Assembly (NCBI GenBank): GCA_030295235.1
Contig: AP026146.1
Coordinates: 434,001 to 498,000 of the forward strand
Direction: 5' to 3'
From: Fistulifera solaris
Lineage: Eukaryota > Bacillariophyta > Bacillariophyceae > Naviculales > Stauroneidaceae
DNA: 64,000 nt
Shown here: positions 1 through 64,000 of the stretch, piece by piece
How positions within the stretch are numbered: position 1 is the stretch's first letter
Layout of the letters: each line of letters begins with the position of its first letter
The notes under the pieces: generated by a model
Database searches by the model: none
What the model was told of the DNA's origin: nothing
The model's input: only the letters and a program-made list of their open reading frames with translations
Program-made: the position numbers and the translations under genes

Positions 1-273
1 ACCACTCCTCAGGATATATTGGTGAATTCGAAATTATCGATGATCACAGATCCAACAAGATTGTGATTGAATTGACGGGCCGTTTGAACAAGTGCGGTGT
101 CATCAGCCCTCGTTTCGATGTCGAATACGGCGAAATTGAGAAATGGATCGTCAACTTGTTGCCCAGTCGTCAATTCGGTCACATTGTCCTGTCCACGACG
201 TACGGCATTTTGACGCACGAAGAAGCTCGACGCAAAAAAGACTGGAGGCAAAATATTGGGATTCTTTTATTAA
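1..273 (+). CDS. RPS15A: 40S ribosomal protein S15A (uS8), 3' part
   Basis: C-terminal two thirds of uS8, a small-subunit rRNA-binding protein. The window opens inside the gene. Reading frame 3 gives [13 protein letters not shown], then [17 protein letters not shown] and LLPSRQFG, all classic uS8 motifs, up to HEEARRK. The bases ctcctcag at 4-11 look like an intron acceptor, so coding may begin at 12. The conserved ending [11 protein letters not shown] followed by TAA (271-273) lies one frame later. The shift falls in a run of six A at 234-239 where five would keep the frame. I read this as a consensus error, one of many in the window, rather than a dead gene. Confidence 0.93.
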
Positions 274-834
274 AAAAGGAAAGGAAATTCTTAAAATATT
301 CGAAAGTAATAGTAAAGCTTCTAAATTTACCCCCCGATGATAAGAGTAGTATAGTAGAGTTTGTTGAGGAAGTGGAGTAGCAAAATAGACAGGTCTACGT
401 TGCGTGTTCCATGAAACCATGGTTTGGTTTTACAACACCAATAATAACGCATTCTCACCGAGAATCGCAATTGGAATTTGGTAATTGGAGTTTCGGTAAC
501 CTCCGCTTTGCGGAACACGGCGCAAAATGCGACACAGCTAACTTCTGCTCTAGGTTTCGCCTGTCTCTCATGGCGAAGAACCAAAAGCGATACCGCATTA
601 TTTCATTAGGTGAAACTAGAGGCTTTTAAAAAGTCATTAGAGACAGCGAGGGTTGGCCGGTTTCTACTTTGATTATAACTATCTGTATTATGTTTTTTTA
701 AAAACTAACATGATAGTAGGGAAAGAACGACAGTTGCGCAAAACGATATACTTTCCAACAAAAGATAAACGACACTCTCTAGCCCTTTTCTTCTCATATG
801 TACGACCTGAAAACTTTCCCTAGCCACGCTCGGA
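274..834. other. intergenic, convergent 3' ends
   Basis: This stretch lies between the 3' ends of RPS15A and SF3B5. Short open frames here have no family resemblance and I see no RNA gene or repeat. It presumably holds both 3' UTRs. Confidence 0.5.
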
Positions 835-1139
835 CTATGATTCTTGTTGCTCTTCCTCCAAACGCTTTTCTTCTAATATCTTGTCGATATCTTTGGTCGG
901 AGGGGGCGGGCCGCAGGGTTGCACCATTTTTTCCAGAATTCCAACCGCGTACGTCCAATACTTTCATTTTGAGCTACTGCATAATATGAAAGCTGATCGT
1001 AATGTCCCAAAAAGCTAGCGTACGTATCACGGTGTTGATTCGTTAACCATTCGTACTTGCTCAGGTCGGCGTGTCCGGTACCGACATAGCGCGCTTTGAG
1101 TTGCTCGGCCGAGAGATTGCCGCCGCCCGGAGTGCTCAT
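835..1139 (-). CDS. SF3B5: splicing factor 3B subunit 5 (SF3b10)
   Basis: Small SF3b subunit of the U2 snRNP, which helps lock U2 onto the branch point. After MSTPGGGNLSAEQLKARY come the diagnostic YVGTGHAD, YEWLTNQHRDTY and AVAQNES. The conserved tail ILEKMVQPCGPPPPTKDIDK continues in another frame after a one-base loss near 938-942. With that allowance the protein is 101 residues, ending at TAG (835-837), slightly longer than the roughly 86-residue human protein because of short extensions at both ends. ATG at 1139 was chosen over 1157 because it directly precedes the conserved region. It is transcribed away from DIB1. Confidence 0.92.
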
Positions 1140-1602
1140 GCTGTTGTTGTGTTTCAAATTATGCTGCTATTGACAGAGATCCGTCGGTTGCAATGGCGAA
1201 AGAGAGAATAATGTAAAGTGATAGCAATAGCTCAACGACAAATAATAATGAATGCTACGTATTTGTAACGAAGGAAACAAAGTGCATGAGCTCGTGGGAC
1301 GACGACGAACAGACGCACTTGACATTTTTTTGGCACTACTTGGTACAGGCTTTTTTAAAGGTTAAAGGTTATGCAGAGAAGCATCGCTAACCTTATACGG
1401 GTAAACCTCATTATGAACGGCGCAACAAGATTATTATTTTAAAGCACCTCTCAAAAACGAAACATCGGCTGCGCAACAAAACCATTCTTATTCTTGTGAA
1501 AGTGTTATCAACAACAATCTTTTCGTTGTTTATTCTTTTTCTCAAATATTTTCCGACAGTTTTCCGTGCATCCCAGCCAACAGCAACAATAAATCGAACC
1601 AT
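1140..1602. promoter_or_regulatory. shared divergent promoter region SF3B5/DIB1
   Basis: A gap of about 460 bp separates the start codons of two divergently transcribed spliceosome genes. No TATA-like box, hairpin palindrome or TACTCCGTA motif was seen here. Co-regulation is an inference from the arrangement only. Confidence 0.4.
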
Positions 1603-2031
1603 ATGTCCTACTTGTTGCCGCACTTGCATTCCGGATGGGAAGTAGATCAGGCCATTGTCACGGAAGAAGACCGCGTCGTGGTAATTCGATTTGGTCGTGA
1701 CGACGATGCAACCTGCATGATTCAAGATGAAGTACTCGCCAACATTGCCGAGAAAGTTCGCAACTTTGCGGTCATTTACTTGGTCGATATTGAAGAAGTT
1801 CCCGACTTTAATAACATGTACGAGCTTTATGATGATTGCACGACCATGTTCTTCTTTCGTAACAAACACATCATGGTAGATTGTGGCACAGGAGATAACA
1901 ATAAGATTAATTGGGCCTTGACAGATAAGCAAGAGCTCATCGATATCATCGAGCTCGTGTACAGAGGCGCACGGAAGGGACGAGGTCTGGTGGTATCACC
2001 AAAAGATTATTCGACCAAGTATCGGTATTAA
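1603..2031 (+). CDS. DIB1: U5 snRNP 15 kDa thioredoxin-fold protein DIB1/TXNL4A
   Basis: A 142-residue protein, exactly the family length. DIB1 (human TXNL4A/DIM1) is a thioredoxin-fold component of the U4/U6.U5 tri-snRNP needed for spliceosome activation. Visible hallmarks are MSYLLPHLHSGWEVDQAI at the N-terminus, VVIRFGRDDDATCM, FAVIYLVDIEEVPDFN, MFFFRNKHIMVDCGTG and the C-terminal RGARKGRGLV. It has a single exon with no frame problems. The neighbour on the other strand, SF3B5, is also a spliceosomal protein. Confidence 0.97.
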   Translation: MSYLLPHLHSGWEVDQAIVTEEDRVVVIRFGRDDDATCMIQDEVLANIAEKVRNFAVIYLVDIEEVPDFNNMYELYDDCTTMFFFRNKHIMVDCGTGDNNKINWALTDKQELIDIIELVYRGARKGRGLVVSPKDYSTKYRY

Positions 2032-2457
2032 ATCTGACATGCGGGTTGACTTGATCACAATTGAACAGATTTGAATCAAAGGAGATGTTGAAGCGAACCA
2101 AATGGTTGGATCACTGTGGGTACATGCTTCACTTTCATCACCATTCGTAACAATAACATTGATATGACCGCATTCGTAAAACGCGGTATGCTAATATATA
2201 GTGGTCTACAGGAGTGTCTAGTCTCTTGTGTAAACGTTTAATGAAAAAAGGACGACAATATCCAGAACTTCAATCAAGTCGAATCGAAGTCGATGGAATC
2301 ATGAAACAATCCGCAAGACTTTTCGACTTCATGAACCTATTCTTGCCTTGCAACTGTTTCGAAATGTAATTGCATTGTAGGAAAGACAATTCTAGCTCAT
2401 CACGCTTGCAGAACTAACAAAAGTAAGATAGCATTCTGGCTCGAACGGATGTTGACT

Positions 2458-2478
2458 CATGACTGAAATGCAGTCGTG
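2458..2478 (+). repeat. hairpin palindrome, copy A
   Basis: Arms CATGACTG and CAGTCGTG around the loop AAATG. All 21 bases are identical to copy F at 52592. It lies 216 bp upstream of the RING-PDZ start codon. The following sequence ACACATTGAGGATATAGT resembles the flank of other copies. Confidence 0.8.
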
Positions 2479-2526
2479 GAAACGCTGATTGTACACATTG
2501 AGGATATAGTAAATTCTGAAGACCAT

Positions 2527-2535
2527 TACTCCGTA
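2527..2535. promoter_or_regulatory. TACTCCGTA motif
   Basis: Exact copy of a 9-mer seen six times in the window (both orientations counted), always between genes. This one is about 160 bp before the RING-PDZ ATG. Confidence 0.5.
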
Positions 2536-2694
2536 ACCTTATATGATGAGTGCGATGCATTTGCCGCCTTTGTAATTATATCCTCCCGACTCCTGACTCC
2601 TGAAACCTATTGTAATGTTGTATCCGTTAACTTATAAGCGAAAGGACTCAACTTTTATACCTTGGCCTTCTTATTAAACAAATAATACATCATT

Positions 2695-3825
2695 ATGGAG
2701 GAAGAGTGCCCCCTGTGCTTGAATCCTTTCGAAGTGAGTGATATAGCTTATCCTCTGTATTGTTCGACACCGACCTGTCACTTCAATTTTTGCATAAAAT
2801 GTATTTATAATCTTCAACAATCGGCAGCCGATGGATACCAGATGGCTTCCGACGGATCGAATCAGCTCAAAGTTCACTTCAAGTGTCCTCAATGCCGAGA
2901 AAAATACCAGTGCAGCACTTATCCATCGGAGTTGATTGTGCACTCGGTGCTCTTATTGCGAGAAGCCAGCACTTTGGAACCTTCTTTAATGGTGGCCGAT
3001 TCCGGATTAAATGCAACAATACTCAATCGCCGAAACTTGTTTCTGAAATCAGTATCCATGGAACATTTACAAGATGCGACAAGGCGTTTGGACGTATACA
3101 TGAGGGAAATCGGGAAGGAAACGACGTTTCCTCCGCTAGATTGGGACCTCTGGCGTCCGCTTATTGCGGAAACGTCGGAAGGACTTTCATTGCCAGCAGC
3201 ATTATCGTCCTCTCCCGTGCAGCACGAATATATAAAACAATGGAACGATCCGACGCTGTTTTACGGTCTTGACGAACTCATGACTTGTGATGAACAAGAA
3301 TTTGTGACGCATCTGATGGTGCAAGGTAAACCGGAGCTGCTGGCCCAAGGAGCGCATATATTGCATGGTATATTGGATATGACGACCATTTCCACGACAC
3401 AACCATCGTTCAACACATGTGCAGGGAGTGTACCCCGAGCACAGCCTATTGATCCGACCGTTCTGCAACGGGTTCGAAAATTATATCCTCTGCCACCGCG
3501 CATGCCTCGCTGTGTACGAATGCCCAGATACGATCTGAGCGGCCGAACTAAACCCTTGAAATTTGAAAAAGACGACAAGCTTTCGTTGTTACAGGTTCGA
3601 GGTCCAGCAGGACAATTGGGGTTGCGCAAGGGCGACATAGTGACACACATCAACGGAGAGAATGTGACCAATCTTGACGAATTTGAAGCCGCCTTAAAGC
3701 AGAACAGCGACACCGACGACAGCTTTTGGTTGGTTGTGAACTGTGATGAAGAAATTGCCAAAGCGTTACAAGGAAGGTATCAGAAAATGACACGGGAAAA
3801 AGTTCATTTTCGGAAGCACGGATAG
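2695..3825 (+). CDS. RING-like zinc finger protein with C-terminal PDZ domain
   Basis: A 376-residue single-exon protein. Residues 5-70 hold a cysteine-rich RING-like finger: CPLC, then C and CHFNFCIKC, and finally CPQC, which suggests an E3 ubiquitin ligase or related scaffold. The middle is helical without a clear family. Residues about 295-350 form a PDZ-like fold: LLQVRGPAGQLGLRKGDIV followed by HINGENVTNLDEFEAAL, the usual carboxylate-binding loop and Gly-Leu-Arg-Gly-Asp region. The family assignment of the finger (RING, RING-CH or B-box) is open because the spacing of the middle ligands is unusual. Start: first ATG, followed directly by the finger. Confidence 0.75.
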   Translation: MEEECPLCLNPFEVSDIAYPLYCSTPTCHFNFCIKCIYNLQQSAADGYQMASDGSNQLKVHFKCPQCREKYQCSTYPSELIVHSVLLLREASTLEPSLMVADSGLNATILNRRNLFLKSVSMEHLQDATRRLDVYMREIGKETTFPPLDWDLWRPLIAETSEGLSLPAALSSSPVQHEYIKQWNDPTLFYGLDELMTCDEQEFVTHLMVQGKPELLAQGAHILHGILDMTTISTTQPSFNTCAGSVPRAQPIDPTVLQRVRKLYPLPPRMPRCVRMPRYDLSGRTKPLKFEKDDKLSLLQVRGPAGQLGLRKGDIVTHINGENVTNLDEFEAALKQNSDTDDSFWLVVNCDEEIAKALQGRYQKMTREKVHFRKHG

Positions 3826-3952
3826 CATATCCCATGATGCCTGTGCCCGTGGTCTAGATAGGCACCAACCACTAAGGATCTTTTACCAAGCCAAATAATT
3901 TTGCTTTTTCTCAAAACGTCATGATTAAGTTAACTCTGTAGATGTACAATCA

Positions 3953-6900
3953 TCACTTCTTAACTTGAACTGAAATTTTCTCGATTATATGCCGAAGCTG
4001 CTCGACTTTAGCATAAGCACCCCAATCACTGAAGAGATTCGAAGCGCGCTTATACATTGCAACCGCCCTGTCGTTGTCATGACACGCGACAAAGTAATCG
4101 GCAAGTCGCTCTAAGATAACGCCATCCTGGTGAAGATTTCTCTGCGCTTCAGCTGCACTAGAAGCTGCATGGTACAGCCCGACTATGTCTTCATCGACAT
4201 TTACCTGTTTGCTGTTTACCTCTCGACCCAAAACCGCCAATTCTGCTTCTAGGAAAAGTTTCTTGCAAAGCACACCGGGGCTAGTAGCCATCCAAGGTGT
4301 TATTTGCTTCAAAACTGCTTGTGCAACTTTCGTGTGTTTTCGAGCTTCGGTACCTGCTTTCGCTAGTTCAACGGCCACAAGTGCTCTCTGGAACGTAAGT
4401 TCCTTAAAGACGAAGGAACTTTTTGGAGAGTTAGGCCGAAGATTCATATCAGTTAGCATGGTGTTCGCGTGTTCCATATCTCTGAAAATGTAGGCGAGAC
4501 AAGCCGCAAGGTAGCGAAGACCTATAGCCCAAAGCAGATTAGACGTGGCAAGGCAATCAGATAGTGCCTGATCAAAAATCAACGCTTCGCCCCGCAATCT
4601 TGCTGGATTCTTGGCTTGCCCTCTGATGCACTGAATGAATTGTTGAATCATCAAACAAAGCCGTGCCGTCGATTCTTTTTGATGCTGACGGACGAGATGC
4701 AGGCAGCGATCAATCTCTATTGCCAGATCATCCAATGATTCTCCTAGAATTATCGCAAAGCAAACCCTCCAAGCAGTTGCCTGCGATGACGTTTCTATGA
4801 AGCCGACCTCCAATGCTGACTGGATCGAATACCGTAGCATGTCAACTATACTTTCAATGTCTCCAACTCCCTTGCCCCAATGCACGACGTGCACGCCAAG
4901 AATCAGCTGAACGTAGGAAAGCTGATGCTTCGACTGCATTTGCTCAGCAAGTGTTAAAGCCAAATCCCCAAAACGGATGCCGGTTTCGGCATCTCCAAGC
5001 CCACACATTACTTGAGCATAATGAGCGAAAGCAATGCATGCTGAGTCGTCGAGTCCACTTCGCATGACCAAACGTATAGCACGACAAGCAACCACCACCA
5101 TTGCACCATTCGAGGCACGATAACAGACCGAAAATATCAGACAAAGAAGCTGCAGTAGATCACTGGAAACCGCATCGCGCACAGGAGGTAAATTGATAAT
5201 GTCTGTGTTGCTCTTGCCTCTTACAGCAAATTTTGACATCATCACTTCTCTCGTCATCGCAAAGGATGATGTATTCTCAGCATTTATTTTTTCTCCAAGT
5301 TGAGCCATAATGTCGCAACCCACTTTGACAGCTTCCTGCAAATTATCTTGTTCCGCCATCGACTGTATGAAAGCTGTGTACGCCGGAAGCTTGTCGTCGA
5401 TACTTCTACCAAAGCGAATCACTTCCTCAATATACGCGATGACTGCTCCGTAGTTTCCATTAACGGTTTCGACTTCAGATGCCCCACTGTACAATGCCAA
5501 CATGGTTTCGTAATGTTCCTTCCACATCCGCTCACCTGACCCCATTAATTGTATCCCTTTGCAGAAAAACGCGGAAGCGCTTCCATAGCTTGTTGCTGCC
5601 TTAGCTTTCTCACCAGCCATCAGATTGAGCTCAGCAAATCGTATGCGTTCTCTCTCGTCCCTCAATAAACTAGAGCCTCTGTTCAGAAGCGCCACCACTA
5701 TGGAAACGTTTTTTAGGAGAACCACGGAGCTACTCGACTTCCACAATTTCCGACCAATTTTTAAGAAATATTCTTCCCGCTCATCTTTTGGGATGAGATC
5801 AAAAACACTTTGTCGTATCCACATATTCGCAAAGCGATATCCTCCATATTGTGGATAGAATAGAAGAAGCCCCCGATCAGCCGCGAATTTCAAGTGGCAT
5901 CCAGTCGGCGTCTGCAATATTATGTCGATAGCCGAATCGTCAATTTCATCGCCCATGCAACTAGCAACCTTCAGTACTTCCTGCACGACGCGAGGAAGGT
6001 CATCAACTATTTTACGAAGGTAAGAAAAGAAATCTGCTGGGGTCACATTACTCGCAAGCGTCTCTTTGTCCCACTCCCACCTATCGTATTCGATATTTTT
6101 GTAGATAGTCCCTCGTTCGATGAGTAGCCGCACTAATTGCATTACATAAAAAGCAGTGCCCTCAGTTCGAGCTATTACAATCTCACTCAAAGTTCTTACG
6201 AATCTCTCGTCACGTGACATTAGATCTGCCAAAAACTCGGAAACCGAGTCCAAACCCATAGCTGATACGGTTAACTTCTCTACGTCCACGCTTGCTTCGT
6301 TCTCTAGCCGAGATATAATGATTTCGAAAGGTACAATTTTCGTGCACGGTTTTGACATGGCAACTCCATATTCGTTATCATCTTCAGTGGAGACAACTCC
6401 AGCCCCCTGATAGAGTCTTTGTTCCCTCGATGTCATGCACGCGGTGATGATTAATATTGAAATCCCTTCTGTGATTAACAGTGAACGAATAAGATCGCAA
6501 GAGGCTGCACTGGCCCATTGGACATCATCCAAGAATAGCACTAAAGGGGCATTGGCAGAGAGCACTCTTAAACTGCGACAAAAAAGATGACGGATGCGGT
6601 TCTGAGCATCGAGGCCGTACAATTTGGAAGCGCCTTTGCTCGGTTCGCCGACTAATTGCTTGAGCGCAGGTACCCAATCAGTAAGTAAACGTGCTTCGCT
6701 ACCGACTGTAGCTAGAAGTTCCTCTTTCGTCGCCGCCATGACATGCTTATCCGAGACGGCCAGGAATTGTTCAACGTATTGCCTCAAGGCGACGATGAAA
6801 ACAGAGTAATATTGATCCACAAATCCTTCTTCAAACTTTGCGGATACGAAGAATCCTCTATGCCTGGAAATAATAGAAAGTAACCCATGCTCAACTAATG

Positions 6901-7108
6901 CGGTCTTGCCGCTCCCAGAGCGACCAGAAATCACAATCAGTTTCTTTGTTCGCTCCTTCTGGAAGCGCTTGTAAGCGCTCGCGAGTAACGACTCTTCGCT
7001 TTCTCTACCGTAGAGTTTTCCAACAGATGCTATGCCTAATTTGTTTCGAAAAGATTCCATAGAGATCTTTCTTTTTGTGTCATTCTCGGCTATTGGGTAA
7101 CATGGCAT
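3953..7108 (-). CDS. large STAND-type AAA ATPase with helical repeats
   Basis: About 1051 residues from ATG 7108 (a second ATG at 7060 also fits). After a short leader comes a Walker A loop, GRSGSGKT, close to the N-terminus, and about 130 residues later a Walker B, LVLFLDDVQWA, typical of AAA_16/STAND ATPases. In these, ATP binding switches a sensor-effector protein. The C-terminal 600 residues are a long alpha-helical array of TPR-like character. No kinase, cyclase or DNA-binding domain is visible, so the output is unknown. Such ATPase modules are often joined to signalling domains, but this one ends with the helical repeats. Two TACGGAGTA motifs and a hairpin palindrome sit 200-300 bp upstream. 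Confidence 0.75.
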   Translation of the reverse strand: MPCYPIAENDTKRKISMESFRNKLGIASVGKLYGRESEESLLASAYKRFQKERTKKLIVISGRSGSGKTALVEHGLLSIISRHRGFFVSAKFEEGFVDQYYSVFIVALRQYVEQFLAVSDKHVMAATKEELLATVGSEARLLTDWVPALKQLVGEPSKGASKLYGLDAQNRIRHLFCRSLRVLSANAPLVLFLDDVQWASAASCDLIRSLLITEGISILIITACMTSREQRLYQGAGVVSTEDDNEYGVAMSKPCTKIVPFEIIISRLENEASVDVEKLTVSAMGLDSVSEFLADLMSRDERFVRTLSEIVIARTEGTAFYVMQLVRLLIERGTIYKNIEYDRWEWDKETLASNVTPADFFSYLRKIVDDLPRVVQEVLKVASCMGDEIDDSAIDIILQTPTGCHLKFAADRGLLLFYPQYGGYRFANMWIRQSVFDLIPKDEREEYFLKIGRKLWKSSSSVVLLKNVSIVVALLNRGSSLLRDERERIRFAELNLMAGEKAKAATSYGSASAFFCKGIQLMGSGERMWKEHYETMLALYSGASEVETVNGNYGAVIAYIEEVIRFGRSIDDKLPAYTAFIQSMAEQDNLQEAVKVGCDIMAQLGEKINAENTSSFAMTREVMMSKFAVRGKSNTDIINLPPVRDAVSSDLLQLLCLIFSVCYRASNGAMVVVACRAIRLVMRSGLDDSACIAFAHYAQVMCGLGDAETGIRFGDLALTLAEQMQSKHQLSYVQLILGVHVVHWGKGVGDIESIVDMLRYSIQSALEVGFIETSSQATAWRVCFAIILGESLDDLAIEIDRCLHLVRQHQKESTARLCLMIQQFIQCIRGQAKNPARLRGEALIFDQALSDCLATSNLLWAIGLRYLAACLAYIFRDMEHANTMLTDMNLRPNSPKSSFVFKELTFQRALVAVELAKAGTEARKHTKVAQAVLKQITPWMATSPGVLCKKLFLEAELAVLGREVNSKQVNVDEDIVGLYHAASSAAEAQRNLHQDGVILERLADYFVACHDNDRAVAMYKRASNLFSDWGAYAKVEQLRHIIEKISVQVKK

Positions 7109-7315
7109 TTTCCTTGATCGCAGCGAAAAGAAGGGAATCCGGATTGTTGAATGAATATGGAGTTTTAAATTGAATGGCAAGAAACTGGGAAACTCTGATC
7201 GCTTTTATCCATCCATGTCAAGAGTAAACAGCTGGAAGAAGCTCAATAGCTAAATGATAAGTCGCCAGGCCTTAAAAAGGATATCTTTCAAGGACCATGA
7301 TATTTTAAGCATTAT

Positions 7316-7324
7316 TACGGAGTA
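7316..7324. promoter_or_regulatory. TACGGAGTA motif
   Basis: Exact copy, about 210 bp upstream of the STAND ATPase ATG. A second exact copy follows 47 bp further out. Confidence 0.5.
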
Positions 7325-7362
7325 TGGAAAAGAAAAGTGCACAGCAACGGACAAAAAAATAA

Positions 7363-7371
7363 TACGGAGTA
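7363..7371. promoter_or_regulatory. TACGGAGTA motif
   Basis: Exact copy, 19 bp from the hairpin palindrome at 7390, about 255 bp upstream of the STAND ATPase. Confidence 0.5.
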
Positions 7372-7389
7372 AAACTGTTACCGCGTGCT

Positions 7390-7413
7390 CGTGACTGCAG
7401 AAATCCAGTCATG
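7390..7413 (+). repeat. hairpin palindrome, copy L
   Basis: Arms CGTGACTG and CAGTCATG around an 8-base loop. It is about 280 bp upstream of the STAND ATPase start codon. Confidence 0.65.
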
Positions 7414-7784
7414 GAAAAAGTATACAACATTCTCGACCACAGGGACTCGACTCTTGTCAATCTTTGATCGTTTTTTCAAAAGAGAATTAATATCTCCCAC
7501 GTTTCCGTTAGAAATAATACGGACATAGCCAAATTATTTCTAAAATCCCGAGTTGGACACGAAACTTTCCTTTGAAGATAGCATGTATAACTCTAACTGA
7601 AGCATTCTGTCGATACCGCGACAGTGGTAGGAACAAAACGGACGACAATTTAGGTGAACATTACAATCATGTTAGACTATTCTTTGTTTTGAGACAATGA
7701 ATGATTTGCCGAAAAATTAGTCGTAGAGTAACGTAACGTGGATTAACATGTGAAGTACAGTACATAATTCGATGATATTTGTCT

Positions 7785-7805
7785 CATGACTGAATTGCAT
7801 TCGTG
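7785..7805 (+). repeat. hairpin palindrome, copy B
   Basis: Arms CATGACTG and CATTCGTG around AATTG. The flank CTACACATTGAGATCATGAC matches the flank of other copies, so the repeat extends beyond the hairpin. It lies between the 3' end of an HSF gene and the distant 5' end of the STAND ATPase. Confidence 0.65.
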
Positions 7806-8001
7806 GCGCTGCCCTGCCTACACATTGAGATCATGACTGGTGATCGGCAGAGCATTTCGGAGATGATTTTTTGACAAAACACGCCTACTTCAGGTGTACA
7901 ATGATGCAATCTAGGAAGAATCAAATGAAATGGTGTGTCGAAAGGAGTCGCTAGGAACACAACATAGATGAAGTACAAAATTTGGTGATTTCATCAGACA
8001 A

Positions 8002-9090
8002 CTACTTTGCGTGCCGCAGAGCAACAATGGCAGCATTCACAATATCAGCAGTAGATTGCGTGTTAGGAGGTTGCCGAGTCTGACCACTTTGCATAGCTTG
8101 AGAAAATGGTCGACTGTTCACGAATGGAACCTGGTAAAAGCGGGGCATTAGATGCATAGCAGGATTGATAGGAACCATCTGGCCTATTGATGGCGCCATA
8201 GGTCCCATACCTGGGTTCATCACAGGATTCTTCTTTTGTGATTGACCTTTCTTACTTTGAACCGGTGGAACCATAATCATTACTGGAGGTCCGCTCATCA
8301 TACCCATTGCCGTAGCCTGACTGTTCATCGCTAACCCAGGTCGCAGTGCCGTGTTGAGAGGCATAGATCCGTTCGGAATCATCCCACCGAATAAGTTTGC
8401 TGGCATCATGCCCATATTCATATTTTTCTGCTGATGCAGGAAATGGCCCAACATCATCCGTTTCTGTGCTCCCACATCGTCATTCAGTGTTCGTTTCACC
8501 CCCGCCACATCCGGCTCTTGTTTTCCGGCACTCGTCACCGAACGCATCTTGGCAATGAGTTCTTCTTTGTCCCGCTGAAAGAACTCATTACCGAAAATAA
8601 TGGGATCATCCGGTCCGATCCCTCGATTGATTTGACGAAAGCCCCAACGATACAGCTTGCGCGTGAAACTCGACCATTTCGTCGGCTTGCTGGTTTTGAA
8701 AAGAGAGGTACAATTTTTCGCGTGAAATCATCGGGATGATTAATAACAAAGGATTTTCCGTCCTCGCACCAAGCGACACAAAAGTTATCTCCGGCATTCA
8801 AGTTTTCCACGTATCGCATCAGACTCATTAACTGTATTTCGAAAAGAGAAAGGAACACGACATCAGCCTCTTAGATCCTGCCATGGTAGGCAAAATTTGA
8901 CAGGAAATTGTTTCGATCTTACCTTTTCGGGAAACGTGGGAGCCGCATCGGGCTTTTTGTGATCCGGAAGGTAGCGTTTGGTGGATTCTTCCGGCTCGTC
9001 GTCTTTTTCCTCGACAGTTCCTTCTTCTTCAGCTTCTTCAGCTTCCTTCGTCGACAACACGCCGTCACTCTTGTCTTGTGTTTCCGTCAT
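8002..9090 (-). CDS. heat shock factor (HSF)-type transcription factor
   Basis: Two exons, 9090-8923 and 8831-8002 (91-bp GT-AG intron 8832-8922), about 332 residues. An acidic N-terminus leads into the HSF DNA-binding domain: FPEK, then LMSLMRYV, FVINHPDDFTRKIVPL, SKPTKWSSFTRKLYRWGF (the recognition helix region) and DPIIFGNEFFQRDKEEL. The rest is Met/Pro/Gln/Asn-rich and disordered, with no clear HR-A/B coiled coil. The frame breaks inside the domain at an A run (8699-8702, + strand); one missing base explains it. HSFs are the expanded transcription-factor family of diatoms, so the target is not necessarily heat stress. The ATG at 9090 opens MTETQDKSDG. Confidence 0.88.
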
Positions 9091-9837
9091 TCGCGTCGTT
9101 TTGCTCGGAGTAATGATAATCCAGTTACTTTTTCGTTTCTCAAAAGACGACAAGAGGATCTTGGTGAGTGGTGATTTGCACAAACTCCAAGATCGTTGTT
9201 GCTGTTTGCGGAGACGAAAGGTTGCCGTTGCCGGACGTGGGTGGGGGCAAAGCAAGTCTTATCTGTCTTGACGAAAATTCGAAGTACTCTTTCTCTTATG
9301 GTAAAGGGGAACCGCGTGCCAGACCGCGAGCTGTAATAATCGTTCGCTGCCGGTACCTGGTACATTCTTGTATCCAACCATCGGCAACTTTTCACTTTTC
9401 AAGAACCACGAAATTATCTTTTCACATTGACTGTACAAGTATGTATCGAAGTGCGAACGGGGACACCAGACACCAGGGAAGAACAACGAACAACGACGAC
9501 TGGACGAATAACGCGCGGAAAGATTGAGTGTACCTGGTACCACGACAAGGAGTAACGAGTAACCGGTAACAGGACACCGCAGACAACATGGATGACGTCT
9601 TCAAACCTTCAACCTCAAGTCGTGATACGGATTGATGACTGAATTTAGTCACGAATACTTGGACCGCGCGAACGCACGCGCGGACGGCATTCGAACTTTT
9701 CCATTTTTGCCCAAAAGTGGTTTGCTTTTGGCAAGTGTCATCGCAAATGTTATTATCTATTACAATCGTTTGCTCCCAGAGAGAACAGGAGAAGAGCTGT
9801 CGTCCGCGGTAAGCAACGAAAAACATCTGCAAACAAA
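9091..9837. other. divergent promoter region HSF / SGF29-like
   Basis: About 750 bp between divergent start codons. It contains a hairpin palindrome (9634-9653) and several GGTACC-rich patches (near 9353 and 9531). Open frames here look like noise. Confidence 0.5.
9634..9653 (+). repeat. hairpin palindrome, copy I (short-loop variant)
   Basis: GATGACTGAATTTAGTCACG. It shares GACTGAAT and TTAGTCACGAAT with copy J at 44171. It lies 184 bp upstream of the SGF29-like ATG. Confidence 0.55.
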
Positions 9838-10727
9838 ATGGCAACAACCAACGTCCAGCAGCCTGTGAAGCAGCGTCGTTCGTCCGGCGGCAAAGTTGGA
9901 GGACCGTCGCGGAGTTATCCGAGAGGAGTCGGTGTAGACTTTCGCAAAGTATCGGGCTTGACGTTATTGAATTACATCGATCATCAAGGTACGTTCGTAG
10001 ACAGTTTCTCGTGTTGTATCGATGCTATACATTACTAACACTGTTCGTTTTAGGCGTAAAAATTCGCACCGACGCTCCGCAGGGAGAATTAGCCGTGGCG
10101 GTCGCACGTCATTTTGAGCAGATGGAAATCGACGAAGAAGAATGCATCGGCGGGTTTTTGGAGCGTCTCGAACAGCCTACGGGGATTACGGATTACATCC
10201 GCAAAACGGCGTTCTTCGATGGACACGCCCCGACGTTGGAAGTCCGCAAACGCAAGCGCCTTGCCGCCCGGCCGGGGGAGCAGGTTGCCGCCAAAGTCAC
10301 GCGGACGGACGAAAACGGTTCCTGGATTCTCGCCAGTGTGCAACGATTCTATCCCGACTCGGAAACCTACGATGTGCAAGACGAAGATGATACCAGCAAA
10401 CTCATTCGATTGCCGTGGACGCACGTCATGCGCTTGTCGAATGGAACGGAAGGAAACTTTACCAAAGACAAGGACTGCATGGCCATTTTCCCCGAAACCA
10501 CTTCGTTCTACCGTTCTAAAGTCAGTAAGAACCCGGTTTGGGTCTTGGACCGCAACGGAATACCCATGGTGAAAGAAATCATTGTCAAGTTTGAAGATGA
10601 CGAAGATTCACAAGGTCGGACTCCCAACCGCCGTGTACCCGCGCGATATGTCATCCCCATTCCGGCGGATTACTTTTATGAAGAAGCGGATGATGTTGAT
10701 CTTAGTTTGACGGGAATCAAGGCGTAG
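9838..10727 (+). CDS. SAP30-like Sin3-binding region fused to SGF29 tandem Tudor
   Basis: Two exons, 9838-9988 and 10054-10727 (65-bp intron with a TACTAAC branch site), 274 residues. Residues about 30-95 resemble the Sin3-binding region of SAP30: VDFRKVSGLTLLNY, then GELAVAVARHFEQMEIDEEE. From about residue 135 to the end it matches the SGF29 double Tudor of the SAGA complex, which reads H3K4me2/3: EQVAAKVTRTDENGSWILA, YPDSETYDVQDEDD, AIFPETTSFYRSKV and VPARYVIPIP. SAGA activates and Sin3-HDAC represses, so the combination is odd. The Tudor part is secure; the SAP30 part is pattern recognition of a short region. Confidence 0.82.
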
Positions 10728-10876
10728 AGATTTCAAGTAGTCTAGTTGTAAAGAGTGATTCAATGGTAACAGCGCAAATGACGCTAAAGGCACCTATGGC
10801 TAGTAGAGTTCATTAGGTTAATTTGGAGAATGAAAATGTCCTTTCTTTGCTACACCATTAGCTTTACCAGATATTA

Positions 10877-12133
10877 TTAATGGCCCGGTTCTATGACGGG
10901 AGAAGTTGTGGTAGACCCATAATTCGTCGATCCTTTCAGAAGAGTCACATTTTCTTCTTTGAAGCGGCCTCGCGTCCCCAAATTCCCACCGGAAGAATAC
11001 TGTTTTCGTTCCGACAAGGCTCCCGACCACAATGGGCTTTGCCGTTTTGTCGGTTGCTTCCGTACTTCCGGCATCGACTTGCGATCCTGTGGATGCATCA
11101 GGATCAATAAGACCACACTAGGAATGAGTTCCAGACACCCATAATTCCACCACCAATATACTTTTTCCGGTGGAGCCATGACGCGCCGTGCGTAACCAAA
11201 TGCCCGTGCACCAAATAAAAATAGACAAAGAATGGAACACAGCACCAGGCGCGACAACAAGCCACCGTGTCGACGATGTGCGGGTGTCAACAGACCGAGA
11301 AGACGTGGACAAAAATAGAGGACTGTTCCAAACAAAGCCGCGTAGATGCAGCACAGTAGTGCATAAAGAAGAACAGAAGCGACTTTATCAAATAATTGCA
11401 GCCAAATGAGCAAGCCGTACACAACATAGGCCTGGATAACTTCAGTGTGAGGATACTACAACATGATAAAACATGAATTTTTGGTGCTATTTTCCCCCCT
11501 GTGCTTACCGTGACTTGAATAACGACTCCAGGTTTTGTGTTGGCACCAACGCCTTCGGCGACGCCTACTAGCTGCACAAAGAATGTCACCATAATGGACC
11601 AGGCGGAAGCAAAGATCATTTCGGGTAAAGTATCACCCACGAACTGCAGCCACATAGGATCCGACCAAATCTGAACTGGTATCATAAGTAGCCTGGCGAC
11701 CATGGCCAGAAGTATCGTTCTGCGAAACTGAAGAAAATCAAAGTACAACTAATGAGACCAAAGTCCCATTGCGACCCATAAACCGGTGCTCACATGGAAA
11801 CGAACCAAATAAACTTACGATACACCGTGTAATTTCCGCCGTCGATCGACTTTCACCATCGTGACCAGGGCCATGTTCTACATCATCATTTGGATTGGCA
11901 CTAGCCTCCAGAATCTTTCGTTCTCGAACGACTTGCCATGACGCTAATAGGATGAAGACGACAAAACCCCCACATAATATTCCCCACGAAACGAAATGAT
12001 TGTCGAATGGCGTCACTCGCATGATTACCGATGTTTTGAAGGTATAATTAGAATACGATTGGTGATTGTTGTACTTTGTTTCATTTGCATCGTGATAATG
12101 ATTGCCGAGCAAGTCGTCCATTCCCTCGATCAT
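10877..12133 (-). CDS. THH1/TOM1/TOM3-type multi-pass membrane protein
   Basis: Three exons: 12133-11819, 11727-11509 and 11455-10877, with introns of 91 and 53 bp, all phase 0; 370 residues. About seven hydrophobic segments are visible, for example SWGILCGGFVVFILLASW, EMIFASAWSIMVTFFVQLVG and SRLVLCSILCLFLFGARAFG. The last part, including VYWWWNYGCLELIPSVVLLILM, resembles the C-terminal core of the plant THH1/TOM1/TOM3 family, membrane proteins of unclear normal role that plant tobamoviruses recruit. The cytoplasmic tail is Ser/Arg-rich. The family call is moderate; the gene structure is firm because all three exons join in frame. Confidence 0.7.
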
Positions 12134-12777
12134 CTTGTAAATAGATTGTTTTCGTCACGTTATTTCCCTTTCGAAGCACACAATCCGTTTAATTTTCTAT
12201 CTCTTCGCTTCTCTGTTTCTTATAAGCTTCAAAGTACGATAGACCTACTATGTTTGGCATGCAAAGGCATGCATGAAGGAGTTTCCTTCATTCATTCGCC
12301 TGTTTTGTTGTTTCCGTACTTTTTTTATTATTATTTTGCATGATGTACCTTTCTCTCTTTCGTCGGACGCCGGATGGACTGTGCGCACCTCGAGTCACGC
12401 TTCCAGTCGTATCTTCCCGGCCGAACTTTCGCGGTCTCACAAGAAATTTCCTCGCACTTTTCATAGAGACTGACAGTAGAGATTGGTCCGTTGAAAAACG
12501 ATAATTCCATGTTATATAGTTGGTAAAACTGCCACTATCTAGATATAAATCGACCATATAGATTTCAACGGCAACAAATACGGCTAAGTATCACTAATAC
12601 ATAAGCCGACAAAGATCCGAGCAAACCCGTTTGATGGAGGACCAAACGATGAAAACTCTCGTCCACCTTATTGTAAAAGAATGGCCTCATCAGTATATCC
12701 TTCCTTCAACTGACTGATCGCGACTTTATTGAAGAAAAGCAGTTCATAACATTCTCCATCTCGAAAACAAATGAAAA
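12134..12777. other. divergent promoter region, no motif seen
   Basis: About 640 bp between the start codons of two membrane-protein genes. T-rich stretches around 12300-12340. I see no hairpin palindrome, gene or RNA. Confidence 0.4.
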
Positions 12778-14217
12778 ATGGAATGGTCACGGTATAGCAA
12801 CGTTTTAGAAACCGCTTTCGGTTGGAAGGGCGGCAACGACAAATCGAGTGCGACATCTGCCGAGAATTCTTCGCCAGCCGAATTTGAAGAAAGGAAGGAG
12901 TCGACCCGGATATCTCTAGATGCGCCATTTGGTTTTCCAGCCGATGCAGACAGGGAGTTACAGCACTATGCTTATCGATCATCAGGCTTGCTGGAATCGT
13001 GGCATCCCCTTTCCTTCTTTGGTGGAAATACTCCAAGCAATTCGAGTGGACATCCCAATAATCCTATTGAAGATATGCAACATGAAGCGGACGAAGAAAA
13101 GCACGAAGCAGAACTAAATCATTTCGACGCTCAGAACAGAGATCATAGCGGATTCCCTTCTGTAATTGTCAGTTCCACCTCGGACGATTCTAGTTTCCGC
13201 TGTGAAAGTTTCACGGACGATGAGGATGAATCCATCGCAGTTCATGGCCCCATTCCGACAATTCATGAGTCGCTTCATGGAATAGAAGAAGGCAGAAAGT
13301 CTGCAAAGCGACTCATTCTTTCAAAACAGCGCTTCGAAGAGTTGGCGGCCAAGAACGAACGACATTTTCGACCATTCGGACACGGCAAATTTTGGACTTG
13401 TTTGTCCTTGTTTTTCGCCTGGGCCGGTGTTTTGTGTGCCGTCTCCAGTGCCCACAGCGTCCGCTTTGTTCGATTGCAGCAACCGATCCTTATTACGCCA
13501 ATGTATGATCCCGTCGATCGCATGGGATTATTGCGTACGGAAATATGTTTAAATGCGACGGCGGCGGGTGTCGATGCCTGCAAAGTAATTCCTATCGACT
13601 CGGAGGATGTTCGCGACAACAAATTTGGTATGGCACGTCTGTTTCTCATGCTGGGGACAGTATTTGGTGTATTCTTTACTTTGATTTTATCCACGTCCGT
13701 GTACTGGGAGTCGATCAATTTGCGGCCAGTGGCGGCGGGGTTTTTAATCAGTTACTTTTTCCAATCTCTCTCCATGCTCTTTTTCGATACCGCCGTTTGT
13801 ACAACCAACAAATGCCGCGTTGATCTGGGTTGTGCCCTATCGATTCTGGCAGCGTTGGGATGGATTGCCACATGCATTGCCACCTCCAAGATGGATTCCT
13901 TCAAAATAGTAGCCAGACGTCAGCGACGACGACGATTGCGGCAACAACTACGCGACGAATACAAGAAAGATTTGGAGCGCAAGAATTACGGGCGTGAACC
14001 TTCGACTGCGACAGAAACGACGTACGTTTCACAGCAATCAAACTTCTCGACTTCTTCTTCAATTGATTTAGTGCAAGACCAAAACATCGAAACAGTCATT
14101 GTGAAGAGTGAACAGTCTAAGCTCTATATCAGTATAGACCCGACGAAGCGATCGAATCCTCCTCCGACGGTTGTCAAGATCTTGGGTATAGACCCTTCCG
14201 ATCTTCACGAGTGCTAG
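12778..14217 (+). CDS. unknown four-TM (claudin-like topology) membrane protein
   Basis: A 479-residue single-exon protein that I do not recognise. The first 200 residues are polar and acidic. Four hydrophobic helices follow at about 204-224 (FWTCLSLFFAWAGVLCAV), 285-308 (LFLMLGTVFGVFFTLILS), 319-337 (VAAGFLISYFFQSLSMLFF) and 351-370. The TM1-TM2 loop has two Cys and an NAT glycosylation site, and a second Cys pair follows TM3 (CTTNKC), so a disulfide-stabilised claudin/PMP22-like layout is possible. After TM4 comes a very basic stretch (RRQRRRRLRQQLR) and a Ser/Thr-rich tail, likely cytoplasmic. Function unknown. Confidence 0.7.
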   Translation: MEWSRYSNVLETAFGWKGGNDKSSATSAENSSPAEFEERKESTRISLDAPFGFPADADRELQHYAYRSSGLLESWHPLSFFGGNTPSNSSGHPNNPIEDMQHEADEEKHEAELNHFDAQNRDHSGFPSVIVSSTSDDSSFRCESFTDDEDESIAVHGPIPTIHESLHGIEEGRKSAKRLILSKQRFEELAAKNERHFRPFGHGKFWTCLSLFFAWAGVLCAVSSAHSVRFVRLQQPILITPMYDPVDRMGLLRTEICLNATAAGVDACKVIPIDSEDVRDNKFGMARLFLMLGTVFGVFFTLILSTSVYWESINLRPVAAGFLISYFFQSLSMLFFDTAVCTTNKCRVDLGCALSILAALGWIATCIATSKMDSFKIVARRQRRRRLRQQLRDEYKKDLERKNYGREPSTATETTYVSQQSNFSTSSSIDLVQDQNIETVIVKSEQSKLYISIDPTKRSNPPPTVVKILGIDPSDLHEC

Positions 14218-14676
14218 CTCAGTCATAATTAGCGCATGTATAATAGTAGTACTAATAGCAATGCTTATTGACAAGTTTCTCAAAGTTACCTTGTCTTTTC
14301 TTAATGAAACAATTCCAAAATAAAGCTAAAAATAGCGGTTCATCAGCTCGCGGCCGCTTTGGTGCAATATTTGAATCCAAAATCGCAAGAACTAGAATAT
14401 CCGGACACAAGAAGAAGCGCTCCTGGTACCAGGTATCAGTGGATCATTGCTACGGTCACCTTTCCATTGCGGTTCTGGTTATTTATGATTCACGAGGTTC
14501 CGAGCCTTTTAGATTTACTTGTAAAGTGTCATCCGTCCCGCATCGGCATGGCTCAGTCCCTGCATGGAGACCCTAAACCTTATACGGCGAACGCGACACT
14601 CAAGCCGCAGAGACAATAAAAACGTTTACTTTGAAGTTCTCTTTCTTTTAGGTACGGTGATAGAATTAACGGAATA
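14218..14676. other. intergenic / possible 5' leader
   Basis: An open frame from about 14359 to 14619 has weak coding character and the sequence ttcttttag at 14643-14651 could be an acceptor, so an upstream exon of the next gene is possible. Not supported enough to call. Confidence 0.3.
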
Positions 14677-15564
14677 ATGACCCCATGGTTTCCTTTTCTG
14701 CTGTTCCTCGAAGACCCCAACGTTCATCAATGGGTGGTGACGGGAATTCTGGTTTCATCGTTACCGACGTATTTGGCCTTGACGTATATTCCCGAGACGT
14801 GGGGCAAAACCTTGACGACCGATTCGCTCTTGGTGCGATTCTTTCCTTCGATATCTGCACCGGTTGCGTGGTTTTTCTTTGAAGTTCCGAATCTCTACTG
14901 GTCGGCGTATTACTGGAACGTCGTGTCGTCGCTGGAACAGCACATTTTGTTGTCACTCTTTGTCTTGCATTACGTTCAACGAGCGATCCTGTATCCCTTG
15001 ATGCTGGCGAAATCCACGAAACGCATTCCGTTACCGGTTGTTTTAGCGGCGTTTGCATTCACAAATTGCAATGGATAGTAAGTGAATGCAATGCAGGTGT
15101 GTTTTTTTGATAAAGGCGCACGACAAAAGATCGCTCTCACATTATTCTGAATGTCACAAAAAACAGTGCACAAGGATATGCATTGAGTCACACGGATGTG
15201 TCCAACAATGGACACTATCGCCCCTTTTCATTCTCCTTAGGATTACTGCTCTTCTTCACTGGCTTTTTCATCAATTTACAAAGCGACGCCATTCTGCGAA
15301 AACTACGGCATCAAGGCGACGGATATCAAATTCCGTACGGAGGAATGTTTGGTTACGTGTCGACACCACACTATTTCGGAGAAATTGTCGAATGGATGGG
15401 ATTTTGTATCGCGTGTCACAGGAATGGCGCTTCGGTGGCGTTTTGTGATTTATACGGCCTCTAATTTGGTACCCCGGAGTCGAGCGCATCATGTTTGGTA
15501 TCAGACAACGTTTGGAGACAAGTATCCCCGAGAACGAAAGGCGATTGTGCCGTTTTTCTACTAA
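14677..15564 (+). CDS. 3-oxo-5-alpha-steroid 4-dehydrogenase (steroid 5-alpha-reductase) family
   Basis: Two exons, 14677-15077 and 15167-15564 (89-bp intron), 265 residues. This is a polytopic ER enzyme family that reduces the C4-C5 double bond of 3-oxosteroids with NADPH. Motifs match SRD5A1/2: HYVQRAILYPLM, then CNGY at the exon joint, LRKLRHQGDGYQIPYGGMF, TPHYFGEIVEW and the C-terminal ASNLVPRSRAHHVWY with YPRERKAIVPFFY. A four-T run at 15441-15444 carries one base too many; without it the conserved C-terminus is in frame. The physiological substrate in a diatom is probably a sterol intermediate (inference). ATG 14677 gives a slightly short N-terminus. Confidence 0.88.
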
Positions 15565-15676
15565 CCTTCCTGTGATAAGTTGAAGCTCGACAATAGACTA
15601 CTGTTTTTACGAGTTATTATCATGCGTTAAAGTTCGGTTGGCATAATTGTGGGAGTTGTTGTATTGCTCGGCGCTT

Positions 15677-18600
15677 TCATTCTTCGTCGCGCAAAAGTGA
15701 ATGAAAGCGCCGAGGAATACTGTCCCACCATCGCTCCGGTATCTCAATCACGCCGTTGTTGCCCACGACCTGATGAAAACAATGAGATCAGAGAATGTAC
15801 TCGACAATATCGAGTGACAAGAGGCATCATGTGGTGTATACACTTACATCCAGCGAATCTCGGTACGCTCCGCAGAGTTCCGATCGTTCTGCGTCATCTA
15901 GTGCACGAGAATGGAGTTCGTAAAGAATCTCAGTGAGCTCGGGGTATTCTGGCTCTTGTAATAAGCAGTGCAAGGCAGGGCGGAGTTTCTCCCACGAACG
16001 CTTCGGTAAGGTAATCTTGCCGCCGTGTGTTTTGATCTTTGCCGGAAATTGTCAATGAGAACTCACAAAAAACAATATTTGTCTGCAACACGTTGAAATC
16101 ACTTACATCCAATGACTTGATATACGCAAGACCAAATTCCGCTGCATCTAGTTCATCCGTTGAGTTATTCCACAAGACATGAAATTTGCCCATCAATTGA
16201 CCGTACATTTCCATACCAGCCGCATTTGTCATCAGCTGGTATGCCGATTCTAACCAATTCAGATTTGACTCTACTTCGGTTGAGTTTGAAGGATCTTCAC
16301 TCGTATCTTTCGAAACGCCTCTGCAATTCAGTTCCATAAGGTCGAGTCGAAGGAGACGCTGGTCCCAGCTCACAAAATAGAGGTCGCCATCCAAGTCTCC
16401 GCTGGAAATCTGCGGTGGGATGGCAGGCATACTCTCGTCAAAACCAAACACGATGACACCGAACGGTAGCGATTCAAGAAAGCTCCATTGGGATTGCGCC
16501 ATGCCGTGAGGCTTTTTTGTCAAAATAGGAAGTCGACGCGCATTAGCGCGTTCCACAGACGGATGGCGGCATACAAACAGGGACTTTATTTCCAGCGGTT
16601 TGTTTCGATAACGTATACTTCGAAAACCAGAAAGATAAACCGTGCCAGGAGGAATGCTCTCTGTGGGATCGGCAACTCCGACAACATTGGCATGTTGGAC
16701 AGTCTCCGCTTTCTTTGAACTTGCAAACATACTAGTCCACTCGCTTTCGGTCACTTTAAACGCTTTTTCTAGAAACGTTCTGATGCCCTTTGACAGTCCT
16801 TCTTGAATGGCTTCTCTATCAGTCTTCGTGGCAAGACGAGGGGTCTTCCAGAACTTTTCAAGAGCTATGTTTGTTTGCGAAGGAAAAGTTTGTTTGATCA
16901 GAATTACCGCCTTGTCTTGAAACTCTCCATGTTTTGAAGGAGGAACCTTTTTCATTGAGGAAGGAAGCTCCACCAGATAATCACTCGGGCTATCTTTTAA
17001 CATGAGCATCCCTTTGAAAATTCCAAATTTAGGGCATACAATCCGGATTTGGAGTGCAATTGCCTTGCAAAACTTGCTGCACATCTGCTCATTGTCGAAT
17101 AGCTCAAAAATAAGCTTTTTTGAAAAGAAACCGCAGCCATCGTTTCCTCTTTCTACAATTTCTCTGCATATAGACGATGGTTTTGTAAAGATGCAGCGGG
17201 GCTGCGCAACGAAACCAGTCTTCTTTGCATCAGTAAAAAGGAGCTTAATTCGGGCAACCACTTTTTCCGGTTTAAGGTTACAAAAGTCAGCCAGTTTTTC
17301 CAGTTCAAGATGCAGATTGTTTGCTTCATGCTTATCGCGCATAGCAACATAGTAGCATTCAGTTGGAGTACGTGCTTGATGGAACTTTTTCCGTTGCACG
17401 TTTCTCGACTTCGCTTTCTTTGGTTGGAAAGCGTACAACAACTTCCACGTTTCTCCCTCCTTCAAAAGAGTCGTGTGGATTGTTCGTGAACTTTCGTTAG
17501 CGGGACGCAAGCGATTTTCAAAAAAACAATCTGCAAGACAAACGCGTTCAGGCAAAGCATCGCTCAGTTGAATTTTATGAACGTATTTATTGCTTGAGAG
17601 AAAAATTGAAGACAAATTACAGCCTGTCAGACTGAGAAAGAAATATAATGATGCAAATAGCGAGATTACTCACCCAATTTGAAGCGGCGCTCCGCCGAGA
17701 AAGAAAGGTGCGGGGTTACGTGGAGGTTCTGCCGCTTTGCGAGGCTTTGCAATTCTTTGTTTTTTCGTCTTCACTTTCACGCTTTGTGACGACGCTTTCC
17801 GCTTGGATGGAGCCGATTTTCCTCGCGAGGACGAAGACGACAAGTTCGCACGCGGGGGCCACCGATTGTGACGCGCCGTTGGAATGTACATAACCGCAGC
17901 TTTCAAATCAGACGACACAATCATTGTACCGCTGTCCAAGCATGTGTGATTCGTATCTTTGTCGTCACAACTATTGCATCGCATTCTTTTTGTCATCCCC
18001 TCAACTTTCTTCCAAGAAGACTCGCTGAATTGTCCCGCCACAACCCATGCATCTTGATCGTTTAGCCATTTGATTTTTATACTGCAAGATTCCGTCTACG
18101 ACTTGCCTTGCAAAAATACCTTGGCACTGGACGTAATCATCAATCTTCCAGCACGTGTGCGGCAACCCAGCAGAACAGGAAGGACAGGGAGGAAATCGCT
18201 TACATTTGTCGTCGAATTCTTCAATGGCATATTTCGTAGCGTTGTCAGCAAAGTCTTTAAGCCACTGTTTCTTTCCGTAACCCTCCCACTTGATATAGAC
18301 TTCCTTTTTGCCATTGTCATCAAAGCGGCAGCCGTGCCACTCTTCAATGCTATACAGATCTGGCTGAAGTTCAGCTTCATTGGTATAGTCGTTGTCGTCT
18401 AGCAAGGAGATATCAGTAGCAAGACCCTCCATGGCATCATGACCAGTTTCCATAGACTCGGTTGATGATTCGGAATCGATATCTGCATCATGATCCTCTT
18501 CTTCTACTTCAGAGCTACTGGAATTGGGTTCAGATGTGAAATAGCACAAATTATCAACATATGCATCATCTTCGTCACCCTTGTCGTCATCCTCATTGGA

Positions 18601-19086
18601 TTCGTTGAGATGTTTGTTGAATTTGGGGAGCCTACTGCGCTGAAGAGGAAAATCATCAGCCCAGCCTTGATTTTGTCCTTTTGCTTCATTCCTCACAATA
18701 ATTTCGTCGTAGTTGGCAGATTTAACCGACAACGTGCTTCCAGTTCCACTGTTGTAGACTCCTCGAGATGATGCGTCAAGCTTACGGCGTGGTTCTGTTG
18801 CAATCACAAAATCTATCGAGACATCATCATCATCATCGCCAGGAGAAAACTCATCGGATGGCTGTAAGCTGTTTGGCTTTCGATGCCCATCTTCCTCAGT
18901 GTCCTCCTTCTCGGGTGAAATAAAGCGTACACTGGCTTTTGGTTTTGATTCTGGATACAAAAAGTGGTCGTCGGCGGCGCTCATGTCTTCGTCTTCGGTG
19001 CTGATCGGCGAAATGCACACCTTGGGACGCTCCGAGGCGCGTTTGAGACGGCGAAAAAGAGGTCTGTTCGCCCAAGAAAGATCCAT
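15677..19086 (-). CDS. chromodomain-RNA-dependent RNA polymerase fusion (RDR-type)
   Basis: Four exons: 19086-17674, 17631-16107, 16036-15848 and 15769-15677, about 1072 residues. Residues 243-293 are a chromodomain (LYSIEEW, then EVYIKWEGYGKKQW and YAIEEFDD), with cage positions Tyr245, Trp267 and Tyr270 present. A second chromo-like unit follows at about 316-360 (YVQCQGIFARQ, then YKIKWLNDQDAW), flanked by CPSC and CNSC clusters. The C-terminal 600 residues are a cellular RNA-dependent RNA polymerase of the RNAi type with the catalytic DLDGD at 883-887 (16383-16397) and IKTHGGKITLPKR further on. An extra base in a five-T run (18074-18078, + strand) interrupts exon 1. After removing it all exon phases agree, which is the main evidence that this is one gene. 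It likely makes dsRNA at methylated chromatin (inference). Confidence 0.86.
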
Positions 19087-19207
19087 GATGTTTTTTATTT
19101 TAATGCTTTCTTATAATTCCTTGGGTACTTTAGTGTTGGATTGAAAAGAACTTGTGAGGGATGTCAACTTCAAGATCCTTTAGTCATTGTTCGACATAAT
19201 AATGGCC

Positions 19208-19216
19208 TACTCCGTA
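19208..19216. promoter_or_regulatory. TACTCCGTA motif
   Basis: Exact copy, about 120 bp upstream of the chromo-RdRP ATG. Confidence 0.5.
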
Positions 19217-19377
19217 TTACTTTTGCTTTCGGCACCTTTCATTTTTTTCGAAAAGCGCGCGACGAAACAAAAGATACGCGTCCGTTCGCGGGTTTACGAG
19301 GGTTAAGGTTAGCAGCTATGGCGCATGGTGCAGGTCGGTTCGGACAGATCATTATTGCTTGATTAGGGCTAGAAATG

Positions 19378-19397
19378 GTGACTGACATTCAGTCGTA
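19378..19397 (+). repeat. hairpin palindrome, copy G
   Basis: GTGACTG, loop ACATT, then CAGTCGTA. It is about 290 bp upstream of the chromo-RdRP ATG. Confidence 0.6.
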
Positions 19398-20083
19398 TCA
19401 CAGATCGATGCAAAAGGTCCGCCGAGCTATAATGCTGCAGAAATATATTGCAACTTAAATCAAACAATAACGGCTTATCCATACAGTAGCATTATGGCAA
19501 TGAACCATTGACGGCTGACTTGTAACGATAAGTCCATTAAACACTTTTGAGTTAAGAACGATAGAGCGTGCAAACTATCCCCGCGATTAACCGTCGCATC
19601 TTAAACTGATACATCGTCTCCATTATTGTATCGTCTCATCAATGATGCAGAGATGGCCAATTGAAGTAAAAGATAGGGAGTCGGAATCCGCCTTGTGCTC
19701 GACACCCTCGTATCATTAACTGGATCGTTCCCTACGCATGCGACATCTAGTAGTTACAAAGGCAAAGAAAAGAAATGGCTTACTTTTTCCATGCTCGTAT
19801 CGAACGTATTACCTGAGGAAGCATGAGTCTGCGACAAGCGTCGTGCTCAAAAGGAACGTTGTCTTTCTTCCAATCATCCAGGCAATGATCTATACCTTGA
19901 TACCGTGTTATGACCGTATCGGCGGCTGTACATTCTTCACGCGTCGATATCCTCATTTTCAAGTCGGGGTGTTGTCTCACTTGTGTTCACCTTTCCCCGT
20001 ATCGACACCGTCGCCTTTTGCATTGAGCGTTGTCTCTTTCTTGGTATTGCATAAATATAGAGTCGGGTTTGCATAGAGACACT

Positions 20084-21872
20084 TTAATCACGACACAAAG
20101 CGTCCATATTTTCTTCGCGCTCGACACCCTCGTATTTCAAAGTGAAGCGTTGTCTCCGTCTTCGTCTCGTCAGGGAGATGATCCAGCAGGATAAGAGTAC
20201 CATACATATCAGTAAAACGAGCGCACCCATCACAATCCACTTTAAACGGTTCGAGGCCATTCCACCGCAACATACACACGACCGTGCCACACTTTGCTCT
20301 AAATCTTGTCGTTGCGTCGAGATGCGAAACTCTTGACCATACACAAACGTCTTCATCATGGCGAATGCCACATGAGGTACATCGAGCGGAACCATGTGAC
20401 CCGCATTCAGCACTTTCAAATAAAACAAGTCTCTATATTGTTTGATGTATCCCGCCAGTTGATTGTCGACCAGAAACGCGTACCGATCTGCCATTCTCCA
20501 TGCCTCTCGATGTTCCCACGGCATGTTCTCCAACGCCGCTTCGGTGCCTACATGATGACACACCATATCCAAGACACCATTGTAAAACAGCAATCGCACA
20601 TTTTGTTCCAAAAGAAACTTAATTTCGGGTATAACACCGTGTCCATCCAAGTGTCCGAGTTGGTGGAGAGGTTCTTTTGACATTCGGCAAACGGCAACAA
20701 GGCGGTGGAAGCCGCTTCCGCCGCATGCAGGGCTTCTAAAACCGAGTCATTACGCAAATACGCTTCCAAGGTTGATTTCCCCGGGGGAAAGGTCCGAGGT
20801 CCGGTCTTGTATTCGACACGACGAACATCGAACTTCGATACCTTGTATTCGGAATCCTTGCCCATGGATTGATGAACGATATCGGGTATTAAATTGTCAC
20901 ACACGGAGGACACTTCGGGCAAATGGCGTTGACATTGACGTTCTTTCGTCATTTCCGCATGTACTTCGGACAATCCGACCAATCCCATCCCGTACGCGGC
21001 TCGAGCACCCGCGTATTGATGGTACGGATCAATCCATCCATTGCCAATGGCGGCACCATGAATCGGTATTTGTAACTTTGAATGTTGATTTTGTTGTAAT
21101 ATGTGGGTCAGAAAGAGAGGAATGTATCGTCCCGCATAACTTTCGCCAGCAAAGAAGACTCGTCGATGGACGGTATGGTTGGATGCGAATTTGTCGGCGT
21201 GCAATCGAAAGAAAAGATTGCAAAAAGGAGTAGAAATCGGTTTGCAGTTGTTCATCTGCTGTGGTATAGGTGTTTTGATCTGTTTTGTAACTAAGTCCTG
21301 TCCCAATGGGTTGATCGATGTACAACATGTAAGCGGGAAGACGATGCCAACTGTGTTCCGATGGCTGGATCTTTTCGTCTTGTACCTTAAAAGGTCCATT
21401 TTCGAGAAAGACACCATTCATACTAGAACAACCGGGTCCTCCATTTAACCAAATAATCAAGGGAACATCTGGATCGTCGATTTTGGTCGTTTCAGTTGTT
21501 GTATCCGGTGCAAAAAGCCAGTAAAAGAAAAAAGCGAGTCCCATCGGATGAAACCGGCAAATGCCCCGCCCAATGAGCCGTTAACAAGTAATGTGAAATG
21601 TTGGGTAAATTTGACACCAAATGATCATCGGGATGCTTCGGTATAGTTGCTTGAAAGGGAAAAGCTCGTCGTCGTCGTCCCGCAACGCGTCGTTGTCTTT
21701 GCCAAAAGGAAGAATGACGAGTGCAACTTTTCGTCGGCCAAAGACGAATTGCTCGACTTTGCTTCCAGTTCAGTATTGCGACAAGTAACGCGACACATAT
21801 ATACGCCATGGGACCTAATAGCAACTGATTGTTTCTGTCTTTTTGGTTTGAAAATGAACGACAACGATCCAT
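20084..21872 (-). CDS. serine carboxypeptidase (S10) with C-terminal membrane anchor
   Basis: About 595 residues. The N-terminus has a signal anchor (MAYICVALLVAILNW after a short polar lead). S10 hallmarks in order: HWAGHLPV, PLIIWLNGGPGCSSMNG, FFAGESYAGRYIPLFL (catalytic Ser), then FYNGVLDMVC (Asp) and LNAGHMVPLD (His). Near the end WIVMGALVLLICMVLLSCWI is a membrane helix followed by a basic tail, as in KEX1-type Golgi carboxypeptidases that trim propeptides. The frame breaks three times: extra base in the A run 21528-21533, extra base at 21212-21215, missing base near 20637. Correcting these gives 596 codons exactly. I treat it as one intact gene. Confidence 0.9.
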
Positions 21873-22056
21873 GATGTATACAAATAATGAAAAAATGCGG
21901 CGCCGTCGTTGGGTCGTCGTCGTTGTCGTTTTTGTGCGACTGACGTCTTTGCACCGTAAGGCTAAGGTTTTGAGAGGTGCAGTGGTTGTTTTGAGTGTCA
22001 CGGAACTACCAGGTATATTGAGCCCATTCTTTCTCAAATAAATTGAAAAAATGATG

Positions 22057-22065
22057 TACTCCGTA
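22057..22065. promoter_or_regulatory. TACTCCGTA motif
   Basis: Exact copy, about 185 bp upstream of the carboxypeptidase ATG. Confidence 0.5.
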
Positions 22066-22163
22066 ATAAATTTTAAATATAATGCGATAAAGGCACTATG
22101 GCTTACTTTAGCTAGCAGAAGGAATGGAGCTTTAACAGCAGTCTGTCGTGGAAAATCCTGATT

Positions 22164-22184
22164 CATGACTGGATCGTGGTCGTG
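22164..22184 (+). repeat. hairpin palindrome, copy K (degenerate)
   Basis: CATGACTG with right arm GGTCGTG. The flank (ACAGAGGGTCGTTTACACTC) aligns with that of copy F, so the relationship extends about 50 bp past the hairpin. Confidence 0.5.
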
Positions 22185-22385
22185 ACAGAGGGTCGTTTAC
22201 ACTCGGGTCTACAGTGAAAACAGATGATGGCGATTTTCAATGTTTTTTCGACATTAACCATCGAGGTGTGTGTTTCAAGTAATGCTAAAAACATTACCCT
22301 ATACCATAACATGATTTTCGACGTATCAAGGACGCTCACCAGGTGGAAGGTGGTGCGTATGGACCATTCTACGATATCCCCGATT

Positions 22386-22406
22386 CATGACTCGAATGCA
22401 GTCGTG
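22386..22406 (+). repeat. hairpin palindrome, copy C
   Basis: CATGACT, then CGAAT, then GCAGTCGTG. It lies 222 bp from copy K, between divergent genes. Confidence 0.6.
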
Positions 22407-22857
22407 GTCCATAGTTCATATTGATTTTAAACTATTTAACCTATCTCTCATGATTGGCACCGGTTGCAGCCAGTAGATGTCCTACTTCACTTCATGTACG
22501 GCTGTATTATGGTCCATGATGTTTGAAAGGTAATTTATGTCAAAGAGCGTCTATGCAGCACACCTCGTCGTTTTCTCGTCCTCAACCATTTCGATGTCGT
22601 ACAATAAATAAACACCTAAGCAAAAACCTTCCGTTGGCTTATTAAGGTACTTTCTTGTTGACAGAAATGTACGTGAGGTACGTCCGATCGCGCACGCGTT
22701 CTCAACCGACACGTTTCATTTTTTTTTCATCCGCAACTCGTGCAGCAAAACGATTTCACTTCAGGGATTACGAGATTATAGATAAAATTGTTTGCTATAT
22801 CCTCTCTCTCTCTCATTCATTCTTTTTTCGACACACTCCAACACAACACGAATTAGG

Positions 22858-24647
22858 ATGAATCCCTTCTTAATCGTGAGCATGGCCGTGGGCTTGGGCA
22901 TTCTCCTCGTTGGTGGATTCTACTTTTTGGTCTATTATCAACATCCCGACGATCGCAATGAAGCATATATTCCGAAATTCGTCGTTTTGTTTGGTTTTGT
23001 CTTGGCGGGTGCGACCGTCCTCATGTTTCCACTTGATGTGGCGAACAATGAAGGTTATGCGGGTGCGTGCATTATGTACAATGTCTGTTTATTTACATTC
23101 ATTTCCTTATGGACACACCTTTCTGATCCTTGTTTCATGTTATTATTCTTAATATTATTATTTTCCGTATTCTTTGCTTCTTGTCTTTGTTGATTCGCAA
23201 AACAGGATGTCAAGGATATGATACCGAATTTTGTGGGGGACTCGATATGGAACTCTTATGGAGTATTGTGTTTATCCTCATACCGCTTTGGGTGTTTTGT
23301 CTCATTCCTTTCATGACATTTTATTACGAAGCCGATGATGGGATGCTCATGGCCGGGACGGTCTATTCTCCCAATCCTGTCAAACGATCTCGTTTGGGAG
23401 AAGCCTTGTGTTATCAAATCTTTGTATTGATGATTGTCGGAGCATTCTTTGTGGGATTGTATTTTACCTTATCCGACGCGGAGATTCCCGTACAAGATTA
23501 CACAGCATCCCAAGGCATTGGTTTAATTACGGCCGACAATGCTTTCACGTTTCCGTCATTAGGAGGCGGCAATAGTTCGAGTTTCAAAGTCAACATGTTA
23601 GTCCCCATGCGTCCCAGTGATGAAGCGTGGCTCAATAACATGGAAGAAACGGGAGAAGAAACCATTGTTTTGCAAGTGGATATTCCAACTTTCTTTGCCA
23701 ATCTCATGGCTTGGCTGGGTTGGTTCTTGTTTGCTCTCTTTGGAGGCATCGGCTTGGCCGCATTGCCCATTGATTTGATCCTGGCGTACACGAATCGACC
23801 GCGCGTATTGGATCCGGTGGAATACGCTGAAATTCAACTCAATTTACGAGAACGTGTGAATGAATTGGTCGAAGTCGGAGAAATGCTCAAAATTGAACGA
23901 GATGAACGAGCACAAATCGGCTTAAAGGGAACTTTGTTTAGTTTCGATGCCGAGCGTCGCAAAGCTGCCCGAGATGAGCGACAGGCATTGATTGGTTTCA
24001 AGCAAGCGGTCTTTTTGCTCGAAAAAGATACGGAAGATTTCAAAGCGGCCACAGTCAGTCGCGATAGCTACAATCCGTTGATTCCGTATGCGTCACTCTT
24101 GTTGGGCTTGTGTTCCATCGGCATCAGCTTGCTTTGGTTCGCGCACGTCATTCTCTACGTCTTCCCGTCACCGCCGTTAATGACCTTCTTGAACGAATAC
24201 TTTGTCTGGTTCGATCAGTGGTTCCCCTTGTTTGGAGTGTTATCGGTCGCCCTCTTCACCTTGTACTTGCTGTTATGTGCCGTCAAGGGATGCTTCAAAT
24301 TCGGAATACGTTTCTTTTTGTTTCACATTCATCCCATGATTCCGGGCAAGACGTACATGTCCTCCTTCATGTTCAACACGGCCTTGGTACTCTTGTGCGC
24401 ACTGCCTGTAGTGCAATTCAGTCAATTGGCATTTGCGGATTATGGGGCATATTCTGAAATTAGACAACTGTTTGGTGTGCAAATTCAAAATTTGAAGTTC
24501 TTTTCGTGGTTTTGGGAGAGTCACATCTTCATTTACGTTTTCATGGGTTTAAGTGTGGTGACGACCCTGTACTTGTTCTGTAAGCCGAAAGATCAGGCCG
24601 CGAGTGGAAAAGAGTTAAAGAAACGAATTGGATCTCGAAGAAGTTGA
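22858..24647 (+). CDS. LMBR1-like multi-pass membrane protein
   Basis: Two exons, 22858-23062 and 23206-24647 (143-bp intron, the longest seen here), 548 residues. About nine hydrophobic helices are visible, for example VSMAVGLGILLVGGFYFLVY, WSIVFILIPLWVFCLIPFM and LMAWLGWFLFALFGGIGLAA. The combination of N-terminal helices with FPLDVAN, a central charged coiled segment (about 260-330) and GMSF-like repeated helices after it matches the LMBR1/LIMR family. Human members include the lysosomal cobalamin exporter LMBRD1 and lipocalin-receptor-like proteins. LMBRD2-like or LMBRD1-like cannot be decided. ATG 22858 begins MNPFLIVSMAV, directly a TM helix. Confidence 0.8.
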
Positions 24648-25129
24648 ATCGGCCAGGGGAGATTTAGCAGTCTATTCTGACATGGGGGCGTCCGAATGGA
24701 ATACGAGTATGACCAGCTGTGAAATACATCTTGTAAAAAAGTTACCTTGTTCCGACTTTTCGTGTTACAAACTAGTGATTAAAAGGAGCGTGCAGGAATC
24801 TATGCGTAGAAGTCCTCTTCCAGTGTGCTTTATGGTTCACGTTTTCACTAAGTTCCATTACTCTTTACGCTACCTGTCATCTTTTTCCATCTGTGATGAC
24901 CGTCGCAAATAAATCAAAATGTATAGAACATGGAGCGAACGACCCTAGAGCAGAAGCAAAATCCGCCTCACTCATGACTGAAATTCAGTCTTGGAGGAAA
25001 ACAGACAACACTTTGGTGCTATAGTACTTTGTAAATCCGGGTGATCTTATACGCGGCATTTGTAAAACAATTTACGTTCTGTAGTATTTATTATTTACCT
25101 CCATGATTTTTGCGTGATATAAAAGAACC
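24648..25129. other. intergenic, one palindrome
   Basis: About 480 bp between two + genes. It holds hairpin copy D (24973) and nothing else recognisable. Confidence 0.5.
24973..24993 (+). repeat. hairpin palindrome, copy D
   Basis: CATGACTG, AAATT, CAGTCTTG. The following ACACTTTGG and ATAGTACTTTG are shared with copies E and F. It is 136 bp upstream of the TatD-type gene. Confidence 0.7.
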
Positions 25130-26218
25130 ATGATGCGTAAGTTGTGGTCATTTTATTCTTCATTCTTGATCACTGCGCGAGCCTTTCCACGCTCTTCTAC
25201 TACCTCCTTCTTAGCTTTGCTCCGTCATCAACCACCAAGAACCCGCTTCATGAGCGCCTCCGACACTTCCTCTCACCAACAGCCACCGCGCTTTGTCGAC
25301 ATTGGTGCCAATTTATTAGACGACCGCTACATCAAAGGTATTTATCGGGGGACGTTTCGTCACGAACCGGATTTGGATTTGGTCATTGAACGATCCATCG
25401 CCGCGGGAGTGCAACATTTACTTTTGACGGCGGGGACGATTGCCGAAAGTCGGGCGGCTGTCCGAGCCGTACGAGAATGGCGCACCCGATATCCCCAAAT
25501 GACCGTCGGGTGTACCGTTGGAGTTCATCCCACACGATGTCAACAAGTCTTTGTCGACACGAATGTTCCCGCCGAGAATTTGTTACAAGAATTGCTCGAA
25601 ATTGCTCAAGATGGAATGAAAGATCAGAGTGTCTTGGCCATCGGAGAGATTGGTTTGGATTATGAACGACTGGAATTTTGTCCCAAAGAGATTCAACAAC
25701 AATTTTTGATCCAACAACTCCAACACGTCGCGAAACCCACTGGATTGCCTCTCTTTCTGCACAATCGCAACGTGGGGACCGATTTATATGACATATTACA
25801 GCAAAACAAAGATTGCTGGACGAGACACAAAGGCGTTGTTCATTCGTTTGACGATACACTGGACATAGCGGAACTGTTCTTGTCCGACTTTTACATTGGT
25901 CTCAATGGATGCAGTTTACGGACCGAGGAGAGTCTGAAGGTTGTGCAAGCGTTGCCGCTCGATCGGATTCTGCTGGAAACGGATTGTCCGTATTGCGAAG
26001 TCCGTGCCGCGCATCCAGGGTATGCTTACATTCAAACGCACTTTGAAGCAAAAGCCGAAAAGAAGTTTGAGCGGGGAAAATGCGTCAAAAGCCGACAAGA
26101 GCCCTGTCACATTATTCAAGTGGCCGAGGTCATTGCTGGAGTGAAGCAAATACCGTTGCTGGAAGTTTCGGAAGCTTGTTTTCACAACTCGATAGCTTGC
26201 TTCTTTTCCAACGAATGA
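25130..26218 (+). CDS. TATDN1: TatD-type metal-dependent nuclease (TATDN1 orthologue)
   Basis: 362 residues, single exon. An N-terminal extension of about 55 residues, basic and Ser/Thr-rich, looks like an organelle presequence, with a second ATG (MSASDTSSHQQP) inside. The core follows human TATDN1 closely: FVDIGANLLDDRYIKGIYRG, VGVHPTRCQQVF, LAIGEIGLDYERLEFCPKE, LPLFLHNRN, GVVHSFD, GLNGCSLRTEESL, LLETDCPYCEV and EPCHIIQVAEVI. TatD nucleases are TIM-barrel metallo-hydrolases with 3'-5' exonuclease activity, linked to DNA repair and degradation. Metal ligands His, Glu and Asp are at the usual places. Confidence 0.93.
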   Translation: MMRKLWSFYSSFLITARAFPRSSTTSFLALLRHQPPRTRFMSASDTSSHQQPPRFVDIGANLLDDRYIKGIYRGTFRHEPDLDLVIERSIAAGVQHLLLTAGTIAESRAAVRAVREWRTRYPQMTVGCTVGVHPTRCQQVFVDTNVPAENLLQELLEIAQDGMKDQSVLAIGEIGLDYERLEFCPKEIQQQFLIQQLQHVAKPTGLPLFLHNRNVGTDLYDILQQNKDCWTRHKGVVHSFDDTLDIAELFLSDFYIGLNGCSLRTEESLKVVQALPLDRILLETDCPYCEVRAAHPGYAYIQTHFEAKAEKKFERGKCVKSRQEPCHIIQVAEVIAGVKQIPLLEVSEACFHNSIACFFSNE

Positions 26219-26456
26219 GTAGTAAGTAGGAAGGAAAATGTTTCGGGCTGGCCAAGTAATATAAGCATGAAGAATCACGATGTGGTACCTACTTGAGCCA
26301 GGGGAACCTTAGCTGTCTAATACCGGTGGGATAGCAGGGCTCGACGAGAACTCTCGAAAAAAATGAAGATCCTGTTCGTTGGAAAAGGTGATGATTGATG
26401 ATCGATGCGAACAATGAAAGAGTACCCTTTGCGCTTTGCATGCCAATAAAGACACG

Positions 26457-27230
26457 ATGAAGATCTCATTAATCTTGTTATCTCTATTACCATGGACCCC
26501 TACCAGAACTGCAGACTCGTTCCTGCTTGTGACTTCCTTTCTGGTAAGGAAAGGCGGTCTTTCGGAACAACACAATCATAGCAGTGTCTCTTTGGAGAAC
26601 CAGCGGATGAATACGGACTTGGCCGTGACCATCGAACCGGCAATAGAGGACGTATCCAAGCCTCAAAAGAAACATTCACTTCTCGTTACACTTTGGATCC
26701 ATTTGATCAGTGTTTTCATCCTCGCCAATTACCGCCTCGAACACTGCTGGCCTCCCGCTCTTGCCTCCATTTCCGTTGCTCAACTCAGTTTCGTCCATGC
26801 CGTGAGTGCGATGCTCTTTTCGGGAAGTATCATAACCACGACTGTGCTCGAATGGCTGGTCGTCGCTGGTCGAGACGCGGCCGTGCAACAATTCTGGTTT
26901 GATAAAGTCCCTCAAGTGGAACAATTTCTGGTCATTCCGGCCTTGACAGGCTCCATGGTGTCCGGTGTGGCGCAAGCCTTTGCGTATTATGGGAGCCTAC
27001 GATATGCACCTCGTCATGTGAAGAGTAGTATGCACGTGTTGACTCTGTTTGGTTTATGGTGGGGTATCACGGATCGGACCACGCAAGGGAAAGCATATGA
27101 AGCGACTTTGCTACAACCCGGGGTGACACTAGACGTTCCGGCCGTTTTCCAGCAGCGACGTATCTCGAACCTAGTTTCTTGTCTGTTTATAGTCGTCCTT
27201 TATGGAATAATGATACTGAAGCCAAGATAA
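26457..27230 (+). CDS. predicted multi-pass membrane protein, unknown
   Basis: About 257 residues from ATG 26457, which opens MKISLILLSLLPW, a signal peptide or first helix. After a polar stretch come hydrophobic segments LLVTLWIHLISVFILANY, SFVHAVSAMLFSGSIITTTVL, SMVSGVAQAFAYYGSL and NLVSCLFIVVLYGIMI. Between them are charged loops with a conserved-looking SSMHVLTLFGLWWGITDRTT. I do not recognise the family. The ATG is preferred because the upstream in-frame extension has no methionine codon. Confidence 0.6.
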   Translation: MKISLILLSLLPWTPTRTADSFLLVTSFLVRKGGLSEQHNHSSVSLENQRMNTDLAVTIEPAIEDVSKPQKKHSLLVTLWIHLISVFILANYRLEHCWPPALASISVAQLSFVHAVSAMLFSGSIITTTVLEWLVVAGRDAAVQQFWFDKVPQVEQFLVIPALTGSMVSGVAQAFAYYGSLRYAPRHVKSSMHVLTLFGLWWGITDRTTQGKAYEATLLQPGVTLDVPAVFQQRRISNLVSCLFIVVLYGIMILKPR

Positions 27231-27620
27231 AAGTCCGCGTAGAATAACTGTAACCTGGTCTTAACAATTGAATATTGAATACTGTACTGCAACACTCACG
27301 AATCACAGATTATAAATCATTTTATCGTGGAGTGATTGTATTGTGTTCTTAGTGAGTGCGGAGTAGTTTGTAGTAGAGTTTCGCTGCTACAGTACCAGTA
27401 CTTTGTACTTGGTTAGGTCCATCAAACATTCCCATGACTGAATTTTGACAAGTAGTCATGAATCATCGTCGTATGTATGGTTCAACGTGTTTGATCTTTT
27501 CGCAACGTTTCATCTCGTCCGCATCTCGCTGCCACTTTTTTTGGCTTTCCATTCGAGGTGATAGCAAATTTTATCATTTCTCGTCTATTCTGTCAACACC
27601 GTCATCAGCAAATTACAACC
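27231..27620. other. intergenic, palindrome copy H
   Basis: 390 bp between two + genes. It holds the long-loop palindrome at 27433 and a GTACCAGTAC patch at 27392. Confidence 0.5.
27433..27460 (+). repeat. hairpin palindrome, copy H (long loop)
   Basis: CATGACTG with right arm AGTCATG after a 13-base loop. It is 160 bp upstream of the MPC fusion gene. Confidence 0.55.
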
Positions 27621-28448
27621 ATGTTTTCGGTTGCCTCCAGAAAACTAGCCGCCGCCGCTTTTTCACGCTCTCGAACGGCAGTTCGACGATTGGCGGAAAA
27701 AGTCGAACCCGTGCAAAAAGAAGCAGCCAAAGAAGCAGCGACGAAAAAGTCTTGGTGGAGTTCTCCAGAATGGTGGGGTGTAGCCGGTGGAATTGCGGGA
27801 TGGGGTATTTCTGGATCGGCTATTTGGGATGCTTATCATCAGGGTCCAGAAGTCATTTCCTTGACCATGACGCCAGTATTGATCGTCTACAGTACTCTCT
27901 TTGCCGTATGGAGTTACACGATCGTTCCCAAGAATTTTCTTCTCATGAGTTGCCATCTCGCCAATATTGGTGCACAAGTCAATCAATTACGGCGCTCGAT
28001 TGAGTACAAACTCGAAAATGGCGAACACGATCAAGTCAATGACATGGCCCGAAAAGCGGCCGTGGGCGGTGCCGTCTTGGCCGGAGCCGTTCTGGGAGCC
28101 CCCATGATCCGGAAAAGTTTGATGGATATGAATGCCGGTATTGTGTCTTCCATTGCCGCCGCTCCGGCGGGTCCCTTCACGGTCCACTTTTGGGCCCCCA
28201 TGTCCAAATGGCTCATTTCCGGAGCCAGTTTCCTAGAGTTGGACCGACCGACGGAAAAAATTAGTCTGGCACAGTATTCGGCACTGACCGTCACCGGACT
28301 CTTCTTTTCACGGTACTCATTGTTGATTGTTCCCATCAACTACAATTTGAGCGCCGTCAATGTTGCGCTCTTTCTCAGTTCGGCGTGGCATTTAGGTCGC
28401 AAGATTAAAGCAGATTTTTTGGATGGTGGAGCCAAGAAAGAGGAGTAA
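27621..28448 (+). CDS. fused mitochondrial pyruvate carrier MPC1-MPC2
   Basis: 275 residues, single exon. MPC1 and MPC2 are normally separate small proteins that form an obligate heterodimer importing pyruvate across the inner mitochondrial membrane. Here residues about 50-140 read like MPC1 (GWGISGSAIWDAYHQGPEVI, then VPKNFLLMSCHLANIGAQVN). Residues about 190-275 read like MPC2 (VHFWAPMSKWLISGASFLEL, DRPTEKISLAQYSALT and FSRYSLLIVPINYNLSAVN). A linker of about 45 residues with small hydrophobic residues (AVGGAVLAGAVLGAP) probably adds a helix. The N-terminus MFSVASRKLAAAAFSRSRTA is a mitochondrial presequence. No frame break. Confidence 0.88.
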   Translation: MFSVASRKLAAAAFSRSRTAVRRLAEKVEPVQKEAAKEAATKKSWWSSPEWWGVAGGIAGWGISGSAIWDAYHQGPEVISLTMTPVLIVYSTLFAVWSYTIVPKNFLLMSCHLANIGAQVNQLRRSIEYKLENGEHDQVNDMARKAAVGGAVLAGAVLGAPMIRKSLMDMNAGIVSSIAAAPAGPFTVHFWAPMSKWLISGASFLELDRPTEKISLAQYSALTVTGLFFSRYSLLIVPINYNLSAVNVALFLSSAWHLGRKIKADFLDGGAKKEE

Positions 28449-28842
28449 TTTGCTCTAAACGTCATGTAGTCTTATCTTATTCTCTATTAGTATCTTTTGA
28501 TCTGCATTCATACGGAAGCGTCCACGATGGTTGTTCGGAAACCGTACACTGTCCCTAGCTATGAACTATGAAGGTGCGTTTCCGCACCAAAACGGACAAA
28601 CTCGGAGCGACAGTGACATGGTTTATAGATATCTCTTACTCGATAGAAGGTCCTAAGTAGGCTTACACAGACTCGAAGACGTTTTGTTCCTAGGAGAAAT
28701 TTTACCGGTGTCAAAAAGCGACGCGTCCTCGCCGATCACAAGAAACGACACAAAAGATTCACGTTCTCCCTTTCAGGACCCTTTGGATCGAAAAAGAGAC
28801 AGGAGGAGCATAACAAGAATATCTAACACAAAGACTGTAAAG
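28449..28842. other. intergenic
   Basis: About 390 bp between two + genes. No hairpin palindrome, TACTCCGTA motif or gene seen. Confidence 0.4.
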
Positions 28843-29934
28843 ATGAAGATACGAAACTTAGCAATCACGCTACTGGCGTGTTGTGGGCTTCCTGCCGCAA
28901 CGTCGATGGATTATCGATATTTTGTCGCTGGAGGAACCTGCGCCGCCATATCACACGGAATTACCACGCCCATTGATGTCATCAAGACGAAAATACAGGC
29001 GAATCCACAGAAATTCAACAAGGGCATGAAAGAAGCTACTTTAACGATTTTGAAAGAAGATGGGCCGGACGCTTTATTGGGTGGGTTAGGGCCGACCGTC
29101 GTTGGATATGGCATTGAAGGTACGTGACAGAAAAAGAGAGAAAATGCTGTATGTAAGGGATCGGTGGGGACTTTGTCAAACCGAATTGCATAACACTAAT
29201 TATGTTTCTACTCTTGACCTTCGATAGGCGCCATGAAATTTGGAGTGTACGAAATTTGTAAACCACTCTTTGCGGCCATCTTTGGAGAACACAACAAACC
29301 GATAGCCTACCTCATGGCGTCCGTCGCGGCGGGCGCCGTTGCCGCCTTGTTACTTTGTCCGATGGAATACACCCGCATTCGCATGGTCACCGATCCCGAC
29401 TACGCCGACCAGGGCTTAATCACAGGTTTTCCTAAACTTGTGAAAGAAGAAGGTCTCCGTCAGACATTCTCGGGACTCTGGGCCATGTTGGCCAAGCAAG
29501 TGCCGTATACCTTTGGGAAGCAGGTATCGTTTGATGTGTTTGCGGGGATTTTATATGCATTTTTTAGTGGGATGGATGAAGCCAAATTAAAGTGGTTCGT
29601 GAGCGTGACAGCCGCTTTCCTGGCATCCCTAGTGGCGTGCATTTTCTCGCAACCGGGGGATATGATTCTTACCGAAACATACCGACCACAAGAAAAGAAA
29701 GGAATGATGAACAGTAAAAATAAAAAGGCTACGAAAAAGTCATCCTCATCACCTGCCGATGACCGAGCCATTCGTGCCGTGGTTCAAAAAATTTATCAAC
29801 GAGGAGGACTGAATGCCTTTTTCACGGGTACACAAGCTAGAATAGTGCATGTTGGAATGATAATTACATCCCAACTGGTCATTTACGACATGGTGAAGCA
29901 AATGCTGGGCTTACCTGCCACGGGATCGCATTAA
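28843..29934 (+). CDS. mitochondrial carrier family, phosphate-carrier-like, with signal peptide
   Basis: Two exons, 28843-29119 and 29228-29934 (108-bp intron), 327 residues. Three SLC25 repeats are visible: GITTPIDVIKTKIQANP with LGPTVVGYGIEGAMKFG, then LLCPMEYTRIRMVTDPDYAD, and SQPGDMILTETYRPQEK. The first two match the phosphate carrier (SLC25A3/PIC) closely. The protein opens with MKIRNLAITLLACCGLPAAT, a cleavable-looking signal peptide that a normal inner-membrane carrier lacks, so targeting through the ER to a plastid-surrounding membrane is possible (inference). A Lys/Ser-rich insertion precedes the last repeat. Confidence 0.85.
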
Positions 29935-30090
29935 TTGCAATTTAATTTTATTGTGGCTAGTAGATGCTACCGAACGAGTTCGAACTCTGTTCAGTATGAG
30001 AAACGGCGCTTTTTCTTAATAGGTTAATAGGAAAGAATGCTGGTTGATGCGATTGTTCTTGGAAAGATCGCTGATCATTCGCTTAAACAA

Positions 30091-30099
30091 TACGGAGTA
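30091..30099. promoter_or_regulatory. TACGGAGTA motif
   Basis: Exact copy about 300 bp upstream of the aspartate kinase ATG. Confidence 0.5.
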
Positions 30100-30119
30100 A
30101 AAAATAATCAATTCAGCCT

Positions 30120-30140
30120 CGTGACTGATATCCAGTCGTG
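30120..30140 (+). repeat. hairpin palindrome, copy E
   Basis: CGTGACTG, ATATC, CAGTCGTG. The downstream flank ends CCATAGTACTTGG, as in copy D. It is 252 bp before the aspartate kinase ATG. Confidence 0.65.
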
Positions 30141-30392
30141 GTAGGTGAGAACCGGTACTCTAGGGCCATAGTACTTGGATTTGTCGCAGAGGTGCGTTAC
30201 TCCGCCTCTTTTCATGTCTCCGTATCATTTTTTTACGTAAAAAGTGCCGTAGCCGTATCCATTCGATAGACACATACACACACGCGAACCGCCGCGAAAC
30301 CAAAAAAAAGCAACGGAAGCAAATTCCAATGAACCCTATTATGGTTGTTGAAGTTGCTTAAACTCGAAACAACTACAACTGAAACAAACAAG

Positions 30393-32148
30393 ATGAAAGT
30401 ATCTATTCTATTTTTGTCGTTCTTGGCGGCCGAGGCATTCGTAGTACCGGCACGAAGATCATCAACGGTCACGTTCCTTCGCGAACAACCCGATGAAGAA
30501 GCGGCCGAAAGCTCGCACGAAGAAATTAAAGCCTACCGCTCTCAATTGAGTTCAAATGCGGAGCGATCTAGTGAGAAGGTTCGTACTGAAGTTATCTTTC
30601 CGTGTCTTACTTCGAGCCGTAGCTAATCTCGGTCGATCACATAATACCATCAGCCGATTGATGTCGTCATGAAGTTTGGAGGTAGTTCTTTGGCTAATTT
30701 GGAACGTATTGATCATGTAGCGCATTTGATTCAAGATCAAATTTCGTACGGATATCGTCCTAGGGCTGTTGTCTGTTCCGCCATGGGCAAGACGACCAAT
30801 TCGTTGCTCTCGGCGGGTGACTTTGCTTTGGGTGAGTGGGGCGCTAGCGATGTGATAATATGTTCTTGACATTTCAACAGTATCTCAGACTTCAATATTC
30901 TTTTTGTGCGGAACGTAACAGAGGGACGTGTCAACATTGATGCCATTCGCACTCTTCATACTTCTACCATGAAAGCCTTTGACATGCCCGAAAGCACCGT
31001 CAAAGAAGTCACAGAATTGTTACAGGAGTGTGAAGACATGCTCAATGGTGTCCGTCTCATTCAGGAATTAAGTCCGAAATCACTCGATCAACTCGTTTCT
31101 TACGGAGAGCGTTGTAGTGTTCGCATCATGGCGGCGCGGTTGAATCAGATTGGAGTACCTGCGCAAGCCTTTGATGCTTGGGAAGTCGGTGTCTTGACTT
31201 CGGCGGAATTCGGAGATGCTCGACTCTTACCCTCGGCGGAAAAGGCCATCCGTGACGCCTTTGATAAAATTGACCCCAATATTGTGGCTGTGGTCACTGG
31301 ATTCATCGGTCATGATCCCAAGAAACGCATTACGACGCTTGGACGCGGTGGCAGTGATTTGACGGCCACCGCCTTGGGCAGTGCCTTGGCATTGGACGAA
31401 ATTCAAGTCTGGAAAGATGTCGATGGAATATTGACCAGTGATCCACGTTTGGTACCCAACGCGCAACCGGTCAGTGACGTGAGCTACGAGGAAGCGGCCG
31501 AATTGGCCTACTTTGGAGCCCAAGTGCTACACCCGGTGGCCATGCAACCGGCCATGAAGAAAAAATGTACCAGTTCGTGTCAAAAACTCGTACAATCCCG
31601 TGGCACCGGGAACGATCATTCAGCACGAAAAAGTCAACGATCGATTGGTCACCGCAATTACGTACAAGAGAGCTATCAAGATGATGGATTTGCATTCCAC
31701 GCAAATGTTGGGGGCTTATGGATTCTTGGCACGCGTTTTCTCCGAATTTGAAAAACATAAACTGTCGGTGGACGTGTTGGCATCCTCGGAAGTCAGTGTG
31801 AGTTTAACGCTCGACAAAAAGCAAGACTCAGTCGAAATCGACGGCCTTGTGAAAGATCTGGAAGGATGTGCCGATGTCGTCTTGGAGGAGAACAAAAGTA
31901 TTTTGACTTTAATTGCCGATGTCGAACGGAGTTCTGAGGTGCTGGCCACTGTTTTCCGAGTATTCAGCATGAGTGGGATCAAAGTCAAGATGATGAGTCA
32001 GGGTGCTTCCAAAGTAAATATATCGTTTGTTGTTGACGACGATGATCTGGAAAGGGCTGTTCTTGAACTGCACAAATGCTTCTTTGAGGATGAATGCAGT
32101 GTACCGCTCGCGAAGAGCAAAGCACCAGCGGCGATGGCGGCTCCTTAG
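30393..32148 (+). CDS. aspartate kinase, plastid-targeted
   Basis: Three exons: 30393-30578, 30654-30831 and 30922-32148 (introns 75 and 90 bp), about 529 residues. It catalyses ATP-dependent phosphorylation of aspartate, the first step to Lys, Thr, Met and Ile. Motifs: VMKFGGSSLANLERI, VVCSAMGKTTNSLL, VSYGERCSVRIMA, TTLGRGGSDLTATALG and VWKDVDGILTSDPR, then two ACT domains in the last 170 residues (feedback sites). The N-terminus MKVSILFLSFLAAEAFVVPA is a signal peptide with an AF-type cleavage site of the diatom plastid presequence. One extra A in a six-A run (31560-31565) splits catalytic and ACT parts; removing it restores NVPVRVKNSYNP. Confidence 0.93.
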
Positions 32149-32424
32149 ATCTCGTACGCTTAATGGAAGCACTATTCGAAATGCAAAATAGACGACATCT
32201 AGTATCATTTTTTTAACGGTACCAATGATAGACATTGTTGAATGAAAAGTAGATCCTGGATGTGAATGTTTGAAATATAACTGCGGAATCATCGCTAGTT
32301 TTTAACGATGCGTTCCTTGTTGCCAGCCAATCATAGATTTTTTGCCAATGGTAAACTTATGTGGAAGAATAAAAATGAGTTAAGATGGATATGCAGCATC
32401 TAGTATACAATTATTGCAATATAG

Positions 32425-33790
32425 CTAATCCAAATCAATAACTTCATCATCCTCGCCATGATCCTCGTGCTCATCTTCATAAACGATTTCGTAGTCATCT
32501 TCTTCTTCTTCAAAGGGCACTCCAGCATCAGGAGCGTCATCCGGTGCAACATTCCATTTACTAGCTTCATCCTCCATTCGCTTGCGCCGTTGACGTTCCA
32601 TCTCCGCCAATTCTTCCGGTGTCTTTTCTTTTACATTGTTCTTTCGGCGATGCTCCTCACGGCGACGATCACGTTCGGCACGTCGACCTTCTCTTGTGCC
32701 ATCGTTTTCCGTACTGCTGGACTGGCTTCTTGCGTTGGAAGCCTTTTCTTTTTGTCGTGTTTGTTGTTCCTTACGCCGCTGTCGTTTCTGTCGTTCCTCT
32801 TCGACCAATTTTTTCGTTCGTGTTTTGACGGATGGAAGACTGGGAATCTTCTCCGTGGCCTTCGTTCTCCGAACAACACTCGCCACCAAGTTACTCATTG
32901 TACCATAGCTCACGGATGTATTTTCATCCAACGTGGCATAACTGGTAATCAAACGCTTACCATCCTTATCGAGACTTCCACTGAGTTTCTCCAGCACCAC
33001 AAAACGTGGTTCCTCGCCTTGCAGTTCTGGCAAGTACTCTTCCAGATTTTTGACATACAAAACGCTGGAGTCAATGGAGGCAAACGTCACTTTGGGGAAC
33101 TCTTCAAGCAACTTGGACATGGCGTCTTTGAGATAGGCAGGGGCCTTCTTGGATCCTTTTAACAAGAGCCCACAGATCGGCTGATTCAAGCACTTGACTT
33201 TAAGATCTTGCGTGGTCTCAATTTTCGCTGCATGTGGCTCTAATTTCATTTTCAGAGCTTTAACTAGCATCGCACCTGTTTTCAAATGTTTGGCGGGGAT
33301 TTGCATCGGCGCTTCGACTCCTTTCCGGAAACGAAAACAGTCGGACGGACCGATGTATCGAGTTTAAACCGATCCGCGATGGATTTTCCGGAAGCTGGTA
33401 AGACGTACTGACAGTCCAAGAGCCGAAAATGCGCACGAGACGATCCATCCTTGAAGGCATCGCTGAAAACAGAACTGATGGGAGCCGTGCTGGCTTCATC
33501 CTGACACAAAACGGCATACGATCGTCCCGAATCCCCCTCACCAAACAGTACGTCCCGCAGTTCTAGCTCATCATGAACATTAACTCGAACGAGCTGTGTT
33601 ATGAACCTTTGTGAGAGTTGATCGCTGTTTTTATATCTCGTCTGTTGAAACTCTCACTTACATCAGCTGTCATTCCCTTGATAAACTGATACGCTAAGAG
33701 AGCCAAACCGATCCCTATAGCAGGGATGACGAGCTTATCAATCGGGGGAGGAGTCCCGTTCTTCGGTTTTTTAACTTTGGTGGGTGCCAT
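32425..33790 (-). CDS. membrane-anchored thioredoxin-fold-like protein with charged coiled tail
   Basis: Two exons, 33790-33662 and 33593-32425 (68-bp intron), about 432 residues. Residues 18-38 (DKLVIPAIGIGLALLAYQF) form one membrane anchor. A thioredoxin-like region follows (VRVNVHDELELRDVLFG, SYAVLCQDEAST, FRLLDCQYVLPASGK and PTVFVSG), where the usual CxxC is missing and only isolated Cys remain. Then a second alpha/beta region, a long Arg/Lys/Glu-rich coil (about 300-390) and an acidic tail ending DDEVIDLD. One base is missing near 33320. Possibly an ER protein resembling DNAJC16-type thioredoxin proteins without the J domain (weak inference). Confidence 0.6.
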
Positions 33791-34545
<755 letters not shown>

Positions 34546-35183
34546 ACAATAACATAGTAGCTGCAAATGCTTGTCACAACCAGCGTCGTGTCTTGTCGTG
34601 TTCGATAGCTGCATGATAATGTAGGAAGTGTTCGTGCTGTCGAGGGTTTAGAAAACGGCCGTGAATACAATCTGAGTAAAACTTGTCGGGTTTCTCCTTG
34701 CGATAAGGAAATATCATCCATTACAACAATCCCCTTCGTTATTCTCGTCTTTTGGATAACTTAACGGTCCTCACTGATTATAATCCGATCGCTTGACGCT
34801 AAAGTCGCTGCTCTATTTGCTTGGGTTACTAGACCTTAGTCAAGTGTTTGAATTGAAGATGCTTCGTACCTGGTAGTTCTCTGAGTCCCGAGTCCTAGGC
34901 TGAACGGATTGAGTCAAAGGTCGTAGAGTAGAAAAAAGTGAAGGCGACACACTGATGGGACCTTTGTTCTTCGCTCAACCCGAACACGGACCGGTACTCA
35001 CGGGTACATTAATTTTAATAGGATCGTCATGACATTTCTGGGCTTTGCCGTCGACGTCAGCATTCAAGGCGCGCACCGAGAAAAGTGAAAGGAAAAGAAA
35101 TGCGCGCCAAAACACTCGCTTTCGATTTTTCGTCATAAAAAAAGTCAGGAAAGGAATACCGAGAAAGCTCGCCACCATGAGCC
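34546..35183. other. intergenic upstream of the DUF6824-like gene
   Basis: About 640 bp. No motif beyond a GTACCTGGTA patch at 34867. Right before the next CDS an ATG in an excellent context (GCCACCATGA, 35171-35180) opens a nine-codon uORF that ends at 35206 and overlaps the main start. Confidence 0.45.
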
Positions 35184-36003
35184 ATGAATATGACAACAGA
35201 AGATGAAGATGACATTGTTGCACCAACGGATCTTCTCCCACACGATGTAGTGCTCGGGAAGATGGCTAGTGGGAACTTTTCGTCGCCAGGAAATCGTTTA
35301 TTCAAGCAATTTCTGATGAAAAGAAACGCGATTATAGCCAGGTCTCGAGTCATTCGGGGAAAAAACGATTTCTTGCCCAATGTGTGGAAGAATGGTGCAA
35401 CAGAATGGAAGGAAGATTTTTGTTTAGGGAAACGACGATACTATGTACTGTTGTTAAGTCAGACGAAGATAGAGCTAAGCTGTTGACAAAGGTAAATGCT
35501 CTCATGCGAAATCTCCCCTCTCCTTCGTCGTCACAGGCGGCTGAATCAGAGTCCGGATCTGCCACCATACCGCTACATGAGGAGTCACATACAACTCCCA
35601 AAAAGCAAAGAAAGCCAATTGCCAGCATCGCTACTGCAGTCTCCTCTACCTCTTCTGATGCAAGTGAATCATCGGATGGTAATGAGTCTCATGCCCCGGA
35701 ATCAAATGCAAGCCCGGTGGAGGCTACACCGGATAAAAGCAAGAAACCTTCATTATCCGTTGCGACGGAAGGCAAATTTTAGAAGACTCTCACGTCAACG
35801 ATACGAAAGAAGACAATAGCAACGCTGACGCACTCATTTCTTCCGATTCTAGTACAGACGAATTGCTGAATACTGAAACTAAAACGATAGAAACACCAGC
35901 GGCCCGATCCAAGAAAAATCAGCTGCGGCCTTCTCCCACATCTATAACGGGGTTTCATAAAGTGCAAGAAGATGAGACTGTCCGAGAGGAAAGCTCTACA
36001 TAA
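35184..36003 (+). CDS. DUF6824-like protein (diatom-type)
   Basis: About 273 residues. The N-terminal 100 residues fit a domain that I know mainly from stramenopiles: LPHDVVLGKMASGNF with SSPGNRLFKQFLM, then RFLAQCVEEWC and EGRFLFRETT. The function of the domain is unknown; its occurrence near DNA-binding modules elsewhere suggests a regulatory role. The remainder is Ser/Glu/Asp-rich low-complexity. Two single-base losses (A run 35360-35365 and 35774-35776) split it into three frames, all of which are coding-like to TAA at 36001-36003. A uORF overlaps the start codon. Confidence 0.65.
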
Positions 36004-36736
36004 GCTTCAAATGTAACACTACGTTTGACTATGGCATGCCTTGATTGCCTTTTCGGATAGCCGGTCATATTTGGGTGCTTCAGCACGTCCATCTTGTCAC
36101 AATTAAGGCGCTACAATAGATTGCCAGCCTTTCTGCGTCGCGCGCTCGTTAGGACTGTACGTGTAGACTTAATAGGAAGCATGAGATTGTATTCCGCCGT
36201 AAACGGCTAATAAGGATTCCTAATGTGTCAACAACTGGTCTTCCAGGGCGATTCACCAAATGCTGTAGCTTGTTACCTAGAGTTGAAGAAAAATATGCCG
36301 ATCGTGTAAATCAGTCCATGACATGTGATTGTTTTTTCCTCCACGGACGTCACGAGCGATGACGTGTTCAAAATCTTTATCCCTATAGCACCCAGTATTG
36401 TCCTCAGTTAACGCGAATACTCTGAAATTAAAGAAAAAGTAAAGCTTTCGTTAGAAACCGCAAATGAAGTCTAGTTGCTGCATTTTTACGCAACAACTGA
36501 ACTTGTCACGCATTCTCTGTTAAAGCAAAAGGTGGGTCGATTTAAAGAGTGTGAAGGTCATTGAAATAAAGAACGTCGCCTCTTCCGGGACAAGAAATAA
36601 GTGAGTCGCAAAACTTGGGTATCTAAGCTATAGTAGACACCCATTTTAGCGTCAGTCCATCGCACGTCTGTCCAGTTTTATTCTCGTTGTACAACGAATT
36701 CATTTTTATCTCAACAATAGAAATACAATTCTAATT
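36004..36736. other. intergenic
   Basis: About 730 bp between two + genes. No hairpin palindrome, no TACTCCGTA and no RNA gene recognised. Confidence 0.4.
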
Positions 36737-37354
36737 ATGCACCGATCTTTACAAAGGAGCGTAGTCGTTGCATCACGAAGAAGTCGGCGAGCATTGGGTG
36801 GCGTGCGATGGCACGGCGGACCAAAGGTACCGAATGATGCACCGACCATCACGGTAACATTTTGCAACCCGACAAGACACGAAAGGAAGTTCAAGCCCGC
36901 GTGGGAGAATCACTTCTTCAAACAGCGCATCGAAATGAGATTGATTTAGAAGGAGCTTGTGAAGGTGGTGAGTCGATCAATGATATTTCTAAGGTTCTTG
37001 ACGGCGTTATTTATAGCTGTCTCACTTTTTTGTTGCCCGGCAGTTTGTGCTTGCAGTACATGTCATTTAATCATGCCACAAGATCTCTATGATGTTTTGC
37101 CAGATCCATCGGAAGATGAAGAAGATATGTTAGAGTAAGTCGTAACGCATGTCGAACGCATAGTTGTACATTTCAAGTTCATCGCGTCGCTCACTTATGA
37201 TCGAAACATTACAGTATGGCTTTCGGATTGACCGATACGTCAAGACTTGGCTGTCAGGTTATTGTCACCAAAGATATGGAAGGAACTGAGTTTAAAATGC
37301 CAGCCGCGACAAGGAACTTTTTATGTGGATGGCCATAAACCGAAACCTCATTGA
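36737..37354 (+). CDS. mitochondrial [2Fe-2S] ferredoxin (adrenodoxin type)
   Basis: Three exons: 36737-36967, 37044-37134 and 37215-37354 (introns 76 and 80 bp), about 153 residues. The Arg/Ser-rich N-terminus [20 protein letters not shown] is a mitochondrial presequence. The Fe-S ligands are [15 protein letters not shown] plus Cys in [10 protein letters not shown], giving the C-x5-C-x2-C and distant C pattern. [16 protein letters not shown] is the acidic redox-partner helix. Ferredoxins of this group donate electrons in mitochondrial Fe-S cluster assembly. Frame breaks at 36860-36863 (one T missing) and 37318-37322 (one T extra) are read as errors. Confidence 0.92.
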
Positions 37355-37394
37355 TTATTCAACAACAAAACGAACGAAACTATTCTTTGATTAT

Positions 37395-39657
37395 CTAAGC
37401 AACCTGCAACAAAAGCTCTTCCAATTCTTCCCATTCTCTTGTGTATTTTTCAACCGATGCTTCTAAGCCCTCTTTTTGCTTCGAAAGATCCATCAGTTTA
37501 CCCGTGTCACTTCCATTTTGTATCATTTCTGCTTCCACAGCTGCAATTTTGCCCTCGGTTTCCTCGATCATTTTTTCTAGTTTAGCAATACGTTTTGGAG
37601 CATTGAATGCCTGTTTACGAAGTGCAGGATCCAGATCTGGCTTTTTCGTTTCCTTTACTTCTTGATATATTGACTTTGAAGTTGCTGCTGCTTCCATGTC
37701 GTCGATCGCCCAATCGCTATCACGAGCACCACGCTGTTCGATAAACAACTTCCCACCCGCGACCGTGGCGACATGAGTGAATTCAATTTTGTCGCAAAAC
37801 TCGCGATCATGCGAGACCACCAATAATGCGCCTGTTTCTTCGCCCCAATCGCGAAGCGCATCGCCGAGTGCTTCAACACTTTTAAAAAAAATCGTTAGGA
37901 ACAAAACGAACGTAGCACAACTAACATTCCTTGCAACGTACCATTCAACATCCAAGTGATTGGAAACCTCGTCCATGAGATATACATTACTCGGCTTTAA
38001 GGCGAACATGGCTAAGGCAACGCGTGCCTTCTCTCCCCACTCAAGTCGCCCAACTTTCGAAGTGACTTTTCGCCAATCAAGCCCAAGCCGCCCATGACTG
38101 TACGAGCTTGTTGATCTGTGATCATTATGTTTCCTCCTTCTCCTCGGGCGTATTGTGTCACAATGTCGACCGCTCGCTGAGTTGGATCCAGCTCTTGGGC
38201 CAAGTCCTGGGTAAACATACCAAGACGTAAGGAGTCGTTCTCAATACGCTCACCGCCGAGCAGGGGACATGTTCCTCGTAACGTATGCAAAATAGTCGAT
38301 TTTCCTGAAAAAAACAAACAAGCATGAGGGCCCTTTTGATCATTTCCATCGGTCTGCAATGACTGTACGAACCTGCACCATTCGGACCCCGAATCAATAG
38401 CTTCATTCCTCTTGTAATTTCCAAGTTAACTCCAGTAATCAACACTCTACCTTCGTGTCCTACCTTTGCATCCTTTAAAGTCAGTAGAGAATGCCCAATG
38501 GATTTAGGAGGATCGGGCAAATTCAGTGAGGGTTTGAAACGCTCGGTAATGATTTCTTCGGCGGGTGCATCCAATAAGCCTTCTCGTTCCATGCGCTCGA
38601 TTTGTTTTACGCGAGATTGTGCAGCGGATGCTTTGGTCGCCGATGCTCCAAACCGATCCACAAAGGATTGCAGTTTGGCAGCTTTTTCCAAATTTCTTTC
38701 GTACGCATTCCTAGCAGCTTCCGCTCGTTCGGCTTTCAGTGCCAAATACTGGTCGTAGGTACATGATTTGTAAATTTGCAGTTTTTTCGAGCTGACTTCC
38801 GCAATATGATCCATGGATCTCAGTAATTGAACATTGTGGGTCACGAGTATCAAGCTGCCTTTATCGTAGTTCGCAAGGTATCGAGCAAGCCACTTGAGGG
38901 CGGCTGCATCCAAGTGATTGCTAGGTTCATCCATTAAACAAAAGGAAGGTTCACTGAGCAACAATTTCGCCAAAGCCACGCGCATTTGCCATCCTCCCGA
39001 CAACTCATCACACCTTTGTTCTAAATTCGAAAATCCCAATCCCTTCAATACCGAAGAAACTTTGGCTTCTTGTTGATAGCCACCCGCTGCTTCGAACCGA
39101 GTCGTCGCTTCCTCTAATGCATCCATATCCGCTTCTTCCATGGCTTTCTCCATGTCACGTTGAGCCTCCATAATGTCGGTCATTCCGGAACAAGCTTCTT
39201 CGTAAATGGTGGTTTGGCTCCCCGCGACAGCCGTTTGTCGCAAATATCCCAATGTTTGGGTGTGTCCGATGGTCACTTTTCCATCAAAGGTTGCTTGGCC
39301 CACAATAGCACTCAATAAAGTGGATTTTCCTGCCCCATTTTGACCCACAAGCTACGAAAGGTAGGAATCGGTGGTGAGAAAACGAATAATTATAGGTAAA
39401 TTCCGTCAAAACGGATAATCAAATGACCATTCCACACATACCCCCCATTTCGTATTCGGTTCCACTCTCCAGGAAATCTTGTTCAGTATTTCGTTTGGTC
39501 CTCGAAAGACGCTCACATCCTCCAGCAATAGAGCAGCACCACGAGCATCACCCTTGTTTTCGGCAAAATCATCGGCCAAGGCCCGTAAAGGTCGGAACGA
39601 TGAAGTTGGCTGGGGGCTATGAAACGCATCGGAGTGATACACAAAAGGAACCACCAT
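37395..39657 (-). CDS. ABC-F subfamily ATPase (translation factor type)
   Basis: Four exons: 39657-39442, 39351-38373, 38304-37942 and 37878-37395 (introns 90, 68 and 63 bp), about 680 residues. Two ABC domains without membrane segments. First: VGQNGAGKSTLL (Walker A), LSGGWQMRVALAKLL (signature), CLMDEPSNHLD (Walker B). Second: GPNGAGKST, LSGGEKARVALA and VYLMDEVSNHLD. The linker has the charged coiled helices typical of ABC-F proteins, which act on ribosomes. The tail (KLEKMIEETEGKIAAVEAEM) is a coiled coil as in ABCF/Uup. One G is missing at 38035-38038 inside the second signature. The start is uncertain because the N-terminus before ALLLEDVSVFRG is not conserved. Confidence 0.9.
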
Positions 39658-40114
39658 AACAGTCTCATGATACGTATATAGAATGTTCTTTTTCTCCAAG
39701 TTGTACGGAGTTTTCACAATACTATAACGTTTTTCCTTTTTCTTGCAGAATGACGGATGACGAAGAAGAAAAAAGTGCAAACGAAAAAAACGGATGGAGA
39801 ATGGCGCAAAGTAGATTCAAAATCGCACCGGCACCGGAAAGTTGTTTTCTAACAGGGTGCAGATGCGATGACCATTCTGTGCGACACCTCCAAAACACGA
39901 CTGTCGCGGTGGGGGACGCGACGAGAATTATAACGCAACGAAAAGCGGCGCTGCGTACTTTGTATGCTGGTACCGGTACTGGTACCAGGTTTGCGAGTTC
40001 TTCTATTCTTTTCACGAGCCAAATAATTAAGACACGACACAACGATTCAATAATATCAACACAGCATTGTTTCACCTTACTTACCATTCATTAATAATCT
40101 CACCGACAATTAAA
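39658..40114. other. divergent intergenic region
   Basis: About 455 bp. It contains a palindromic patch of GGTACC/GGTACT units (39970-39990) and TACGGAGTT (39704), one base off the recurrent motif, 45 bp from the ABC-F start. Open frames are noise. Confidence 0.45.
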
Positions 40115-40437
40115 ATGACACAAAAATACGACGACGTAGAAAACAAGGGCAAGAATGATGAACCAGAAATCTTTGCGACGGCCGTCCCCGCCGCCAACAA
40201 CGAACCTCCCATTCCAGCGGGACATGCTCGATTCTATTGCTCCAAGTGCCACACCGTAAGTGTTTTAGTCGTTAAGGGAACGAGATAAGTGTGTTGAAAC
40301 GAACGGGAACTTACGCTACTTTTATTATTCATTAGCCCTATGACCTCCCAGATAAAGCGACCTCGTGGCGTTGTGCGAACTGCATGACATTCAATTCGAT
40401 CACTCCGGGGGAATGTGAATGGTGCACGATTATTTAA
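40115..40437 (+). CDS. 80-residue zinc-binding protein (four Cys pairs)
   Basis: Two exons, 40115-40255 and 40336-40437 (80-bp intron), 80 residues. Residues 1-35 are disordered. Cys pairs follow: FYCSKCHT, WRCANCMTFN and ECEWCTII. This is compatible with one or two zinc ribbons, possibly of the LSD1/RanBP2 kind. The first pair and the second exon join exactly in phase 0. I do not recognise the family. Confidence 0.65.
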
Positions 40438-40645
40438 AATGCGCACTGATAAACGGGATTTCTCTTGTCAGTGGAACTGATCGATGTGGATTTTAATTTA
40501 ATTCTTTATAAAAATACCAGTAAAAGTAGCAGCGTTGACGCTCTCGCGTTGCTTACTCCGTCTTATCTGAACTCGAATTTCTATGCATTAGCGTGTCCTA
40601 CAAAAGCTAACTCATTGATTCCCTTCATCCCCCCTTTTCTGGTTT

Positions 40646-41683
40646 TCAGTCAATATGATAATAGGTCCTTCTCGGTATATGAGTCATGTCACCGTTCCTC
40701 AAATATGATTTTCGGGTCACTTCGCTTTGTCCGGATTTTGGAATGATGTGAATTTGTTCAAACGCTGTACCTACTTGCTGCGGATACGTATAAGTGTAAG
40801 GAAATCGATCGGGATCGGTGTAAGCGTGTCGATCGTTGCGTTCGAATGTGGTGCGAGCTAAATGGACCGCAACGCGCGCGAGAGCCGTGCTCAAAGCCAC
40901 ACCTTCGGGCGAATGATCGATGGCTTCGTAAGGGAGTGTCGTGTGTGGATAGGTCGCATATTCAAAAGCATTCTTTTCTGGATGATACTGTACACCGTAG
41001 AAGGGAAGGTCACTGATGGGTTCGAGAGTCGAAACAAACGGGCGTCCCGTCTCGTCATGGTTCATTGATGTAATTTCCCAGACGCTTTGCAGAGACGGAC
41101 TCGACCAATAGGTAGCAGGATGCAAGCCCAGATGATGATTGTTTAAAGTGGTATTGCGTGAGATGACCGTTTGGTAAATATCGTCGTCGGAATAAAGATA
41201 AGAGGTGCGAACGACTCCTTCCAAAGGAAGGCTTTTGTTTTCGGCTTGATATCCAGCTTGTAAAATATCATCTCCTCCAATGAATCGCACTAAATACTCA
41301 AATCCCATGCATGTACCCCATACTGGAAAGTAATGACCCGCTTGATTGCTTTCGACGGCTTTGTTTAATAAATACTGTATGGCGTACGACATTTCGTCCG
41401 TCGCACCGCCCGGGATGAAAAGACCGTGGATTTGCTGAAACAGTTCATCCAATTCGGCGTCATCCGTCAAATCATCTTGGATGGCAATGGATCGAGCCCC
41501 GCCCGCCTCCAGCCATTTGACGTAGGAGGCGGCAATATACAGATTATCGCCCTGGGCCATGGGCTGGGCGAGAATGCCCATGACAGGGGATTGGGATGCA
41601 TCCGAAGCGCATTCGGAGAATAAGCTAGTAAATAAAAGAAGGAGAGATAATACGAGACGAGATATCATCCTTATTATCGTCAT
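40646..41683 (-). CDS. GGH: gamma-glutamyl hydrolase (folate hydrolase)
   Basis: 345 residues from ATG 41683. The N-terminus ISRLVLSLLLLFTSLFSECA is a signal peptide. GGH removes poly-gamma-glutamate from folates in the vacuole/lysosome or secretory system. Motifs: VMGILAQPMAQGDNLYIAAS, GLFIPGG, VWGTCMGFEYLVRF (nucleophile Cys) and FYGVQYHPEKNAFE (catalytic His), with ISSLNH-type ITSMNHDETGRPFVSTLE before it. Several N-glycosylation sites are present (NKS, NTT). The length fits the family and no frame break was seen. Confidence 0.93.
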   Translation of the reverse strand: MTIIRMISRLVLSLLLLFTSLFSECASDASQSPVMGILAQPMAQGDNLYIAASYVKWLEAGGARSIAIQDDLTDDAELDELFQQIHGLFIPGGATDEMSYAIQYLLNKAVESNQAGHYFPVWGTCMGFEYLVRFIGGDDILQAGYQAENKSLPLEGVVRTSYLYSDDDIYQTVISRNTTLNNHHLGLHPATYWSSPSLQSVWEITSMNHDETGRPFVSTLEPISDLPFYGVQYHPEKNAFEYATYPHTTLPYEAIDHSPEGVALSTALARVAVHLARTTFERNDRHAYTDPDRFPYTYTYPQQVGTAFEQIHIIPKSGQSEVTRKSYLRNGDMTHIPRRTYYHID

Positions 41684-42250
41684 CGTGATTATTTGTGTCA
41701 CCGCTGTAAATAATTGCTTTTGCTTTATTATTTTTTGAAGTTATGTTTTCGAAGCAGACGTTTTTGGCCGAAGGGCCAAAAAGTCCACAGAAAGAAGAAG
41801 ACTGGTGTCGTCACACCGGTTTTCAATGTAGAAATGCCTTTCCCTCTTCTCTACTTGGTACTTCATTCCTCGTACAAAAAAGCCTAACCCTGATGGAAGA
41901 GTTCACTTTTCGCGCCGAGTGAATGAGACGTGACAATGCTTTCTGTTTGGCAAAAGCGGTCCAACAGAAACGTCCTATAAACACTTTCGCAGGACGGTGC
42001 GGGAAATTGTGTACTTTCGTGTAGGCCCCCGTAGAGAAATGTACCAAGCAGAGGTGCGTTCCCGTGTCTCCCAGTTTCCTTTTTGACGTCAAGAAGGAAC
42101 AAAGCACAACGAGCACGGACTGACACACTATAATACGAAAAAGTAAAAAAGACCTGGCGATCTGCAACCACAGCTGGCTTTTGAAAGTATCTTGCCCCCT
42201 TTTTGATTCTGTAGTAGATCCTTTCACTTTTCTCATTGACATCACTGCCA
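41684..42250. other. divergent promoter region GGH/HSF
   Basis: About 570 bp. No recurrent motif recognised; antisense open frames here are not supported by any family. Confidence 0.4.
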
Positions 42251-43304
42251 ATGTTTGCAATGAACTTTACCGAAGAGAGAAGCAACAATTCAAGATCAAA
42301 TGCGTTGCTTCATATAATCATGCATGCTAGTCCATCGAGCAACGACTCCCCGCGTCGGGGGAGCCATCAAATGTCACGTTTGGATGCATCTTCGATCGCC
42401 GCTATTTTACAGTTATCACCGTCGGAAATGCGCCATCATCGCCTACCCATGCCTTTGAAGCTATACTCTATACTAAACTCTACATCGCATGATGTGGTGT
42501 CGTGGTTGCCGGATGGTCGTGGTTTTCAGATTCGTCACCCGGAACGGTTCGAACAAGAAATCTTATCTCAATATTTTGATTATGGCAATCAGAACTATAT
42601 GACGTTCATTCGTCTACTTGCTCTTTGGGAATTCAAGGCAGGACCTGATAACTCCTATTACCATCAGGTGAGTTAAGCCACCGGTTTTTGCCTTGAGAGA
42701 AAAATAAAGCCTCTAATATCCGTTTAGTACTTGGTGAGGGACTTTCCCGAGCTTTTGTGCTCAATGCATCTATCTGCTAATGCCAGTGGAGTTTCAACAA
42801 GTACTGATCTTAATCCTGGCAATCCTTCTCGTCCTCCTCTTCTTCCAATGGAGGAATTTGACTCAATGGAAACCTCAAGTTCCCTGTGTGAGTTGCAATC
42901 GAAACCCTCCCTCCAGCCGAGAATCGCCTTTGGCGGGACGCCATTCTTTGGTGACTCTGAGACTACTTTTGCGCCTCTATCTCAAGTCACGAAACAACAC
43001 ATTGTTCAAACCCTGACGGTAGCAGTCCAGTTATCTGCTGACCAGGAATACCCCAAGCCAGCGGTCGTTTCTCCGACCAGTGTCTGCGCCGCTATGAGGG
43101 ATGAAGACTCCTCGTGTCAATCGTTGACTTCATCCCCACCGACGAAGAAAAGCACGCTGGTTACCACAATTGGGACCTGCCTCTCCTGACGAGCAGCCCC
43201 TTTTCTCGGCCCCACGCGAGGAATCAGGTCTAGAATATAGTTCGTGGTTCTCTACCAATCCTGAACTCTTTGCCACTCTTGCCGAGAGCAGCAACAACTC
43301 TTAA
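42251..43304 (+). CDS. HSF-type protein with diverged DNA-binding domain
   Basis: Two exons, 42251-42667 and 42728-43304 (60-bp intron), about 330 residues. Residues about 60-150 show the HSF fold: MPLKLYSILN, HDVVSWLPDGRGFQIRHPE, FEQEILSQYF and NYMTFIRLLALWEF, then YLVRDFPELL. The recognition-helix segment is unusual (LLALWEF in place of the RQLNLYGF type), so the DNA target could differ. The rest is Ser/Pro-rich. The continuous frame stops at 43189, but coding-like sequence (SSWFSTNPELFATLAESSN) runs on to TAA 43302-43304 after one extra base near 43186; this last part is less certain. ATG 42251 or 42260. Confidence 0.75.
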
Positions 43305-43455
43305 CCCTTTTACCGATTGTCATTACTGTTGAATCGTGAACTCTGAACGCTACGCACCACGGAATCTACGGAAATTTTGGCCATGAAATGCATGTTTACA
43401 TCTATACTAAATATTCTGAAGCAATCAAAGATAATTCTTAGCATTGCAACCATCA

Positions 43456-44016
43456 TTAACTGCGCTTCTTGTTTTGTTCCTCCATTTGTCGCTCGTGAAT
43501 GTAAATTAAATGCCATCCGAAAGGCGTTTGTACCGGCCCGACGGCCTGCTCAACGGGTGTATTGGGGTCAAAACAGATTGCATCAAAGCGTGGTGTCATG
43601 TTCTGTGGTTTAAATTTTCCCAGATTACCTCCGTGTACTTTTGAAGGGCACACGGAATGTGCTCGCGCATATTTGGCAAACGCGTGTGCATCACCTCCAA
43701 TCTTCTGTTTCCATTCCTCCAGTTTTTGTTCCGCTTCGGGGTCTTTGTGCTCGAGTAGAATGTGCGAGGCCACCACATAGACCGGTTTGCTATAAAATAC
43801 GAAAGCCAAGTAAAAGACGGACAAGAAGATCAACGCAAGAGTGACCGGTGTAAAGGGAAGAGTGGTCTTTCCAATCACCAAATAGCGTGTGTACCATGGT
43901 CGTTTGAGCTTGCGAGCTTCTTTCGCAGTCTCTTGCGCCATGATGAGCACACAGCAAAGCACGGTCACGACAAAGAAGCGCAGTGTCTTCCTCGAGAGCT
44001 TTTCTGTAGTCATCAT
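43456..44016 (-). CDS. membrane-anchored parvulin-type peptidyl-prolyl isomerase
   Basis: 186 residues. Residues about 10-30 (LRFFVVTVLCCVLIMAQ) and 53-75 (PFTPVTLALIFLSVFYLAFVF) are hydrophobic, so the protein is anchored, with the catalytic part at the C-terminus. The domain is parvulin (rotamase): VVASHILLEH, then HAFAKYARAHSVCPSK, GGNLGKFKPQNM, RFDAICFDPNTP and VGPVQTPFGWHLIYIHERQ. It catalyses proline cis/trans isomerisation. No Pin1-type WW domain. The lack of a cluster of basic residues suggests a non-phospho-specific enzyme. The compartment is not decided. Confidence 0.9.
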   Translation of the reverse strand: MMTTEKLSRKTLRFFVVTVLCCVLIMAQETAKEARKLKRPWYTRYLVIGKTTLPFTPVTLALIFLSVFYLAFVFYSKPVYVVASHILLEHKDPEAEQKLEEWKQKIGGDAHAFAKYARAHSVCPSKVHGGNLGKFKPQNMTPRFDAICFDPNTPVEQAVGPVQTPFGWHLIYIHERQMEEQNKKRS

Positions 44017-44604
44017 CGCTCTACAGCAAAGAAAGAGCTGGTTTTAGTAAACGCAACACCAACTGCGTCGAATCATAAAAAGAGCTGCAGCGTTTTTTTT
44101 GTCCCTCGCATTCTGTTTTTTTGTTGTTGTGCCACATTCACTATAGGCTCCAAGTGTTCGTCAACGACACCACGACTGAATCTTAGTCACGAATCAACTA
44201 CTGAAGACGATTGAAACAGCAACAACTACCGGGGTACTTTCAAAATAACAAGCAGGAAGTGTAAATTTGATTTTAATGGCGTGGACGATTTCATTTTGTA
44301 GCGATCACCTTTATTCGAATGGCGAAAATCGGTACGGGAACCTAGCTCTAGTTAAGCTAAGCCTTTCTGTGGGCGCCCGCCCGTCGCTCGTACGGAGCAT
44401 AGATTGTCGTTCGTATTTTTTCATTATTTGCAATTCCTATTTCCTTCGTGTCATTTGTGTACCTTGCTTATCACAAACAACGATGAATGGTATGAGTTGA
44501 TTTAAGGTATAAAGCGAAAAGACTGGGAGACTAAAGATGCTGGGACTCTGGATATAGTAAGATAATGATGACAAGTTAAGTCGCGTTGAATATTCCGTTT
44601 TCCG
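44017..44604. other. divergent promoter region with palindrome copy J
   Basis: About 590 bp; hairpin copy J at 44171. Nothing else supported. Confidence 0.5.
44171..44191 (+). repeat. hairpin palindrome, copy J
   Basis: CACGACTGAATCTTAGTCACG; nearly the same as copy I at 9634 (GACTGAAT, TTAGTCACGAAT). It is 154 bp upstream of the parvulin ATG. Confidence 0.55.
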
Positions 44605-45659
44605 ATGATTCGAATGTTCCTTTTCGGAGCCGTTTGGCTATCTTGTTGTGCAGGGCTTCAGCTACATTTCACGAGACGAGAACTAGGAGTTCTCTCGGTA
44701 TCATCGGTTCCGCCTTCACTGTTCTCGAAACAACCGACGTCTGTTCCATTTCCTCTGCAATATCTTCCTATCGGTAATTGCTGGGCGTTAAAGGTTTCCA
44801 TCGCCGACAATTTGATGAACGGCTTTACTTTTCTAGCTATTGTCGATACAGGATCACCTTTCCTGACCACTCCCGCTCGGAGTTTACAATTGACGGATTC
44901 CACCCGCTTTCCGAGCTCCTACGAGCAATATGGTGAACCGTCCGGAAAAATGGAATGGAGAAACGCAAATTATGTGACACTTATCGCCGAACAAAATGTC
45001 CTTTTGAACAGAGACATATTGTATTAGGTGTTCCATCGAATGAAGTTGTGAAAGAGACGGGAGGAATATTTGCTGGATTGATATGGAAGGATGACAACCG
45101 ACCGTCCTTTCTACAGCAACTGGGTTTCATAGCCATGCACATTGATTTTGGCAACAATCATCTGACGCTTTCTCGACAACCTTTGTTGAGTCGCAATGAT
45201 CCAGCAAGCTGTACTTTGTACAACTTGCGTCCGTTCGGACCTGACTTGTATCATTATGCCGTATTGTGCGATGTGGTGGAACTCCAGTTTATCGACAAAG
45301 ATGACGATACGCTTGTCCAAACTCTTTCACTGGACCGAAACAACGTTAAAAGACCCATAGTTGCGGTTCTGGATACTGGACTGACGGGGTGTATTCTATC
45401 GGACTCGTTCCAGAGAGTGAACGGGTTTCCTCTGCCGGGACGGATTTTGGGTGCTTGCGTTTCAATTCACAGCATAAACGGCGAACAAATCCGCCTCACC
45501 AGCTGCGATCAGCATTGGCGACTATCCTCGTTCCGCCTGCCTTGGTTCTACGATGACGACGATCACCCTCATATCATCGCTATGGGAAATACTTTCTGGC
45601 AAAACACCAAATCACTCACGATCGATCCCAGTATAGGCAGATTCAAAGTGGAAGTCTAG
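44605..45659 (+). CDS. pepsin-type aspartic protease, secretory or plastid
   Basis: About 351 residues. MIRMFLFGAVWLSCCAGLQL is a signal peptide. The two catalytic aspartates are in FLAIVDTGSPFLTT (first DTG, about residue 90) and IVAVLDTGLTGCILS (second DTG, about residue 255), as in A1/A33-like bilobed proteases. The intermediate region QLGFIAMHIDFGNNHLTLS and the terminal MGNTFWQNTKSLTID resemble the usual C-lobe. The two lobes are in different frames because one T is missing in a run at 45002-45005; with it the gene has 352 codons. The smaller size suggests it may lack a long propeptide. Confidence 0.8.
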
Positions 45660-46584
45660 AAGTTATTGATCTAAACGCAAGCAAACATGAGTGAACTTCC
45701 GAGCCATTCGTAGCCTTGATCGTAAGGTATTCAACATTTGCTGAATCTGCAACCCATCTCTCTCGATTTTCTATCGATCGGCGTTTGATATTTCCTGGTT
45801 TCGACTTGCTGTCGAGAGCCTTATCTCACGTCTTTGTTAGTTTCGGATTCGTGCACAGACTGGCATTCTATCTGAACAATTCCAACTTTAACTTGAGTCA
45901 TCAATTCATTTCTGATGTTCCGATAGCTTGCCTTTTTCTTCCAGTCTTCTTTTGCGTTGTGCACCCAACGAGAAACGTTGTCTTTCATCCGTGCCTGGTC
46001 GTTGTACAGTCCTGTAAGAAAGTATAATGACTTTGTGACCTCATGAATAACAAGTACTCCGGAGCTTTCATTCCTGTGAAGAGCAATGGTACAAAGTTTC
46101 TTGTTCTTTCTTTGCGCGATTCCGTTCTGTTCCAACCCTTTCTAAGCTGTGGTTAAAAGCCCCTTTAAGTGAGATTGTGCAGTTCGACATAATGAACAAC
46201 ATGGGCCACATTTACTTGCATCTCTTCATAGAAACGGAAGCTCAAGCTCAAGCTTGCCAGGATTGACTTATTGACAACCGAGCTTGGGTGCTACCTCTCA
46301 TGCATTCTATGGAAGAGGAATTTGTCTTGCTCGAGCGACGACGATCTGGCGCTGCACCTATGGCATAATTCAAACTAATTATTACTCCGCCAACAAGCTT
46401 CTTCATTAACGAAAAATAAATCCTCTGGTTATCTCCACTCTTCTTCATACGTAGTCCATTTTTAGACCTAACCTTAAAGATAATTACTCCGGTATTTCTT
46501 GCGCCGACGCTACTACCTTGTAAGCACGGACACCGAAACTCAACACATCACGCACCATATTATATTGTCGCCGCGTCATCCTAG
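45660..46584. other. intergenic (convergent 3' ends)
   Basis: About 925 bp between the 3' ends of two genes. Contains TTACTCCG twice near 46382 and 46486 (partial match to the recurrent motif). No gene is supported. Confidence 0.45.
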
Positions 46585-47694
46585 TCACCCGACAATGAAA
46601 CAGAAAAAGGACGCAAGAAGCCCCATTGCAAAGACATTATCAAAGCAATGATTAGCCCTCGATGCAGGAGCGGCAACAGGAGGGTTTCCCGCCGCTGAAC
46701 CTTCTCCGCTTGTTCCAGGCAAAGACTCAACGACGGGCGTCGAGACAGAAGGCGACGCAGCCGGTTCCGTGTTAGCTGAAAAGGTCGGTGATTGTACTAC
46801 GCCACGAGACTGTAAAGTTACTTCAAAGTCTCCATTGAGACTTGCAACGCTGTCCCCAATGAGAATGTAGTACTGCACATTTGCTTTAGCAATCCATTGC
46901 AACTCGATATCAAACGAAAAGCCAATTGCTTCGCACACCCAACTGTCACCGACTCGCGCTTGAACTCCAATGACGGTATTGGCAATGGCTGCAGACTGTA
47001 CCGTCGTTTTCAATACGATAGGTTCTTCAGGAAACGTACTTGTGTAAGTAAACCACACGCCGTATTTCCCATCTATCCCGCAACCGTCCTCTTCAAAATC
47101 AGAAAGTGCACCATCCAGAGAAAATACCCCTTGAAAGGGCAAATCATCTTGAGTTATTGCTACCGCATTCTCCAACTTGTCATTCGGCGGAGGAGAATAC
47201 TCTTCCAAGGTTAGAGTGTACGAAGGTGAGCCGTACTCACTGAAGACGTAAATGAATAATTCACTTCCAGGTAAAGTTGTCATTGGAACGTCAGTCACAA
47301 AAAAGTCGTATAGAGGGTCATAGTTGACACAGGAAAGAGATTCGCAAGTGCCTTCGAAGACCACCACATTTGGAGGAAAAGAATCTAACGTAATCGAAAA
47401 ACCGGCTGTGAGTAAAGCTACTTCTGTTTTTGGAAAGTAGCTATACCAATCACCCGGTGGTAAGTCTGACTCCGAAAACGCGGCCCCGCACAGAGCGCTT
47501 GGATGATTATACTCGGTAGTGGGCGCAGCAATGTTTCCACTGATCTCGAACGGGGGCACATTTTCTTGTGCGGCACTGCACGACCCCTGAGCCTGCACAA
47601 AAGCTGTTTCATGGCTAATCACAACCGCCAGTAGAAGCAGTGTGCGGGCAGGGGCAAGCCATGGAAAGGAACACAACAAATAGTGAAGAATCAT
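46585..47694 (-). CDS. secreted, probably GPI-anchored surface protein
   Basis: 369 residues from ATG 47694 (MILHYLLCSFPWLAPARTLL, signal peptide); an in-frame extension upstream has no good start. Two beta-rich modules with paired Cys follow (SALCGAAFSESDLPPGDWYS to LTLEEY; then NDKLENAVAI to GDFEVTLQS), which recall the pre-peptidase C-terminal (PPC)-like fold. After them a Pro/Ser/Ala-rich stalk (about 310-345) and a hydrophobic end MGLLASFFCFIVG after NHCFDNV, typical of GPI addition. Function unknown; cell wall or adhesion is a guess. Part of its coding sequence is duplicated at 48693. Confidence 0.75.
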   Translation of the reverse strand: MILHYLLCSFPWLAPARTLLLLAVVISHETAFVQAQGSCSAAQENVPPFEISGNIAAPTTEYNHPSALCGAAFSESDLPPGDWYSYFPKTEVALLTAGFSITLDSFPPNVVVFEGTCESLSCVNYDPLYDFFVTDVPMTTLPGSELFIYVFSEYGSPSYTLTLEEYSPPPNDKLENAVAITQDDLPFQGVFSLDGALSDFEEDGCGIDGKYGVWFTYTSTFPEEPIVLKTTVQSAAIANTVIGVQARVGDSWVCEAIGFSFDIELQWIAKANVQYYILIGDSVASLNGDFEVTLQSRGVVQSPTFSANTEPAASPSVSTPVVESLPGTSGEGSAAGNPPVAAPASRANHCFDNVFAMGLLASFFCFIVG

Positions 47695-48403
47695 TGTGAT
47701 CCAGTTGACGCTTGTAACAGGGATTGATTCGACGAAAAGCACAACGTCACGGTGTGTTTTTTTTTTGCCTGAAGCCAGTGCGCCGGAATGAATGAAAGCG
47801 AGTTTGGGAGAGAGTCGCTGCAAGCAAAGGAGTACAGTATACACATGTGCTTGTGAAAGCTTGTAACGACTGATCCAGAAGAACGTCAAATTTGCATTCT
47901 GACTTGAGGAAATTAGGAATAAATATTGGAGTATTAGTATTAATTATTCAATCCAAAAAAAATCTCGTGATTCGATGTTATGCTTCTTTATTTAATGTCC
48001 GACGGAACGTTAATGATTTGGTCAAGATTTGGTCAGAAAGCGAATAAATAAGCCGTGCTCAAGTTCCATCAGTAGCGTGCGACTACGGTTCTGGTACTTA
48101 AATTGCCTCCACGAGCGCTGAGCGCTGAGTATTGCACGAGGATGAGAAATGTAGCTCAGAACGTCACATAGAGTGAAGGGACAGAAAATCGTGTGAGGAA
48201 TACTATTTATTCAATGGAAAAACTTTTCGCCGAATAGGGCTTAATGAGAAGCTCATTAATCCTTTTATCAGCCCCAGCGTTTTGAGTTTTGAGAGCCCGT
48301 GCAATTCAGTCCTGAGCCACCAAAAAGCATTCATCTCCTCTCGCCACAAAACGAACCATCGGATTGCTCCAACATTACATGTGTACCTGGTACCTAGAAA
48401 CGG

Positions 48404-48449
48404 CATTAAAATTCTGCCTCGTCGTGGACGCTACGTAGAATCATGTACA
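48404..48449 (+). repeat. fold-back repeat, copy 1 (left half only)
   Basis: TTAAAATTCTGCCTCGTCGT followed by GGACGCTACGTAGAATCATG. Same left arm and loop as copies 2 and 3, but the right arm (AGGCAGAATTTTAA) is absent. Confidence 0.7.
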
Positions 48450-48495
48450 GTGTCTGGGATGACGGCGCTGCAAGGATCAAGGATCGGGAAACGGC

Positions 48496-48558
48496 GTTAA
48501 AATTCTGCCTAGTCGTGGACGCTACGTAGAATCTTGTACTGGGAGGCAGAATTTTAAC
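48496..48558 (+). repeat. fold-back repeat, copy 2
   Basis: 15-base perfect inverted arms GTTAAAATTCTGCCT and AGGCAGAATTTTAAC around a 33-base core containing CTACGTAG. It can fold into a hairpin of 63 bases. Confidence 0.8.
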
Positions 48559-48692
48559 GTCCTTCCCGGGAATGCCTGATGCCTGTGAAAATTTTAGCCG
48601 TCGTGGTTTCTAGTACAGCTTCTACATTCTACATTCTACAATGCGATAGCAGTAATGGTAATGGTACAATTTCGTACCATTGATTTGTGTAG

Positions 48693-49261
48693 ATCTAACG
48701 TAATCGAAAAACCGACTGTGAGTCAAGCTACTTCTGTTTCGGGAAAGTAGCTACACCCGTCACCCGGTGGTAAGTCGGACTCCGAAAACGCGGCCCCGCA
48801 CAGGGAGGGATGTCGGAACGGCTTCTTTTGTACAAATTCCCTATACAACATTCAAGTAGATATTGTGGTATAGATATCAGTACTAGGAGTTTAGTATTAC
48901 ACAAAAATTCAAAGCAGTGCCGCTTGCTTTTACAATACGAATTAGTGTGGCTGATTTTTCTTGAAGAAAGCTTCTCCTTCTTTTGAAAGAAGCTTTCGAA
49001 AGAAGAAAAAATTCTTTGTACATTCTCTACACAAGATCTACGCACTACAAAAGAAGAAACCTTCTTTCGAAAGAAGCTCGTAGATCGAGTCGTTGTTCAT
49101 TTTTCAGCTTGTTGTTCAATGTACTAAAATAGTAAGTGCATTATTAGAGCCCCAGTATTGAACCAGAAAGCCGAAAAAGTCGATTCGGCACAAGGTTATA
49201 CTGTGTAATACGCGTATAAACACAAAAGATGTATTATCGACACCCTCCCAGAGCGCTTGGA
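48693..49261 (+). pseudogene. duplicated fragment of the surface-protein gene, split by a MITE
   Basis: 48693-48803 and 49252-49261 together repeat the stretch 47383-47503, which is inside the upstream surface-protein gene (about 121 bp, orientation kept, 1.3 kb away). The two copies differ at a few positions. The copy is non-coding and interrupted by the MITE at the exact point where the original reads CGCACAGAGCGCTTGG. Confidence 0.85.
48804..49248. mobile_element. MITE, 445 bp, with TIR and 3-bp target duplication
   Basis: The element starts GGAGGGATGTCG and ends CGACACCCTCC, imperfect terminal inverted repeats of about 11-12 bp. CAG stands on both sides (48801-48803 and 49249-49251). The undisturbed site at 47491 has CAG once, so the 3-bp duplication is directly shown. 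Inside are two inverted blocks around AAGAAGCTTTCGAAAG (48985 and 49060 regions). No open reading frame, so it is non-autonomous. GG ends plus a 3-bp duplication fit PIF/Harbinger best; CACTA is less likely (no CACTA ends). Confidence 0.82.
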
Positions 49262-49434
49262 AAAAACTATGTTTACCAGGTACGTGAATTTACCTCGGTG
49301 TAAATTACGTTTCAGCACGAATGCCTATTGATCAGTCACGAGAGAAAAAATTCATCGCAAAAATCATTAGAGTTAAAACTGTTCGTTGCTAATCATCATC
49401 GCATGCATGTTGCGCGTAACCTTTTGCTCGCTCT

Positions 49435-49810
49435 TTATGATGTCACCCATCTATCCCACTTGATTTTATTGTCTTCTTGATGAATGTGCTTTCGAAACGT
49501 TTCTTGTGAAAAAACCATGTATTCCAGTTCTACTTGCATGGGATTCCGCGGGTGGCTTCTGCGCATCACCTGATGCCATGTCTGTCAAAAGTGCTTCTGC
49601 CGCCAAACCTTCCCACCGCAACTTTCCATTGGCCATTATCATTTGCTTGGGATACATGGCTCGATCCCTGTGTAACATTTGTGCTTCCTTTTGAGCCCGT
49701 TCCATCTTTTTGGAAAGATTCTGTCTAATGCTGCACAGGTGAGTTCAAAAGCGGTTGTATTCGACGTCCTTCAAGTCGGGGTGTAACTCGTAAGCTTCCT
49801 TGGGTCCCAT
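49435..49810 (-). pseudogene. decayed small gene with LHP-type domain
   Basis: From ATG 49810: MGPKEAYELHPDLKDVEYNR, then SKKMERAQKEAQMLHRD and AMYPKQMIMANGKLRWEG. The last part FRKHIHQED lies in another frame. The pattern YELHPxL, then a row of acidic/aromatic residues, a basic helix and FRKHIxQE matches a short repeated domain that I recall from several diatom and other algal genomes; its function is unknown to me. The reading frame is interrupted in more than one place and it sits among repeats, so decay is likelier here than consensus error, though neither is excluded. Confidence 0.5.
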
Positions 49811-49880
49811 CTGATTTGGATTATGGGGTATCGTTGGAGAATGTCACAGCTACGGTACAGAGAGCAAAGACTGGAACAGT

Positions 49881-49939
49881 GTTAAAATTCTGCCTCGTTA
49901 CGCTACGTAGAATCTTGTACTAGGAGGCAGAATTTTAAT
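49881..49939 (+). repeat. fold-back repeat, copy 3
   Basis: GTTAAAATTCTGCCT and AGGCAGAATTTTAA arms as in copy 2, with a core shorter by a few bases. It is separated by about 1.4 kb from copies 1 and 2. Confidence 0.8.
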
Positions 49940-50316
49940 GTCCTGCCTCGATTCTTCTTCCTATTAGAGCAGTCACTACCAGGTAGTTTTTGCCAATTGT
50001 GGTACCAGTACAAGTATTTTTTTTTTTAATCGTCATTATTTTTTTTTCTCTATTATTTTTGCTACTACGGTAATTTGTTTTGTCACTTGCGGTACTCATT
50101 CAGTAGCGCCTCAGTACCGCAAAAACGATTTATTCTGTAAAGACGACTCATAAACTCATGAAAGAAATTCCTCAAAAAGATCGCTTCGCGTTTTTCCGCC
50201 CTATCCTTTTCCATCTTCCACGGCGGATGGTCGTGAAATAAGGTGTCACGCAATGCAAATGGCTTTTTCTCGGAAAAAGAACCATCGACTATACTGAAAA
50301 CCTTCCATACAATAGA

Positions 50317-50781
50317 ATGATCGGTGTAGTCTTCAAGAAGACAGCTGTATCAGCGACGGCTCGATTTCGTCTTGCATTCCGTCGTTTCACGGCACCAACA
50401 ACATCAGCATTCTTGAGAGAATCGCCCGAGATAGTCAAGGAAAACTTTGCGGAATATTGGAGTATATTCGGGGCATTAGCAGGAATGGCTGTAAACCTAT
50501 CGGCAATTTTAAATCAGCGACCCGATGAGGTTTCTGTCACAATGTCTCGTGATTTATGCGTCGTTGGCAGTTGTTTGGTCATTTGGAGTTACAGAATCGC
50601 TCCGACAAATATTAGTCTCGTCGGCTGCCATGTATTCAATGTATTAACACAACTGAATCTTCTTCGACAAAGACTGCAACACAAACATGATAATGGAATC
50701 CGCATACTTCAGCCCGATTGCAGTCGACAGCGACGTAAGGGAGAAATAGATCCCAATCGACGTCATCGACATCAACAATAA
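50317..50781 (+). CDS. MPC1-like protein (pyruvate carrier paralogue)
   Basis: 154 residues, single exon. Residues about 50-130 resemble the MPC1 half of the fusion gene at 27621: AGMAVNLSAILNQRPDEVSV, then SYRIAPTNISLVGCHVFNVL and LNLLRQRLQHKHDNG. The N-terminus (MIGVVFKKTAVSATARFRLA) is basic and mitochondrial in style. No MPC2 half follows; the last 25 residues are Arg-rich and unlike MPC. The gene could be an alternative partner, or a degenerating partial duplicate; the reading frame is intact. Confidence 0.72.
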   Translation: MIGVVFKKTAVSATARFRLAFRRFTAPTTSAFLRESPEIVKENFAEYWSIFGALAGMAVNLSAILNQRPDEVSVTMSRDLCVVGSCLVIWSYRIAPTNISLVGCHVFNVLTQLNLLRQRLQHKHDNGIRILQPDCSRQRRKGEIDPNRRHRHQQ

Positions 50782-51062
50782 TGAAATAACTCAACACTAC
50801 AATAGATTCACTGCAACTGAAGACACTATCTGGGCTATAATAGTCGTGTGTTTTTGCTGCTACGTGTTTGGAAGCGGTTGAAGTGCACGCTCCGAGTCTG
50901 TACTGATGTTCCACAGAGATGAGAATCAGACATTAGAGTAATATTACTTAGTGATGGGGTAGCTGCAATTCTCATTTCGGATAGTTCTAATAGCAATGAA
51001 ATCATATTCAAAAAATGTGTCGTTCTAATGCGTCAAGCCTGTCCCCCGTCTCCTTTTGCGAG
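50782..51062. other. short intergenic gap
   Basis: Convergent 3' ends of two genes. Nothing recognised. Confidence 0.4.
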
Positions 51063-52186
51063 TTATACGCTTTCGATGATAAAGTCCTCATCGTCCTCAT
51101 CATCCTGGACGAACCGCTGCACGTAGGATTCGCGTAATTTTTTCAATGAGGTTTCCAGAATGACGCGTACATCGCTCGGTTTAACTTGTATTGTCTTGGC
51201 AATCGCGTGTGCCGACTGAGGCGGGTGTCGCCCAAGCCGTAGGCCGAACGAATCACAATGATTTCTTGGTCACTCAACACCGAGCGGAGAAACGATTGCA
51301 AATCCGACTCAATCAATTCTTGTAAGATGATATCATCCGGTGAAGGATCATCGCTCGGGATGACGTCTTGTAGTCGTCCAGCAATTTGTTCTTGTTGAAT
51401 ATAGCTATCATCGTCACCTTCTGTGTTGATTGTTTCGTCTAGGAAATCTTCCACCAGTTCATCTTTCTGTACTTTTTCTCCATTATCCAATAACTTTCCA
51501 CTTTGTAGTTCCCATACATCTTGATCGACTGTTTGAACTCGATCGTCTAACCACGGTTTCCTCACTTCCACCGTGCGTTCCATCGATAACAACGTCTTAC
51601 GATTCGCCAATTGCGCATATTGCTGCAATCGTTCCAAAGGCATATCCAGTTCCCGTGCGACTCGGGACCAGCTGCGGTATTTGGTATGCAAAACCCGCGC
51701 TCGTTCGACGACTTCATAAATAGCGGCCGGAAGCTTCACCGGACGATCGTCGTTTCGGTATTCCGCGAGGCGCTCCTGAATGCGTTTCTTCGCATAGGTC
51801 TCAAAATCATGGTCGGGTTGTGATCGGTAGTCACTCATGGCATCCAGTAGAGCGGTTAATCCCTCTTGAATCATGTCAACATCGTCGACATCTTGCACCA
51901 TGTCTTCTACCAGTCGCAAACCAGCGCGTACACTATACTCCAATTTCGGCAAATTACGTTCCTGTCGACGTTCTTGTTCCCAGGTCCAGATACGTTCGGC
52001 TAATTCTCGATTGACATGTCCGGATTTGTCTTCGAGAATGTTAAATTCGGATCGTTCAGAAGCCACCATACGGAGTGAAGTCGATGATACTGCTGTCGAA
52101 TCGAAGGGCGTGAAACCGAACCCCTTTTGAAAGGAAAGTAGCAGCACTGTTATAGAGGCGATATCTATTCTTGTAGATGCTCTCAT
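51063..52186 (-). CDS. plastid RNA polymerase sigma-70-like factor
   Basis: About 374 residues. MRASTRIDIASITVLLLSFQ followed by KGFGFTPFD is a signal peptide with a GF-type transit cleavage site. Sigma regions: an N-terminal helical core (AGLRLVEDMVQDVDDVDMIQ, then DYRSQPDHDFETYAKKRIQE: region 2-like) and region 3 (SWSRVARELDMPLERLQQYA). Region 4 is LSDQEIIVIRSAYGLGDTR and SAHAIAKTIQVKPSDVRVIL, ending with an acidic tail. These nuclear factors direct the plastid-encoded polymerase. One base lost at about 51220 shifts the helix-turn-helix; restoring it ends the protein at 51063. Some acidic insertion lies between regions 3 and 4. Confidence 0.88.
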
Positions 52187-52863
52187 TTGTGTTGGTTGGG
52201 TATCGATAAATAACGCTCTGTGTTTTAAGAATGGTACCAGTATTTCTATTGATGTTGTTCTTGACGTGAATCTCGAATCTTTTTATAAGGCTTTTTTTAC
52301 TGTCAACCGGCGTCATCGTCGTCAGCGAGGGTTTTCGCATTGTGGGTCGAAATTCTGCTACCAATCCTACTCATGACGGCAGTTTAGCAATACCGGTACG
52401 ATGATTCGTCTGATAATAGGACTTCTCACTCGTTCCGACTTCTCGACTGAAGTCCACATCTTCATATTATAAAAACTTGAGTAACCTCGAATAAAATATG
52501 TTATTGGGATACACCTATTCCACATGTTGTTGACGTAAAAGGTACAAGAGAAGAATGAATTGTTTGTGTTTCTGGTGCGCTAAAAATGATTCATGACTGA
52601 AATGCAGTCGTGACAAAAGGTGGCCTACACTTTGGATTATAGTGCTACGGAAACCTAAGGCTAAAGACGTTAAACCTGTAGAACGAGCAGAGTCCGAACA
52701 AGGCTATCTGCATGATAAACTTTAAGAAGAATGAATCAAGCAATGGTTGTACAATAAAAATTCAAGCAATACAGTGCAACTAATCGATACCCAGGATATT
52801 AAAACTGCTTTTTAGGAGTGGTGGTAGATGTTATTTTCTTCTCATTTGATGAGAGATCATTAT
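52187..52863. other. intergenic, palindrome copy F
   Basis: About 680 bp upstream of the sigma factor and downstream of RPL17. Holds the palindrome at 52592. No gene is supported. Confidence 0.5.
52592..52612 (+). repeat. hairpin palindrome, copy F
   Basis: Same 21 bases as copy A (arms CATGACTG, CAGTCGTG; loop AAATG), 50 kb away. The following flank carries CCTACACTTTGG and ATAGTGCTA, shared with copies D and E. About 405 bp upstream of the sigma factor ATG. Confidence 0.8.
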
Positions 52864-53421
52864 TTAAGCACCTACTTTGACAAATCGGCGTCGGGCAGCT
52901 TCCTTCTTGGTGAGTTTTTGGGGTTCTTCCTCTTCCATCTTCTCTACAGACTCCTCCTTCTCCTTCAACATAATTTCAATGTGGGCCGGTTGGCTGGCGT
53001 ATTTACCAATACGTCCGTGAGCACGGTATGTTCGTCGTCGACCGGCAGGGGCTCGGTTTACCTGGGCATGGTCAATGATCAAGTTTTCTGTGTCCAATCC
53101 CTTGGTTTCGGCGTTGGCTACGGCGTTCTTCAACAAGTCGCGGTAGACGGCCGTGGCCTTGACGGGCCAACGACCCTTGCTACCGGGGGCTTTGACCTGC
53201 TTGGCCTGGGCTTTGCGGCCAATACCTCCAGTGAAACGAACAAAGGGGATCACAGCCTTGAAGGCTAGAACATCATCCAAGTGCTTCAAAGCCTTGTTGA
53301 CGGGCATTCCCTTGGTGTAGTGGGCAATTTCACGGCAGTGCTTGAAATGCACACGGAGGTGGGATCCTCGCGACTTCGAAACCTTCTCGGGGTTTTCTGG
53401 TTCAACACTATAACGGACCAT
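52864..53421 (-). CDS. RPL17: 60S ribosomal protein L17 (uL22)
   Basis: 185 residues, the family length. It lines part of the nascent-chain exit tunnel. Motifs: MVRYSVEPENPEKVSKSRGS, RVHFKHCREIAHYTKGM, GGIGRKAQAKQ, RWPVKATAVYRDLLKNA and the C-terminal APAGRRRTYRAHGRIGKY, with PAHIEIMLKEKE. The Glu-rich tail ends in ARRRFVKVGA. Single coding exon in a clean frame; a 5' UTR intron is possible but not shown. Confidence 0.98.
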   Translation of the reverse strand: MVRYSVEPENPEKVSKSRGSHLRVHFKHCREIAHYTKGMPVNKALKHLDDVLAFKAVIPFVRFTGGIGRKAQAKQVKAPGSKGRWPVKATAVYRDLLKNAVANAETKGLDTENLIIDHAQVNRAPAGRRRTYRAHGRIGKYASQPAHIEIMLKEKEESVEKMEEEEPQKLTKKEAARRRFVKVGA

Positions 53422-54106
53422 TGTATTGTATTGTTATATATTCTTCTGAATTGTGGTTTCAATAAGAACAGGAGAAGTGAGATGAATGAATGCCACAGAA
53501 TCGATAAAGGGAGGGAACAAACGCCCCTGAACCAAGCACCAATCAAAAGATAGAAAATTTAAAAGCGACGTTTATTCTGAAACTTCACCAGAGATAGATT
53601 CATATCCGTTAACACTACAAAGAACTATTCCAGAGGAGGATGCCATCGCATCCAGAAAGTGACGACGCGCCTCGATCTCGTTTCTAGGGCACCCTACCGA
53701 ACGCTTGCTTCTCTTGCGACTACGATTGATTGAATCTATGTGATTTGAAATGAAGTAATGTAAAGAAACGAAACAAAATGCTCACCTTGCTCGAATGGAT
53801 AATCGAAGTAAACTCTACTTCAGCACGATAGCAAATTGCGTTGATGAGTGTTGCGAGGAATTTTAGTAAGGCGGTAAAGAAATGGGGTTGCATGTCTGAT
53901 TGGTATCGTTTGACTCGTGACTTGATGCCTCGGTTTGTGGAATGCATGCGGATTAATGACTCAAAGTAAGACACGATTGAATTTCCGCGAAAATTGACGC
54001 CGCGTGGAAGCTTTTCGCACATCTGGTGATCTTCATCTCTTTACCATTTTGGTTTTATCCTGACATCTTTACATTCATTCTTCAAAGGAAAACAATCCTT
54101 TTTAAT
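53422..54106. other. divergent promoter region
   Basis: About 685 bp between RPL17 and the ubiquitin-like gene. A donor-like CAAGGTGAGC on the minus strand near 53785 could belong to a 5' UTR intron of RPL17. No motif copies. Confidence 0.35.
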
Positions 54107-54983
54107 ATGAAGCTCACATTTTCGTCTGTATTGAGCCTTTTGTTGGTACGTTATCGCGCTTAAACTTTGTATGATGATTATTGATGCGAAGGCTGATCTT
54201 CCGTGTCTTTCCTTCCTTTCACAGCTGTTCGGCGTCGAAGCATCGATTGATGTTCAAGTAACAGTTCGAGGAAAGAAATACGACATATCGGGTGTTACCA
54301 CCGTCAGAGATCTGCAAGAGCAGCTAAAAGAGTCGGGAGTAGAGCCGTCGCAGCACACGATTTTGTTTGGTGGGAAACGTTTGGAAGACGACGACGTTTT
54401 AAGCGATGCCGGTGTTGAGGACGGAGCGCAATTATCCGTGATCCCCCGAATCAATAACAACAAACCGAAAACCAAGAAAGCAAAAACATCGGCGGCTCCT
54501 ACAACGTCGACATCTCCTCAGATGAACGCGGATACACAGAGCATGATGGAAGAGTACATGAAGAATTCAGGGATCGATACATCGAAATTGGATGAAATGA
54601 TGAAGAGTATGGGTGGCGGTGATGGTATGCCGGATATGCAAGAAAGCCTTAAACAAATGTCGTCAATGATGAATAGCCCCATGTTTCAAGAATTCATGAA
54701 TGATCCGGAAAACTTGGAAAAATCTCGTCAAATGATATTGAATAATCCCATGTTAAAAGGTATGATGTCGGGAATGCCAGGTATGGATGAGTTACTAAAC
54801 GACCCGGTTGCATGGCGAGAAGCTATGATGGCAGCGGCCAATATGTACAAAAATATGAATCCAGAAGACCTGATGAAAGCAATGGGAGGAGGACAGCCGG
54901 GAGGACTTTTTGATGGTACCTTAGATCCTTCTTCTTTAGCTGCAGCCAAAGCCCTCGACGAATTAGATGAAGATGATGATTAA
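54107..54983 (+). CDS. secretory ubiquitin-like / STI1-domain protein
   Basis: Two exons, 54107-54145 and 54225-54983 (79-bp intron), 265 residues. The first exon plus the start of the second form MKLTFSSVLSLLLLFGVEA, a clear signal peptide. Residues about 24-95 are a ubiquitin-like domain (VQVTVRGKKYDISGVTTVRD, then ILFGGKRLEDDDVLSDAGV). Residues 130-245 are Met-rich STI1-type helices (MFQEFMNDPENLEKSRQMI, NNPMLKGMMSGMPGMDELL). Together this resembles ubiquilin, but ubiquilins are cytosolic and here the protein should enter the secretory or plastid route; no UBA domain at the end, just DELDEDDD. Confidence 0.85.
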
Positions 54984-55294
54984 GTAACTTTATATCTAGA
55001 AGAAAGTTCAAACACTGCTTTGCAACCTTGTTAATCGTCCGAGCGCGACTTGATGTATTAGCATGTTCTTCTTCAAGGTCGCGTAAATGACGTCATACGT
55101 GTCGATGAACAGCAGCCATTTTTGTTTTATTCGGTATCCAACAACGTTGCGTTTCTTGTCATAACAAGTGAAGATCGTCAAGGAGTATTTCGTTCCCATC
55201 GACTGAACCCTTCTTATAGGATAGCTCTTACCCGAAAACTTCTGTGGCTTTCAGCGCATCTATCATCTGTTAGCTGTCAATTTTACGACTGAAA
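54984..55294. other. intergenic
   Basis: 311 bp between two + genes. No recognised motif. Confidence 0.4.
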
Positions 55295-55846
55295 ATGAAA
55301 GGTCACGTTTTTTGGTTGATTGGATGTTTCATGTTATTCTTCGGAACAATGCCTGCGCTCGAAATGAGTAGCAACCGTAGATCTTTCTTTCGAAGTGTCG
55401 CAACCGGGGTTACTATGATACCGTTATTTGCCAATGCATCCGAGCGCATCAGTGATAAAGAATTGAAAGAGACAGTCACGGGTGATCTTTTAGAACGTCA
55501 GTTTCTCGTGACAGGTCAAATTACACGATCGATATATCTCCCAACTGCGACGTTCACTGATGAGATCGATACATATAAGCTCGACCAATGGGTCAAAGGA
55601 ACAGCAAAACTGTTTGTAGGTGAGCAATCGAACGTTCGTTTGATTGGTGATGTGGACGTGTCTGCCGATGAAGTCAAGTTCCGATTTGACGAGGATTTGA
55701 TGTTTCGCATCCCTTTTCGACCGATTGTGTCTTTAAGTGGCACCGTTGTTCTAGCTAGAGATGCAACAACAGGATTGATTAGCTCTTACAGGGAAATATG
55801 GGATCAAGACGTCGCGACAGTTCTCAAGTCGGCCAAATTCAAGTGA
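55295..55846 (+). CDS. plastid thylakoid-lumen-like SnoaL-fold protein
   Basis: 183 residues. MKGHVFWLIGCFMLFFGTMP is a signal peptide; residues 27-48 (NRRSFFRSVATGVTMIPLFA) contain a twin-arginine lumen signal ending in ANA. The rest is a compact alpha/beta protein (LLERQFLVTGQITRSIYLPT, VRLIGDVDVSADEVKF, FRFDEDLMFRIPFRP and SYREIWDQD) resembling the SnoaL-like/DUF2358 family seen in plastids. A three-part signal of this sort (ER, envelope, Tat) suits the lumen of a four-membrane plastid. Function unknown. Start: the only ATG before the signal peptide. Confidence 0.75.
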   Translation: MKGHVFWLIGCFMLFFGTMPALEMSSNRRSFFRSVATGVTMIPLFANASERISDKELKETVTGDLLERQFLVTGQITRSIYLPTATFTDEIDTYKLDQWVKGTAKLFVGEQSNVRLIGDVDVSADEVKFRFDEDLMFRIPFRPIVSLSGTVVLARDATTGLISSYREIWDQDVATVLKSAKFK

Positions 55847-56675
55847 TGTGTCATAATTCAGCATATTAAAATGGACTTGCGGGATCAATTGTCGTTTCGC
55901 AATGAATAGAATCATCAAGTTTTATTGAGTATGTGAACTGGAGATCACACGCAAGCCAAAGCCGGCCATCTAGCAGCTATCCCGCCGCTGCCTTGATATT
56001 TTAGAAATTGTTGAAAGCGCTGAAGATGTCAACAATAGCCAAGTGCTATTGAACCCTCGATTTTCATTTAAACCATCTAGCTCGGGAAAACAATCGAAAG
56101 GATTGATTACTACTACGTATTAGGACGCTCCACGGACCCTTAGTCAATTGGTTGAATGATAGTGACTTAGTGATTTACTGATGCGGGAGGGGTCATCGGT
56201 GTTACTCGGAGTCGCCGGCGTCCGAAGTACAGCAAAGATCAAAGTAAGAACATGATCTGTGCAAAGCTATAAGGTGGAGTGTAGATAACCAGCTGAGACA
56301 GTCATAAAACAATTTCGCTTCCGTTGACGAAACCAGACTGTTTCTCTTTTATCCTTATTTTAGATTACTCTCCGATGTCGCTTCCCAATAGGTGAATTCA
56401 ATCAGCGATAGTATGAAACATGCATCATTCTTTTTACTTAGGCTAAAAATATCAGTGGCTTTTTGTTTGCGATCTACATTACGAAACTTCTCACATTTTC
56501 AAGCTCTTCCACCTCACAACTTCGCAGTTGAAGCGTTGTAAGCTGAAGGTCTACTCCACATTTTCGCCACCTGTCGAACAACTCTTGCTTCGAAGGTTCA
56601 CTCAGAATTTTGTTTACTGGGATAAAGGCCAAGAAACGCAAGAAGAGTCTATTGTCACTGTTTATCCGAGTCGCC
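55847..56675. other. intergenic
   Basis: About 830 bp between two + genes. No repeat copies or RNA gene recognised. Confidence 0.4.
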
Positions 56676-57239
56676 ATGATTTTTCGTTCCACCATTTTGT
56701 TATCGGTCCTGTTTGCTCTTTCAGCTGCTCAAGAACATGCAGGCCTTGCCAGAGGCTTACAAAGAAACCTCCGCACTATCAAAGCCAGACATGTTGCGGT
56801 TGCCGACTCGCAGGAAGATAATTTGCGTGGCGAAGACTTCAAAGGTATCTGGAGATCGCTCCAAAGCGATATGAGTATGCCCATCGACGTTCCCTCGCCG
56901 GTACCAGTAGCGCCTTCTTCGCCGACAAGCCCCGTTGCTCCCCGAACTGAGGCACCTGTTGCTGCACCAGTCGAAACAGCACCGATAGCACCGATCACCA
57001 CGCAAAGCCCCGTTGCTACCGGAAGCGAAGCACCAGCGTCTTCGCCTGTCGAAGTAGCACCCAGCGCGCCAGTAGAAAGTCCCGTTTCTGTCGAAGAATT
57101 TCCTTCCATTTCACCAGTGGCGGATATTGCTTCTGATATTCCATCGCTTGTCCCTGGTAACGAAAACGACGAACGTTCTGACATTCCCTCTGATTTACCT
57201 TCTGACATTGAAACCGGACCTCCTGTGACAGAAGCTTAA
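56676..57239 (+). CDS. secreted Pro/Ala-rich protein, LRR-less paralogue
   Basis: 187 residues. MIFRSTILLSVLFALSAAQE is a signal peptide. Residues 20-70 correspond to the N-terminus of the neighbour LRR gene at 58347: both have a MIFR signal peptide, ALSAAQ/SLAVAQ, RNLRT, DFKGIWR and LQ-DMSM. After this a long stalk of repeated AP/SP/PV units (about 72-160), then SDIPSDLPSDIETGPPVTEA and stop, while the neighbour continues into LRRs after the same SDIPSDLPSDI. It is a truncated or alternative member of a tandem pair; the stalk suggests a cell-wall or surface role. Confidence 0.8.
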   Translation: MIFRSTILLSVLFALSAAQEHAGLARGLQRNLRTIKARHVAVADSQEDNLRGEDFKGIWRSLQSDMSMPIDVPSPVPVAPSSPTSPVAPRTEAPVAAPVETAPIAPITTQSPVATGSEAPASSPVEVAPSAPVESPVSVEEFPSISPVADIASDIPSLVPGNENDERSDIPSDLPSDIETGPPVTEA

Positions 57240-58346
57240 AAAAACCTAGCATTGCTTCAAAACTGAGAACACTTGAATTGGGAAACTTCATCACTTTAAA
57301 CTATAGACCCTTCAATAAATAATAGACAAGAATAGGGTAGACGAAAGCCTCGCACTTTGAGTTGTGTCGGTGTGCATGACCACACCACCTTTCAATTCCT
57401 GCTTGGACTCTTTCCTGGAATCATAAGTACAATTGTACAAGCCCTAATCTACTAATGTTGGAAGAATGCTTTGAACAGATCATTGTTTTTGAAGACATGA
57501 TTGTTCAATAACTCGTAAAATGAAATAGGGGTGTCCTAGCATGCACGTCGTCAATCCCTTCCTTCTTCACCTGTAGGTTCCAGTTTTCCGTACCTTATGG
57601 CCTTGCTGGCAAGGACGATGGGTTGCGAGTTACGGAGTGATTATCATTTACCTGTATTGGCATTGGGGCATGGTCTACGAATTTTTACATGTGATCTCTG
57701 CTAGTCGGTTTTGCAAACCGATGTTTGCTTGACAGGGGGAATTGAATAGGGACACAGATTGCGTCCAGAACAAGAATGGACCTTGGAATTTGAGGTTTGA
57801 ACTTTGTTTTTAGTCAACCTAATAGTAAGACGAAAGTTACGGTGGAAAAAATTGTCCTTGTGCTACCTAGCTCATCCATACGTGATTTGGGATTTGAGTC
57901 TTTGGAATTTTGTTTGTCTTACTCTCGCAGATAGTACAATCTGAACGCATTCCACAGCCGTTGGCAAAGAGCAGGACCAGCTTGTTCTTCTAAGTAACTT
58001 TACCGCTGTACTCCTCTGCATGACGCGGTTCAACGCCACCGGTTGTTACACTTATATTCGGTGCCATAGTACATAGAAACCGTCTACGCTACTTAAGGTG
58101 GGATTTAAGTTGTGTTTTTGTAAGCGACGCTTTTACTTAGCTGGTCACATTCTTACGGTTTTTGCATTCTCCATCCGAGCGGTTGCAAATTGTGAACGAC
58201 TTCAAATCAAACTCATATCAAACGAGAAGCTTCATAAGCTCCTATCAACCTCGTATCGTTACATTTGACCTATTATAGCTGAAAACTCGAGACTTAAGAA
58301 AGGTCGACTCCAAGGGATCGCAACCCATTAGATTGCTTGAGGCAAC
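57240..58346. other. intergenic between tandem paralogues
   Basis: About 1.1 kb. No LRR remnant of the first paralogue was recognised here. TTACGGAGTGA at 57633-57643 is a near match to the recurrent motif. Confidence 0.45.
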
Positions 58347-59971
58347 ATGATTTTCCGTTTTCTTTTACAATCGGTCCTGTTTTCACTTGCAGTTGCTCAA
58401 GACAAAGCTGAGACAACAGCACATATTCAAAGAAATCTTCGCACAAGCAAGGTTAAGTCCGTAAGGGCGAGTGATATCGCAGAGGCGGATGCCATGCGCG
58501 ATGAGGACTTCAAGGGCATCTGGAGATTACTGCAAAATGACATGAGTATGCGCAGCGACGTTCCTTCGTCTATGCCATCACAAAGTGCACCAGTCCCGAT
58601 CGCGCCTACTTCAACCAGTGCGCCAACACAAAGTCCAGTTGCGGTGAGAACTGAAGCCCCAGTCGCAGCCCCCGTTGCGAATCCAACAGCCTCCCCACCA
58701 CGATCAATATTACGGATATTCCGACTCGTCTTCCTTCCCAAATATCATCTTCTGCTCCGGTTGGAGGCATTTCCCCGGCACCAACATCTTTGGAAAGCCA
58801 AGCACCATCTACTCCCGATCCAGAAATACGTTCGGATATCCCCTCCGACTTACCGTCTGATATCCCTTCTATAATGCCCTTTCCACAAGCGCCATCGCCC
58901 CTGGATCCCACAGAACCATCGCTGCCACCTACATTTCCTTGTGGCTCATCGCCTGATTTGCGCGAGTTACTTATGAAGGTGCCGTTGCTAGGAATATCTG
59001 ACGAAGAAGCACTAGATACGGAAGGAACACCCCAAAATGAAGCGTTTCAATGGATCGTTGGAGGTGATCCAAGTTACTTGTGTCCTAACGATCCCATGCT
59101 TTCTCAGCGCTACAGCTTGGTGGTGTTTTATTACTCCACCAACGGAAATCGTTGGACACAATGTGAGGCTCCAGTCGATGCCAGTGATGAAGCTCAGGTC
59201 GAAGAGGCGAACGAGAGATGCAACCTTGAGCCGCTTCCTGATAGTGGTTCCAACGCCTGGCTAACACCGGGGAGTGAATGCGACTGGGCTGGAGTGGTAT
59301 GCAACGATGACGGAATAGTTGAACAGCTTGACATGGGTAAGCATTTTTCTGTTTGGATTTCAGCAAGTTCCTGTCCACTGTTTCATGTATCGCTTATTTC
59401 GTTGAATCTTTCGCAGAGCAAAATGGATTAGCTGGAACCTTGCCGTCTGAATTGCAGCATCTTTCGGCTCTGAAAGTCCTCAGTCTTGAGAACGGTGTTA
59501 TTTCAGGTGTTATTCCTTCGGAGATAGGCGCACTTACAGCGCTCGAAGTCCTAGATCTTAACTTCAATCTGGTCGGCGGTTCTATTCCCACTAGTATTTA
59601 CTCTCTAAGCACACTTCGGCAGCTTGATCTCAATGACAACTCCCTCACTGGTATTCTCTCTCCGGAAATTGGGAACATGGGTAACCTCACTTTCCTGCAA
59701 CTTCATCAGAACCAGTTTGAAGGGACATTTCCATCCGAGTTGGGGCAGCTTTCATTATTAGGTACGTATCAAGTCAGTTGAAGATTACATCCTTTTATTT
59801 TATTCTCATGACATTGCTTCTCTCGTAGAGGCCGCATCTTTTGAATCAAACACTTTTGAGGGATCGATTCCCGCTTCCGTTTGCAGCTTAGCATCGGATG
59901 GACCCTTGGCAAGCCTATCCAGTGACTGCTTGACAGAGGTCGAGTGTTCTTGTTGCACCCAGTGCTTCTGA
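58347..59971 (+). CDS. secreted leucine-rich-repeat protein
   Basis: Three exons: 58347-59336, 59417-59761 and 59829-59971 (introns 80 and 67 bp), about 492 residues. Signal peptide (MIFRFLLQSVLFSLAVAQ), an N-terminal block shared with the previous gene, a Pro/Ala/Ser-rich stalk, then a cap (YSTNGNRWTQC ... CDWAGVVCND). Plant-style 24-residue LRRs follow (GTLPSELQHLSALKVLSLEN; GVIPSEIGALTALEVLDLN; LSTLRQLDLNDNSLTG). It ends in a Cys-rich cap ECSCCTQCF. No transmembrane helix, so it is secreted or wall-bound. One C is missing in the run 58694-58697; the stalk continues in frame afterwards. Adhesion or perception outside the cell is inferred. Confidence 0.88.
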
Positions 59972-60233
59972 AAGGGCCCTGATGCCATGACACGTCTGAT
60001 ACGAGCAGTTTTCGTAGCTCGCGTGGGTACTTCCACGATACAAACAAATACTCCGTTTATAGAAACAGTCACACAACAATATTACTACTATGCTTACCAC
60101 TGTCATTTCATTATTCTTGAAGCTTTAAAAAAGCTAGCATATCTAGCCCGATCATGGATTAATCAGACCATGCCACCGACCAAAAAGAATGTAACAGATT
60201 GTATCGTATGCATTAGTAAGGTTGGAATAACAG
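59972..60233. other. short intergenic gap
   Basis: Convergent 3' ends. Nothing recognised. Confidence 0.4.
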
Positions 60234-61808
60234 CTATGTGTGCTTAATCAATCCTGAACGGAAACAAGCAACCCCATTTGCCTTTATCTGGTTGTTTGTT
60301 ATTACCGTCTTATGTCGAGCCACGCTTCCCAACGGCGGTAGCTCCAACTGATTTGAGCCATTTAATACGAGATCACTTGATTCCAAAGTCAAAATAGCAT
60401 TAGAGGGGGGATACCGCGGAAATTCCTGTGAGCGTGTTATCGCTAATCTTGCAATTTTTAACATGGGCTGTTCCTTGTTCGAGATAAAAACCAGAGTGGC
60501 CTCTGGCAACTCCTCCAACAATATTTCCAACTCCATTTCGGTAGATGTCGCTGTCTTCCACAACCGCGTGACTTCCTGGCCCGCCGACATACAATCCTGT
60601 TGCTGCACAATCTTGAATTGCACACTGCTTCATAACAACAGTTCCGCCGTCGATGTTGACAATTCCGCGACCGGACTGCGATGTCACGGATACTTGCTCC
60701 AGCATCACCGAAGGTCGAGCATACCGAGGGGTGAACTCATCACCAGGCGGCTGAATTTGCACGGCAGCGTTTCCATTCCATATATCGGTTCCTTCGCAAA
60801 ATGTGTGATATCAAGGCCCTTCAGTACCAGGTGACCTTGCTGGACGCGAAAGAGAGGTTCGTTGGATCTTCGCGTCCGGAATACGAGTATGGCACGCGAT
60901 GAAGCGATCGCCGACCGTTGCATCTGATAGTCACCGTCGTCGAGAAAGGACTCAGAGCTTTCTATCACATCGGTAAGATCCATGTGTGCACACGAAAAGA
61001 ACCGCCGTAATCCAGATCGTCGAATCTCGGGCTGGGAAATAACTTCTTGACGATAATGTGTGGTGGAACGAAAAACCCTATCAGGAAGAGAAATTGCTTC
61101 AACACTAATGCTGAAGTGTTTCTGCGATTGTATTTTCATGGATTCATGGATGTTGTAGACCCCAGGGCGAACAAGAATGCGAATTGGCCTTACTTGCTTT
61201 TGATTTTGTCGGCGCTTGCCCGGTTTCGCACTAGCAACTTGAAGCGCCTTAGGAATAGTTGAGTAGTCTGTTGGGACGCAAGGTGATCGCTGATATAACT
61301 CAAACCAGCTCGATGGCTCTTTGTCGCCGGGTTTCCACTGTGTCGAAGATCAAGGAAAAGTGAGACACCAGCTTTTGCCCTGTCCAATAAAAATTTCAAA
61401 ATATTCTCACCTTATACAACTCTTCACAAACAACCCGCCAGGTTTCCTCTTTTGAATTGTTTCATGGAAAAAACGGTTTGTTTTATTCAATCGCGACATC
61501 ATCTGTGGACCTGCGAACGCCAACACCTTTGGGATCAGATCCGTCGGACAGGACGATTGCAACCATTCGAGAACGTTCGAGGGAGCCTCCGACGACGGAT
61601 TAGGAAGCGCTTGTCTCGACAAAGGGGGTACCCATCGACGAACCTGACTCGAATTGCTGACGATCTTTCGAGAAGACTTGGAAAGCGGGCTGTTCTCGAT
61701 TTCAAGCGAAGATTCAGACTCGTCGGTGTATCGTCTCACGTGAGCCCATCGTTCTAAAGATTTCTGTCGCATCATAGCGACCGGGCGGCGCTGCGTGTCG
61801 CTTGCCAT
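60234..61808 (-). CDS. F-box protein with parallel beta-helix repeats
   Basis: Two exons, 61808-61411 and 61337-60234 (73-bp intron), about 500 residues. Residues about 90-150 are an F-box (LIPKVLAFAGPQMMSRLNKT, then TWRVVCEELYKWKPGD), the SKP1-binding motif of SCF ubiquitin ligases. The C-terminal 300 residues are right-handed beta-helix repeats of the FBXO10/FBXO11 or SHCBP1 kind: VLKGLDITHF, IVNIDGGTVVMKQCAIQD and AHVKNCKISDNTLTG. A beta-helix after an F-box usually binds substrate. Three single-base frame breaks (61450-61453, 60798-60801, 60405-60410); with them resolved, exactly 501 codons. The protein is small for FBXO11. Confidence 0.85.
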
Positions 61809-63180
61809 GTCTAGTTCGTTATGTGAATGAAGATAAGAAACTGAAAGGGTTGATATGAAATTGCTTTAACTGGATAGTTCGCTTCGGCAACCTTGTCAGA
61901 TTTCAGGCGACGCTGGCATTCAAGGATATCGTTGCAACGTATCGTAAAGGTACGAAGTGGGAATCTTGAGTGTTTTTAGTTGTAAAGAGATAAGACAAGC
62001 TATATAACCACCGCAAGGCCGTTCTCGGAACTCATCTGATGGCGGAATTTTGGAAGCATTGACAGGATCCGGCGGTGTGAGCAAATATTCGTTGAAAACT
62101 CTGCAGAGAGCGCGCTCTCCAAATTCCAAGAAGCGTGCGCGCTCGAAGGTCACACGTCACCTTTCGACAGATTTAGCCAGTGAAGTGTAGGAGGGAAGGA
62201 CGCTGGAATCCCGGAAGGTTTAAGTAAAAATTTGGCTATAATGTATTTTGTGTTTGTTGAATGGTTCCACTATGGACCCCGAGAAGTACGACTTGACACT
62301 CCGCTGAATAGTCTCAACTCTCAACGAGCTCTGACGCGAGTTGTACAATCACGGATGCAAGTCACGATCGATGTCACGGTTTTGTTACGTTTTTTCGAAA
62401 GAGCAATTTCTGCACACAAGCTGGGTACTCCGATCACTGTTGGCTCTTGCTTCTTGCAAAGCAAGTAATACCATTAAAACCAAGCATGAGTGATCCTTGG
62501 ATACTGAATTGTCCTTGTCTTGCTTAGGCTATAAAAGGATAGGTTGTCCCACCGCTTGCAATGATGATCTTTTTTTTACCTTAGGTTCTCGATGTGCCAA
62601 GGATCCAGAAACATGAAGGCTGCTGCTGCAGAAGAAAGTAAATACTTTGTGACAATTTGCCTGGAGAAGAATTATTTGTTTGGCGTAGAGAATTTACACA
62701 TAGCTACCTCTAGAACTGTTTCGTGAAACTAAACTTGCAATTGCTTGCGTTGCCTACCTTTTACATTGAAAGGAAATTCAACTTGTTTATGACTTGACTG
62801 AGAAACTTAAACGATTATTGGATTGGCAATATTCGTCCCCGCTAACTAGAAAAGAGACGACCTGAAAGTCGCGTTCTAACAAATTTCAATGTATTAGTCA
62901 TCCCTTAGGTCTCTATGAGATGTGTATTGAGTAACTATTATTGTTTCAATGCATCTTGAACGGACGCCAGCACGGCTCAAAAGAATAGATCTAGGGGTTT
63001 TATGGGTTAGCTCCAAGTTAACCTGGTCCTTAGTTTGTTACCTACCTGGTTTTGCAACAAATAGCAGAAAACGAAAAATGATGCGATGTGATCGACAAGA
63101 ATCCTTTTAAGAGACACCTTGCAACAAGCTAATTGATCACAATACATTTACTTTCCTAATCCGTACTCATCAAGGCGCAC
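61809..63180. other. large intergenic region
   Basis: About 1.4 kb between two divergent genes. Small open frames at 61920-62153 (-) and 62232-62468 (+) have no family match. No palindrome copies; no RNA gene recognised. Confidence 0.45.
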
Positions 63181-63942
63181 ATGTCGAGTGGATATGAGCG
63201 AGACAAATCAAATCCGAGGACCGCAACAGGAAAAAATAACATTGAATACTTACTGGCAGCTGGTCTCGAAACATGGACCCATCAGGTTCTTTATTCACGC
63301 CGTGTGTATCCTAAAGCGACCTTTGGTAACGTGAGATTTGCAGGAATTCAATGTCACGTAAATCGACATCCGGACGTCGTTCAATACATTCAAGAAACCG
63401 TGAGCCTGGCTGCTCCAGCTATCATTCAGGGATCGGTCGATCAGGTATCTCTCATCATTACTTGTTATGAGAATTGGAGTCAAGAAGGCTTGGATGAGAC
63501 AGTGGAAGAATGCAAAAAGCTTGAAGAATGTCAGATTCGGTTTGGGAATATTCAGAAGGACCGTATTGAAAATTCTGCAGATAACGGTGATGCGGAATTG
63601 AAGCAGTGTTTTCGCGAACTAATCCTTCGTCTTGGGAGTCTTGAGAGCGTACCCTCAAAATTCCAGAATTCTCGAGGTCTGAGTTTTCGACTCGAACTAG
63701 GAATGTCGACCCAATTACCTGATTCTGTACCATCATCGCTGCTCACAGCCCTCTCCGAAGGGCGGTGCCTGGAAAGTTCCAACGATTGGGAAACAAGAGG
63801 CACTAGCAAGGCGGTGGTCGTCCGACCTCTTTGTCAAAGCAACATGTCCTTTGGCAAGGTTAACTTATTTCATCGGAGAATCCAACAAGGTCAAGCGACG
63901 CACGACCGACAAGCATTGTTGGGGAAGAACGCTTCAACATAG
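63181..63942 (+). CDS. REV7/MAD2L2-like HORMA-domain protein
   Basis: 253 residues, single exon. The HORMA fold is visible from residue 20 on: GLETWTHQVLYSRRVYPKAT, then CHVNRHPDVVQYIQETVSL and VDQVSLIITCYENWSQEGL; this fits MAD2L2/REV7 (a subunit of DNA polymerase zeta and a shieldin-type adaptor) better than MAD2 or HORMAD because of the LYxRxVYP and the HPxVxQYIQ signatures. The C-terminus after about residue 195 could be read in a second open frame, so the last 50 residues are less sure. Start: ATG 63181 just ahead of the fold. Confidence 0.78.
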   Translation: MSSGYERDKSNPRTATGKNNIEYLLAAGLETWTHQVLYSRRVYPKATFGNVRFAGIQCHVNRHPDVVQYIQETVSLAAPAIIQGSVDQVSLIITCYENWSQEGLDETVEECKKLEECQIRFGNIQKDRIENSADNGDAELKQCFRELILRLGSLESVPSKFQNSRGLSFRLELGMSTQLPDSVPSSLLTALSEGRCLESSNDWETRGTSKAVVVRPLCQSNMSFGKVNLFHRRIQQGQATHDRQALLGKNAST

Positions 63943-64000
63943 TAAGAATTTTTCATATCGGAGAAATAGGTTTACGTCCTGGCGATAGCTGTTTTTCGTT

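Follow-up and report, generated by a model that had tools for sequence, protein, structure and literature searches.

A likely divergent chromodomain joined to a cellular RNA-dependent RNA polymerase in one gene of the diatom Fistulifera solaris

Can a single protein both read methylated histones and copy RNA? The question is raised by a minus-strand gene (19086 to 15677) of the window, the 64,000-nucleotide stretch of Fistulifera solaris contig AP026146.1 analysed here. A sequence-only reading of this locus had joined four exons in phase into about 1072 residues, holding a chromodomain, a second chromo-like unit and an RDR-type polymerase. The answer favoured here, with a probability of roughly 0.56, is that one protein carries a likely methyl-histone-reading chromodomain and CxxC...HTC clusters ahead of an RDR polymerase, and that it would sustain a self-reinforcing silencing loop.

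Fistulifera solaris is described as having 42 homoeologous chromosome pairs (PMC5935921), and genome editing has been reported in this species (PMC13276009). In the assembly surveyed (51.7 Mb, 61 contigs), RNA-dependent RNA polymerase (RdRP) matches lie on four contigs: C35, which holds the window, C34, C5 and C6. The window pairs with C34, to which it aligns at 73-90% identity across most of the 64 kb, and the chromodomain region occurs on C34 and C35 only. The two open reading frames (ORFs) flanking the gene, by eye a steroid-reductase-type membrane protein (14635-15564, plus strand) and a serine carboxypeptidase (20084-21580, minus strand), also have partners on C34.

The four exons were defined from ORFs and splice sites (Table 1). 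The start and donor of exon 1 align with those of the homeolog, and introns 1-3 are GT-AG in both copies. The acceptor of intron 1 is uncertain. The 42-nt intron proposed earlier does keep phase and gives 1072 residues when one base of the T run is skipped, with the DLDGD motif at residues 883-887. An 81-nt form keeps phase as well, giving 1059 residues with DLDGD from residue 870. The longer form is preferred because it is nearer the 84 nt of the homeolog's intron 1 and gives a better protein match by eye.

Table 1. Positions of the gene's features in the window
Feature	Position	Strand	Basis
Exon 1, from the start codon through an acidic N-terminal part, chromodomain 1 (likely), both CxxC...HTC clusters with the second chromo-like unit between them, and the basic linker	17674..19086	-	ORFs
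Chromodomain 1 (likely, divergent), residues 243-296, with Tyr245, Trp267, Tyr270	18199..18360	-	PDB sequence matches
First CxxC...HTCW cluster, residues 301-313, possible zinc site	18148..18186	-	sequence, homeolog, P0014
Second chromo-like unit, residues 318-365, contains frame break	17991..18135	-	profile match to P0014
T run, site of one-base frame break	18074..18078	-	frame translation, homeolog comparison
Second CxxC...HTC cluster, residues 370-382	17940..17978	-	sequence, homeolog
Basic linker up to exon-1 donor, residues 408-470	17674..17864	-	K+R content, dN/dS 0.28
Intron 1, favoured form, 81 nt	17593..17673	-	splice sites, homeolog comparison
Intron 1, alternative of the sequence-only reading, 42 nt	17632..17673	-	also phase-keeping
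Exon 2: main part of RNA-dependent RNA polymerase	16107..17592 (start 17631 in the alternative form)	-	Pfam PF05183, predicted fold
DLDGD catalytic motif, residues 883-887	16383..16397	-	invariant in 31 aligned rows
Exon 3: C-terminal part of the polymerase, with HGGKI motif	15848..16036	-	splice sites, homeolog comparison
Exon 4 and stop codon	15677..15769	-	splice sites, homeolog comparison

The joining is not in phase as it stands. The raw window frame meets a stop at codon 362 (18003-18001) after a one-base break at the T run; the run had been flagged as a caveat, yet the four exons were presented as joining in phase. On C34 the homeolog has no break at this site: an ORF of 381 residues (L008 3421-4563) begins in the later acidic part, takes in chromodomain 1 and both CxxC clusters, and runs on through the linker as far as the donor of exon 1. 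The homeolog carries a separate one-base break in its N-terminal part, ahead of the chromodomain, and therefore neither copy in the assembly has an uninterrupted reading frame. Comparable one-base breaks occur at 13 distinct sites between window positions 8694 and 60791, none within the polymerase gene, when both flanks have at least 80% amino-acid identity to the homeolog (some of these ORFs are perhaps noncoding). Looser counts of 21 and 22 partly include antisense ORFs. Furthermore, the C6 polymerase is interrupted at a place where that on C5 is open. Because of these 13 sites and the C6 interruption, the break in the window frame is read as likely assembly noise or sequencing error. A programmed frameshift at the T run was not adopted as an explanation, because the homeolog needs none to stay in frame there. 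The frequency of one-base breaks between homeologous frames calls for caution with gene models from this assembly.

Comparison of the two copies gives dN/dS ratios of 0.29 from chromodomain 1 to cluster 2 (bootstrap 0.18-0.46), 0.32 for chromodomain 1 alone (0.13-0.84), 0.28 for the basic linker (0.14-0.63) and 0.18 for the polymerase (0.12-0.25). Lysine and arginine make up 24% of residues 408-473, which cover the linker. Constraint is not clear in the acidic part (0.64, bootstrap 0.38-1.21), and residues 1-92 gave 0.55, a value without bootstrap. Nucleotide identity across exons 1-4 is 82%, 64%, 73% and 88%, and dS is about 1.9 in exon 2 (near saturation), 0.33-0.50 in exon 1 and 0.67 in exons 3-4. 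Exon 2 (window 16107-17592 against L008 1852-3337) is thus far more diverged than exon 1, possibly through exon replacement or gene conversion.

These figures bear on the possibility that the window copy is truly broken and encodes a chromodomain protein of at most 361 residues or nothing, leaving the work to the C34 copy, if that is intact. The stop at codon 362, the plausibility of losing one duplicate in a paired genome and the strong exon 2 difference would fit such a loss. Against it, the similar breaks elsewhere in the window and in the C6 polymerase suggest noise, and dN/dS stays well below 1 downstream of the break, a ratio that a very recent break would also leave. Genuine loss is therefore considered improbable.

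That chromodomain and polymerase belong to one polypeptide, as proposed earlier, is well supported by comparison of frames. The homeolog is open at the break, the two copies share their exon plan, exon 2 has no early methionine, and a metagenome protein, P0014, holds the same parts in the same order. In the window copy the first methionine of the polymerase frame is residue 568, and in the homeolog it stands 98 residues into exon 2. Both lie within the polymerase domain, and an upstream exon is therefore required. Two adjacent genes, one for a polymerase and one for a chromodomain protein whose stop lies within the exon-1 donor, might be read from the overlap of the exon-1 frame stop with the donor in both copies, but a GTRAGT donor in the same phase always produces this overlap. 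A split of this kind would also leave the polymerase frame of both copies without a methionine ahead of its domain, the parts are only 42-84 nt apart, and P0014 carries both in one sequence, all of which makes it very improbable.

The polymerase part is the least ambiguous. It matches PF05183 at 91.6 bits against a cut-off of 23.8 (E 6.5e-26, Pfam), its predicted fold is that of the RDR2/QDE-1 family, and the DLDGD motif lies where the sequence-only reading had placed it. The enzyme is accordingly assigned from its sequence to the cellular RNA-dependent RNA polymerases of RDR/QDE-1 type and is predicted to copy RNA. Among 7990 candidates sharing most words, 66 relatives were found at E 0.01 or better, and D[LFM]DGD is present in every one (66/66). 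Among viral-contig sequences, 30 pattern matches yielded no confirmed relative.

The identity of the first chromo-like unit demands more care. Tyr245, Trp267 and Tyr270, together with CxxC at 301-304 and 370-373, are all found in the joined exons. The three aromatic residues occupy methyl-lysine cage positions, are conserved in the window copy and the homeolog, and align with CDYL2 in a PDB match. As a single sequence, unit 1 matched eight PDB entries (E up to 10), all of them chromodomain proteins: Chp1 (best), HP1, CDYL2 and RE36324p, which we take to be Rhino. A profile of the two copies retrieved chromodomain proteins in 13 of 14 matches, the remaining one being Cas9, and one HP1 chain matched better outside its first chromodomain. 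The reversed unit, used as a control, retrieved none (0/9).

Other evidence is less favourable. The PDB E-values of unit 1 are weak (0.06-1.8), and the Pfam Chromo family (PF00385) scores the window unit at 13 and 14.4 bits, under the 25.1 cut-off. This family does not match the homeolog's unit 1, and the window gene is not among its 13 matches in the whole genome. Searched against the PDB, the homeolog's 381 residues gave two matches only, a cilia protein (E 0.13) and Rhino (E 0.21). A lone-sequence structure model of chromodomain 1 and cluster 1 was poor (pLDDT 69), without a usable chromodomain match, and no homolog of the chromodomain region was found at E 0.01 among 232 candidates. The unit is termed a likely divergent chromodomain with a candidate methyl-lysine cage, and is not filed as a member of the family because its Pfam score is under the cut-off.

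P0014 offers a comparison for this region. Its 1143 residues hold chromodomain repeats, then CxxC...PHTCW, then the polymerase. The repeats are four and near-identical; Pfam scores them at 49.7 bits against 25.1, with three passing individually, and a PF14061 match overlies the last. The window's chromodomain 1 with its first cluster, which is kept in the homeolog and resembles that of P0014, matches the P0014 profile at E 5.6e-7, a score that none of 200 column shuffles equalled. When the cluster is removed, the similarity becomes marginal (1/200 shuffles equal to it). A search with the P0014 region from last repeat to linker found only P0014 itself among 505 candidates.

The second unit, proposed earlier to be chromo-like, also matches the P0014 repeats by profile (E 1.1e-4, 0/200 shuffles as good). 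Neither Pfam nor the PDB gave it a chromodomain match, and units 1 and 2 show no mutual resemblance by profile. It may weakly be called chromo-like, on the P0014 comparison.

Similarity to P0014 does not extend to a demonstrated closest relationship of the polymerases. In the tree a long branch with support 100 unites the window gene and its homeolog, and P0014 stands elsewhere with poor support; a clade holding all three together was not rejected (p-AU 0.161, with 29 of the 66 relatives).

Precomputed domains show what else accompanies this polymerase. PF00467 (KOW) occurs in 14 of the 66 relatives, PF21743 (presumably Tudor-like) in three (P0049, P0050, P0053) and Chromo in two (P0014, P0051). 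Within the F. solaris genome, the C5 gene (L009 2914-5259) and the C6 gene (L010 2516-4712) have KOW motifs ahead of the RdRP domain. In P0051 a clear chromodomain pair (374-493) is located after the catalytic motif. Weak candidate chromodomain doublets, likewise following the catalytic motif, appear in P0054, P0058, P0055 and P0047, with E-values for 66 sequences, by a profile built from P0014, P0051 and both copies, which matches the first two by construction. The chromodomain-polymerase fusion is one among several domain combinations in the family. As a further observation, P0027 has an AP2 domain beside the polymerase. A chromo-like insert in P0031, noticed by eye, had a single, unrelated PDB match and was not counted.

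Alternatively, the fusion may be real and the chromodomain-like part an adaptor for proteins or nucleic acids that reads no methyl-lysine, with the polymerase acting in general or antiviral RNA interference. Such a role would suit the low Pfam score of unit 1, the KOW motifs that stand instead in relatives and in the C5 gene, which may be adaptors on sister polymerases, and the P0014 repeats, in which, by eye, no aromatic residue stands where the window protein has Tyr270, the third of the cage. It is nevertheless judged unlikely, given that Tyr-Trp-Tyr is conserved in both copies and aligned with CDYL2, and that unit 1, searched as a single sequence, comes closest to Chp1, which reads heterochromatin.

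Under the favoured reading of a methyl-histone-reading polymerase, the chromodomain would tether the enzyme to silenced chromatin via H3K9me or H3K27me, where it would convert nascent transcripts to double-stranded RNA on site. Dicer would cut this RNA and Argonaute would return the cut pieces to the locus; renewal of the mark by a histone methyltransferase would then complete the loop. Argonaute (Piwi) and Dicer-type (paired RNase III) genes, companions of the kind used with RITS and RDRC, are present in the genome. Piwi-domain matches occur in three places. On C7, one of them (L019, C7:127985-128785) lies about 6 kb from paired RNase III domains (L030, L031, C7:135104-135910); these are possibly neighbouring Argonaute and Dicer-type genes. 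On C1 a CXC motif precedes a SET domain by 114 nt in one frame, which we take to be the E(z) arrangement. In the diatom P. tricornutum, transposons are described as the main location of H3K9me3 and H3K27me3 (PMC4504042), and Dicer-like, Argonaute-like and putative RdRP genes have been reported (PMC4247016, PMC3145265).

A broader proposal is put forward tentatively, at slightly less than even odds. Algal RNA-dependent RNA polymerases would carry modules that address them to chromatin and can be exchanged (chromodomain arrays, KOW, Tudor-like), the present gene would be a single-protein heterochromatin amplifier that reads methylated H3 and makes dsRNA, and chromodomains would have been gained on more than one occasion, ahead of the polymerase in this gene and P0014 and after the catalytic motif in P0051. 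If this is true, one chain takes on the work that RITS and RDRC share in fission yeast. A natural fusion would be direct evidence that reader and polymerase work at one and the same chromatin, and the self-reinforcing loop could be probed in a single protein by changing a few residues. Little is understood of RNA-directed silencing in algae, and the gene suggests that they swap addressing domains on a shared polymerase. Proteins with chromodomains are known, and so are RDR polymerases; their fusion is new so far as the literature was searched. In agreement with the sequence-only reading, which knew of no standard account of the combination, no description of it appears among the papers listed by searches of an open-access library.

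In fission yeast, RITS (Chp1, Ago1, Tas3) and RDRC (Rdp1, Hrr1, Cid12) are separate complexes in one silencing loop. The gene described here resembles them in combining a chromodomain reader with a cellular RNA-dependent RNA polymerase, and Chp1 is the best PDB match of its chromodomain 1. It differs in that the two parts lie in one exon-joined protein whose function is inferred, and it is likened to these complexes as an analogy, not proposed as a member. Plant RDR2 and Neurospora QDE-1 have more sequence around the core, and neither is known to carry a chromodomain; the present gene, in contrast, has a short core with a likely chromodomain and CxxC clusters in front. The KOW-KOW polymerases of C5 and C6 belong to the same family (34% identity to C5) and likewise have a variable front module, with KOW motifs where this gene has its chromodomain. 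P0014 shares the order of parts, but has one cluster and four repeats of an apparently incomplete cage, whereas the F. solaris gene pairs a single likely chromodomain, with all three aromatic residues in place, and two clusters with its polymerase.
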